From: Verrucomicrobiia bacterium
GTDB taxonomy: Bacteria; Verrucomicrobiota; Verrucomicrobiia; Limisphaerales; UBA11358
Reading direction: 5' to 3'
DNA length: 36,140 nucleotides
Assembly (NCBI GenBank): GCA_025451535.1
Contig: JANWKE010000071.1
Coordinates: forward strand, 1-36,140
Each line of letters starts with the position of its first letter. Within the stretch, counting starts at the first letter, position 1. The translations under genes and the position numbers were made by a program. Below the pieces are notes generated by a model, which saw nothing but the letters and a program-made list of their open reading frames with translations, ran no database searches and was not told where the DNA came from. Below are positions 1-36,140 of this stretch, piece by piece.

Positions 1-497
1 AGCGAGGCGAACGCGGCGCGGCTGTTGGCGAGCGTATTGATGCGGATGCCGAACCAGGCGACGCCGTAGCTGCCGAGGATGCCCAGCACCGAGCACGCCA
101 GGATCACCGCCACCGCGCCGATGGTTTTGCCCTGCAGGAACAGGAAGTAATAGACGATGCACGCGGCAATCAGCGCCCAGAGCAGCACGAGGAATTTTCC
201 CTGCTGCCCGAGGTAGGTTTTGCACGTCTCCCAAATCATGTTGGAGACGCTGCTCATGGACTTATGGACGGGCAGCGCGCGGCATCGCCCGTATTCATAG
301 AAGCCGAACAGCGCGCCGATCACGCAGCAAGCCAGCCCCAGATACAACAGGGTAGGGCCGCTCAAGGCGCCGTGGAAGAACGTCACGTTCTGCAATGGCG
401 GCAGATTGATGTCTGCGTCACCGGCAAAGGCGTTGGCCGCCCCGAACAGCACGGCCAGCACGATTCCGGTCCGGAAGAGTGATTTGGTTTTTTGCAT
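1..497 (-). CDS. hppA: Membrane-bound ion-translocating pyrophosphatase, N-terminal part (cut by window edge)
   Basis: The reverse strand reads from an ATG at 497 to the window edge without a stop, giving about 165 residues. It starts with a signal-like hydrophobic stretch (residues 10-25), followed by three further membrane segments. Two stretches are characteristic of membrane pyrophosphatases: IWETCKTYLGQQGKF in the first cytoplasmic loop, and GIRINTLANSRAAFASL just before the edge. The family couples hydrolysis of pyrophosphate to H+ or Na+ pumping across the inner membrane. The ion and the K+ dependence cannot be read because the diagnostic residues lie beyond the edge. The gene follows ppdK after only 32 bp on the same strand, so the two are probably co-transcribed. 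PPDK running towards PEP makes PPi, which this pump could use. Confidence 0.9.
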   Translation of the reverse strand, partial: MQKTKSLFRTGIVLAVLFGAANAFAGDADINLPPLQNVTFFHGALSGPTLLYLGLACCVIGALFGFYEYGRCRALPVHKSMSSVSNMIWETCKTYLGQQGKFLVLLWALIAACIVYYFLFLQGKTIGAVAVILACSVLGILGSYGVAWFGIRINTLANSRAAFAS

Positions 498-529
498 AAA
501 TTTGTATCGGTATCGGTTATGGTCTGGTT

Positions 530-3283
530 TTACTTCTTCGCTTTTTTGGCAGCTTCTTCTTCGAGCGCGGCCTGGGCGGCGGCCAAACGGGCCACCGGTA
601 CCCGGAAGGGCGAACAACTCACATAATTCAGGCCAAGACGATGACAGAATTTAACGGACTCAGGGTCACCACCATGTTCGCCGCAAATGCCCAGCTTGAT
701 GTTCGGCCGCGTCGAGCGGCCTTTCTCCACGGCCATTTGCATCAACTGGCCCACGCCGGTCTGGTCGATCGTGGCGAAGGGGTTCTTCTTCACAATTTCC
801 AGTTCCGTGTAGGGCGGGAGGAAACTGCCGGAATCGTCCCGGCTCATACCGAGGCAGGTTTGCGTCAGATCGTTCGTGCCGAAACTGAAGAACTCCGCTG
901 TCTGCGCGATTTCATCGGCGGTCAACGCGCCGCGCGGCACTTCAATCATCGTGCCGGCGAGATAATCGAGCTTTACTTTCTGCTCGGCCATGACCTCCCG
1001 GGCAACACGATGGACAACTTCGACCTGCAGGTCGAGCTCCTTTTTGAAGCCAACCAGCGGGATCATGACTTCCGGCTTCACTTTGATGCCGGACTTCTGG
1101 ACCTCCGCCGCCGCTTCAAACACGGCCCGCGCCTGCATCTCGGAAATTTCCGAATAAACGATGCCGAGCCGGCAGCCGCGGAAGCCGAGCATCGGGTTGA
1201 ACTCGTGGAGTTCCTTGACGCGCTGTTTGATTTTTTCAACCGGCACGTTCATTTTCACCGCCAGGTCCTTTTGCGCGGCGTCCTCGTGGGGGAGGAATTC
1301 ATGCAGCGGCGGGTCAAGGAAACGAATGGTCGCCGGCATGCCTTTCAACGCCTTGAAGATGCCGACAAAGTCGCCTTTTTGATAAGGCAGGATTTTCGCG
1401 AGCGCTTTTTTACGGTCTTCGACGTTGTCCGCGAGAATCATTTCGCGCATGGCATCGATGCGATTGCCTTCAAAGAACATGTGTTCGGTGCGGCACAGGC
1501 CGATGCCCGAGGCGCCGAACGCGATGGCATTCTCGGTTTGCTCCGGCGTGTCGGCGTTGGTGCGGACCTGGAGCTTGCTGACCTTCGCGCACCAGTCCAT
1601 GAGCTGCTTGAACATCTGATAGGTCGCACTTTCCCTGCCTTCCAGCGATTTTTCGACGAGCACCTGGACGATTTCGGACGCGGCGGTCCTCAACTCGCCC
1701 GGATAAACTTCACCCGCGGTGCCGCTGATGGACAGATAATCGCCTTCGCTGAACTTGTCGCCGTTCACGGCCATCGTCTTGGTGTTATAATCAATCTGCA
1801 ACGCGCCGGCGCCGCAGACGCAGACCTTGCCCATCTGCCGCGCGACGAGGGCCGCATGTGAACTGACGCCGCCTTTCGCCGTCAGAATGCCTTCGGCGGC
1901 AATCATGCCGCGTAAATCTTCCGGCGTGGTTTCGTTGCGAACGAGCAGGACCTTTTCGCCTTTGGCGGCCGCCGCCGCACAGCGATCGGCATTCAGGTAA
2001 ATTTTGCCCGAAGCCGCGCCGGGACCGGCGGGCAGTCCTTTGGCAATGCACTTGGCCGCCTTGACCGCCTTGCGGTCGAACACCGGCGCGAGCACCTGAT
2101 CCAATTGGTCGGCCGGCACGCGACGGATGGCGGTCTTCCAGTCAATCAGCTTTTCCTTTTCCATCTCGATGGCGAAGCGGACGGCGGCGAGGCCGGTGCG
2201 TTTGCCATTGCGGGTCTGGAGCATGAACACCTTGCCTTCCTGAATCGTGAACTCGAAATCCTGCACATCCTTGAAATGCGATTCCAGGGTCTTGCGAATG
2301 TTCTCCAGTTCGTTGAACGCGACAGGCATGTGGTTTTTCAACTGGGCAACCGGTTCGGGCGTGCGGATGCCGGCCACCACGTCTTCGCCCTGGGCGTTGA
2401 TGAGAAATTCGCCGTAGAAGACCTTTTCGCCCGTCGCCGGGTCGCGGGTGAAGGCCACACCGGAACCCGACTGGTCACCGGTGTTGCCATAAACCATCGC
2501 CTGGACGTTGACGGCCGTTCCCCATTCGGCGGGGATGCCGTATTTGCGGCGGTAAACAATGGCGCGGTCGTTCATCCACGAGCCAAACACGGCGCCAATC
2601 GAACCCCAAAGTTGTTTCCACGGGTCCTGCGGGAATTCGCTGTTGGTGCGCTCTTTGATCAGCGCCTTGAACCGTTTCACCAGTTCCTTTAAATCGGCCA
2701 CGGTGAGTTTCGTGTCCTCAATCTCCGCGTGGTAACGGTCATGTTTGAGTTTGTGGATGACGACTTCAAATGGCTCGTGATCTTCATTGGCGCTCTTCTG
2801 CACGCCCATGACCACGTCGCCGTACATCTGGATGAACCGGCGGTAGCAATCCCACGCGAACCGCTCATTCTTCGTCGCCTGCACCAGCGCGAGAACGGTT
2901 TCATCATTGAGACCAAGATTCAAAATGGTGTCCATCATGCCGGGCATCGAATCGCGGGCGCCGGAACGGACGGAAACCAGCAATGGCATGGCGGATTTAT
3001 CGCCAAATTTGGTGCCCATGATTTTTTCAATCCGGGCGATGCCGGCTTCGGCCATCGGCGCTAGCGCCTTGGGATAGGTCTGTTGGTTGGCGTAATAATA
3101 AGTGCAAACCTCGGTGGTGATGGTGAAACCCGGGGGCACCGGCAGACCGATGCGGGCCATTTCGGCGAGGTTCGCGCCTTTGCCACCCAGCAACGGCTTC
3201 ATCCCGCCGTTCCCGTCGGCCGTTTTGTTGCCAAATTGATATACGTATTTTGCGTTCTTCACTGTCTTTGATGCTTTAGCCAT
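530..3283 (-). CDS. ppdK: Pyruvate, phosphate dikinase
   Basis: This 917-residue protein has the usual PPDK length. It interconverts pyruvate + ATP + Pi with PEP + AMP + PPi in the cytoplasm. The N-terminal ATP-grasp part contains [20 protein letters not shown]. The swivelling phosphohistidine domain carries [15 protein letters not shown], with the catalytic His near residue 475. The C-terminal PEP/pyruvate barrel carries [11 protein letters not shown] and [12 protein letters not shown], with the catalytic Cys at about 867. The ATG at 3283 gives an N-terminus of normal family form ([13 protein letters not shown]). The lysine- and alanine-rich tail after residue 900 is a small extra. The gene is divergent from the hydrogenase operon and leads directly into hppA. 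Large open frames on the opposite strand are codon-bias shadows. Confidence 0.97.
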
Positions 3284-3665
3284 AAATTATCAGTCGGTCG
3301 TTTGTGTGATTTTCACTGGCGAAATAAAAAACCAATCTCGCGTACAGATTTAAGTTTTGCACATCGGTCGAATGTCTCTCCACATATCTTGGCAATACCT
3401 TCACTTTTTCTGACGGCACCCGGCCGTGTACCGCCCGGCCGGTCCCAACCGCCGGCCGGCCGCGCGCGGGCTTCACCGGGCTGATGAAAGTCCGCTCCGG
3501 ACAGGATGATGAGAAATCTCCGGCCACTTTCCTCCGGCAAAAAATGTGCACACAAAAACAAATTGCGGGGAGAGTGGGCCGCCCGCCGCCACTACATTAA
3601 ATTTAGTGAACAGTTGATGGCGGTGCAGTAGTAAGTCGAATTTATGAAACGGCAGGTCGGGTTTT
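3284..3665. promoter_or_regulatory. Divergent intergenic region between ppdK and hoxE
   Basis: These 382 bp separate two divergently read operons and should hold both promoters. I see no convincing sigma-70 consensus pair. A GC-rich inverted repeat lies at 3435-3459 (CCGGCCGG, a 9-nt spacer, CCGGCCGG). An imperfect AT-rich dyad lies at 3590-3608, between CACTA and TAGTG, about 60 bp before hoxE, and could be an operator or part of a -10 region. The short open frames here have no recognisable protein features and were not called. Confidence 0.4.
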
Positions 3666-4199
3666 ATGTTACCAACTCTCTTACACGAAAAACCGAAGGC
3701 GGCTGACCGGGTGATGCAGCACGCCAGTGGCGACAAGCGCTTTAAGATCCTCGAAGCGCACATGAAGAAACACCAGTTCAAACACGACGCGCTGATCGAG
3801 GTGTTGCACAAGGCGCAGGAGCTGTTTGGCTTCCTGGACGATGATTTGCTGCTGTTCGTCGCTTACAAACTGAAGCTGCCCGCCAGCCGCGTTTATGGGG
3901 TCGCGACCTTTTATCATTTCTTCACGCTCAAACCGCAGGGCAAACACACCTGCGTCGTCTGCCTCGGCACGGCCTGTTACGTGAAAGGGTCGGCCAGGGT
4001 GCTCGAAGCCGTTGAGGCCAGGGCGAAAATCAAGGCCGGCGAAACCACGCCGGACAATCAACTTTCCCTGCTGACCGCGCGCTGCATCGGCGCCTGCGGC
4101 ATTGCGCCGGCCGTCGTTTATGACGGCACGGTCACGCCGCGCCAAACCCCTGAAACCGCACTCGAACACCTGAAAGGATGGATTTCAAATGGTAATTGA
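3666..4199 (+). CDS. hoxE: Bidirectional [NiFe]-hydrogenase diaphorase subunit HoxE (NuoE-like)
   Basis: This 177-residue protein has the thioredoxin-like [2Fe-2S] fold of NuoE/HoxE. The four cluster ligands are visible as C99, C104, C140 and C144 (CLGTAC and CIGAC). The N-terminal half ([15 protein letters not shown], then [16 protein letters not shown]) is the helical region typical of HoxE. HoxE is an electron-transfer subunit in the diaphorase part of group 3d-type NAD-linked hydrogenases. The start at 3666 gives a normal HoxE length. It is the first gene of the operon, and hoxF begins inside its last 11 bp, which suggests translational coupling. Confidence 0.93.
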
Positions 4200-5835
4200 T
4201 GACCTCAACGCAATTGCCGAAAAGGAGCAGGCGGCCCGCAAAAAAACGGTCATCCGTTGCTGCATGGCCGCCGGCTGCATGTCCTCCAATTCGGAAACCG
4301 TCAAAAAGAACCTGGAACAGGCGGTGAAGGACGCCGGCCTGGCCGACGAAGTGGAAGTGCGCGGCGTCGGCTGCATGAAACTGTGCTGCGAAGGCCCGCT
4401 CGTGAGCGTGGATACCCAGGATGCCCTTTACGAAAAGGTCACGCCGGAAGACGCCCTGGAGCTGGTCAAGACCTTGAAAGGCGGCAAGACGAAGGTCAAA
4501 CGCGGCGACTTCAACCATCCCTTTTTCAAGAAACAATTGTCGATTGTCCTGACCAACAGCGGCGAGATTGACCCCGAACGCATCGAAGCTTACATCGCCG
4601 CCGACGGTTATCAGGCATTGCATCATGTCCTTCGCGAACTGACGCCGAAGGAAGTGGTGGAGGCCATGGTCAAAAGCGGTCTGCGCGGGCGCGGCGGCGC
4701 CGGTTTTCCCACGGGCCTCAAATGGGGCACCGTGGCCAAAACGCAGAGCGCGCAGAAATACGTTATCTGTAACGCCGACGAGGGCGATCCCGGCGCGTTC
4801 ATGGATCGGAGCGTCCTGGAAAGCGACCCGCACAGCGTGCTCGAAGGCATGGCCGTTGCCGCTTATGCCGTCGGCGCGAACCAGGGTTTCATTTACTGCC
4901 GGGCCGAATACCCGCTGGCCATCAAACGGTTGCAGAATGCCATCAAGCAGGCGAAGACGCTCGGTCTGCTCGGCAGCGGCATTTTTGAATCGCCGTTCAA
5001 TTTCAACATCGACATCCGCATTGGGGCCGGCGCGTTTGTTTGCGGCGAGGAAACCGCCTTGATGGCCTCCGTCGAGGGCAAACGCGGCACCCCGCGGCCG
5101 CGTCCGCCGTTTCCGGCCGAGAGCGGATTGTGGGGTTGCCCCACGCTCATCAACAACGTCGAGACCTTTGCCAACGTGCCGCCGATTCTTCGCAAAGGCG
5201 CGGAGTGGTTCGCCGGTATTGGCACCGAAAAGAGCAAGGGCACGAAGGTGTTTGCGCTCGCCGGCAAAATCACCAACACCGGCCTCATCGAAGTGCCCAT
5301 GGGCACCCCGTTGCGGCAGATCGTCGAAGAAATGGGCGGCGGCGCGCCCGACGGCGGTAAAATCAAGGCCGTCCAGACCGGCGGACCATCCGGCGGCTGC
5401 ATTCCGGCCGAGGCGCTCGACACACCGGTGGATTACGACTCGCTCACCAAGCTCGGCTCCATCATGGGTTCGGGCGGTATGATTGTAATGGACGAAACCA
5501 CCCGGATGGTGGACGTCGCCCGTTATTTCATGGAATTCTGCGTGGATGAATCCTGTGGCAAATGCGTTCCCTGCCGTGCCGGCACGGCGCAGATGCTTCA
5601 TTTGCTGGAAAAAATTCTCAACCGCCAGGGTACCGCGCGCGATCTGGCGAAACTCGAGGAGCTTTGCGACATGGTGAAGAACACCAGCCTCTGCGGTCTC
5701 GGCCAGACGGCACCGAACCCGACGTTGAGCACGCTGCGGTATTTCCGCAAGGAATACGAGGAACTGCTTCAGCCGGATCCCTTTGGCCCGGGCCGCAACG
5801 GCGAGGCAAAAAAATCTCAACTGGCAACCAAATAA
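4189..5835 (+). CDS. hoxF: Bidirectional [NiFe]-hydrogenase NAD(H)/FMN-binding diaphorase subunit HoxF
   Basis: This 548-residue subunit exchanges electrons with NAD(H) through FMN and iron-sulfur clusters. An N-terminal thioredoxin-like [2Fe-2S] domain (residues 20-105) has Cys at 25, 30, 62 and 66. Next comes the NuoF core with the FMN/NADH glycine-rich loop [17 protein letters not shown], then [14 protein letters not shown], a SLBB-like segment, and the [4Fe-4S] motif [16 protein letters not shown] with a later Cys in [13 protein letters not shown]. The length fits HoxF. The ATG at 4189 lies within the end of hoxE and has AAAGGA upstream. Because hoxU, hoxY and hoxH follow, this is the hydrogenase diaphorase rather than complex I NuoF. 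Confidence 0.95.
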
Positions 5836-5839
5836 TTTT

Positions 5840-6556
5840 ATGGCCGCCAAAACTTTAACGATTGATGGAAAAGAAGTCAGCGCCGAGGAAGGCGCGACCA
5901 TTCTGGATGTCGCCACCGATGCCGGGATTAAACTCCCGACGCTCTGTCATCTGGACGGCGTCTATGACGTGGGCGCCTGCAGCCTGTGTCTGGTGGAGGT
6001 CGCGGGCATGAACAAACTGCTGCCCGCCTGCACGACCAAAATCAGCGAGGGCATGGACGTCAAAACCGACAGCGAACGCCTGCGGAAATACCGCCGCATG
6101 ACGCTGGAATTGCTGTTCGCCGAACGCAACCACGTCTGCGCCGTATGTGTGGCCAACGGCCATTGCGAACTGCAGACGCTGGCCTACAGCCAGGGCATGG
6201 ACCACGTGCGCTACGATTATTCCACCCCGAAGTGGAGTGTGGACGCGACGCACCGGCTGTTCGGCATGGACCACAACCGCTGCATCCTCTGTGCCCGTTG
6301 CGTGCGCGTGTGCTGGCACATCGAGGGCGCGGGCACCAAGAACGTCTCCGGCCGCGGCGCCCGGGCCACCATCATCACCGATTTGAACCAGCCGTGGGGC
6401 GATTCCGAGACCTGCACGGCCTGCGGCAAATGCGTCATGTCCTGTCCGACCGGCGCCCTGTTTCACAAAGGCTCGACGGCGGCCGAGATGGAACATGACC
6501 GTGACAAATTGGAATTTATCGTCAACGCCCGGGAGAAAAAACAATGGCTGCCGTGA
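5840..6556 (+). CDS. hoxU: Bidirectional [NiFe]-hydrogenase diaphorase iron-sulfur subunit HoxU
   Basis: This 238-residue protein corresponds to the N-terminal part of complex I NuoG and wires HoxF to the hydrogenase module. Cluster ligands appear in order: a plant-type [2Fe-2S] site ([15 protein letters not shown], then PAC), the His/Cys [4Fe-4S] site ([15 protein letters not shown]), and two ferredoxin-type [4Fe-4S] motifs ([11 protein letters not shown] and [17 protein letters not shown]). I chose the ATG at 5840 because [18 protein letters not shown] is the family N-terminus; an in-frame start 57 bp earlier lies inside hoxF and adds residues with no family match. It follows hoxF by 4 bp. 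Confidence 0.95.
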
Positions 6557-6566
6557 AATTCGAATT

Positions 6567-7112
6567 ATGAAATTGCGTGTTGCAACAGTCTGGCTGGGTG
6601 GCTGCTCCGGTTGCCACATGTCGTTCCTTGATCTGGACGAGTTCCTCATCGAACTCGCGGGCAAAATCGATCTCGTTTACAGCCCGGTCGTGGATGTGAA
6701 GGAATATCCGGAAAATGTGGATGTCTGCCTCATTGAAGGCGCGGTTTGCAACGAGGACAACCTCGAAATCCTCCACAAAATCCGCGAGCGAACGAAAGTG
6801 CTGGTTTCCTTTGGCGATTGTGCCGTCACCGGCAATGTCCCGGCGATTCGCAATCAACTTGGCATCGGCAACACGGAAAATGTCCTGCAACGCGCCTACA
6901 TTGAAAACGCCCAGGACAATTCGTGTGTGCCGAAGGCCGACGGCATTCTGCCCCCGTTGCTCAAACGCGTCCTGCCCGTGCATGAAGCCGTCTTCGTCGA
7001 ATATTACCTGCCTGGTTGTCCGCCACCGGCCGGACGCATCAAGGCGCTGATGGTCCAGGTCCTGGGCGGCCAGACGCCAAAACTGGAAGGGGCAAATTTG
7101 AAATTTGGATAA
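6567..7112 (+). CDS. hoxY: Bidirectional [NiFe]-hydrogenase small subunit HoxY
   Basis: This 181-residue small subunit carries the proximal [4Fe-4S] cluster next to the NiFe site. The motif [10 protein letters not shown] places two ligands at C13 and C16. Further Cys lie in [11 protein letters not shown] and in [12 protein letters not shown]. It lacks the Tat signal and the extra C-terminal clusters of periplasmic hydrogenases, as expected for a cytoplasmic HoxY. The ATG at 6567 sits 10 bp after hoxU and gives the conserved start [13 protein letters not shown]; the longer frame from 6495 overlaps hoxU and was rejected. Confidence 0.95.
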
Positions 7113-7114
7113 TG

Positions 7115-7168
7115 GTAGGGCGCGCACTCCGTGCGCGACGCGGCGGGCAGGGGACTGCCCGCCCTGCC
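7115..7168. repeat. Double-hairpin GC-rich palindromic element between hoxY and hoxH
   Basis: Two perfect hairpins lie back to back in the 73-bp hoxY-hoxH gap. The first has arms 7121-7127 and 7131-7137 (CGCGCAC/GTGCGCG, 3-nt loop). The second has arms 7142-7150 and 7155-7163 (GGCGGGCAG/CTGCCCGCC, 4-nt loop). An outer imperfect pair (GGTAGGG/CCCTGCC) encloses both. No T-run follows, so it is not a standard terminator. It resembles a REP-type dispersed repeat. In the mRNA it would form strong structure 18 bp before the hoxH start. Confidence 0.8.
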
Positions 7169-7185
7169 GGTTAATTTTGAAATTT

Positions 7186-8610
7186 ATGTCAAAACGTATC
7201 GTCATTGATCCGGTGACCCGCATCGAGGGCCATGCCAAGATCAGCATCTTCATGGACGACGCGGGCAACGTGTCCGACGCCATATTCCATGTCGTGGAAT
7301 TCCGCGGCTTCGAGAAGTTTTGCGAAGGCCGGCCCTACAGCGAGATGCCCGGCATCACCCCGCGCATTTGCGGCATCTGTCCGGTCAGCCATCTGCTCGC
7401 CTCGGCCAAAGCCGGCGATGCCATCATGGCCGTCAATATTCCGCCCGCCGCCGACAAGCTCCGCCGTCTGATGAACCTCGGCCAGTTCATCCAGAGTCAC
7501 GCGTTGAGCTTTTTCCATTTGAGCGCGCCGGATTTTTTGATGGGCTGGGACACGCCGCAGGCGCAGCGCAACGTTTTTGGTTTGATTGCCGCCAACGCCG
7601 ATCTCGCCCGCGCCGGCATCCGCCTGCGCCAGTTCGGCCAGGAAATCATTGAAGTTCTCGGCGGCAAAAAAATTCATCCGGCCTGGGCCGTACCCGGCGG
7701 CGTGCGCAGTCCGCTGACCGAAGAAGGCCGCGCCAAAATCCGCGCCTGGCTGCCGGAAACCTTCGCCACCACGCAGGTCGCGTTCGATCTTTTTAAAAAG
7801 ACCCTCACCCGCCACCAACACGAGGTCCAAATCTTTGGCAATTTCCCGTCGCTGTTCATGGGACTCGTCGCGCCCGACGGCACCTGGGAGCATCACGGCG
7901 GCAAACTGCGGTTCACTGACAGCAGCGGCAGCATCATCGCCGACCAGCTCGACCCGCAAAAGTATTACGAATTCATCGGTGAGTCCGTCCAAAATTCGTC
8001 GTATCTCAAGTCGCCGTATTACCTGCCGCTGGGCCTGGCGGACGGCATGTATCGCGTCGGCCCGTTGGCGCGCCTCAATGTGTGCGAGCAGATGGGTGTG
8101 CCCCGGGCGGATGCCGAGTTGAAGAACTTCAAACAAATGGGCCGCGGCGCGGTCACCTCGTCATTCCTTTACCATTACGCGCGGCTGATTGAGATTCTCG
8201 CCTCGCTGGAGTACGTCGAGCGTTACCTGGACGATCCCGATTTATTCAGCGACAACCTGCGTGCCGACGCCGGCATCAACAGCCTGCGCGGCGTGGGCGT
8301 CAGCGAAGCCCCGCGCGGCACGCTGTTCCATGATTACACCGTCGACGCCAACGGGCTGCTCCAGAAGGTCAATCTGATCGTCGCGACCGGCCAGAACAAC
8401 CTGGCGATGAACCAGACCGTAGCGCAGATTGCGAAACATTACGTGCACGGCAAGGACATTCCCGAACCGATGCTCAACCGTATCGAGCATGGCATCCGCT
8501 GTTACGACCCGTGCCTGAGTTGTTCCACGCACGCCGTCGGCCAGATGCCGTTGCGCGTACAACTCATCGCTCCGGATGGCACCGTGCTCAACGATGTGGC
8601 GCGCGGGTAG
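7186..8610 (+). CDS. hoxH: Bidirectional [NiFe]-hydrogenase catalytic large subunit HoxH
   Basis: This 474-residue subunit holds the NiFe(CN)2CO active site, which interconverts H2 with protons and electrons. The four Ni/Fe cysteine ligands are visible: C62 and C65 in [10 protein letters not shown], and C443 and C446 in DPCLSCSTH near the C-terminus. About 25 residues follow the final His (AVGQMPL to the end). This tail is the type removed by the maturation protease after nickel insertion, and that protease (hoxW) is encoded downstream. The ATG at 7186 gives [19 protein letters not shown], the conserved start; the longer frame from 7105 runs through the repeat and was rejected. Confidence 0.97.
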
Positions 8611-8673
8611 TCAATACCGTCGTATCCGCCCGCGCCGTCTGAAAATGGAACAATCGGATTGTGAGGGCCTGCT

Positions 8674-11052
8674 TTGAGTGCTGAGAAAGAATCGCAACCG
8701 GATTTGACGCGAACGCAAGTGGTCAAGGAACCATTGCCCTGGGGCAACGTCGGCCCGTTCGCGCTGCCGCACCAGGACGTGCTGGCCGTCCTGTTCCCCC
8801 AGCTTGAGATTCTGGAATTGTTGGGTCATGGCGGCATGGGCGCGGTGTACAAGGCGCGCCAACGCGGCCTGGACCGGTTGGTGGCGCTCAAAATCCTGCC
8901 TCAGCAAATTTCCGCCGAACCCACCTTTGCCGAACGATTCGCCCGCGAAGCCCGGGCCCTGGCGCGGCTCAGTCATCCCAATGTCGTCACCGTTTTCGAC
9001 CTCGGAAAGTCCGGCCCGCTTTACTATTTCCTGATGGAGTTTGTGGATGGCGTGAACCTGCGGCAACTGCTGCAAACGCACCGGCTGACGCCGCGGGAAA
9101 CCCTCGGCCTCGCGCCACAGATTTGTGAAGCGCTCGAATATGCGCACGGCGAAGGCATCGTCCACCGTGACATCAAGCCGGAGAACATTTTGCTGGACCA
9201 GAAAGGCCGCGTGAAGATAGCGGATTTCGGACTGTCCAAACTGCTTGAGCCGAAAGCACAGGAGCTCCAATTAACGCAGTCCAATCAGGTTCTGGGCACA
9301 ATGCACTACATGGCGCCCGAACAACTCGAGAAACCGCTCGAAGTGGACCAGCGCGCGGACATTTATTCCCTGGGCGTCGTGCTTTATGAAATGCTCACGG
9401 GCGAATTGCCGCTGGGCCGTTTCGAATTGCCCTCAAAAAAGGCCGCGGTGGATTCACGGCTCGACGAACTGGTATTGCGCGCCATGGAACGAAATCCCCG
9501 GCAGCGCTGCCAGCGCGTCAGTGAAATCAGGCTGCAGTTGGAGGCCATCGCCGGCGTTGCTTCCCGGCTTTCGCCGGAGGTGAGTCGGAAGTTGAGTTAC
9601 GAATATCGCACCAAAACCGCATTGTTTGGCTGGCCGTTGCTGCATGTGGCCATCGGGGTGGATCCGGCGACGGGCCTCAAGCGGAACGCGAAAGGAATTA
9701 TCGCGCTGGGATGCCGGCCGATCGGGGTGATTGCCTTTGGCGACGTGGCGGTAGGGGTAATTGCCTGTGGAATTTTTGGCTATGGCCTGGTTTCCATTTC
9801 GGTTGTGGCGGTCGGGGTGGTCGCGCTGGGCAGCGTGGCCACGGGGTTGTGGCTGGCGATGGGGGGAGTGGCGCTGGCTCCGATCGCCATCGGCGGTGCC
9901 GCGTTCGGTTATTACGCCAACGGTGCGATGGTGTTTGCAAAGCACGCCATCGGCCCCGGCGTTTATGATCTGCAGGCCGACCAGTTTTTCAATCCCTGGT
10001 CAGGGAGATTCATGCGGTGGACTTTCATTGGATCCATTTTATGCATCCCTCTGTTTCTAGCGCTCGGATTTATCCCGTCGTTGATGGCGAAAATGTCGGA
10101 GCGGCGGCGGAAAAGTCGTTTCGAGCCGGACCAGTCAATACCCGTTCAAAGCCGGTTTAACCCGGCGGGATACATTTGGAAAATTTTCCTGTGCGCGTTG
10201 AGTCTGGTGGTTGGCAGCATGGCCGGCGGTATGTTCTCGACCGCGTTGGGTCTGGCGCCGCCTCAATTTCCCGGGACGGTGGATATGCGGTGGTTGGGGA
10301 TTTATGCCTTCGCCGCCGGAGTTGTGCTGGCGATGGCGCTCGCCGGGCTGTTACGACGGCTTCAGGGAAGCCGCTGGACCCGTTTTGTGATCATCGGTTG
10401 GTTTGCTTACGCGTGGATGGGAATCAATAATGCCATCGAGGCCTCCATCTACACCACTGTGGGCGGTACGGGTATGACGGTCGTTACCATGCTGTTTGCG
10501 TGTTTGTTCGTGGCCGGCGCTGGCGTGTTGCTGTTTGCCGGTCGGGACGGAGAGTCATTTTCCAAAAACCTCCGTCAATTTTTTGCCAATCGGACGGCGA
10601 TCCAATGGACGCTCCGGCTGGGGGCGGTGGTGCTGGCGTTCCCCCTGGTATATTTTGTTTTCGGCATGCCGGTCGGCCTGATTGTCTCCGACAGTTATCG
10701 CAATCACGCGTTTGGTCTTCGGCTTCCTTCCTCCTTGAATGTGATTGTCGGAGTGCAATTCATCCGCAGCGCGTTTGCGTTGCTGGCCGCATTGCCCATT
10801 CTCGTGGCCTGGCGCGGTTCACGGCGGCGGTTTGGTTGGACCTTTGGCTTGAGCCTGTTCGTCGTTTCCGGACTTTACGGGTTGATTCAGGCTTTTTGGA
10901 TGCCGTGGACGATGCGCAGCGTTCACGCCGTCGAACTTCTTTTTGATTCCCTGGCTTATGGCTGGCTGCTCGCCGTTTTGCTGCCACCCCGCGCGCCGAT
11001 CCGCAACCCTGCGCCGGCCGAACAAGCTGGTGTCCGGAGTTATAACATTTAA
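8674..11052 (+). CDS. Membrane-anchored Ser/Thr protein kinase (Hanks type) embedded in the hydrogenase operon
   Basis: This 792-residue protein has a complete kinase domain at residues 45-310: glycine loop LGHGGMGAVYKARQ, ATP-binding Lys73 in VALKIL, HRDIKPENILLD with catalytic Asp166, DFG at 184-186, and MAPEQ. A glycine- and valine-rich hydrophobic region follows (about 330-415), then several transmembrane segments to the end. The kinase should therefore sit on the cytoplasmic face of the inner membrane. The start is TTG at 8674; no better in-frame start lies nearby. It begins 63 bp after hoxH, and hoxW starts 9 bp after its stop, so it is probably co-transcribed with them. Its substrate is unknown. 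A role in controlling hydrogenase is only an inference from position. Confidence 0.9.
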   Translation: MSAEKESQPDLTRTQVVKEPLPWGNVGPFALPHQDVLAVLFPQLEILELLGHGGMGAVYKARQRGLDRLVALKILPQQISAEPTFAERFAREARALARLSHPNVVTVFDLGKSGPLYYFLMEFVDGVNLRQLLQTHRLTPRETLGLAPQICEALEYAHGEGIVHRDIKPENILLDQKGRVKIADFGLSKLLEPKAQELQLTQSNQVLGTMHYMAPEQLEKPLEVDQRADIYSLGVVLYEMLTGELPLGRFELPSKKAAVDSRLDELVLRAMERNPRQRCQRVSEIRLQLEAIAGVASRLSPEVSRKLSYEYRTKTALFGWPLLHVAIGVDPATGLKRNAKGIIALGCRPIGVIAFGDVAVGVIACGIFGYGLVSISVVAVGVVALGSVATGLWLAMGGVALAPIAIGGAAFGYYANGAMVFAKHAIGPGVYDLQADQFFNPWSGRFMRWTFIGSILCIPLFLALGFIPSLMAKMSERRRKSRFEPDQSIPVQSRFNPAGYIWKIFLCALSLVVGSMAGGMFSTALGLAPPQFPGTVDMRWLGIYAFAAGVVLAMALAGLLRRLQGSRWTRFVIIGWFAYAWMGINNAIEASIYTTVGGTGMTVVTMLFACLFVAGAGVLLFAGRDGESFSKNLRQFFANRTAIQWTLRLGAVVLAFPLVYFVFGMPVGLIVSDSYRNHAFGLRLPSSLNVIVGVQFIRSAFALLAALPILVAWRGSRRRFGWTFGLSLFVVSGLYGLIQAFWMPWTMRSVHAVELLFDSLAYGWLLAVLLPPRAPIRNPAPAEQAGVRSYNI

Positions 11053-11061
11053 GTTTGGCCT

Positions 11062-11523
11062 GTGAGCAAAAAGGAATCGCCATCGGAAACCGCCAGATTC
11101 CTGGTCATCGGCTACGGCAACCTGTTGCGTTGCGACGATGGTGTCGGGCCGAGGGTCGCCGAAGTCGTCGAGGCGCTCCGGTTGCCTGGCGTGCACACGC
11201 TGATTAGCCAGCAGCTTTCGCCCGAACACGCCGAGCCGATTTCCCGGGCGTGCACGGTGATTTTTGTGGATGCCGCCGTGGATGCGCCCACCGAAGTACA
11301 ATTGCGCAAGCTCGAGCCCGGCCAGACGTCCCAGCTTATGGCGCATGCCGCCGACCCGCGCACAATGCTGGCCCTGGCCCGCGATGTCTTCGGTCATGCG
11401 CCCGAGGCCTGGTGGCTGACCATTCCCGCCGTGAAACTGGGTTTCGGCGACGACCTTTCGCCCGCCGCCCAACGCGGCTTTGAAAAAGCCGTCCAGGAAA
11501 TCAAAAACCTTTGCCGTCGGTAG
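11062..11523 (+). CDS. hoxW: Hydrogenase maturation protease, C-terminus altered by transposon insertion
   Basis: This 153-residue protein belongs to the HybD/HycI-type endopeptidase family (M52), which trims the large-subunit C-terminus after nickel insertion. Family marks are VIGYGNLLRCDDGVGPRVAE at the N-terminus, an acidic residue in VIFVDAAVD, and a His in the HAADPRTM region. The GTG start at 11062 lies 9 bp after the kinase stop. The last sense codon (CGG) and the TAG stop arise from the transposon's left repeat. Joining the sequence across the element restores an ending L-A-G-stop (TGA at 14671-14673), so the uninterrupted protein would have 155 residues. Only the extreme tail changed, so the enzyme is probably still active. 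Confidence 0.88.
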   Translation: MSKKESPSETARFLVIGYGNLLRCDDGVGPRVAEVVEALRLPGVHTLISQQLSPEHAEPISRACTVIFVDAAVDAPTEVQLRKLEPGQTSQLMAHAADPRTMLALARDVFGHAPEAWWLTIPAVKLGFGDDLSPAAQRGFEKAVQEIKNLCRR

Positions 11524-11536
11524 TGCCTTAATTTGA
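11511..11536 (+). repeat. Left target-site duplication (11511-11518) and left terminal inverted repeat (11519-11536)
   Basis: TTGCCGTC directly abuts GGTAGTGCCTTAATTTGA. The terminal repeat supplies the present stop codon (TAG, 11521-11523) of hoxW. Confidence 0.92.
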
Positions 11537-11540
11537 AATT

Positions 11541-11789
11541 TTAACCACGCCTTGATGCGTGTATGAAGGAATGAATCTCTGCTGGTGGAACTTTGCAATA
11601 TCCCAGAGTTGTGGCCACATACAGTTCTGAAAGTGATTTTCTGGTATCCAAAGTGATGATATGTGTGGTTCCCTTTTTCCTCCAAATTTCGACGCATTTT
11701 TTGCGTTCTTTGAAAGAATAGCCAATCTCGCGGAGTTTATTAACTAAACACTGGCGCGAAATCGTGTGCGCTTCTTCGTTGAATTTCAT
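11541..11789 (-). CDS. hicA: HicA-like mRNA interferase toxin
   Basis: This 82-residue protein has the small double-stranded-RNA-binding-like HicA pattern: a first helix (CLVNKLREIGYSFKER), then WRKKGTTHIIT, whose His43 matches the catalytic His of the G-S-H motif in HicA toxins. HicA toxins cleave mRNA and are neutralised by HicB. The start at 11789 (MKFNEEAHTISRQ) places the toxin fold at the N-terminus; a longer in-frame start at 11837 lies further inside hicB. It is the second gene of an antitoxin-first pair and overlaps hicB by about 50 bp, more than usual. It ends 4 bp from the element's left repeat. Assignment rests on pattern and context, and the similarity is modest. Confidence 0.6.
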   Translation of the reverse strand: MKFNEEAHTISRQCLVNKLREIGYSFKERKKCVEIWRKKGTTHIITLDTRKSLSELYVATTLGYCKVPPAEIHSFIHASRRG

Positions 11790-12066
11790 AGGGAACATCG
11801 AAGTGAACGCGAGACGACCGTGCTGGTAACGGGGCAATCAACTTCCAGCCATGTTCCCGTAGAAAAGTCTCCAGTTCTCCGGTTTCATGCAATTCAGAGA
11901 ATAACGCTTGTATGCAATTGTGAATTGAATCTATTAATTTCTCATAGGTTTCGCCCTCAGCCACGATTTGAAGCGGCGGGCATTGGGCAACCCAGTAATG
12001 AGAGCGCCTATCCTGGGCGACCACCCAAAACAACTTGGCTTGAATGGGGACAGTGATGGTTGCCAT
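11740..12066 (-). CDS. hicB: HicB-like antitoxin
   Basis: This 108-residue protein has the partial RNase H-like fold typical of HicB antitoxins: a strand region (LFWVVAQDRRSHYWVAQCPPL), then VAEGETYEKLIDSIHNCIQALFSEL, the usual pattern of 'A.G.T.eEA..ni.eAi'. The C-terminal 35 residues (after HGWKLIAPLP) show no clear DNA-binding motif, so autoregulation through a HicB ribbon-helix-helix is not evident. The ATG at 12066 begins MATITVPIQAKL. It lies upstream of the toxin gene and is divergent from the winged-helix-like gene. The pair may stabilise the element. Confidence 0.65.
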   Translation of the reverse strand: MATITVPIQAKLFWVVAQDRRSHYWVAQCPPLQIVAEGETYEKLIDSIHNCIQALFSELHETGELETFLREHGWKLIAPLPARSSRVHFDVPYEIQRRSAHDFAPVFS

Positions 12067-12324
12067 AAATCAGATCGGTTTAGATTCGTTCACCTACATG
12101 GAAACGCAACCAGTTGCGCTTCCTAAACAAATTTTCCCACAGGTTAAGGGGAGTCTCAACCTCAAATCGAATAAAATTTGATCCCAAAAATTCTTAAAAA
12201 AAGTGCTTGCCAAGTAAAGTTTGTGCCCCTTAAACTGAACTTTGTTCAGTTTAAGGGGCACAAAAAGTTCATTTTTGACACAAAAATACGTAAACAACAT
12301 TTTAAGTTTGTTTACGTTATTTTT
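12067..12324. promoter_or_regulatory. Divergent control region with a long perfect hairpin
   Basis: This 258-bp gap separates hicB from the rightward gene at 12325. It contains a perfect inverted repeat with 21-nt arms and a 3-nt loop (12220-12240 and 12244-12264; the arm begins TTTGTGCCCCTTAAACTG). A second dyad follows, with 10-nt arms ACGTAAACAA/TTGTTTACGT at 12288-12297 and 12308-12317, just before the start codon. The first could be a bidirectional terminator or a structured leader, although no strong T-run follows on either strand. The second could be an operator. Confidence 0.6.
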
Positions 12325-12759
12325 ATGTTGCGTCCGGTGCCTTCTTCGCTTATTGTCCTTGCTGTGAGTTCAAGCATAATCGTTGAAGTTCCGTATAATG
12401 AGGCCAGTCATCTTCGTGACGAATGGGAGCAACGGCTAATTGGTTTGCAGGAGGATGCCGCCAGACTGGAAAAAGCGATTGCCTCAATTGACGCTCAGTT
12501 GAGTGGTCAGATGCCACTTCCCCAATCGGTGTCCATACCAGCCAATAGCATTAAAACCAGCAAACGGAAAAAGGGTGAAAACCTCCGCACCATTAGGGCT
12601 TATTTACAGAGGGTTGGCGTTGCAGGAGCAACCGTTGCGGACATCAGTAAAAAAACAAACATCCACATTTCTTCCTGCATGGCAGTTCTGAAACGACATG
12701 ATGATATTTTCGCCAAAAGTGCCAATGATGGACTTTGGCGTATGCGGTTCAAAGCATGA
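12325..12759 (+). CDS. Hypothetical protein with coiled-coil and winged-helix-like C-terminus
   Basis: I do not recognise this 144-residue protein. After a short hydrophobic N-terminus it has a charged heptad-like helix (EASHLRDEWEQRLIGLQEDAARLEKAIASIDAQL), a basic linker (KTSKRKKGENLRTIRAYL), and a C-terminal segment (GATVADISKKTNIHISSCMAVLKRHDDIFAK, then GLWRM) shaped like a winged helix-turn-helix. A DNA-binding role inside the element is plausible. I placed the start at the ATG at 12325; the frame stays open back to 12178, but that stretch runs through the palindromic control region. The true start could also be further downstream, before the coiled coil. Confidence 0.55.
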   Translation: MLRPVPSSLIVLAVSSSIIVEVPYNEASHLRDEWEQRLIGLQEDAARLEKAIASIDAQLSGQMPLPQSVSIPANSIKTSKRKKGENLRTIRAYLQRVGVAGATVADISKKTNIHISSCMAVLKRHDDIFAKSANDGLWRMRFKA

Positions 12760-12771
12760 TGTAAAATCAAT

Positions 12772-12976
12772 AGAGCGCGGCGGGATATAGTCGCCGAACC
12801 CGTGCGGCGCGAGGACACAAAAGGCATCGGCCAGCAGGTGATAATGTCTGGAGAGACAACCTGCTGGCCGAGAGGCTAAATTGCGGGGAGCATTCCACCG
12901 GCTGGTGCCAGTAAGGAGGCGTACACCTCTAGGACGTTGCCCAAACAACGGGGTTCGATCCCCATGCTCTCCACCC
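12772..12976 (+). ncRNA. Candidate structured RNA with tRNA-like 3' domain, inside the mobile element
   Basis: This non-coding stretch folds strongly by eye. Near its 5' end CGGCG/CGCCG can pair around 12777-12796. Next comes a 13-bp perfect stem (12827-12839 with 12859-12871) capped by an inner TGTCT/AGACA hairpin. The 3' part is tRNA-like: a 9-bp closing stem (12885-12893 with 12964-12972, one G-T) encloses four hairpins, at 12896-12907, 12915-12930, 12935-12950 and 12951-12963. The last has the TTCGATC loop typical of a T-arm, and the end reads CTCCACCCA. A normal D-arm and a 7-nt anticodon loop are missing, and the T-stem has only 3 bp, so it is not an ordinary tRNA. It lies between two cargo genes. 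Strand is assigned from the tRNA-like end. No known RNA family was recognised. Confidence 0.5.
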
Positions 12977-12979
12977 AAT

Positions 12980-13168
12980 TTACGTAATACTGATACCATT
13001 TACGGCGATGTATGTCAAGGATTTCCGTATCCATTCGGACTGGCTTAATCCTGAGCGTTTTATAGCCTCATCTATTGGCTTCCGGTCGCCTTGGGTGAGG
13101 CGAATGGACATACCAGGGGCATAGACCTTGTTTTTTGGCAGTTTGGGTCTTCCAGCTTTTTTAGGCAT
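12980..13168 (-). CDS. Small ribbon-helix-helix (CopG/Arc-like) DNA-binding protein
   Basis: This 62-residue basic protein starts MPKKAGRPKLPKNK. It then has a short strand (GMSIRLTQGD) and two helices (KPIDEAIKRSG, LSQSEWIRKSLTYIA), the layout of ribbon-helix-helix repressors. It is divergent from the transposase gene, with 82 bp between the two starts. The shared region holds a repeated CGGTATTAC motif. A role as autorepressor and regulator of transposase expression is a reasonable inference, not shown. Its 3' end lies 3 bp from the tRNA-like structure. Confidence 0.7.
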   Translation of the reverse strand: MPKKAGRPKLPKNKVYAPGMSIRLTQGDRKPIDEAIKRSGLSQSEWIRKSLTYIAVNGISIT

Positions 13169-13250
13169 AAAATAAATACGGTATTACGAAAATAATCGTT
13201 GACATAATCCTATTTCGGTATTACCGTAATGTCAACATTAAATTTGATCT
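13169..13250. promoter_or_regulatory. Operator-like repeats and promoter region between the RHH gene and the transposase
   Basis: CGGTATTACG occurs at 13179-13188, and the fuller palindrome CGGTATTACCG at 13216-13226. An 8-bp inverted pair, GTTGACAT at 13198-13205 and ATGTCAAC at 13229-13236, encloses the second site. TTGACA at 13199-13204 fits a -35 box for the transposase; the matching -10 would lie on the palindrome (around 13222) and is a weak match. Binding of the ribbon-helix-helix protein here would block that promoter. Confidence 0.5.
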
Positions 13251-14087
13251 ATGGCAAACATACTTAAAACCGAAAAGAAAGTGGCCGTGATTTCCATGCT
13301 GGCCGAAGGCGCGAGCATCCGCGCCGTCGAGCGCATCACCGGCGTCAATCAAAACACGATTATGAGCCTCAATCGCCGCGTCGGAGATGCCTGCGCTAAA
13401 ATCATGGATGAGAAGATGCGCGGCTTGAATTGTCGGAATCTTGAAATTGATGAGATTTGGGGCTTTATCGGCGCGAAAAAGAAGACAGCGCAGCGTACGG
13501 GCCATTACGGCGATGTCTGGACGTTTATCGGTTTGGACAGTGATTCAAAACTGATTCCATCTTTCCTTGTCGGCAAGCGCGATGCTTACCACGCAAAAGC
13601 GTTCATGGCTGATCTGGCTTCCCGCATGTCAATGCGCGTCCAAGTGTCATCTGACGCGCTGGCGGCCTATCCTGACGCATTTGAGCGCAGTTTTGGCGCG
13701 GATGCGGATTACGGGCAGATTGTAAAAACCTACTCCGTTACCCCACTCGGTAACGCAGCAGCGCCCGCCGCCGTGCGGTATAGCCCGGCGGAAGTCGTGA
13801 AAGTTGAGCGAACGATTGTTTCGGGAATGCCAGATGTGGCACGGATTACCACCTCGCACATTGAAAAGCAGAATCATACGCTGCGGATGCATTGCCGCCG
13901 TCTGACTCGCCTCACAAACGCCTTCAGTAAGAAGTTTGAAAATTTTCAAGCTGCGGTCGCATTGAATTTCGCGTATTACAACTTCGTGAAAACCCATAAG
14001 GCAATCCGCATGACGCCAGCAATGGCCGCTGGCGTTGAAAATAGCCATTGGACGGTTGCTGAACTGGTTGAACGCTGTGGCGAATAA
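13251..14087 (+). CDS. IS1-family-type DDE transposase
   Basis: This 278-residue protein has an N-terminal helix-turn-helix (AVISMLAEGASIRAVERITG, then NQNTIMSLNRRVG). A DDE catalytic core follows, with candidate acidic residues in LEIDEIWGFIG, in VQVSSDALAAYPDAF, and in TSHIEKQNHTLRMHCRRLTR. The last motif and the following AFSKKFENFQAAVALNFAYYNF are typical of IS1-like transposases. It is a single uninterrupted frame, not the frameshifted insA-insB arrangement of IS1 itself. The start at 13251 is an ATG (ATGGCAAACATA). The next gene begins before its stop. The flanking repeats and 8-bp duplication agree with this family. Confidence 0.88.
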   Translation: MANILKTEKKVAVISMLAEGASIRAVERITGVNQNTIMSLNRRVGDACAKIMDEKMRGLNCRNLEIDEIWGFIGAKKKTAQRTGHYGDVWTFIGLDSDSKLIPSFLVGKRDAYHAKAFMADLASRMSMRVQVSSDALAAYPDAFERSFGADADYGQIVKTYSVTPLGNAAAPAAVRYSPAEVVKVERTIVSGMPDVARITTSHIEKQNHTLRMHCRRLTRLTNAFSKKFENFQAAVALNFAYYNFVKTHKAIRMTPAMAAGVENSHWTVAELVERCGE

Positions 14088-14391
14088 ACAGGATTATCTG
14101 GCACGATTGCAGACCGCGATAATGCAATTACACAATTGCGGCGCGATTTGGCGCAAGTCTGTCTTTGTGGAAGAAGTTTTTAGTGGCAAAGTGGTCTGGA
14201 ATGGTGAGGTTGAAGTTTTTGATCTGACGGGGCATCCGAAGGCAAAACGCGCCTATGGATGGTCGCATCCCGAAGGTGAGGACAATAAAGGCGAGCGGTT
14301 TGTCACCGTGCTGGAAATTCCGCCGGTTGTTTCACCGGAAACGGCAGTAAAAATGGCAATCTACAGCGATATTAAGAAAGGAAAATTATGA
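14077..14391 (+). CDS. Small conserved-type protein coupled to the transposase
   Basis: This 104-residue protein of unknown function starts at a GTG (14077) that overlaps the transposase stop by 11 bp. It shows a compact mixed strand pattern with WRKSVFVEEVFSGKVVWNGEVEVFDL, then GHPKAKRAYGWSH and ERFVTVLEIPPVVSPETAVKMAI. I have the impression that similar proteins accompany IS1-like transposases in other genomes, but cannot verify it here. No catalytic motif is evident. Its stop overlaps the next start as ATGA, so tnp and the two small genes form a coupled unit. Confidence 0.65.
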   Translation: MANKQDYLARLQTAIMQLHNCGAIWRKSVFVEEVFSGKVVWNGEVEVFDLTGHPKAKRAYGWSHPEGEDNKGERFVTVLEIPPVVSPETAVKMAIYSDIKKGKL

Positions 14392-14645
14392 AAATTACGG
14401 CGGTTGTAGATTATGGCGGCCTTCAAGTTTCACAAATATGGGATTTTATACCCAAAGATGAACAGAAGGGCGAACACGCAATGCTTATACTAAACTCTTT
14501 CGCAAATGGGGACATGGTTGGAATATCGCTAGCTACTTCCAAAATCAGGAAACAACACCGTTTAGGAGTGGCTGACTTTCGCTATATTGAACCTGTTTCA
14601 ACTGCGGATGCGGAGCTTATCCCGCGCGACGGAAAATCAAATTAA
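14388..14645 (+). CDS. Hypothetical small protein at the right end of the element
   Basis: I do not recognise this 85-residue protein (MKITAVVDYGGLQVSQIWDF...). It is hydrophilic, without signal or membrane segments. It starts within the preceding stop codon (ATGA overlap), and its own stop (TAA, 14643-14645) lies inside the right terminal repeat, so coding reaches the element's edge. Confidence 0.5.
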   Translation: MKITAVVDYGGLQVSQIWDFIPKDEQKGEHAMLILNSFANGDMVGISLATSKIRKQHRLGVADFRYIEPVSTADAELIPRDGKSN

Positions 14646-14662
14646 GGCACTACCTTGCCGTC
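14637..14662 (-). repeat. Right terminal inverted repeat (14637-14654) and right target-site duplication (14655-14662)
   Basis: TCAAATTAAGGCACTACC is the exact reverse complement of the left end and is followed directly by TTGCCGTC, the second copy of the 8-bp target duplication. Host sequence resumes afterwards, including the original hoxW stop (TGA at 14671-14673). Confidence 0.92.
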
Positions 14663-14704
14663 TGGCGGGTTGACAAGCCTGCCGGCCCCGCAGCACACTA
14701 ATTT

Positions 14705-15052
14705 ATGCACGAAGTTCATCTGGTCCGCGCCATTCTGGAAACCGTTGAAAAACAGGCCGCCGCGCAAAAGGCCAAACGCGTGAAATCGGTCAAAATCCGT
14801 TTCAATTCCCTGACCAGCCATAGCAGTGACCACATGCAGTTCAGTTTCGATATCGTCAAAAAGGAAATCCCGCTGGTCCAGGACGCCACGCTCCAGCTGA
14901 CCGAGGTTGAACCGACGCTGGTCTGCAATCAATGCGGCCACAAATTCCACGGCCATCATCTGCCCGACGTCTGCCCGAAATGTGCCTCGGTGGATGTCAA
15001 GGCCGTGAACTCCACGGACATGGTGCTGGAAAGCTTCGAGATCGAGCGCTGA
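14705..15052 (+). CDS. hypA: Hydrogenase nickel incorporation protein HypA
   Basis: This 115-residue nickel metallochaperone starts MHEVHLVRAI, with the Ni-binding His2-Glu3 of the family. The zinc site is CNQC (C74, C77) and CPKC (C90, C93). It delivers nickel to the HoxH precursor, normally together with the GTPase HypB, which is not in this window. In the uninterrupted locus its start would lie about 31 bp after the original hoxW stop. The transposon now sits directly upstream, so its transcription may depend on read-through or an element promoter. Confidence 0.95.
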   Translation: MHEVHLVRAILETVEKQAAAQKAKRVKSVKIRFNSLTSHSSDHMQFSFDIVKKEIPLVQDATLQLTEVEPTLVCNQCGHKFHGHHLPDVCPKCASVDVKAVNSTDMVLESFEIER

Positions 15053-15064
15053 AAGGACTTGTTT

Positions 15065-17692
15065 GTGAATGCGCCGCCAGCAACGCGATTGAAGATCGCC
15101 GTTCGGGGCGCGGTGCAAGGCGTCGGGTTCCGACCCTTCATTTTCCGCCTCGCGTCCGAATTGGGACTGCGCGGCTGGGTCAATAATTCTCCACAGGGTG
15201 TCTTCCTCGAAGCAGAGGGCCCGCGCCCGGCGCTTGAAAAATTTCTACTCCGCCTCGAATCCGAAAAACCACCGCGCAGCTCCATCCAAAGCCTTGAGGC
15301 GTCGTGGCTTGACGCGGTTGGTTTCAAGGATTTTGAGATTCGGCCGAGCGGGACCGGCGGTGACAAGACGGCGCTCGTTTTGCCGGACATCGCCACGTGC
15401 CCGGATTGTCTCCGTGAAATTTTCGACCCGAAAAATCGTCGTTACCGCTATCCGTTCACAAACTGCACCCATTGCGGCCCGCGTTTCAGCATCATCGAAT
15501 CGTTGCCCTACGACCGCGCGAACACCTCGATGAAGGCATTCACCATGTGTCCGCAATGCCAGGCGGAATACCGAGATCCGGCGAACCGCCGTTTTCACGC
15601 CCAACCGAATGCCTGCCCGGTTTGCGGTCCGCATCTCGAATTGTGGTGTAACGGCGTTCGGCCGCCCGCCGGCAACTTCCATTTTAAAAAAGATCAGCCG
15701 CGCTCTGCCGAGCGCAGCTACGAAGCTTTGTGCGCTGCCGCACAAGCGATCCGGGAAGGGAAAATCGTCGCCGTCAAGGGGTTGGGCGGTTTTCATTTGA
15801 TCGTCGACGCACGCAACGACCAGGCCGTTCAGCGGTTGCGCGAACGGAAACATCGCGAAGAAAAGCCGTTCGCGCTGATGTTCCCGTCGCTGGCGGCCAT
15901 CAGGACAGAATGTGAAGTATCCGTTCTGGAAGAACGGTTGTTACGCTCGCCCGAATCCCCGATTGTTTTGTTAAGGAGGCTGGTCCACCCTCACCCCGGC
16001 CCTCTCCCCCCGGAGAGGGAGAGTCGTCTGCCGTCTCTTCGCAAACGAGTGACTGCCGGCAATACAACCGAGGTAGAACAAATTGGGCCACACGATGGCT
16101 GTCCCCTCTCCCCGGGGGCGAGGGACAGGGTGAGGGCGGATGTTGGACAAAATTTGCCGCCGGTTGCTGCGTCGGTCGCCCCCAACAACCCATGCCTCGG
16201 CGCGATGTTGCCTTACACGCCGTTGCACCACCTGCTGCTGGCCGAACTGGGGTTTCCCGTCGTCGCCACCAGCGGCAACCTGACTGATGAACCGATTTGC
16301 ACCGACGAACGCGAAGCGCTGGAGCGGCTCGGCAACATCGCCGATGTCTTCCTCGTTCACAACCGTCCCGTTGTCCGTCACGTGGACGATTCAATTGTGC
16401 GTGTGATACTCGACCGCGAACTGGTTTTGCGCCGCGCCCGTGGTTATGCGCCGCTGCCCATCTCGATCGGAGGGGTGAGCTCTGTGAGCCCCGATAATCA
16501 GGGCGTCGCGGAGCTCCGCCCTCCGAAAATTATTCTCGCGGTAGGAGCGCATTTGAAAAATACCGTCGCTTTGTCCATCGATTCGCAGGTTTTCATCAGC
16601 CAGCACATCGGCGATTTGGAGACCGAACAGGCAAATCAGGCGTTCCGCCGCGTTATTGCGGATTTCGAAAAACTATACGAGGCCAGGCCTCAAATCATCG
16701 CGGCCGACCTGCATCCGGATTATCTCTCGACGAAGTTTGCCCGCGAATTCGCAGCGCAGGCGTCCTCGCCTGCAGGTTCCCGCGGCGTTCCTGCCGCCGG
16801 TTCGAGTCCCGCGGAGCCGGGACGCTCCGCCGACCCTCAGGCCGGAGGCCTGCGCTGCCTGGGCGTCCAGCATCACGTCGCCCACGTCCTTTCCTGCATG
16901 GCAGAAAATGAATTGTCACCGCCAGTGCTGGGAGTCGCCTGGGACGGCACAGGTTACGGACTCGACGGCACGATCTGGGGTGGCGAATTTTTTATCGTCA
17001 CGGACGAAACCGTCGAGCGCGTCGCGCATTTGCGCTCGTTTCGGCTGCCCGGCGGTGAACAGGCCGTCAAGGAACCGCGCCGCACCGCGCTCGGATTGCT
17101 GTATGAAATTTTCGGCGACGCCGTTTTTGAACGAAAAGACCTCGCGCCGGTGGCTGCGTTTTCCAGCACTGAACTGGCCGCCCTGAAAACGATGCTGACG
17201 AAGAAATTAAATTCGCCGGTCACGTCGAGCGTGGGCCGGTTGTTCGACGCGGTTGCCTCGCTCGTCAACCTTCGTCAACAAATCCGGTTCGAGGGCCAGG
17301 CGGCAATGGAATTGGAGTTCGCCTTGGACGGCATGACCACAGATGAAGCTTATTTCTTGTCACTCGTCACTCGCCACTCGCCACTTGTTTTGGATTGGTC
17401 GCCGATGATTGAAGCAATCCGGTTGGATGTAAAAGGCGGCGTTGCCATCGGCGAGATTTCAGCGAAATTCCACAACGCACTGGTCGAAGCCATTGTCGCC
17501 GTTGCCAAACACTGCGGCCCGGACCGCGTCGTGCTTTCGGGCGGTTGTTTCCAGAATCGTTATCTCACCGCGCGCGCGGTGCAGCGGCTGCAAGGGGAAG
17601 GATTCCAACCCTGCTGGCACCAGCGTGTGCCGCCCAACGATGGTGGAATCGCGCTGGGACAAGTCATTGCTGCCCTGCGCCTAAGCAGTTAG
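15065..17692 (+). CDS. hypF: Carbamoyltransferase HypF with several in-frame repeat insertions
   Basis: HypF makes the thiocarbamate on HypE that becomes the cyanide ligands of the NiFe centre. Domains in order: acylphosphatase (GAVQGVGFRPFIFR), paired zinc motifs (CPDC, NCTHCG, MCPQC, NACPVCG), a YrdC-like domain (VAVKGLGGFHLIVDA, then MLPYTPLHHLLL) and a Kae1-like carbamoyltransferase domain (VQHHVAHVLSCMAENE, then VLSGGCFQNRYL). At about 875 residues it is some 100 longer than usual. The surplus lies in four repeat-derived stretches (15985-16139, 16467-16526, 16754-16855, 17359-17386) that keep the frame and avoid conserved motifs. The GTG at 15065 has AAGGA 7 bp upstream; a TTG two codons earlier sits too close to it. 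It begins 12 bp after hypA. Confidence 0.94.
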   Translation: MNAPPATRLKIAVRGAVQGVGFRPFIFRLASELGLRGWVNNSPQGVFLEAEGPRPALEKFLLRLESEKPPRSSIQSLEASWLDAVGFKDFEIRPSGTGGDKTALVLPDIATCPDCLREIFDPKNRRYRYPFTNCTHCGPRFSIIESLPYDRANTSMKAFTMCPQCQAEYRDPANRRFHAQPNACPVCGPHLELWCNGVRPPAGNFHFKKDQPRSAERSYEALCAAAQAIREGKIVAVKGLGGFHLIVDARNDQAVQRLRERKHREEKPFALMFPSLAAIRTECEVSVLEERLLRSPESPIVLLRRLVHPHPGPLPPERESRLPSLRKRVTAGNTTEVEQIGPHDGCPLSPGARDRVRADVGQNLPPVAASVAPNNPCLGAMLPYTPLHHLLLAELGFPVVATSGNLTDEPICTDEREALERLGNIADVFLVHNRPVVRHVDDSIVRVILDRELVLRRARGYAPLPISIGGVSSVSPDNQGVAELRPPKIILAVGAHLKNTVALSIDSQVFISQHIGDLETEQANQAFRRVIADFEKLYEARPQIIAADLHPDYLSTKFAREFAAQASSPAGSRGVPAAGSSPAEPGRSADPQAGGLRCLGVQHHVAHVLSCMAENELSPPVLGVAWDGTGYGLDGTIWGGEFFIVTDETVERVAHLRSFRLPGGEQAVKEPRRTALGLLYEIFGDAVFERKDLAPVAAFSSTELAALKTMLTKKLNSPVTSSVGRLFDAVASLVNLRQQIRFEGQAAMELEFALDGMTTDEAYFLSLVTRHSPLVLDWSPMIEAIRLDVKGGVAIGEISAKFHNALVEAIVAVAKHCGPDRVVLSGGCFQNRYLTARAVQRLQGEGFQPCWHQRVPPNDGGIALGQVIAALRLSS
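15985..16139. repeat. In-frame palindromic repeat inside hypF (first, about 155 bp)
   Basis: The ends form an imperfect inverted repeat (CCACCCTCACCCCGGCCCTC at the left; the right end reads, reversed, CCGCCCTCACCCTGTCCCTC; about 21 of 25 positions match). It encodes proline- and arginine-rich residues absent from normal HypF, just before SVAPNNPCLGAMLPYTP. It resembles a small non-autonomous dispersed repeat. Confidence 0.75.
16467..16526. repeat. In-frame palindromic repeat inside hypF (second, 60 bp)
   Basis: The outer 16-nt arms TCGGAGGGGTGAGCTC (16467-16482) and GAGCTCCGCCCTCCGA (16511-16526) pair at 14 of 16 positions. The unit is exactly 20 codons long and encodes a Gly/Ser/Val-rich linker between ARGYAPLPI and IILAVGAHLKN, both conserved HypF segments. 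Confidence 0.75.
16754..16855. repeat. In-frame multi-hairpin repeat inside hypF (third, about 102 bp)
   Basis: It contains perfect hairpins GCAGGCG/CGCCTGC (16756-16773), GCGGAGC/GCTCCGC (16811-16830) and CAGGCC/GGCCTG (16838-16852). Outer arms GCGCAGGC (16754-16761) and GCCTGCGC (16848-16855) also pair. The encoded segment is Ala/Ser/Pro/Gly-rich and separates DLHPDYLSTKFAREF from VQHHVAHV, which are close together in typical HypF. Confidence 0.75.
17359..17386 (+). repeat. Four tandem 7-bp units inside hypF
   Basis: GTCACTC, GTCACTC, GCCACTC, GCCACTT follow one another without spacing. They encode the LVTRHSPL stretch between two conserved parts of the Kae1-like domain. Confidence 0.7.
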
Positions 17693-17703
17693 ATTAAAGA
17701 CGC

Positions 17704-17958
17704 ATGTGCTTGGCCATTCCAGGAAAGATTGAGAGCGTCAGCGGCGATGACCCGTTGACGCGCATGGGCAAGATCAACTTCGGCGGCATCCTCAAGGAAG
17801 CCAGCCTGGCCTATGTGCCGGAGGCCAGGGTCGGCGATTACGTTATCGTCCACGTCGGCTTTGCCCTGAGCCGGCTGGATGAGGACGAGGCGCAAAAAGT
17901 TTTCGAATATTTAAAGCAGATCGAGGAATTGGGTGAATTGAAGGAAAACAGCCCGTGA
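17704..17958 (+). CDS. hypC: Hydrogenase assembly chaperone HypC
   Basis: This 84-residue protein starts [11 protein letters not shown], with the essential Cys2 of HypC. The OB-fold-like remainder includes [29 protein letters not shown]. HypC holds the Fe(CN)2CO intermediate with HypD and escorts it to the large subunit. It starts 11 bp after hypF, and its stop overlaps the hypD start. Confidence 0.96.
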
Positions 17959-19040
17959 AGTATCTCGACGAATACCGTGACGGCGAACTCGCGCAAAGGA
18001 TCGCGCGCGAAGTGCACCGCGTCACCACCCGGCCCTGGAACATCATGGAAGTCTGCGGCGGCCAGACACACGCCATCGTCAAATTCGGCATCGATGAACT
18101 GCTGCCTGAACACATCACGCTCATACACGGCCCCGGCTGCCCGGTCTGCGTGACCCCGCTGGAAATCATAGAAAAGGCGCTCGACATTGCCGCGCGGCCC
18201 AACGTCATCTTCACCTCGTTCGGCGACATGCTCCGCGTGCCCGGCAGCACGACCGATTTGCTTTCCGTCAAAGCCAGAGGCGGCGACGTGCGCATCGTTT
18301 ATTCGCCGCTGGATGCCGTGAAAATTGCGGAACAAAATCCGGGCAGGGAAGTGGTTTTCTTCGGGGTCGGTTTTGAAACCACGGCACCGGCGACGGCCAT
18401 GGCGATCTATCAGGCCGCGCAAAAGGAGCTGAAGAATTTTTCCATGCTCGTCTCGCATGTGCTGGTGCCGCCGGCAATGGAAGCGCTGCTCTCGTCGCCG
18501 GACTGCAAGGTACAGGGATTTCTTGCCGCCGGCCATGTCTGCACCGTGATGGGCTTCGAGGAGTATTTTCCCGTAGCGGCGAAATATCATGTGCCGATTG
18601 TCGTGACCGGCTTTGAGCCGCTGGACATTTTGCAGGGCGTGTTGATGGTGGTGCAACAACTGGAATCGGGCCGGGCCGAAGTCGAAAACCAATATGCGCG
18701 CGCGGTGCGCCGCGAAGGCAACCAGCCTGCGCAGAAATTGGTCCGTGAGGTGTTCCGCGTCATCCCGCGCAAATGGCGCGGCGTCGGTGAAATCCCGCAA
18801 AGCGGCCTGGGCTTGAACGAAACGTATGCGGCCTTCGACGCCGAGAAAAAATTCGGTGTGGCGGAGCATCGTGTCGAGGAACCGGCGGAATGCATCAGCG
18901 GCCTGGTGTTGCAGGGATTGAAGAAGCCGCAGGAATGTTCCGCGTTCGGCACGAAATGCACGCCGGAGCATCCCTTGGGTGCGACGATGGTTTCCAGCGA
19001 AGGCGCGTGCGCGGCGTATTACCGCTACCGGCGGCGTTGA
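17955..19040 (+). CDS. hypD: Hydrogenase iron-cofactor assembly protein HypD
   Basis: This 361-residue protein is the scaffold on which Fe receives its CN and CO ligands. Visible conserved motifs are [21 protein letters not shown] and [10 protein letters not shown]. The C-terminal [4Fe-4S] ligand region contains [27 protein letters not shown] and [10 protein letters not shown]. The start is GTG at 17955 and overlaps the hypC stop (GTGA), indicating translational coupling. Confidence 0.96.
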
Positions 19041-19115
19041 ATTTACGATTTACGATATGCGATTTACGCATCAACCTCGAATTTGGGAGCGGTGCGTAAA
19101 TCGTAAATCGTAAAT
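19041..19115. repeat. ATTTACG-type inverted repeat between hypD and hypE
   Basis: The left arm (19041-19070) contains three ATTTACG units. The right arm (19093-19115) is TGCGTAAATCGTAAATCG..., which pairs with them apart from a 7-nt bulge. It is AT-rich, unlike its surroundings. A related element with similar units lies at 27501-27587. Confidence 0.8.
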
Positions 19116-19133
19116 CAAAAATCACGAGCCAAT

Positions 19134-20189
19134 ATGGAACAAAACGATCATTTTGCGCTGAGTTGTCCCATTCCCATCTCGCAATATCCGCACGTGTTGC
19201 TGGCGCATGGGGGTGGCGGCCGGCTGATGCACCAGCTCATCGGCAAGATGTTCCTGGCGGCTTTCCGCAATCCGCTGCTCGAAACCCAGCACGACGCGAC
19301 GGTAGTGGAGTTGGCCGGCAAAAAGCTCGCGTTCACGACCGATTCCTATGTCGTGCGCCCCTTGTTCTTTCCGGGCGGCGATGTCGGCTCGATGGCTGTC
19401 CACGGCACGGTGAATGACCTCGCCATGAGCGGCGCGCGACCGGTTTATCTCAGTGCCGCGTTCATCATCGAGGAAGGTCTGCCGATGGAAACGCTTTGGA
19501 AAGTTGTCTGCTCCATGCAGCAGGCCGCGCAACGCTGCGGCGTGCAAATCATCACCGGTGACACGAAGGTGGTGGACAAGGGCAAGGGCGACGGCGTATT
19601 CATCAACACGGCCGGCATTGGCGTCGTCGAGCACGACCAAAAAATCGCGCCGCAAAACGTGCGGCCCGGCGATGGCGTTCTGGTGAGCGGCGATTTGGGC
19701 CGGCACGGCATGGCCATCATGGCGGTGCGCGAAGGGCTGCAATTCGAGAGCGCCATCGAAAGCGATTCCGCGCCCGTGCAGGATATCGTTCTGGCTTTGC
19801 TCAAGGCCGGTATCGAAATTCACTGCCTGCGCGACCTGACCCGTGGCGGGCTGGCGAGCGCGCTGAACGAAATCGCCGAAGCATCCCGCGTGCGGATTGG
19901 AATTGAGGAAAAATCGATTCCGGTGCGGGAAGATGTCCACGCCGCCTGCGAAATGCTCGGCCTTGACCCGTTGCACGTCGCCTGCGAAGGCCGCTTCATT
20001 GCCCTGGTCGCGGCCAAAGATGTCGAACGCGCTCTCCTGGTTATGCGGGGTCAGGGGACGGGCGCGGGCTCGGCGGTGATTGGCCGGGTGGCCGAAAGTT
20101 CCGCGCCGCTGGTCACGTTGAAAAGCGCGATTGGAGTGAGCCGGATTCTCGACATGCCCAGCGGCGAACAACTGCCGAGGATTTGCTAG
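19134..20189 (+). CDS. hypE: Carbamoyl-dehydrating hydrogenase maturation protein HypE
   Basis: This 351-residue member of the PurM/SelD superfamily converts the carbamoyl group, carried as a thiocarbamate on its C-terminal Cys, into thiocyanate using ATP. The N-terminal glycine motif is [18 protein letters not shown]-site stretches include [30 protein letters not shown] and TGDTKVV. The protein ends PRIC, with the required C-terminal Cys as its last residue. The ATG at 19134 fits the family start. Its stop overlaps that of adk on the opposite strand (CTAG, 20186-20189). Confidence 0.96.
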
Positions 20190-20944
20190 TCCGTCAGGAC
20201 ACCCTCAAGCGCGATCATCGTCCGTTGGAATGTTTCCTCGGGCGTGCCGCCGGCGACGATGGGCACCAGCAAACCGCGCTCCTGATAAAATTTAATCAGC
20301 GGCCGGGTGCTTTTTTCGTAAGCCGCCATGCGCACGCGGACGGATTCGGGCCGGTCATCTTCGCGCAGGAACAGTTTCCCGCCGCAATGGTCGCAGACGT
20401 CTGCCACCCGGGGCGGGCGTGAGGTGAGGTGATACACCGCCTTGCATTTGGAACAGGTGCGTCGTCCACTGATGCGCGCCACGATTTCGTCCAGCGGCAG
20501 CTCGTAATTCAGCACCGCCGTCATCGCCACCTCCTCGTGCAACATCAATGTTTCCAGGGCTTCGGCCTGGGCGACCGTGCGCGGAAAACCGTCGAGCAAA
20601 ATTCCACCGCAGCAATGCAGGCAGCGCAGCCGTTCGCTCACCATGTCCAGCACCGTCTTGTCCGGCACCAGCTCACCGCGCCGCATGAATTCCAACGCCT
20701 GCTCCATGGCCGGGCTTCTTTGCCCGTCCGGCAAACTCTTGGCCGCGCGAAAAACATCGCCCGTGGACAGATGGCAGGAGCCCAGCCGTTGATGGAGCAG
20801 TTCGGCCTGGGTACCCTTGCCGACGCCCGGCGAGCCCAACAGGACCAGCCGCCACGCCTTGGCCGGCGCCTTGCGCGGCGGGTTGGAGCAAACCGCCTTG
20901 CCGGCTTTCAGCCAGGCCGCCCGATCATTTTTTATCGCATTCAT
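20186..20944 (-). CDS. adk: Adenylate kinase with zinc-type LID and N-terminal extension
   Basis: This 252-residue enzyme interconverts 2 ADP with ATP + AMP. The P-loop [10 protein letters not shown] lies at residues 37-46, followed by [22 protein letters not shown] and the LID segment. The LID carries CSKC and CDHC, four cysteines likely to bind zinc. Residues 1-30 precede the normal start of the family and contain no obvious signal; no alternative ATG lies close to the fold, so they may be real. It is convergent with hypE with overlapping stops. Cytoplasmic AMP recycling complements the AMP-forming Acs and PPDK in this window. The 283 bp upstream, shared with the divergent radical SAM gene, show no clear promoter consensus. 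Confidence 0.92.
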
Positions 20945-21227
20945 GTCATCAGTTTACCTCAGATTAGTTCTACAAACAATAAGCATACCGATATTCCCAA
21001 AAGATGTTCTTTCTTTGCCAAAATCCGCGAACCAGAACGGCTTGGACCGCTGGCCCAACCCTGCGCCGCTTCAAATCCCGCCTGCGGTCGGCTTTTTCAG
21101 CCGGATGTCATTCGGGCCGGTTCACGTTAAATTCCCTTGTAAAACCTTGTTATTTTGCCTGCAAGGTATGGCGAAATTATGCCAATAAGCGTGTAGTCCG
21201 CGGCCCGCCCCCGTCTTAGAGTGCGTT

Positions 21228-22145
21228 GTGAGAATTGTGGAAGAAACAAATACCAGAACCTCCCCGGCGAACGGGCAGCCGGAAAAGAGAAATCACCTTC
21301 CGGTGCGCGAAGCCGCGTTTGACCGGCCCCGTGACTTTCTGAACAACCGGTTCGTTTACGTGGTCATCTCGTCGCGGGCGCACGGCCTGTCGGTGGGCGT
21401 GAACATGAACCCCGACAAATCGTGCAACTACGATTGCCTGTACTGCGAAGTGGACCGCCGCACGCCGCCCGCCGAGACCACGCTGGACGTCGGCGTCATG
21501 GCCGGTGAACTTCAACGAACGCTCACTTATATCCTGCAAGGCCACTTGCACGAACGTCCGCATTACCAGTCGCTGCCGACCGAATTGCTGCAACTGCGCC
21601 ACGTGGCGTTGAGCGGTGACGGCGAGCCGACCCTGGCACCGAATTTTGCCGAAGCCGTGCAGGAAGTAATTCATGTCCGTGCGCTCGGCGGTTTTCCGTT
21701 TTTCAAAATTGTCCTGATCACCAACGCGACCGGATTGGACCGGCCGCAGGTGCAGGAAAGTCTGAAACGCCTCACCAAGTCGGACGAAGTGTGGGTGAAG
21801 CTCGACGGCGGCACGCAGGATTATCTGAACCGGGTGGACCGGCCCGGCGTCCCGTTGGAGAAGGTGTTGGCGAACATTCTGGCGCTGGGCCGTCAGCGTC
21901 CGGTGGTCATCCAAAGCCTGTTCCCCGCCATCAACGAAGAGGAACCCTCGCTGGAGGAAATCGAGCAATTCGCGCAGCGGCTCAAGGAATTGAAGGCCCG
22001 GGGCGCCCAGATTTCCCTCGTGCAAATCTACTCCGCCGCGCGTCCCATGTCCCACGCCGAGTGCGGGCACCTGCCGTTGAAGACACTGTCGCACATCGCA
22101 CAACTCGTGCGGCAAATCACCGGCCTCAAAGCGGAAGTTTTTTAA
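21228..22145 (+). CDS. Radical SAM protein of the wyosine-synthase-like COG0731 type
   Basis: This 305-residue protein binds a [4Fe-4S] cluster through CNYDCLYCEV, a CxxxCxxC motif. Supporting segments are VGVNMNPDKS just before it, LSGDGEPTLAPNF (SAM-binding GEPT-type), ITNATGL and VWVKLDGGTQDYLNRVDRPG. This pattern matches the COG0731 group of uncharacterised radical SAM enzymes; the substrate is not known. The start is GTG at 21228. It is divergent from adk and has no evident operon partner. Confidence 0.85.
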   Translation: MRIVEETNTRTSPANGQPEKRNHLPVREAAFDRPRDFLNNRFVYVVISSRAHGLSVGVNMNPDKSCNYDCLYCEVDRRTPPAETTLDVGVMAGELQRTLTYILQGHLHERPHYQSLPTELLQLRHVALSGDGEPTLAPNFAEAVQEVIHVRALGGFPFFKIVLITNATGLDRPQVQESLKRLTKSDEVWVKLDGGTQDYLNRVDRPGVPLEKVLANILALGRQRPVVIQSLFPAINEEEPSLEEIEQFAQRLKELKARGAQISLVQIYSAARPMSHAECGHLPLKTLSHIAQLVRQITGLKAEVF

Positions 22146-22294
22146 GCAGCAGCTTTGCTTGCGGTTGCGGGAGCGGCTCTTTAACAACTTCGCCCGTCTT
22201 TCGTGTTTTGACGGTTTGCTAAATACCTCGACTTCACCGGCAGCGGGTGCCAGCGCGTGAAATGTTTCTGGTGTTCGACCCGCAATCGGACATA

Positions 22295-22870
22295 ATGGCA
22301 ACCATGGAAAAATCAGCACATCAAAACATGTTTTCATCCCCGCCCGGCTCCGACCCGGAAATGGCTTCCCCCCAAACCGATTACGCGGATGCCGAGGTGC
22401 AATTTGGGATGGGGTTGAAGTTCGCCAGTGATCCAGGGGCGGCACAGGATTACCGGCAGGCCGCGGAGTGGTATCACAAGGCGGCGGATCAAAACCATTC
22501 CCTGGCACAATTCAATCTCGGAGTGATGTACGCTCAGGGACAGGGTGTCACCCGGGACGCCGCTCAATCCGCAGTTTGGTTTGGCAAGGCCGCCCGGTCG
22601 GGCGACGCCGGAGCCCAGTATCATCTGGGCGACAGTTGTCACCGCGCCAGTATTGTGCAGTTGTCGGCGGAGGCCTCCGAATCCAGGATTGAAGCTTACA
22701 AGTGGTATCGTCTTGCTGCCGTGCAGGGCTACGGAAATTCGATCATGGCCTGGTCAAACTTGACCCGCAGCATGACGCCGGCGGATGTTGCGGCCGGCGA
22801 CCAGCGCGTGGCCGCCTTTGAGATTACCAGGACAGAAAGCGGTTGTCGGCCATTAGGGAGTGGTCAGTAG
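22295..22870 (+). CDS. Sel1-like repeat protein
   Basis: This protein of about 191 residues contains Sel1/TPR-like repeats: YRQAAEWYHKAADQNHSLAQFNLGVMYAQGQGV, then AAQSAVWFGKAARSGDAGAQYHLGD, then a degenerate EAYKWYRLAAVQGYGNSIMAW. Such repeats mediate protein contacts; the partner is unknown. No signal peptide is seen. The start is uncertain: ATG at 22295 or 22304 is more likely than the GTG at 22247. It stands alone between the radical SAM gene and a convergent hydrolase gene. Confidence 0.75.
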   Translation: MATMEKSAHQNMFSSPPGSDPEMASPQTDYADAEVQFGMGLKFASDPGAAQDYRQAAEWYHKAADQNHSLAQFNLGVMYAQGQGVTRDAAQSAVWFGKAARSGDAGAQYHLGDSCHRASIVQLSAEASESRIEAYKWYRLAAVQGYGNSIMAWSNLTRSMTPADVAAGDQRVAAFEITRTESGCRPLGSGQ

Positions 22871-23035
22871 TCGCAAGCCGGAGATCGGGACGGAGCCGGC
22901 GGGTGCGGCGGATTCGGCGGACGTTGGGTGACGCGGATTCCGTGAATCGAATCTATGTTTAGCAGTGATTCAAACCTTTGCGTTCTTTATGTTCTTTGCG
23001 GTTAATGCTGATTGAGGGTTGCGGGGAGCTGCTCG

Positions 23036-24088
23036 TCAGCGAACCAGCCGGCTGCGGAACCATTCTGTCACCGGGTCGCGCAATTGGCTGATGCACATGC
23101 CGGTAACCAAATGGTTGGCCAGGGGAACTTCCTTTACTTCCGACCCCGGCGCCGCCGTTGCCTGGAAGCGGCTCACATCTTCCGGGAGACAAACTTCGTC
23201 ATGTTCGCCGCGCACAAACAAAATCGGATGTTTAATCCGCCGAATGGCGGTTGCGGTGGCTAAATCCGGGAATTCAGCCAGGCGGGATGCCACCAGTGCG
23301 GCCACCTTTCGGTCAGTCCTCCAGGTCAGGTTGGGGGCAAAAGTTTTGAGATAGCGATTCACGGCGAGGCGCGGATCGGGATAGGGAGAGATGGCGGTCA
23401 CGCATTGCACGCGCGGATCAATGGCCGCCCATTGCAACGCCAGCACCGCGCCATACGAAATGCCCAGGGCCCCGACCGGTTCCCGGCAAACATGCTGCTG
23501 CAGCAGCGCATCCAGGCATTGCACCATATCGGTCCGCTCAATCCCGCCAAAGTAGATTTGGTTACCGGTCGAATGGCCGTTTCCCCGCAAATCGACCAGC
23601 ACTACCCGGTAACCCGCCTGGGCCAGAAGCAATCCCCAGGGCATCATGGCCTCCTTGTCCAAACCGTAACCGTGCAGCAAAAAAATGGTGCCGCGAACGT
23701 TGTCCGGAGCGGGTTTCGGTCGTCGGGTGAAATGCGACAGATCAAAGGTGAAATTGAAATCGTAACGCGGACGCATTCGTGGGCCGGGCGGCGGAATCTC
23801 GGTGAAGGTTGAATTCAGTCTGACGTGGTAATCTCCCGGTTCCATCACCATCAAATCCAACGTGGCGGGCGGCGGGCCGACGGAAATCCGCTCGACCGGA
23901 AAATTGGTGTCCAGGGCCGTGCCCAACTGCTGGAAAAAACCGGGCACAATAATACGCCGATTCGGCGCCTGCAGTGTCTGATCGGCAATGGCGCGGGGCG
24001 ACGTACAACCGCCGCATGCCAGAAACAGGAGCAACAAAACCACCACGATGGGTTCGCCGAATCCCCTGGGCAATGCCTTCACATCCAT
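23036..24088 (-). CDS. Alpha/beta hydrolase, probably a lipoprotein or exported
   Basis: This protein of about 350 residues has an N-terminal hydrophobic segment (PIVVVLLLLFLACGGCTS) resembling a lipoprotein or export signal, with candidate Cys lipidation sites. The hydrolase fold begins with IFLLHGYGLDKEAMMPWG. The nucleophile elbow is GISYG, an acid lies in FVRGEHDEVCLPED and a His in PLANHLVTG, giving a complete Ser-Asp-His triad. The substrate cannot be predicted. I chose the ATG at 24088 because it puts the signal at the N-terminus; an in-frame start at 24202 is possible. It is divergent from the sigma factor gene. Confidence 0.82.
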   Translation of the reverse strand: MDVKALPRGFGEPIVVVLLLLFLACGGCTSPRAIADQTLQAPNRRIIVPGFFQQLGTALDTNFPVERISVGPPPATLDLMVMEPGDYHVRLNSTFTEIPPPGPRMRPRYDFNFTFDLSHFTRRPKPAPDNVRGTIFLLHGYGLDKEAMMPWGLLLAQAGYRVVLVDLRGNGHSTGNQIYFGGIERTDMVQCLDALLQQHVCREPVGALGISYGAVLALQWAAIDPRVQCVTAISPYPDPRLAVNRYLKTFAPNLTWRTDRKVAALVASRLAEFPDLATATAIRRIKHPILFVRGEHDEVCLPEDVSRFQATAAPGSEVKEVPLANHLVTGMCISQLRDPVTEWFRSRLVR

Positions 24089-24284
24089 GACGATTCCATT
24101 TAGCCATAGAGGGAATACAGATGAAATGGGGATTTTGCGGCTGAACCCTTCAGGTGTGGAAGATGAGAAATGCTCTTTTCGCGGTCTTTTAGCAAAAGCC
24201 ATCGGGTTTTTGCCAAAAGATGTAAAATGCCAGTTTCCAATTTCATGTCACAATTTCACTTGTCAGGCCACTATCTAGGTGAGC

Positions 24285-25862
24285 ATGAAAACAAATTTTA
24301 CCATGGAACCGGAGATGCGGAGTGACGTATCCCTGGTGGAAATGAGCCTGGCCGGTGACCGCGATGCCTTTGGCCGGATTGTCGCCCGTTATCAATCTTC
24401 CATCTGTGCCCTCGCTTACAGTGCCTGTGGCAATGTCGGGCGCAGCGAGGACATCGCGCAGGAGATTTTCATTACCGCGTGGCGACGGCTCGGCAGTTTG
24501 CAGGAACCGGCGCGGTTCAGGGCCTGGCTCTATGGCATCGCCCGCAACCTCATCCATAACGCCTTTCGCCAGCACACCCGCAATCCGCTCGCCGATGCCA
24601 AACTGCTGGAGGAGGGGACGGAACCGGCTGCCACCGCCGATGAACCCGACGAACAGGCCATCAGCAAGGAGGAAGAAACCATTCTTTGGCGCGTCCTGTC
24701 GGGTTTGCCGGAAGTTTACCGCGAGCCGATGGTGCTTTTTTATCGCCAGAATGAGTCCATTCCGCAGGTGGCCGACGTGCTGGAACTTTCCGAAGAGGCG
24801 GTGCGGCAGCGTCTCTCGCGCGGCCGGGCGTTGCTGAATGAGCGGGTGGCGAAAGTGGTTCAGAACGGCCTGCGCCGTTCGGGACCGGCGGACACCTTCG
24901 CGGTGGCGGTGATTGCCGTATTGCCGATGGTGGCGGCAACGACCACGGCCAAAGGCGCCATCATGGGGATGGCTACGACCAAAAGCGCGACCGGCCAAGC
25001 TACCGGCCTGGTTGGTTTTCTAAAAGGCATCGGTTTCTTTGCCGGCCTGATTGCGATCCCGGCCACGCTGGGTACGCTCTTTGGATATAAACTGGGCCGG
25101 GACGCGACCGGCCTTCCGCAGCAGCGCAAGTCTGCGGCCAAATTCTGGCGCATCTTCGGCGGCGGCCTCGTCCTTTTTCTCTTTCTACCATTGCTCCTGA
25201 CCTTCGGGGTCACCCCGTTTTTGCATGAACAGGCCCGTGCCGGATTTCTTTCGGTCATGACGGTTTGGCTGGGGCTGGCCTATCCGCTGGTGCCGGCCTC
25301 ACTCCTGTTTTGGGCCTGGCAACGCCGCCGTAACCGGTCGCATTCCGATGCCAACGACACGGCGCTGATTACCCAACCGGTCGAAAACCTCCAGCCCGGC
25401 CCCGCCCTGAGGATTTCACGGCGCCTGGTTGTGTTCCTGACGGTCGCCGCCGCCGGCCTCCTCGTTTTTTGTTATACCGATATGGGTCACAACATTGGGC
25501 ACCTGTCATCGGCCGAACTCCGTGACCTGATCAACCAAAGCACTCCCGGCGAACTGCGCGTAAGCATCCTGGTGGAACATTATCGCTCCCTTTGGCACGA
25601 GTCACCCGACACGTATCAATCGTTCGATGTTGAAGCCCGGAAAGGTGGCAAGCTGGCCAGGTATTCCGCCAGTGTGGATGAAGCGACCCTGGCATTGCTG
25701 GCGCAAAAAGGAATTGCGTGCCCGACGTATGTTGCAGGCCGCGACTTCGAGATTCTTGGTACGCCGGGCCGGTTGCTGCCGCTCCTGGCCGCGTTTGTCC
25801 TGGCCATCGGCGTCATCTTCCTGCTCAAACGCCGCCGTGCCGCAGGTTCAATCGTGAAGTAG
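24285..25862 (+). CDS. ECF-type RNA polymerase sigma factor fused to a multi-pass membrane domain
   Basis: This protein of about 525 residues starts with an ECF sigma factor. Region 2 is around residues 12-100 (LAGDRDAFGRIVARYQ, then GNVGRSEDIAQEIFITAWRRL, FRAWLYGIARNLIHNAFRQ). Region 4 is around 130-190 (LPEVYREPMVLFYRQNESIPQVADVLELSEEAVRQRLSRGRALL). After residue 200 come about five hydrophobic segments and a loop (about 400-480) that may be extracytoplasmic, ending LLKRRRAAG. The membrane part may act as a built-in anti-sigma or sensor; this is inferred from layout only. A GTG two codons upstream (24279) is an alternative start. Confidence 0.83.
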   Translation: MKTNFTMEPEMRSDVSLVEMSLAGDRDAFGRIVARYQSSICALAYSACGNVGRSEDIAQEIFITAWRRLGSLQEPARFRAWLYGIARNLIHNAFRQHTRNPLADAKLLEEGTEPAATADEPDEQAISKEEETILWRVLSGLPEVYREPMVLFYRQNESIPQVADVLELSEEAVRQRLSRGRALLNERVAKVVQNGLRRSGPADTFAVAVIAVLPMVAATTTAKGAIMGMATTKSATGQATGLVGFLKGIGFFAGLIAIPATLGTLFGYKLGRDATGLPQQRKSAAKFWRIFGGGLVLFLFLPLLLTFGVTPFLHEQARAGFLSVMTVWLGLAYPLVPASLLFWAWQRRRNRSHSDANDTALITQPVENLQPGPALRISRRLVVFLTVAAAGLLVFCYTDMGHNIGHLSSAELRDLINQSTPGELRVSILVEHYRSLWHESPDTYQSFDVEARKGGKLARYSASVDEATLALLAQKGIACPTYVAGRDFEILGTPGRLLPLLAAFVLAIGVIFLLKRRRAAGSIVK

Positions 25863-26002
25863 CCGGGGGGAACGCGCCTTTTAATCAGGCCACCCATAAA
25901 CCGGCGATCAACCGGACCAGCCTGGCCACAACACGGAATTTCAAACCCTTTCCTGCTGTCCCTTGATTTTATCAGTGATGGCGGCAAGTTGGTTGATTCG
26001 TG

Positions 26003-26410
26003 ATGAAAAGGATTCCGCTCATCGGCGTTGGCATCGTGGTGGGTCATACGTTGACCGTCGTCTGGCATCTCATGGTGCTGGCGCAGCTTCGCGGCGCGCT
26101 CAGCATCGGACAGGTGGTCCTGTTCAGCGTCCTTATCAATCTTCTGCCCCTGACGGCCCTGGTTGTACCGTGGCCGCAATTTGCCCGGCTGACGGGCTGG
26201 TTCCTGCTCGTTCCGTTCGGGCTGGGATTGACGATCGGTGGCTATGCGCATTTTTTGAGCAACAGTCCGGATAACGTATTCCGGATGGCTGCCGGCGAAT
26301 GGACAACGCCGTATCGGGTGAGCGCGACGCTCCTTTTACTGCTTCAACTTTCGGGCTGCTGGCTTGGTTGGCGAGTCTTAAAAACCAAAAGCACGAACCA
26401 GTTAGACTAA
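26003..26410 (+). CDS. Small multi-pass membrane protein of unknown function
   Basis: This 135-residue hydrophobic protein has about four predicted membrane segments (GIVVGHTLTVVWHLMVLA, VVLFSVLINLLPLTALVV, WFLLVPFGLGLTIGGYA, ATLLLLLQLSGCWLGW). No family was recognised. It lies 140 bp after the sigma-membrane fusion on the same strand and could be co-transcribed with it. Confidence 0.65.
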   Translation: MKRIPLIGVGIVVGHTLTVVWHLMVLAQLRGALSIGQVVLFSVLINLLPLTALVVPWPQFARLTGWFLLVPFGLGLTIGGYAHFLSNSPDNVFRMAAGEWTTPYRVSATLLLLLQLSGCWLGWRVLKTKSTNQLD

Positions 26411-26485
26411 CCGTAACTTTTGTACAGCTGGCAGAACCGCCCGTTGGAATCGCGGCCGAATCAAGCTCACGTCCCGGATTTGGAG

Positions 26486-27493
26486 TCAGCGATTCAGCGA
26501 GGGCAGGGGATAGGTTGAAATGGCCCGCATGTATTGCGCCCGCTCGAACGTGGCCGGGTCGGCGCAGTTTTTCTGGCTGAGACTGCCTTTGAGCTGGGTC
26601 ACGGATTCGTATTCGTGTTCTTCCATCCACGCGACCAGTTCCCGCTCAATCACGCCGATCTGCTGGACACCGTGCCGGATGAGCACGGAACAAAGCATGG
26701 TTGCATCCGCGCCCGCCATGAGCATCTTCAACACGTCGGTGGCGCGATGCAGGCCGCTGGTCGCCGCCAGACTGGCGTTGAGGCGGAGGTAAAGAATGGC
26801 CACCCAGCGCAAGGGCAGGCGCATGGCCATCGGCGTGCTGAGCAGGATGTTCGGTTTTACTTCCAGCGTTTCCAGATCAATGTCCGGCTGGTAAAAGCGG
26901 TTGAACAGCACCAGGCCGTCCGCACCCGCTTCGTCGAGCCGTTTGGCCATGTATGCAAAATTGCTGAAGAACGGGCTGAGCTTGACGGCGACGGGAATCT
27001 TTACCTCGGATTTCACGGCCTTGAGGATGTCCAGATAGGTTTGCTCGACCCGGGCGGCTGACAGGGTGCAATCCGTCGGGATATAATAGATGTTCAATTC
27101 CAGCGCGTCGGCGCCGGTCTGCTCAATCTGTCGGGCATATTTGGTCCAGCCGCCGGTCGAGGAACAGTTCAGACTCGCAATGATCGGGATGCGCGTCGCT
27201 TTTTTGGCCTTGGCAACATGATGGAGGTATTCCTCGGGACCGAGACAAAATTCCTCCGGCTCGGGAAAATAAGTGAGCGCTTCCGCGAAACTTTCGGTCC
27301 CTTGCTCAAGATGGTGCGCCAGTTCGGCGCGGTCCAGGCGCAGTTGCTCTTCGAACAGGGAATGCAGCACCACCGCCGAGGCACCCGCGTCTTCCATCCG
27401 TTTGACGTTGTCAATTTCCTCCGACAGCGGTGAGGCCGCCGCGACGAGCGGTGTCCGCAGTTTCAGGCCGAGATAGGTGGTGGTCAGGTTCAT
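26486..27493 (-). CDS. Dihydroorotate dehydrogenase-like flavoprotein
   Basis: This 335-residue protein has the FMN-binding TIM-barrel pattern of the PyrD family: [21 protein letters not shown] at the N-terminus, then [43 protein letters not shown] and [16 protein letters not shown]. The usual [16 protein letters not shown] and [16 protein letters not shown] stretches bind the FMN phosphate. It follows nifJ on the same strand by about 100 bp, separated by a repeat element. Such DHOD-like proteins often neighbour PFOR genes, and their substrate is unclear. A role in pyrimidine synthesis is not supported by context. Confidence 0.85.
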
Positions 27494-27500
27494 AGCTTTT

Positions 27501-27587
27501 ATTTATGACTTACGATTTATGATTGATGATTTGCCGGCGTTCTCACCGATCTTGAAATCGTAAATCATCAAATCATAAATCATAAAT
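27501..27587. repeat. ATTTATG/ATTTACG-type inverted repeat between nifJ and the DHOD-like gene
   Basis: The left arm (27501-27532) and right arm (27555-27587) are largely complementary and consist of ATTTATGA, TTACGATT and TGATGATT units around a GC-rich loop. It belongs with the element at 19041-19115. Confidence 0.75.
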
Positions 27588-27590
27588 GGC

Positions 27591-30500
27591 TCACGGTTGT
27601 TGATCCGCCGTAGCCGCGGGTTTCGGCGTCGCCGCCTGCCCGTTGCCGTTGGTCTTCAGATCGCGCCCGCTCAGGAACTGGTAAAATTGAAAGCGGCGGT
27701 CGGCGTCGGCCTGCGCGCGGGCAAACAAAAGTTTGGCATCCTCCGGCTTGCTCTTGGTGAGCATCTTGAAACGGTTTTCTGATAGCAGGAAGTCCTGGAC
27801 TTTCGCCTTTGCCGCCAGGGAATCGAGTTGCAACGGATTTTCACCGCGCTCGGTGCGGCGCGGGTCGAACCGGTAAAGCAGCCATTGGCCGGAATCCACC
27901 GCGAGCTTTTGCTGGCGTGCGCCCACGCCCATGTCAATCGCGACGCCGTGCGCGATGCAATGACTATACGCGATGATGAGCGACGGGCCGGGATAAGACT
28001 CTGCTTCCACAAACGCTTTCAGCGCCTGTTCGTCCTTCGCGCCCAGCGCCACACTCGCCACGTAGATGTGGCCATAGGTCATGGCAATCAGGCCGAGATC
28101 TTTCTTGCCCATCGCCTTGCCGCCGGCCGCAAACTTCGCCACCGCGCCGCGGGGCGTGGATTTGGACATCTGCCCGCCGGTGTTGGAATAAACCTCCGTA
28201 TCGAGCACCAGCACGTTCACGTTGCGTCCGCTGGCCAGCACGTGGTCCAACCCGCCGTAACCGATGTCGTAAGCCCAGCCGTCGCCGCCGACAATCCACA
28301 CGCTTTTCTTTACCAGTTGATCGGCGAGGCCAAGCAGCAGTTTCGCTGCCGGCAAATCGAGCTTCGGCAATTTTGCCTTCAAGGCAGTCACGCGCTCGCG
28401 TTGTTCGAAAATGCCGGCTTCGTCGGATTGATCGGCATTCACAATGCCGTTCACGAGGTCGTCGCCCAGTTGCGGGGCGAGCTGCTTGACCAGTTCGGTC
28501 GCAAACTCCTTTTGTTTGTCAATCGAGACCCGGAAACCGAGACCGAACTCCGCGTTGTCCTCGAACAGGGAATTGCACCAGGCCGGACCACGACCCTCGG
28601 CGTTCTTTGCGTAAGGCGTCGTCGGCAGGTTGCCGCCGTAAATCGAGGAGCAACCGGTGGCGTTGGCAATGATGGCGAGGTCGCCGAAAAGTTGCGACAG
28701 CATTTTAAGGTAGGGTGTCTCGCCGCAACCGGCGCACGCGCCACTGAATTCGAACAGGGGCCGCAGGAGCTGTTGCTGGCGCAATTGCGTTGTCTTGACC
28801 TTGCGCCGGTCCAGCTCGGGCAGGCCGAGGAAGAAATTCCAGTTCTCATGTTCCGGCAACCGCAGCGGCGCCTGCGGCCGCATGTTGATGGCTTTGAGCT
28901 TGGTTTCCGTCTTGTTGCGCGCCGGGCAGATGTCCACGCACAACGAACAGCCGGTGCAATCCTCCGCGGCGACCTGCAGTGTGAATTTCCAACCCTTGAA
29001 CTCGGGATTGCGGCTGTCCGTGCTTTTGAACGTTTTGGGCGCATTGGCCAGGGCCGCCGGTTCGTAAACCTTGGCGCGAATGGTCGCGTGCGGACAAATC
29101 GCGACGCATTTCAGGCATTGGATGCAGACTTTTTCGTCCCAGACCGGGATGTCCAGCGCCAGATTGCGTTTTTCGTATTGGGCGGTGCCGGTGGGGAACG
29201 TGCCGTCCACCGGAAATGCGCTGACGGGCAATTCGTCGCCTTCGCCGGCGGTGAGCCGGCCCAGCACGTCCTTGACGAACTGCGGCGCGTTGGGCGAGAT
29301 CGGCGGGAGCAGGTCGCCGCTGCCGTTGACACTTCTGACCACCGGCACTTCGTGCAAATGTTCGAGTGTATTGTCCACGGCCTTGAGGTTCATGGCCACG
29401 ACTTCCTCGCCTTTTTTGCCGTAGGTTTTCTTGATGGAATACTTGATGGCTTCGATGGCTTTGTCGCGCGGCAGCACGCCGGACAGCGCGAAGAAACAAA
29501 CCTGCATGATGGTGTTGATGCGGCCGCCCATGCCGCTGGCCCGCGCCACTTTCGTCGCGTCAATGACGTAAAACTTCGCCTTCTTGGCGATGAGCGATTC
29601 CTGCACCGGCGTCGGCAGTTTGGACCAGATTTCGTCCTTCGCGTAGGGCGTGTTGAGCAGGAACGTGCCGCCGGGCACCAGGGGTTTGACCATGTCGAAT
29701 TTCTCCAGAAACATCGGCAGGTGGCAGGCCACGAAGTTCGCCCGCGAAATCAAATACGTCGAGCGAATCGGTTCCGGCCCGAACCGCAGGTGCGAAACCG
29801 TCATGCTGCCGGATTTCTTGGAATCATAGACGAAATAACCTTGCGCAAAGTTTTCGGTGCCCTCGCCGATGATCTTGATGGAATTTTTGTTCGCGCCCAC
29901 GGTGCCGTCCGCGCCCAGACCGTAAAACAGCGCGCGAATCACGTCGTCGGGTTCGGTCGAAAAGTTGTGATCCACCGGCAGGCTGGAGTGGGAGACGTCG
30001 TCGGTGATGCCGACGGTGAAATGGGTCTTGGGTTTGGCGGCAGCGAGATTGTCGTACACGGCCTTGACCATGGCCGGTGTGAATTCCTTCGACGACAAGC
30101 CGTAACGTCCGCCGACCACTTTGGGCAGCCATTTCAAATTGCCCCAGCTGTTGGCCATGCCTTCGAGGACCGCCGCGACGCAATCCTGATACAGCGGTTC
30201 GCCCGCCGCGCCGGGTTCCTTGGTGCGATCCAGGACCGCGATGGACTTGACCGAACGCGGGAGCGCCTCCACAAAGCGCTTGCCGTCAAACGGCCGGTAC
30301 AGGCGCACCTTCACCAGGCCGAGTTTCGCGCCGTGCGCGTTCAAATATTCGACGGTTTCATGCGCCGCTTCGCAGCCTGAGCCCATGAGCACGACTACGT
30401 GTTCCGCGTCCGGCGCGCCAACGTATTCGAACAACTTGTAGGCGCGGCCGACCTGTTTCGCAAAATCATCCATCGCCTGTTGCACAATGTCCGGGCAGGC

Positions 30501-31214
30501 GTCATAAAACGGATTGCACGCCTCGCGGGCCTGGAAGAACGCGTCGGGGTTTTGCGCCGTGCCGCGCAGCACCGGATGGTCGGGCGACATCGCCCGCGCG
30601 CGATTTTCCGCCAGCAGCTTGTCGTCAATCAACGCGCGCAAATCCGCCTCGGTCAGCATCTCAATCTTCTGCACCTCGTGCGACGTGCGGAAACCGTCGA
30701 AGAAATGCACGAAAGGGATCCGTGACCGCAGCGTGGCCGCCTGCGCAATCAGCGCGAAATCCGGCGCTTCCTGCACACTGGCCGAGCCGAGCATCGCCCA
30801 GCCGGTCGTGCGCATGGCCATGATGTCGCTGTGATCGCCGAAAATGGATAGCGCATGGGTCGCCACCGCGCGGGCGGTGACATGGAAGACCGTGGGCAGT
30901 AATTCGCCCGCGATCTTGAACATATTGGGAATCATCAACAGCAGGCCCTGCGACGCCGTGAACGTGGTGGCCATGGAACCGGTCTGCAACATGCCGTGCA
31001 CCGCGCCGACGGCTCCGCCTTCGCTCTGCAATTCCACGATGGAGGGGATGGTGCCCCAGAGATTTTTTTTGCCCTCGGACGCCCATTGATCGCAGAACTC
31101 GGCCATCGGCGACGACGGCGTGATGGGGTAGATGGCCATGACCTCGTTGAGGCGATAGGCGACGTGGGCGACGCCTTCGTTGGCGTCCAGTGTCAATTTC
31201 GGTCTCGTGCTCAT
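27591..31214 (-). CDS. nifJ: Pyruvate:ferredoxin (flavodoxin) oxidoreductase
   Basis: This single-chain PFOR of about 1207 residues oxidises pyruvate with CoA to acetyl-CoA + CO2 and reduces ferredoxin. The N-terminal pyruvate/TPP part has MAIYPITPSSPMAEFCDQWA. Two ferredoxin-type clusters are CIQCLKCVAICPHA and CTGCSLCVDICPA. The C-terminal TPP region has ACAGCGETPYLKMLSQLFG, NATGCSSIYGGN, GDGWAYDIGYGGLDHVLASG and TEVYSNTGGQMSKSTPRGA. The length is normal. The ATG at 31214 gives MSTRPKLTLDANEGVAHVAY; an in-frame start 20 codons earlier adds residues foreign to the family. The complete single-chain form suggests anaerobic metabolism. Long antisense frames across it are shadows. Confidence 0.97.
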   Translation of the reverse strand: MSTRPKLTLDANEGVAHVAYRLNEVMAIYPITPSSPMAEFCDQWASEGKKNLWGTIPSIVELQSEGGAVGAVHGMLQTGSMATTFTASQGLLLMIPNMFKIAGELLPTVFHVTARAVATHALSIFGDHSDIMAMRTTGWAMLGSASVQEAPDFALIAQAATLRSRIPFVHFFDGFRTSHEVQKIEMLTEADLRALIDDKLLAENRARAMSPDHPVLRGTAQNPDAFFQAREACNPFYDACPDIVQQAMDDFAKQVGRAYKLFEYVGAPDAEHVVVLMGSGCEAAHETVEYLNAHGAKLGLVKVRLYRPFDGKRFVEALPRSVKSIAVLDRTKEPGAAGEPLYQDCVAAVLEGMANSWGNLKWLPKVVGGRYGLSSKEFTPAMVKAVYDNLAAAKPKTHFTVGITDDVSHSSLPVDHNFSTEPDDVIRALFYGLGADGTVGANKNSIKIIGEGTENFAQGYFVYDSKKSGSMTVSHLRFGPEPIRSTYLISRANFVACHLPMFLEKFDMVKPLVPGGTFLLNTPYAKDEIWSKLPTPVQESLIAKKAKFYVIDATKVARASGMGGRINTIMQVCFFALSGVLPRDKAIEAIKYSIKKTYGKKGEEVVAMNLKAVDNTLEHLHEVPVVRSVNGSGDLLPPISPNAPQFVKDVLGRLTAGEGDELPVSAFPVDGTFPTGTAQYEKRNLALDIPVWDEKVCIQCLKCVAICPHATIRAKVYEPAALANAPKTFKSTDSRNPEFKGWKFTLQVAAEDCTGCSLCVDICPARNKTETKLKAINMRPQAPLRLPEHENWNFFLGLPELDRRKVKTTQLRQQQLLRPLFEFSGACAGCGETPYLKMLSQLFGDLAIIANATGCSSIYGGNLPTTPYAKNAEGRGPAWCNSLFEDNAEFGLGFRVSIDKQKEFATELVKQLAPQLGDDLVNGIVNADQSDEAGIFEQRERVTALKAKLPKLDLPAAKLLLGLADQLVKKSVWIVGGDGWAYDIGYGGLDHVLASGRNVNVLVLDTEVYSNTGGQMSKSTPRGAVAKFAAGGKAMGKKDLGLIAMTYGHIYVASVALGAKDEQALKAFVEAESYPGPSLIIAYSHCIAHGVAIDMGVGARQQKLAVDSGQWLLYRFDPRRTERGENPLQLDSLAAKAKVQDFLLSENRFKMLTKSKPEDAKLLFARAQADADRRFQFYQFLSGRDLKTNGNGQAATPKPAATADQQP

Positions 31215-31352
31215 TTTGATGAAAAATTTAAAATCATTGAATACTGCAACGGCCGTTCGGGCGCTGAATTTCAATCAATTTGGCTCATCGCCAACGACCC
31301 TGAAATCAGCATAGTTTGTAAAGAGGGGACCACCCTCACTTATTTTGCCAAA

Positions 31353-31372
31353 GAAGCAACATCGATTGCTTC
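31353..31372 (-). terminator. Possible intrinsic terminator after the porin gene
   Basis: A 7-bp stem (GAAGCAA/TTGCTTC, 6-nt loop) lies 27 bp downstream of the porin stop codon. Read on the minus strand it is followed by only three T, so the call is weak. Confidence 0.35.
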
Positions 31373-31399
31373 ATTCATCCGATTTCACAGAACCACTGC

Positions 31400-32860
31400 T
31401 CAAAACGTGTATTTCACCGCCAACGACACGAGGTTGCGTGAAAACTCACGACCGTCGGCGAAGGCGGCGCCCGCCGCGCTCGTAGACGTTTTGTTGTCCA
31501 CCAAATCGTAAGACCAGGCCAGCTCGGCGCTCAGGTGCTGGTTGTGAGTGTAAGTCAGCCCGGCGCTCGGGGTGTAAATCCAGTCGTTCCGGTTAACCGG
31601 CGCCTGCCAGTCGCCGATGTAAAGTTGGAACCCGGCGCCGGCCGTCCAATGGTCAGTAAACTTATGTTTCCAGGTCGCGCCGTAGGTGATGTCTTCATAA
31701 ACGCTCTGGCTGGAAAACGCCGGCTGCTCGTAACGCCGAAACAACAGGGTCAAGGTATCGTTCTTGTCGGGTAATAAGGTCGCCATGGCGTCCACCCAGT
31801 AAAGCTGGCGATTGCGATCGAAGCCCGCCGGTGTGCCGCTGGCCCAGGTGCGGATTTCCGGGCCGCCCAGCGCGGCCAGCTTGAGCCATGATGTCGGACT
31901 GCCTTCCACCCCGACGAGGATGCGGTGATAGGAACTGTCGTAGGGACTGTCGGTGAATGCCGTATTGGCCGCGTTCGGGCCGACGAATTGGTCTTGCCGG
32001 CCATAACGGTAACCGAGGACGAGATACGTTTTCTGGCCCACGTCATAGCCGACGTCCACGCCGCCATTCACGTCCTGCCGGTCGAGATAATTTTCGTAGG
32101 TATAAGCCGGGTCCGTGTTCAATCGCTGCCCGGTCAGGAAATCATGATAGTAACTCGCGGCTACCGGGCGGATGAACCATTTGCCGAACGGCAGCGTGAC
32201 GCGGAAGGTGTTGCGGAAAACGAACTGCTCACGCCGGTCGCGCAGCGGAATGCCACCGATGGCCGGGCAATCATCGGGCCGGGCAAAAACCGGGCCGACG
32301 GTGCTGCCTTCGATAAACGTCGGACTGTTGAGCAATTCCCAGGTGGCATCCTTGATTTTGCCGTTGAAATTGAGCGTGACGCGGTGTGCGACGTAATCTT
32401 CGTCTTCTGCCGACGTGTAGAGCGCAATTTCCGGCGCGTAAAACGCCGTCACGTTGAAGGCCGCACCGGGCTGGTAGTTCAGGCCCAGCCGCGGGAGAAT
32501 GGTGGTTACCAGGGACGATTTCAGGGGGGACACGGCGTGCAGCCCGGCACCGGCTGCGATAATGACATTGCCCGGTAAGGGTGCGGTGTCCTGGATGTAA
32601 ACGTTGTTGTCAAAGGTTTCCTTTAACGTGACATCGGCTTTCCAGGTCAGGTTGGTGTCGGCCGCGAAGATCGGGCCGGCCAGCAAGGTGATGGCAAATA
32701 TCACGGGCCAACTCCCATTGATCGTAGCGGCGTTTCGGTAGAGCGCCGCCAACTCCGGAAAATTGAAGAGTGCGGCCTTCTGCCGAAAGCCGCTACGCGG
32801 GTTTTGCCAGGATTCCCGATTGTGGTTTGCGGCAGGAGAAGTTCCAGTTTTGTGAGTCAT
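31400..32860 (-). CDS. Outer-membrane beta-barrel protein (porin-2-like)
   Basis: This 486-residue protein has an N-terminal region with a hydrophobic signal stretch (WPVIFAITLLAGPIFA, about residues 50-66). It continues as alternating amphipathic strands rich in Tyr, Trp and Asp, with repeated patterns such as YLVLGYRYGRQDQF and WTAGAGFQLYIGDW. It ends in KYTF, with the terminal Phe used by the barrel-assembly machinery. The pattern fits a beta-barrel outer-membrane protein of the BBP2/porin-2 type. Its ligand is unknown. The signal begins late, so translation may start downstream of the ATG at 32860. It lies on the same strand as the following DUF3788 gene. Confidence 0.75.
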   Translation of the reverse strand: MTHKTGTSPAANHNRESWQNPRSGFRQKAALFNFPELAALYRNAATINGSWPVIFAITLLAGPIFAADTNLTWKADVTLKETFDNNVYIQDTAPLPGNVIIAAGAGLHAVSPLKSSLVTTILPRLGLNYQPGAAFNVTAFYAPEIALYTSAEDEDYVAHRVTLNFNGKIKDATWELLNSPTFIEGSTVGPVFARPDDCPAIGGIPLRDRREQFVFRNTFRVTLPFGKWFIRPVAASYYHDFLTGQRLNTDPAYTYENYLDRQDVNGGVDVGYDVGQKTYLVLGYRYGRQDQFVGPNAANTAFTDSPYDSSYHRILVGVEGSPTSWLKLAALGGPEIRTWASGTPAGFDRNRQLYWVDAMATLLPDKNDTLTLLFRRYEQPAFSSQSVYEDITYGATWKHKFTDHWTAGAGFQLYIGDWQAPVNRNDWIYTPSAGLTYTHNQHLSAELAWSYDLVDNKTSTSAAGAAFADGREFSRNLVSLAVKYTF

Positions 32861-32870
32861 GGTTTTGTTC

Positions 32871-33290
32871 TCAGTGGGCGAGTTTGATTCCCGCGAGTTT
32901 GGTCACGGTCTCGATGTCTTTGGCCTTCATGATTTCAATCCGGACGGCGGTTCCCTCGGGGTAGCGTTTGGCTTCGCCAATGAGTTTAATCATGCTTTGG
33001 GGAAGATCACTCCGGCGCGCCGCCGCCACTGCCTTGTCACCGAGGACGAACGCTGTGCGAAACGCGCCCTGGCATGGGCCGAGATACACAATGTTTCGGC
33101 CCTTGCTCTTCAATCGCAGCGACCAGCCGGCTTTGGGCGAATAGGAATTCCATTCCTGAACGGTCAACTTGTGTTCACCGGCCAGATCGGCCAATAACCG
33201 GTCCCAGAGCGCCTTGGCGGGGCCTAGCGCGTCGGTCAATTCGACGTCCGTGGGCGGATGCGATTTGCCTATAAATGCGTTGTGCAGCAT
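32871..33290 (-). CDS. DUF3788 family protein
   Basis: This protein of 139 residues matches the small DUF3788 pattern: NAFIGKSHPPTDVELTDALG, then WDRLLADL, EWNSYSPKAGWSLRLKSKGRNIVYLGPCQGAFRTAFVLGDKAV and a C-terminus ending in KLAGIKLAH. The function of the family is unknown. The ATG at 33290 gives the family-like start MLHNAF; an upstream in-frame start at 33332 runs into the palindrome. It lies 10 bp before the porin gene on the same strand. Confidence 0.8.
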   Translation of the reverse strand: MLHNAFIGKSHPPTDVELTDALGPAKALWDRLLADLAGEHKLTVQEWNSYSPKAGWSLRLKSKGRNIVYLGPCQGAFRTAFVLGDKAVAAARRSDLPQSMIKLIGEAKRYPEGTAVRIEIMKAKDIETVTKLAGIKLAH

Positions 33291-33320
33291 GGGTGGAGCC
33301 GGGTTGAATTCAGTTGGTGT

Positions 33321-33344
33321 CTGCCGGGGCACGTGCCCCGGCAG
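33321..33344. repeat. Perfect 24-bp palindrome downstream of acs
   Basis: CTGCCGGGGCAC is followed directly by its complement GTGCCCCGGCAG without a loop. It lies 15 bp after the acs stop and 30 bp before the DUF3788 start. No T-run follows. It may be a binding site or a REP-type repeat, and could act as a transcript-stabilising hairpin. Confidence 0.8.
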
Positions 33345-33358
33345 CGTGTTTCTGATGT

Positions 33359-35353
33359 TTACTGCTTCCCTTTGACCAGAAGTTCCACCACATGCGGGTC
33401 GGCCAGCGTCGAAACATCGCCGATCTGGTCCGCGGCGTTCTCGGCGATTTTGCGCAGGATACGGCGCATGATTTTGCCGGAGCGGGTCTTGGGCAGGGCG
33501 GGTGCGAACTGGATTTTATCCGGCACGGCAATCGGCCCGATTTCCTTGCGGACATGATTGCCCAGCTCTTTTTTGAGTTCGTCGCTTTCGGGCACGCCGT
33601 CCTTGAGGGTCACGAAAGCGTATAGGCCCTGGCCCTTGATGTCGTGCGGCATCGGCGCGACCGCGGCCTCGGCCACCTTCGGATGGCTGACCAATGCGCT
33701 CTCGACCTCGGCGGTGCCGATGCGATGGCCGGAGACGTTGACGACGTCGTCAATGCGGCCCATCAACCAATAGTCGCCGTCATCGTCAAGGCGGCAGCCG
33801 TCGCCGGTGAAATAGATGTTGGGATACATCGTGAAATAGGTTTCGATGAACCGGCTGTGGTCGCCCCAGGTGGTGCGCAACATGCCCGGCCAGGGTTTGG
33901 TGATGCAAAGCTTGCCGCCTTCGTTCACGCCGCACGGCTTGCCATCGTCGCGCAGGACGACCGGTTCAACGCCGAAGAACGGCCGGTTCGCACTGCCGGG
34001 TTTGAGTGTATGCGCACCGGGCAATGGCGTGATGAGAATGCCGCCGGTTTCCGTCTGCCACCAGGTGTCCACGATGGGGCAGCGTTCCTTGCCGATGACA
34101 CGGTGATACCACAGCCATGCCTCCGGGTTGATGGGCTCGCCGACGGAACCAAGCGTCCGAAGCGTGCTCATGTCGTATTTGTTCGGCCATTCTTCACCGA
34201 GCCGGATGAGCGAGCGGATGGCGGTCGGGGCGGTGTAAAAAACGGTGATTTTGAATTTTTCGACGATTTTCCAGAAGCGCCCGGCGTCCGGAAAAGTCGG
34301 CACGCCCTCGAACATGAGGCTGGTCGCGCCGTTGCAAAGCGGGCCGTAGCAAATGTAGCTGTGGCCGGTGACCCAGCCGATGTCGGCGGTGCACCAGAAG
34401 ATGTCGTCGTCGTGAACGTCGAAGATGTATTTGTGCGTGAGCGCGGTTTGCAGGAGGTAGCCGGCGGTGGAATGGACGACACCCTTGGGTTTGCCGGTGG
34501 AACCGGAGGTGTAAAGGATAAACAGCGGGTCCTCGGCATTGTTGATCGCCGGCGGGCAGTCGGCGTTCGCCCTGGCCATGAGATCGTGGTACCAGGCGTC
34601 GCGGTCCGGCGTCATGTTGCACGGTTGCTCGTTGCGTTTGACGACAACGACTTTTTTGATGCTCTTCGTGTGTTTGAGCGCTTCATCGGCGATGCCCTTG
34701 AGCGGAATACTTTTGCCGGAACGCAGGGAAACATTCGAGGTGATGAGCAGGCGGCAGGTGGCGTCATTGATGCGCCCGGCCAGTGCTTCGGCGCTGAATC
34801 CGCCGAACACAACTGAATGAATGATGCCCAGCCGCGCGCAGGCGAGCATTGCAATGGGCAATTCGGGAATCATCGGCAGATAGATGGAAACACGGTCGCC
34901 CTTTTTGAGGCCGAGCGATTTCAGCACGTTGGCGAATTTGCAGACTTCCTGGTGCAACTGCGCGTAAGTAAACGTCCGGACGTCGTCTTCCGGTTCGCCC
35001 TGCCAGATGAGGGCGGTTTTGTCGCGCGTCTTCGTTTTCAAATGGCGGTCGAGACAATTCACCGTCACGTTGAGCTGGCCGTCTTCGAACCAGGTGTGTT
35101 CGACTATTTTCGCCGAAGTGTTCCAGATATATTTGCGGCCCTTGGTTGGTGATTTGAACCAGTCGAGCGTGGTCGCCTGTTCGAGCCAGAACCCGTCCGG
35201 ATCCTTGATCGAGTGTTCATACATCTTTTGGTATTGCGCGGCGTTGATGAAGGCGCGTTGGACGACTTCCCGGCTGGGCGGGAACGTCCGGCCTTCCTGC
35301 ATGAGGGAGCTGGTCGAGATGGGGTGGGAAACGGGTTGAGTGAGTGTTGTCAT
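33359..35353 (-). CDS. acs: Acetyl-CoA synthetase (AMP-forming)
   Basis: This 664-residue enzyme activates acetate with ATP and CoA to acetyl-CoA, AMP and PPi. It carries the AMP-binding motif [25 protein letters not shown] and [31 protein letters not shown]. The C-terminal [15 protein letters not shown] holds the Lys whose acetylation inactivates Acs in other bacteria. The ATG at 35353 gives a normal length; it overlaps the stop of the preceding deacetylase gene as ATGA. Long frames on the opposite strand are shadows. Confidence 0.97.
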
Positions 35354-36140
35354 AACATGGTTCGGTTTGGTTTGGTGTGTTCGTCGGTGGGGAGCGGCCG
35401 GCTGGACGCTGTGATGGTTCGCCTGGGACTGGCGCAAATCCCGTGAAATTGGAAAACATGATGGGTGATGTTTTTAATGGTGGCTTGCAATTCCGGTTCA
35501 ACGGCCCGGCGCTGTTCCGCGGTCACCGCCAGCGTCCGGTCTCGCAAACCGCCCGCCCATTCCGTGTTGGCCAGCATGACGCCGCCCATGCCCATCCCGA
35601 AATCTTCCACCTCTTCGCCGCAGCATGTGCGCCACGCCAGCGCCCAGCCGCGAACGGTGTTTTCGACGTGATACCCGCCGCCGCCGGCCACGAGCAAGGG
35701 TCGGTGGCATTGCAGCAGCGGTTCAAGGATTTCCACCACGATGTTGTTGGTCATGCGCAGGTGCGTCAACGGATCGCCCGCCAGCGTGTCCATCCCGAGT
35801 TCGAGGACGATGACGTCGGGGGCATAGGCATCCATCAACGGCAACACCACGCCGTCGAACGCTTTCAAAAAGGCTTCGTCGTAAGTCTGCGGCGGCAAGG
35901 GGATGTTGACGTTGAACCCCAGACCCAGTCCTTCGCCGATTTCATTTTCAAAACCGCCCCACGGGAAAAGCGTCCGGCCGGTTTCATGGAGGGAAATGGT
36001 CAACACGTCGTCGCGCCGGTAAAATGCCGATTGCACGCCGTCGCCGTGGTGCGCGTCCACGTCCAGATACAGAACCCGGCGTCCGGCCCCGGCGAGTTTC
36101 AGGCAGGCGAGCACCACGTCGTTGAGATAACAAAATCCAG
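35350..36140 (-). CDS. acuC: AcuC-type histone deacetylase-family protein (N-terminus beyond window)
   Basis: The open frame runs through the right edge, and about 262 residues are visible. Before the first ATG-like codon the frame already reads GFCYLNDVV, a conserved deacetylase segment, so the gene extends further. Zinc and catalytic motifs visible are [33 protein letters not shown] and [15 protein letters not shown]. Class I-like bacterial deacetylases of this type include AcuC, which activates Acs by removing acetyl groups from Lys in Bacillus. Direct coupling to acs through an ATGA overlap supports that role here. It might instead act on acetylpolyamines. Confidence 0.88.

Follow-up and report, generated by a model that had tools for sequence, protein, structure and literature searches.

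Insertion sequences of the IS1 family are bounded by terminal inverted repeats (TIRs) and flanked by target-site duplications (TSDs) of 8-9 bp. Classical members are small and without passengers, and they carry two overlapping ORFs joined by a frameshift; single-ORF members also exist.

Allo-tRNAs (Mukai et al. 2017) have a 12-bp acceptor branch partitioned as 8/4 or 9/3, according to excerpts of a review (PMC7609411). The same excerpts report that some allo-tRNAs carry G3:U70, that an ochre anticodon occurs among 9/3 forms, that one allo-tRNA pseudogene overlaps a transposon-related ORF, and that irregular tRNAs can form polycistrons. Translational activity is described there as demonstrated for some allo-tRNAs, not for all.

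The window analyzed here, 36,140 nucleotides of a Verrucomicrobiia contig (JANWKE010000071.1), contains a complete passenger transposon related to IS1, whose insertion point is the 3' end of the ORF that precedes hypA (Table 1). A repeat scan identified perfect 18-bp TIRs (18/18 complementary), GGTAGTGCCTTAATTTGA, with the same 8 bp, TTGCCGTC, on both outer flanks as an exact target duplication. Because the TIRs and the TTGCCGTC copies fall precisely there, the boundaries given by a first-pass annotation (11511-14662) are exact. The element provides the upstream ORF with its stop codon and with the last two bases of its final sense codon. That annotation had placed the insertion between hoxW and hypA. 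A Pfam search confirmed the names hypA and hypF; the upstream ORF has no Pfam match at 1e-5, and the name hoxW is provisional. In one relative (L143), whose HypA is 91% identical, the insertion site is uninterrupted, which supplies the empty site that had been proposed as a check.

Table 1. Features of the transposon, in window coordinates
Feature	Coordinates	Strand	Remarks
Left target duplication copy	11511..11518	.	8 bp, TTGCCGTC
Left TIR	11519..11536	+	contains the TAG (11521-11523) with which the interrupted upstream ORF ends
Small ORF	11541..11789	-	called a toxin by the first-pass annotation; listed ORF reaches 11837, internal ATG at 11789
Small ORF	11740..12066	-	overlaps the preceding ORF
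Perfect 21-bp inverted repeat	12220..12264	.	3-nt spacer
Palindrome	12282..12323	.	arms 88% complementary; directly 5' of the wHTH gene
Coiled-coil plus winged-helix (wHTH) protein gene	12325..12759	+	
First hairpin region of RNA module	12772..12812	+	conserved GCCGAACC stretch
Hairpin 2	12827..12871	+	13-bp outer stem, 5-nt bulge GATAA, inner stem
tRNA-like gene	12885..12973	+	9-bp acceptor with G3:U70, 3-bp T-stem, long variable arm, A73
Anticodon arm	12915..12930	+	GGAGG-CGTACA-CCTCT; 6-nt loop, GUA
Ribbon-helix-helix (RHH) gene, NikA-like	12980..13168	-	27.4 bits, cut-off 27
Divergent promoter region	13169..13250	.	between RHH and transposase genes; two GGTATTAC copies
IS1-type DDE transposase gene	13251..14087	+	278 aa, single intact ORF
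Family-specific gene, ~105 aa	14077..14391	+	overlaps transposase stop
85-aa ORF	14388..14645	+	no assigned function
Right TIR	14637..14654	-	
Right target duplication copy	14655..14662	.	

The call of an IS1-like transposase holds in part: the protein passes the Pfam model DDE_Tnp_IS1 (PF03400; 31.2 bits, cut-off 24.1), but it scores below the cut-off of the NCBIfam IS1 equivalog NF033558 (68.8 versus 100 bits). The TIRs and 8-bp duplication conform to the IS1 family. In contrast to classical IS1, the transposase is encoded in one ORF rather than two, and the element, at 3,136 bp, includes passengers.

The rule used to delimit this element, TIRs plus TSD, yields 43 distinct elements including the window copy, two others being in the same genome. 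The 42 further elements, each with a transposase match inside, provide the expected copies with different 8-bp duplications, and this result rules out ends arising by chance. Perfect TSDs in 37 of 43 elements are a descriptive figure only, because the delimiting rule itself allowed no more than one mismatch in the TSD. Sizes range from 1.15 to 6.7 kb with a median of 2,945 bp. Passenger genes inside an IS1-related transposon were thus correctly recognized at first pass, with the qualification that large size and passengers are usual in this group rather than peculiar to the window copy. Searches of a plasmid collection returned 16 records (best full-length match 46.5%), and a phage collection yielded one phage (31%).

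Among the protein-coding passengers, the two small leftward ORFs had been read as a toxin-antitoxin pair. This reading is not upheld, as neither matches a toxin or antitoxin family by name in Pfam, NCBIfam, PHROGs or PADLOC. ORF 11541..11789 has no family match of note, and the overlapping ORF shows weak DUF1902 similarity (17.4 bits versus a cut-off of 22) and matches a PHROG that has no assigned function (21.7 bits). The perfect 21-bp repeat can be likened by eye to two back-to-back TIR-like ends, or it could be a two-way terminator. Rfam matches around 12132-12328 (rli51, microRNAs and others) all lie under the gathering score and are regarded as chance.

The wHTH protein is modeled (AF2) with a helix at residues 24-59 and a winged helix at 85-140. 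A fold search of this model against PDB yielded nothing at E <= 0.001; the compact ones among its high-ranking matches, to Z-alpha and other winged helices, are regarded as generic. The palindrome in front of the gene is a possible operator. The RHH gene and the tRNA-like gene are arranged tail to tail, and for the RHH gene the likeness of its product to RelB/VapB antitoxins is under the NCBIfam cut-off (16.7 versus 50 bits). The GGTATTAC copies upstream of it probably constitute an RHH operator. Profile matches to the ~105-aa gene occur in the loci of 25 of the 43 elements, and Pfam shows nothing of note for this gene.

The most distinctive cargo of the family appears from its sequence to be a small RNA gene, in which an allo-tRNA-like cloverleaf is preceded in about half of cases by a strong hairpin. 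The structured RNA candidate noted at first pass is thus present, and it is sharpened to a hairpin/tRNA-like module that recurs across the family. In the window element it spans 12772-12973, with hairpins followed by a cloverleaf of the 9/3 allo-tRNA type. The first hairpin region has no consensus pairing, and hairpin 2 shows double-sided change at 8 of 18 consensus pairs (6 sequences). All 12 pairs of the acceptor/T branch can form, as in allo-tRNAs, and G3:U70 together with A73 would give the SerRS or AlaRS identity described for that group.

The window cloverleaf is assigned from its own pairing, a sub-threshold Rfam match, a descriptor and the family. It scores 22.8 bits against the tRNA-Sec model RF01852 (gathering score 47), and by fold energy alone it does not stand out (z -1.98). 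The descriptor finds this copy as the sole perfect match on both strands of the 36-kb window, and it matches 7 of 200 shuffles of the element. With ARAGORN, no tmRNA is detected in the window, and the tRNA-like gene is also missed. Likewise, our own tRNA models R1 (even with filters off) and R2 miss this 9/3-class copy. With its GUA anticodon in a 6-nt loop, the window copy may have diverged as a decoder or lost that activity.

Predicted tRNA-like genes are present in 18 of the 43 delimited elements, on 7/5, 8/4 and 9/3 scaffolds, and none was detected in 25. The alanine identity pair G3:U70 occurs in 15 of the 18, and in 2 of 30 host tRNAs examined (44 found), both tRNA-Ala. Anticodons for UAA or UAG are found in 14 (12 UUA and 2 CUA, on several scaffolds), with the loop register assigned by hand and ARAGORN giving tta in 4. 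A strict descriptor with NTACA mid-sequence, a filter picked after the first cases were known, produced 15 matches (14 elements) in 128.5 kb of elements versus one in 273 kb of flanks, and a mean of 0.3 (maximum 1) in 20 dinucleotide shuffles. When the filter is omitted, there are 18 matches in elements versus 8 in flanks, and 2.65 (maximum 6) in shuffles. When the RNA by itself is the query, 18 of 20 strong matches point to transposon ends or a transposase. Double-sided changes are seen in both tRNA classes as well as in hairpin 2. Family members thus often appear, on the letters of their predicted cloverleaves, to carry a tRNA-like gene fit for alanine and usually reading stop codons.

An alanine-chargeable, stop-reading tRNA is our best bet among candidate functions. 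The best explanation of the whole, to which we give about an even chance, is an IS1-related passenger transposon whose allo-tRNA-like RNA cargo acts as a mobile alanine nonsense suppressor. Alternatively, host tRNA genes may have been captured by chance and now be decaying passengers; in favor of this, some transposase-less copies (L222, L224, L228 and L229) have damaged stems, and L120 and L134 look like ordinary tRNAs (Thr and Ser types). Nevertheless, G3:U70 and stop anticodons recur on different scaffolds, and acceptor and T-stems are fully paired in 18 of 18 delimited cases, a pairing that the descriptor favors. Chance capture is the least probable of the readings considered.

Several features count against the suppressor reading. 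Position 37 is C in most of the tRNA-likes, anticodon stems often have a mismatch, the window loop has 6 nt, and only 3 of the 18 genes encode CCA (L010, L012 and, by eye, L120). The pattern is also broken by L022 (A3:U70), L123 (UUC), L120 and L134; 25 of 43 elements lack a detected tRNA-like gene; and an Rfam tRNA search of the same genome reports 44 tRNAs with neither element copy among them. Some irregular allo-tRNAs tested elsewhere were not usable by E. coli, as stated in the review excerpts (PMC7609411).

Cutting of a tRNA-like structure by RNases P and Z is known from mascRNA. By analogy, the cloverleaf could be a non-translational tRNA mimic that stabilizes or matures the upstream hairpin RNA, which, perhaps with the wHTH protein, would regulate transposition or host genes; stop-matching anticodons would merely avoid competition with sense tRNAs. 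Several observations are in line with this reading: C37, the weak anticodon stems, the 8/4 class without a consensus D-stem, the conservation of hairpin 2 with double-sided changes, and a strong hairpin just 5' of 9 of 18 tRNA-likes, counted by folding or eye (L001, L008, L010, L012, L016, L021, L022, L120 and L123). Ten folded 5' regions gave z-scores of -2.3 to -6.4. However, in a minimal class (L002, L005, L029, L030 and L107) the hairpin upstream is only weak as judged by eye, from the upstream sequence of L002, L005 and L107 and part of that of L029 and L030, and G3:U70 and A73 have no obvious role in a mimic. We regard the mimic as rather unlikely.

The same hairpin module is joined to different cloverleaves in the window, L013 and L238, and L010 and L012, whose transposases are 92% identical, carry different tRNA types. 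Comparison of these sequences indicates that hairpin and tRNA domains are exchanged between elements.

In some of the other elements, relatives of the wHTH gene lie next to the tRNA-like gene. The gene stands beside the RNA in 7 loci, which are the 7 profile-building sequences, and weakly so in L134, L018 and L227; in L227 the pair occurs with no transposon end seen. This association would suit a selfish addiction module, in which a translation-disturbing or readthrough tRNA is held by a wHTH repressor. Yet 10 of the 18 tRNA-bearing elements have no wHTH match (L002, L005, L006, L007, L010, L022, L029, L030, L107 and L120), and L111 has a weak wHTH match with no tRNA-like gene found, and we consider such a module quite unlikely. 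Still less likely is a role as decoy or spare tRNA that counters tRNA-cleaving defense nucleases of the host or rivals, by analogy with mycobacterial tRNA arrays, which an excerpt of PMC12803027 calls a putative antidefense system. As a rule each element has one unusual tRNA, with a stop anticodon, and none of the seven window proteins has a PADLOC match, apart from a single one at chance level (E 0.05).

For the favored mobile alanine suppressor, the mobility signature, cloverleaf, G3:U70, anticodon letters and modular exchange are read from sequence; transcription, processing, charging, decoding, regulation and benefit to the element are steps that we infer. The RNA would most likely be transcribed with the wHTH gene or just after it, and host tRNA processing would remove its 5' part. 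Host AlaRS could then charge the tRNA-like part with alanine through G3:U70 and A73, and most tRNA-bearing members would insert the alanine at UAA or UAG codons. Repression of the transposase promoter is the probable task of the RHH protein; the wHTH protein probably represses its own operon. Against the model, there is apparently no cis target for suppression, because a TAA/TAG read-through scan of 14 tRNA-bearing elements recognized no convincing interrupted gene among the matches listed.

Compared with the IS1 family, the window family shares a DDE transposase that is IS1-type by Pfam, GG-starting TIRs of ~18-22 bp and 8-bp duplications. It differs in its single transposase ORF, its passengers, its frequent ~105-aa and RHH genes, and a window transposase below the IS1 equivalog cut-off. 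Like the tRNA-like domain of tmRNA, the element tRNA-likes have G3:U70, and the 8/4 class has no consensus D-stem. Unlike tmRNA, they lack an mRNA-like domain or tag; at the corresponding position, the window cloverleaf carries a short anticodon arm. L010 scores 34.8 bits against the Rfam tmRNA model, which is not diagnostic because host tRNA-Ala genes reach 40 bits, and tmRNA membership of the 8/4 class is dismissed on this ground. tRNA arrays of mycobacterial genomes, plasmids and phages, as far as partial sources describe them, also present tRNA genes as mobile cargo, but they hold many tRNAs, whereas each small transposon here has a single cloverleaf, hairpin-linked and with a stop anticodon.

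Allo-tRNAs, as the review excerpts describe them, share the 12-bp acceptor branch (8/4, 9/3) and, in some cases, G3:U70. Unlike those, the element tRNA-likes lie within delimited transposons, are often joined to a swappable hairpin module, have the alanine pair and stop anticodons in most cases, and include a 7/5 class. The family thereby offers a defined mobile home for the allo-tRNAs, so far a puzzle, of soil bacteria. Passenger transposons and allo-tRNAs are each known separately. Among the titles and abstract openings listed in a literature search, no report of the combination was found, nor any on IS1-type transposons with tRNA genes, although an earlier mention is possible. A broader claim, which we advance tentatively and hold to be rather unlikely in full, is that of a new mobile RNA-protein system, in which IS1-type transposons spread a swappable hairpin/alanine-suppressor tRNA module with a winged-helix partner. 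In that case transposition could alter host stop-codon decoding or hold it hostage, and many environmental allo-tRNAs would have their natural source here. Alanine identity and stop anticodons recur on different scaffolds inside delimited transposons of one family; therefore, what a transposon gains from a stop-reading alanine tRNA becomes directly testable.

The perfect 18-bp terminal inverted repeats (TIRs) and exact 8-bp target duplication proposed in the first-pass annotation were confirmed by a repeat scan, with TTGCCGTC directly outside both ends, and give the element the sequence signature of mobility. The IS1-type assignment of its transposase stands at the level of the Pfam model, but not at that of the NCBIfam equivalog. 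The element supplies the stop codon TAG and two bases of the last sense codon to the open reading frame that it interrupts. When hypA loci of six relatives were aligned to the joined flanks of the window, an uninterrupted site was clear in one genome (L143; HypA 91%), which aligns without an insert across the junction over nearly its full length. It is clear there only, because the other alignments either cross the junction weakly and with gaps (L145 and L144; scores of 79 and 36 versus 407) or stop short of it (L142, L146, and L147). Within the element, a perfect 21-bp inverted repeat looks like two TIR-like ends placed face to face; it is possibly the relic of a nested element, or else a bidirectional terminator.

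Positions of features of the window element and its insertion site
Feature	Position	Detail
Interrupted open reading frame	11062-11523	insertion at its 3' end
Element with target duplications	11511-14662	element length 3,136 bp
Perfect 18-bp TIRs	11519-11536 and 14637-14654	repeat scan
Perfect 21-bp inverted repeat	12220-12264	TTTGTGCCCCTTAAACTGAAC
Hairpin 2	12827-12871	5' of tRNA-like gene
tRNA-like gene	12885-12973	sole match of strict tRNA descriptor in the 36-kb window
Transposase	13251-14087	Pfam IS1 cut-off passed; NCBIfam IS1 equivalog cut-off not reached

Relatives of the transposase were gathered in two ways, by protein search (27 loci, and also 34 of 146 relatives) and by profile search (6 of 387 genomes of the phylum at 1e-40; 35 of 320 genomes of the order at 1e-60); 40 places were retrieved together with their flanks. 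A scan that required GG-starting TIRs and a duplication of 8-9 bp gave 43 distinct delimited elements, ranging from 1,153 to 6,683 bp (median 2,945). Of these, 25 share their TAATTT-type TIR with the window element; the remaining 18 are mostly more distant. Copies with other duplications, which the first-pass annotation proposed to look for, do exist. The window's own genome holds L002 (2,430 bp, with GACGATTT as its duplication) and L126, a distant member of 4,112 bp (transposase 37%). Within Verrucomicrobia, the named hosts include Limisphaerales, Opitutales, Methylacidiphilaceae, and further members; outside this group they include Acidobacteria (L022), Omnitrophota (L024), and Alphaproteobacteria (L027). 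The genome of the window also contains a decayed fragment of a related element (L003, G000:C188; 80% identity to window 13861-14386), and a relative of the transposase (31% identical) lies at 174800-175669 of the 321-kb genome of Brevundimonas phage vB_BpoS-Gurke, in a region without an annotated feature.

The structured RNA suspected in the window element takes the form of a tRNA-like cloverleaf, although its Rfam match, to tRNA-Sec, is sub-threshold (22.8 bits, E 0.28). It combines a 9-bp acceptor stem, a 3-bp T-stem capped by the loop TTCGATC, a variable arm, and an anticodon arm with the strands GGAGG and CCTCT; the strict descriptor matched 7 of 200 shuffled versions of the element. Taken together, ARAGORN, the strict descriptor, a single Rfam search, and inspection by eye placed tRNA-like genes in 18 of the 43 elements, namely in 15 of the 25 TAATTT-type elements (L123 among them) and in L022, L120, and L134. 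Among named hosts, these are confined to Verrucomicrobia, plus Acidobacteria once. Detection is biased in the 19 elements added last, because the descriptor there required NTACA; ARAGORN gave L120 and L134, and reading by eye gave L123. ARAGORN alone made seven calls in 128.5 kb of elements; in the 273 kb of flanking DNA it made three, all of them ordinary tRNAs of the hosts. The descriptor with NTACA, a filter picked post hoc once the first cases were known, gave 15 matches (14 elements) versus one in flanks (shuffle mean 0.3); without it, the counts were 18 versus eight (shuffles 2.65).

A search that ignored the transposase used model R1, built from eight sequences with 7-bp acceptor and 5-bp T-stems (7/5), and found 32 matches in 320 genomes, of which 20 scored at least 58.9 bits. 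A TIR motif (degenerate; chance expectation ~0.02 per 8-kb locus by our own arithmetic) and/or a transposase match was present in the fetched DNA for 18 of these 20, the exceptions being L221, close to a contig end, and L227; with the seven model builders set aside, the count is 11 of 13. Seven of the 12 weaker matches were read, and comprise six that look like ordinary tRNAs and one degenerate relative (L182/L229). R1 also identified tRNA-like genes at five transposase loci without both ends (L013, L019, L122, and, weakly, L129 with E 0.007 and L015 with E 0.04). Model R2, built from nine sequences of the 8/4 class, gave eight matches in the 320 genomes, five being model builders, and a tRNA-like gene at the distant transposase locus L115. 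Among its matches, L250 turned out to be the element L007, L251 looks like an ordinary tRNA, and L249 showed neither TIR nor transposase within 1.5-kb flanks. One locus matched by R1, the 1,579-bp L170/L232 (2825-4403), has perfect TIRs, an 8-bp duplication, and a tRNA-like gene with no transposase match, and is a non-autonomous relative.

G3:U70 is an established alanine identity pair for AlaRS. Sequence comparison places it in 15 of the 18 tRNA-like genes that lie in delimited elements. Counting all 22 transposase-linked genes for which both acceptor strands are available, 19 have it, the four extra genes having been detected with a model that has this pair as an invariant feature. Only two of 30 host tRNAs examined (44 found) carry it, both tRNA-Ala; UUA and CUA anticodons are absent from all 30. 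The usual anticodon loop is the 7-nt C-U-N-U-A-C-A, with variants. In our own register, set partly by eye and matching ARAGORN in four of five calls of this loop type (the exception, L008, it reads as tac), 12 of the 18 genes have the anticodon UUA, two have CUA (L007 and L010), the window copy has GUA, L123 has UUC, L120 has AGU, and L134 has ACU. ARAGORN itself called tta in L002. Five UUA cases are close relatives (L002, L005, L029, L030, and L107); the others are spread over different cloverleaves of the 7/5, 9/3, and 8/4 types, the last lacking a consensus D-stem.

The RNA would be transcribed and processed, and, because of the established role of G3:U70, presumably alanylated by host AlaRS; it might then decode UAA or UAG. 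We regard the chances as about even that these RNAs are chargeable, stop-reading tRNAs. Several points speak against a simple suppressor: position 37 is unusual, just three of 18 encode CCA, L022, L120, L123, and L134 are exceptions, and the GUA of the window copy sits in a 6-nt loop; moreover, no interrupted gene was recognized in the scan output listed for tRNA-bearing elements. A mimic that shares the cloverleaf and takes no part in translation deserves about a quarter of the probability.

The RNA cargo is modular. A strong hairpin, recognized by folding or by eye, precedes nine of the 18 tRNA-like genes, and the folding of ten 5' regions gave z-scores from -2.3 to -6.4. Double-sided changes occur in eight of 18 consensus pairs of hairpin 2 (six sequences) and in nine of 21 and eight of 17 pairs of two cloverleaf classes, the acceptor of the 8/4 alignment being slightly misaligned. 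Stretches of the window hairpin recur at 80-81% identity before a 7/5 cloverleaf (UUA; L013 in G671), an 8/4 cloverleaf (CUA; L238 in G070), and, with an extra hairpin between, another 8/4 cloverleaf (UUA; L239 in G650), and L010 and L012 have transposases 92% identical and different tRNA types. We read these patterns as exchange of cargo between elements. L239 also has a tandem pair of 5' modules ahead of its single tRNA-like gene (1476-1892). L008, L012, and L232 share a second conserved block (AAGACCTAG.. to ..CTAGGC), which is placed between hairpin and tRNA and is perhaps another irregular tRNA-like fold.

The products of two further genes of these elements might act as regulators. A ribbon-helix-helix gene is present in 17 of the 43 elements, in the window tail to tail with the tRNA-like RNA. 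A coiled-coil and winged-helix (wHTH) gene adjoins the RNA in seven loci, from which its profile was built, and in three weak cases; a further weak match is in L111, an element without a tRNA-like gene. In the AlphaFold model of the wHTH protein, a long helix is accompanied by a winged helix predicted with confidence. Z-alpha (Z-DNA/Z-RNA binding) domains are among its best compact matches in the PDB (TM 0.83 by target, E 0.03), a predicted likeness that may be that of winged helices generally. At L227 (4001-5022), a wHTH gene, a hairpin, and a G3:U70 tRNA-like gene (anticodon GAA) occur with no transposon end seen nearby; this pairing of protein and RNA may also exist outside transposons.

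No publication on IS1-type transposons carrying such tRNA-like genes was found in the titles and abstract openings of the matches listed. As far as this literature goes, the components are known and their combination appears to be new. These data give defined form to the link between transposons and allo-tRNAs, the irregular type treated in a review (PMC7609411).
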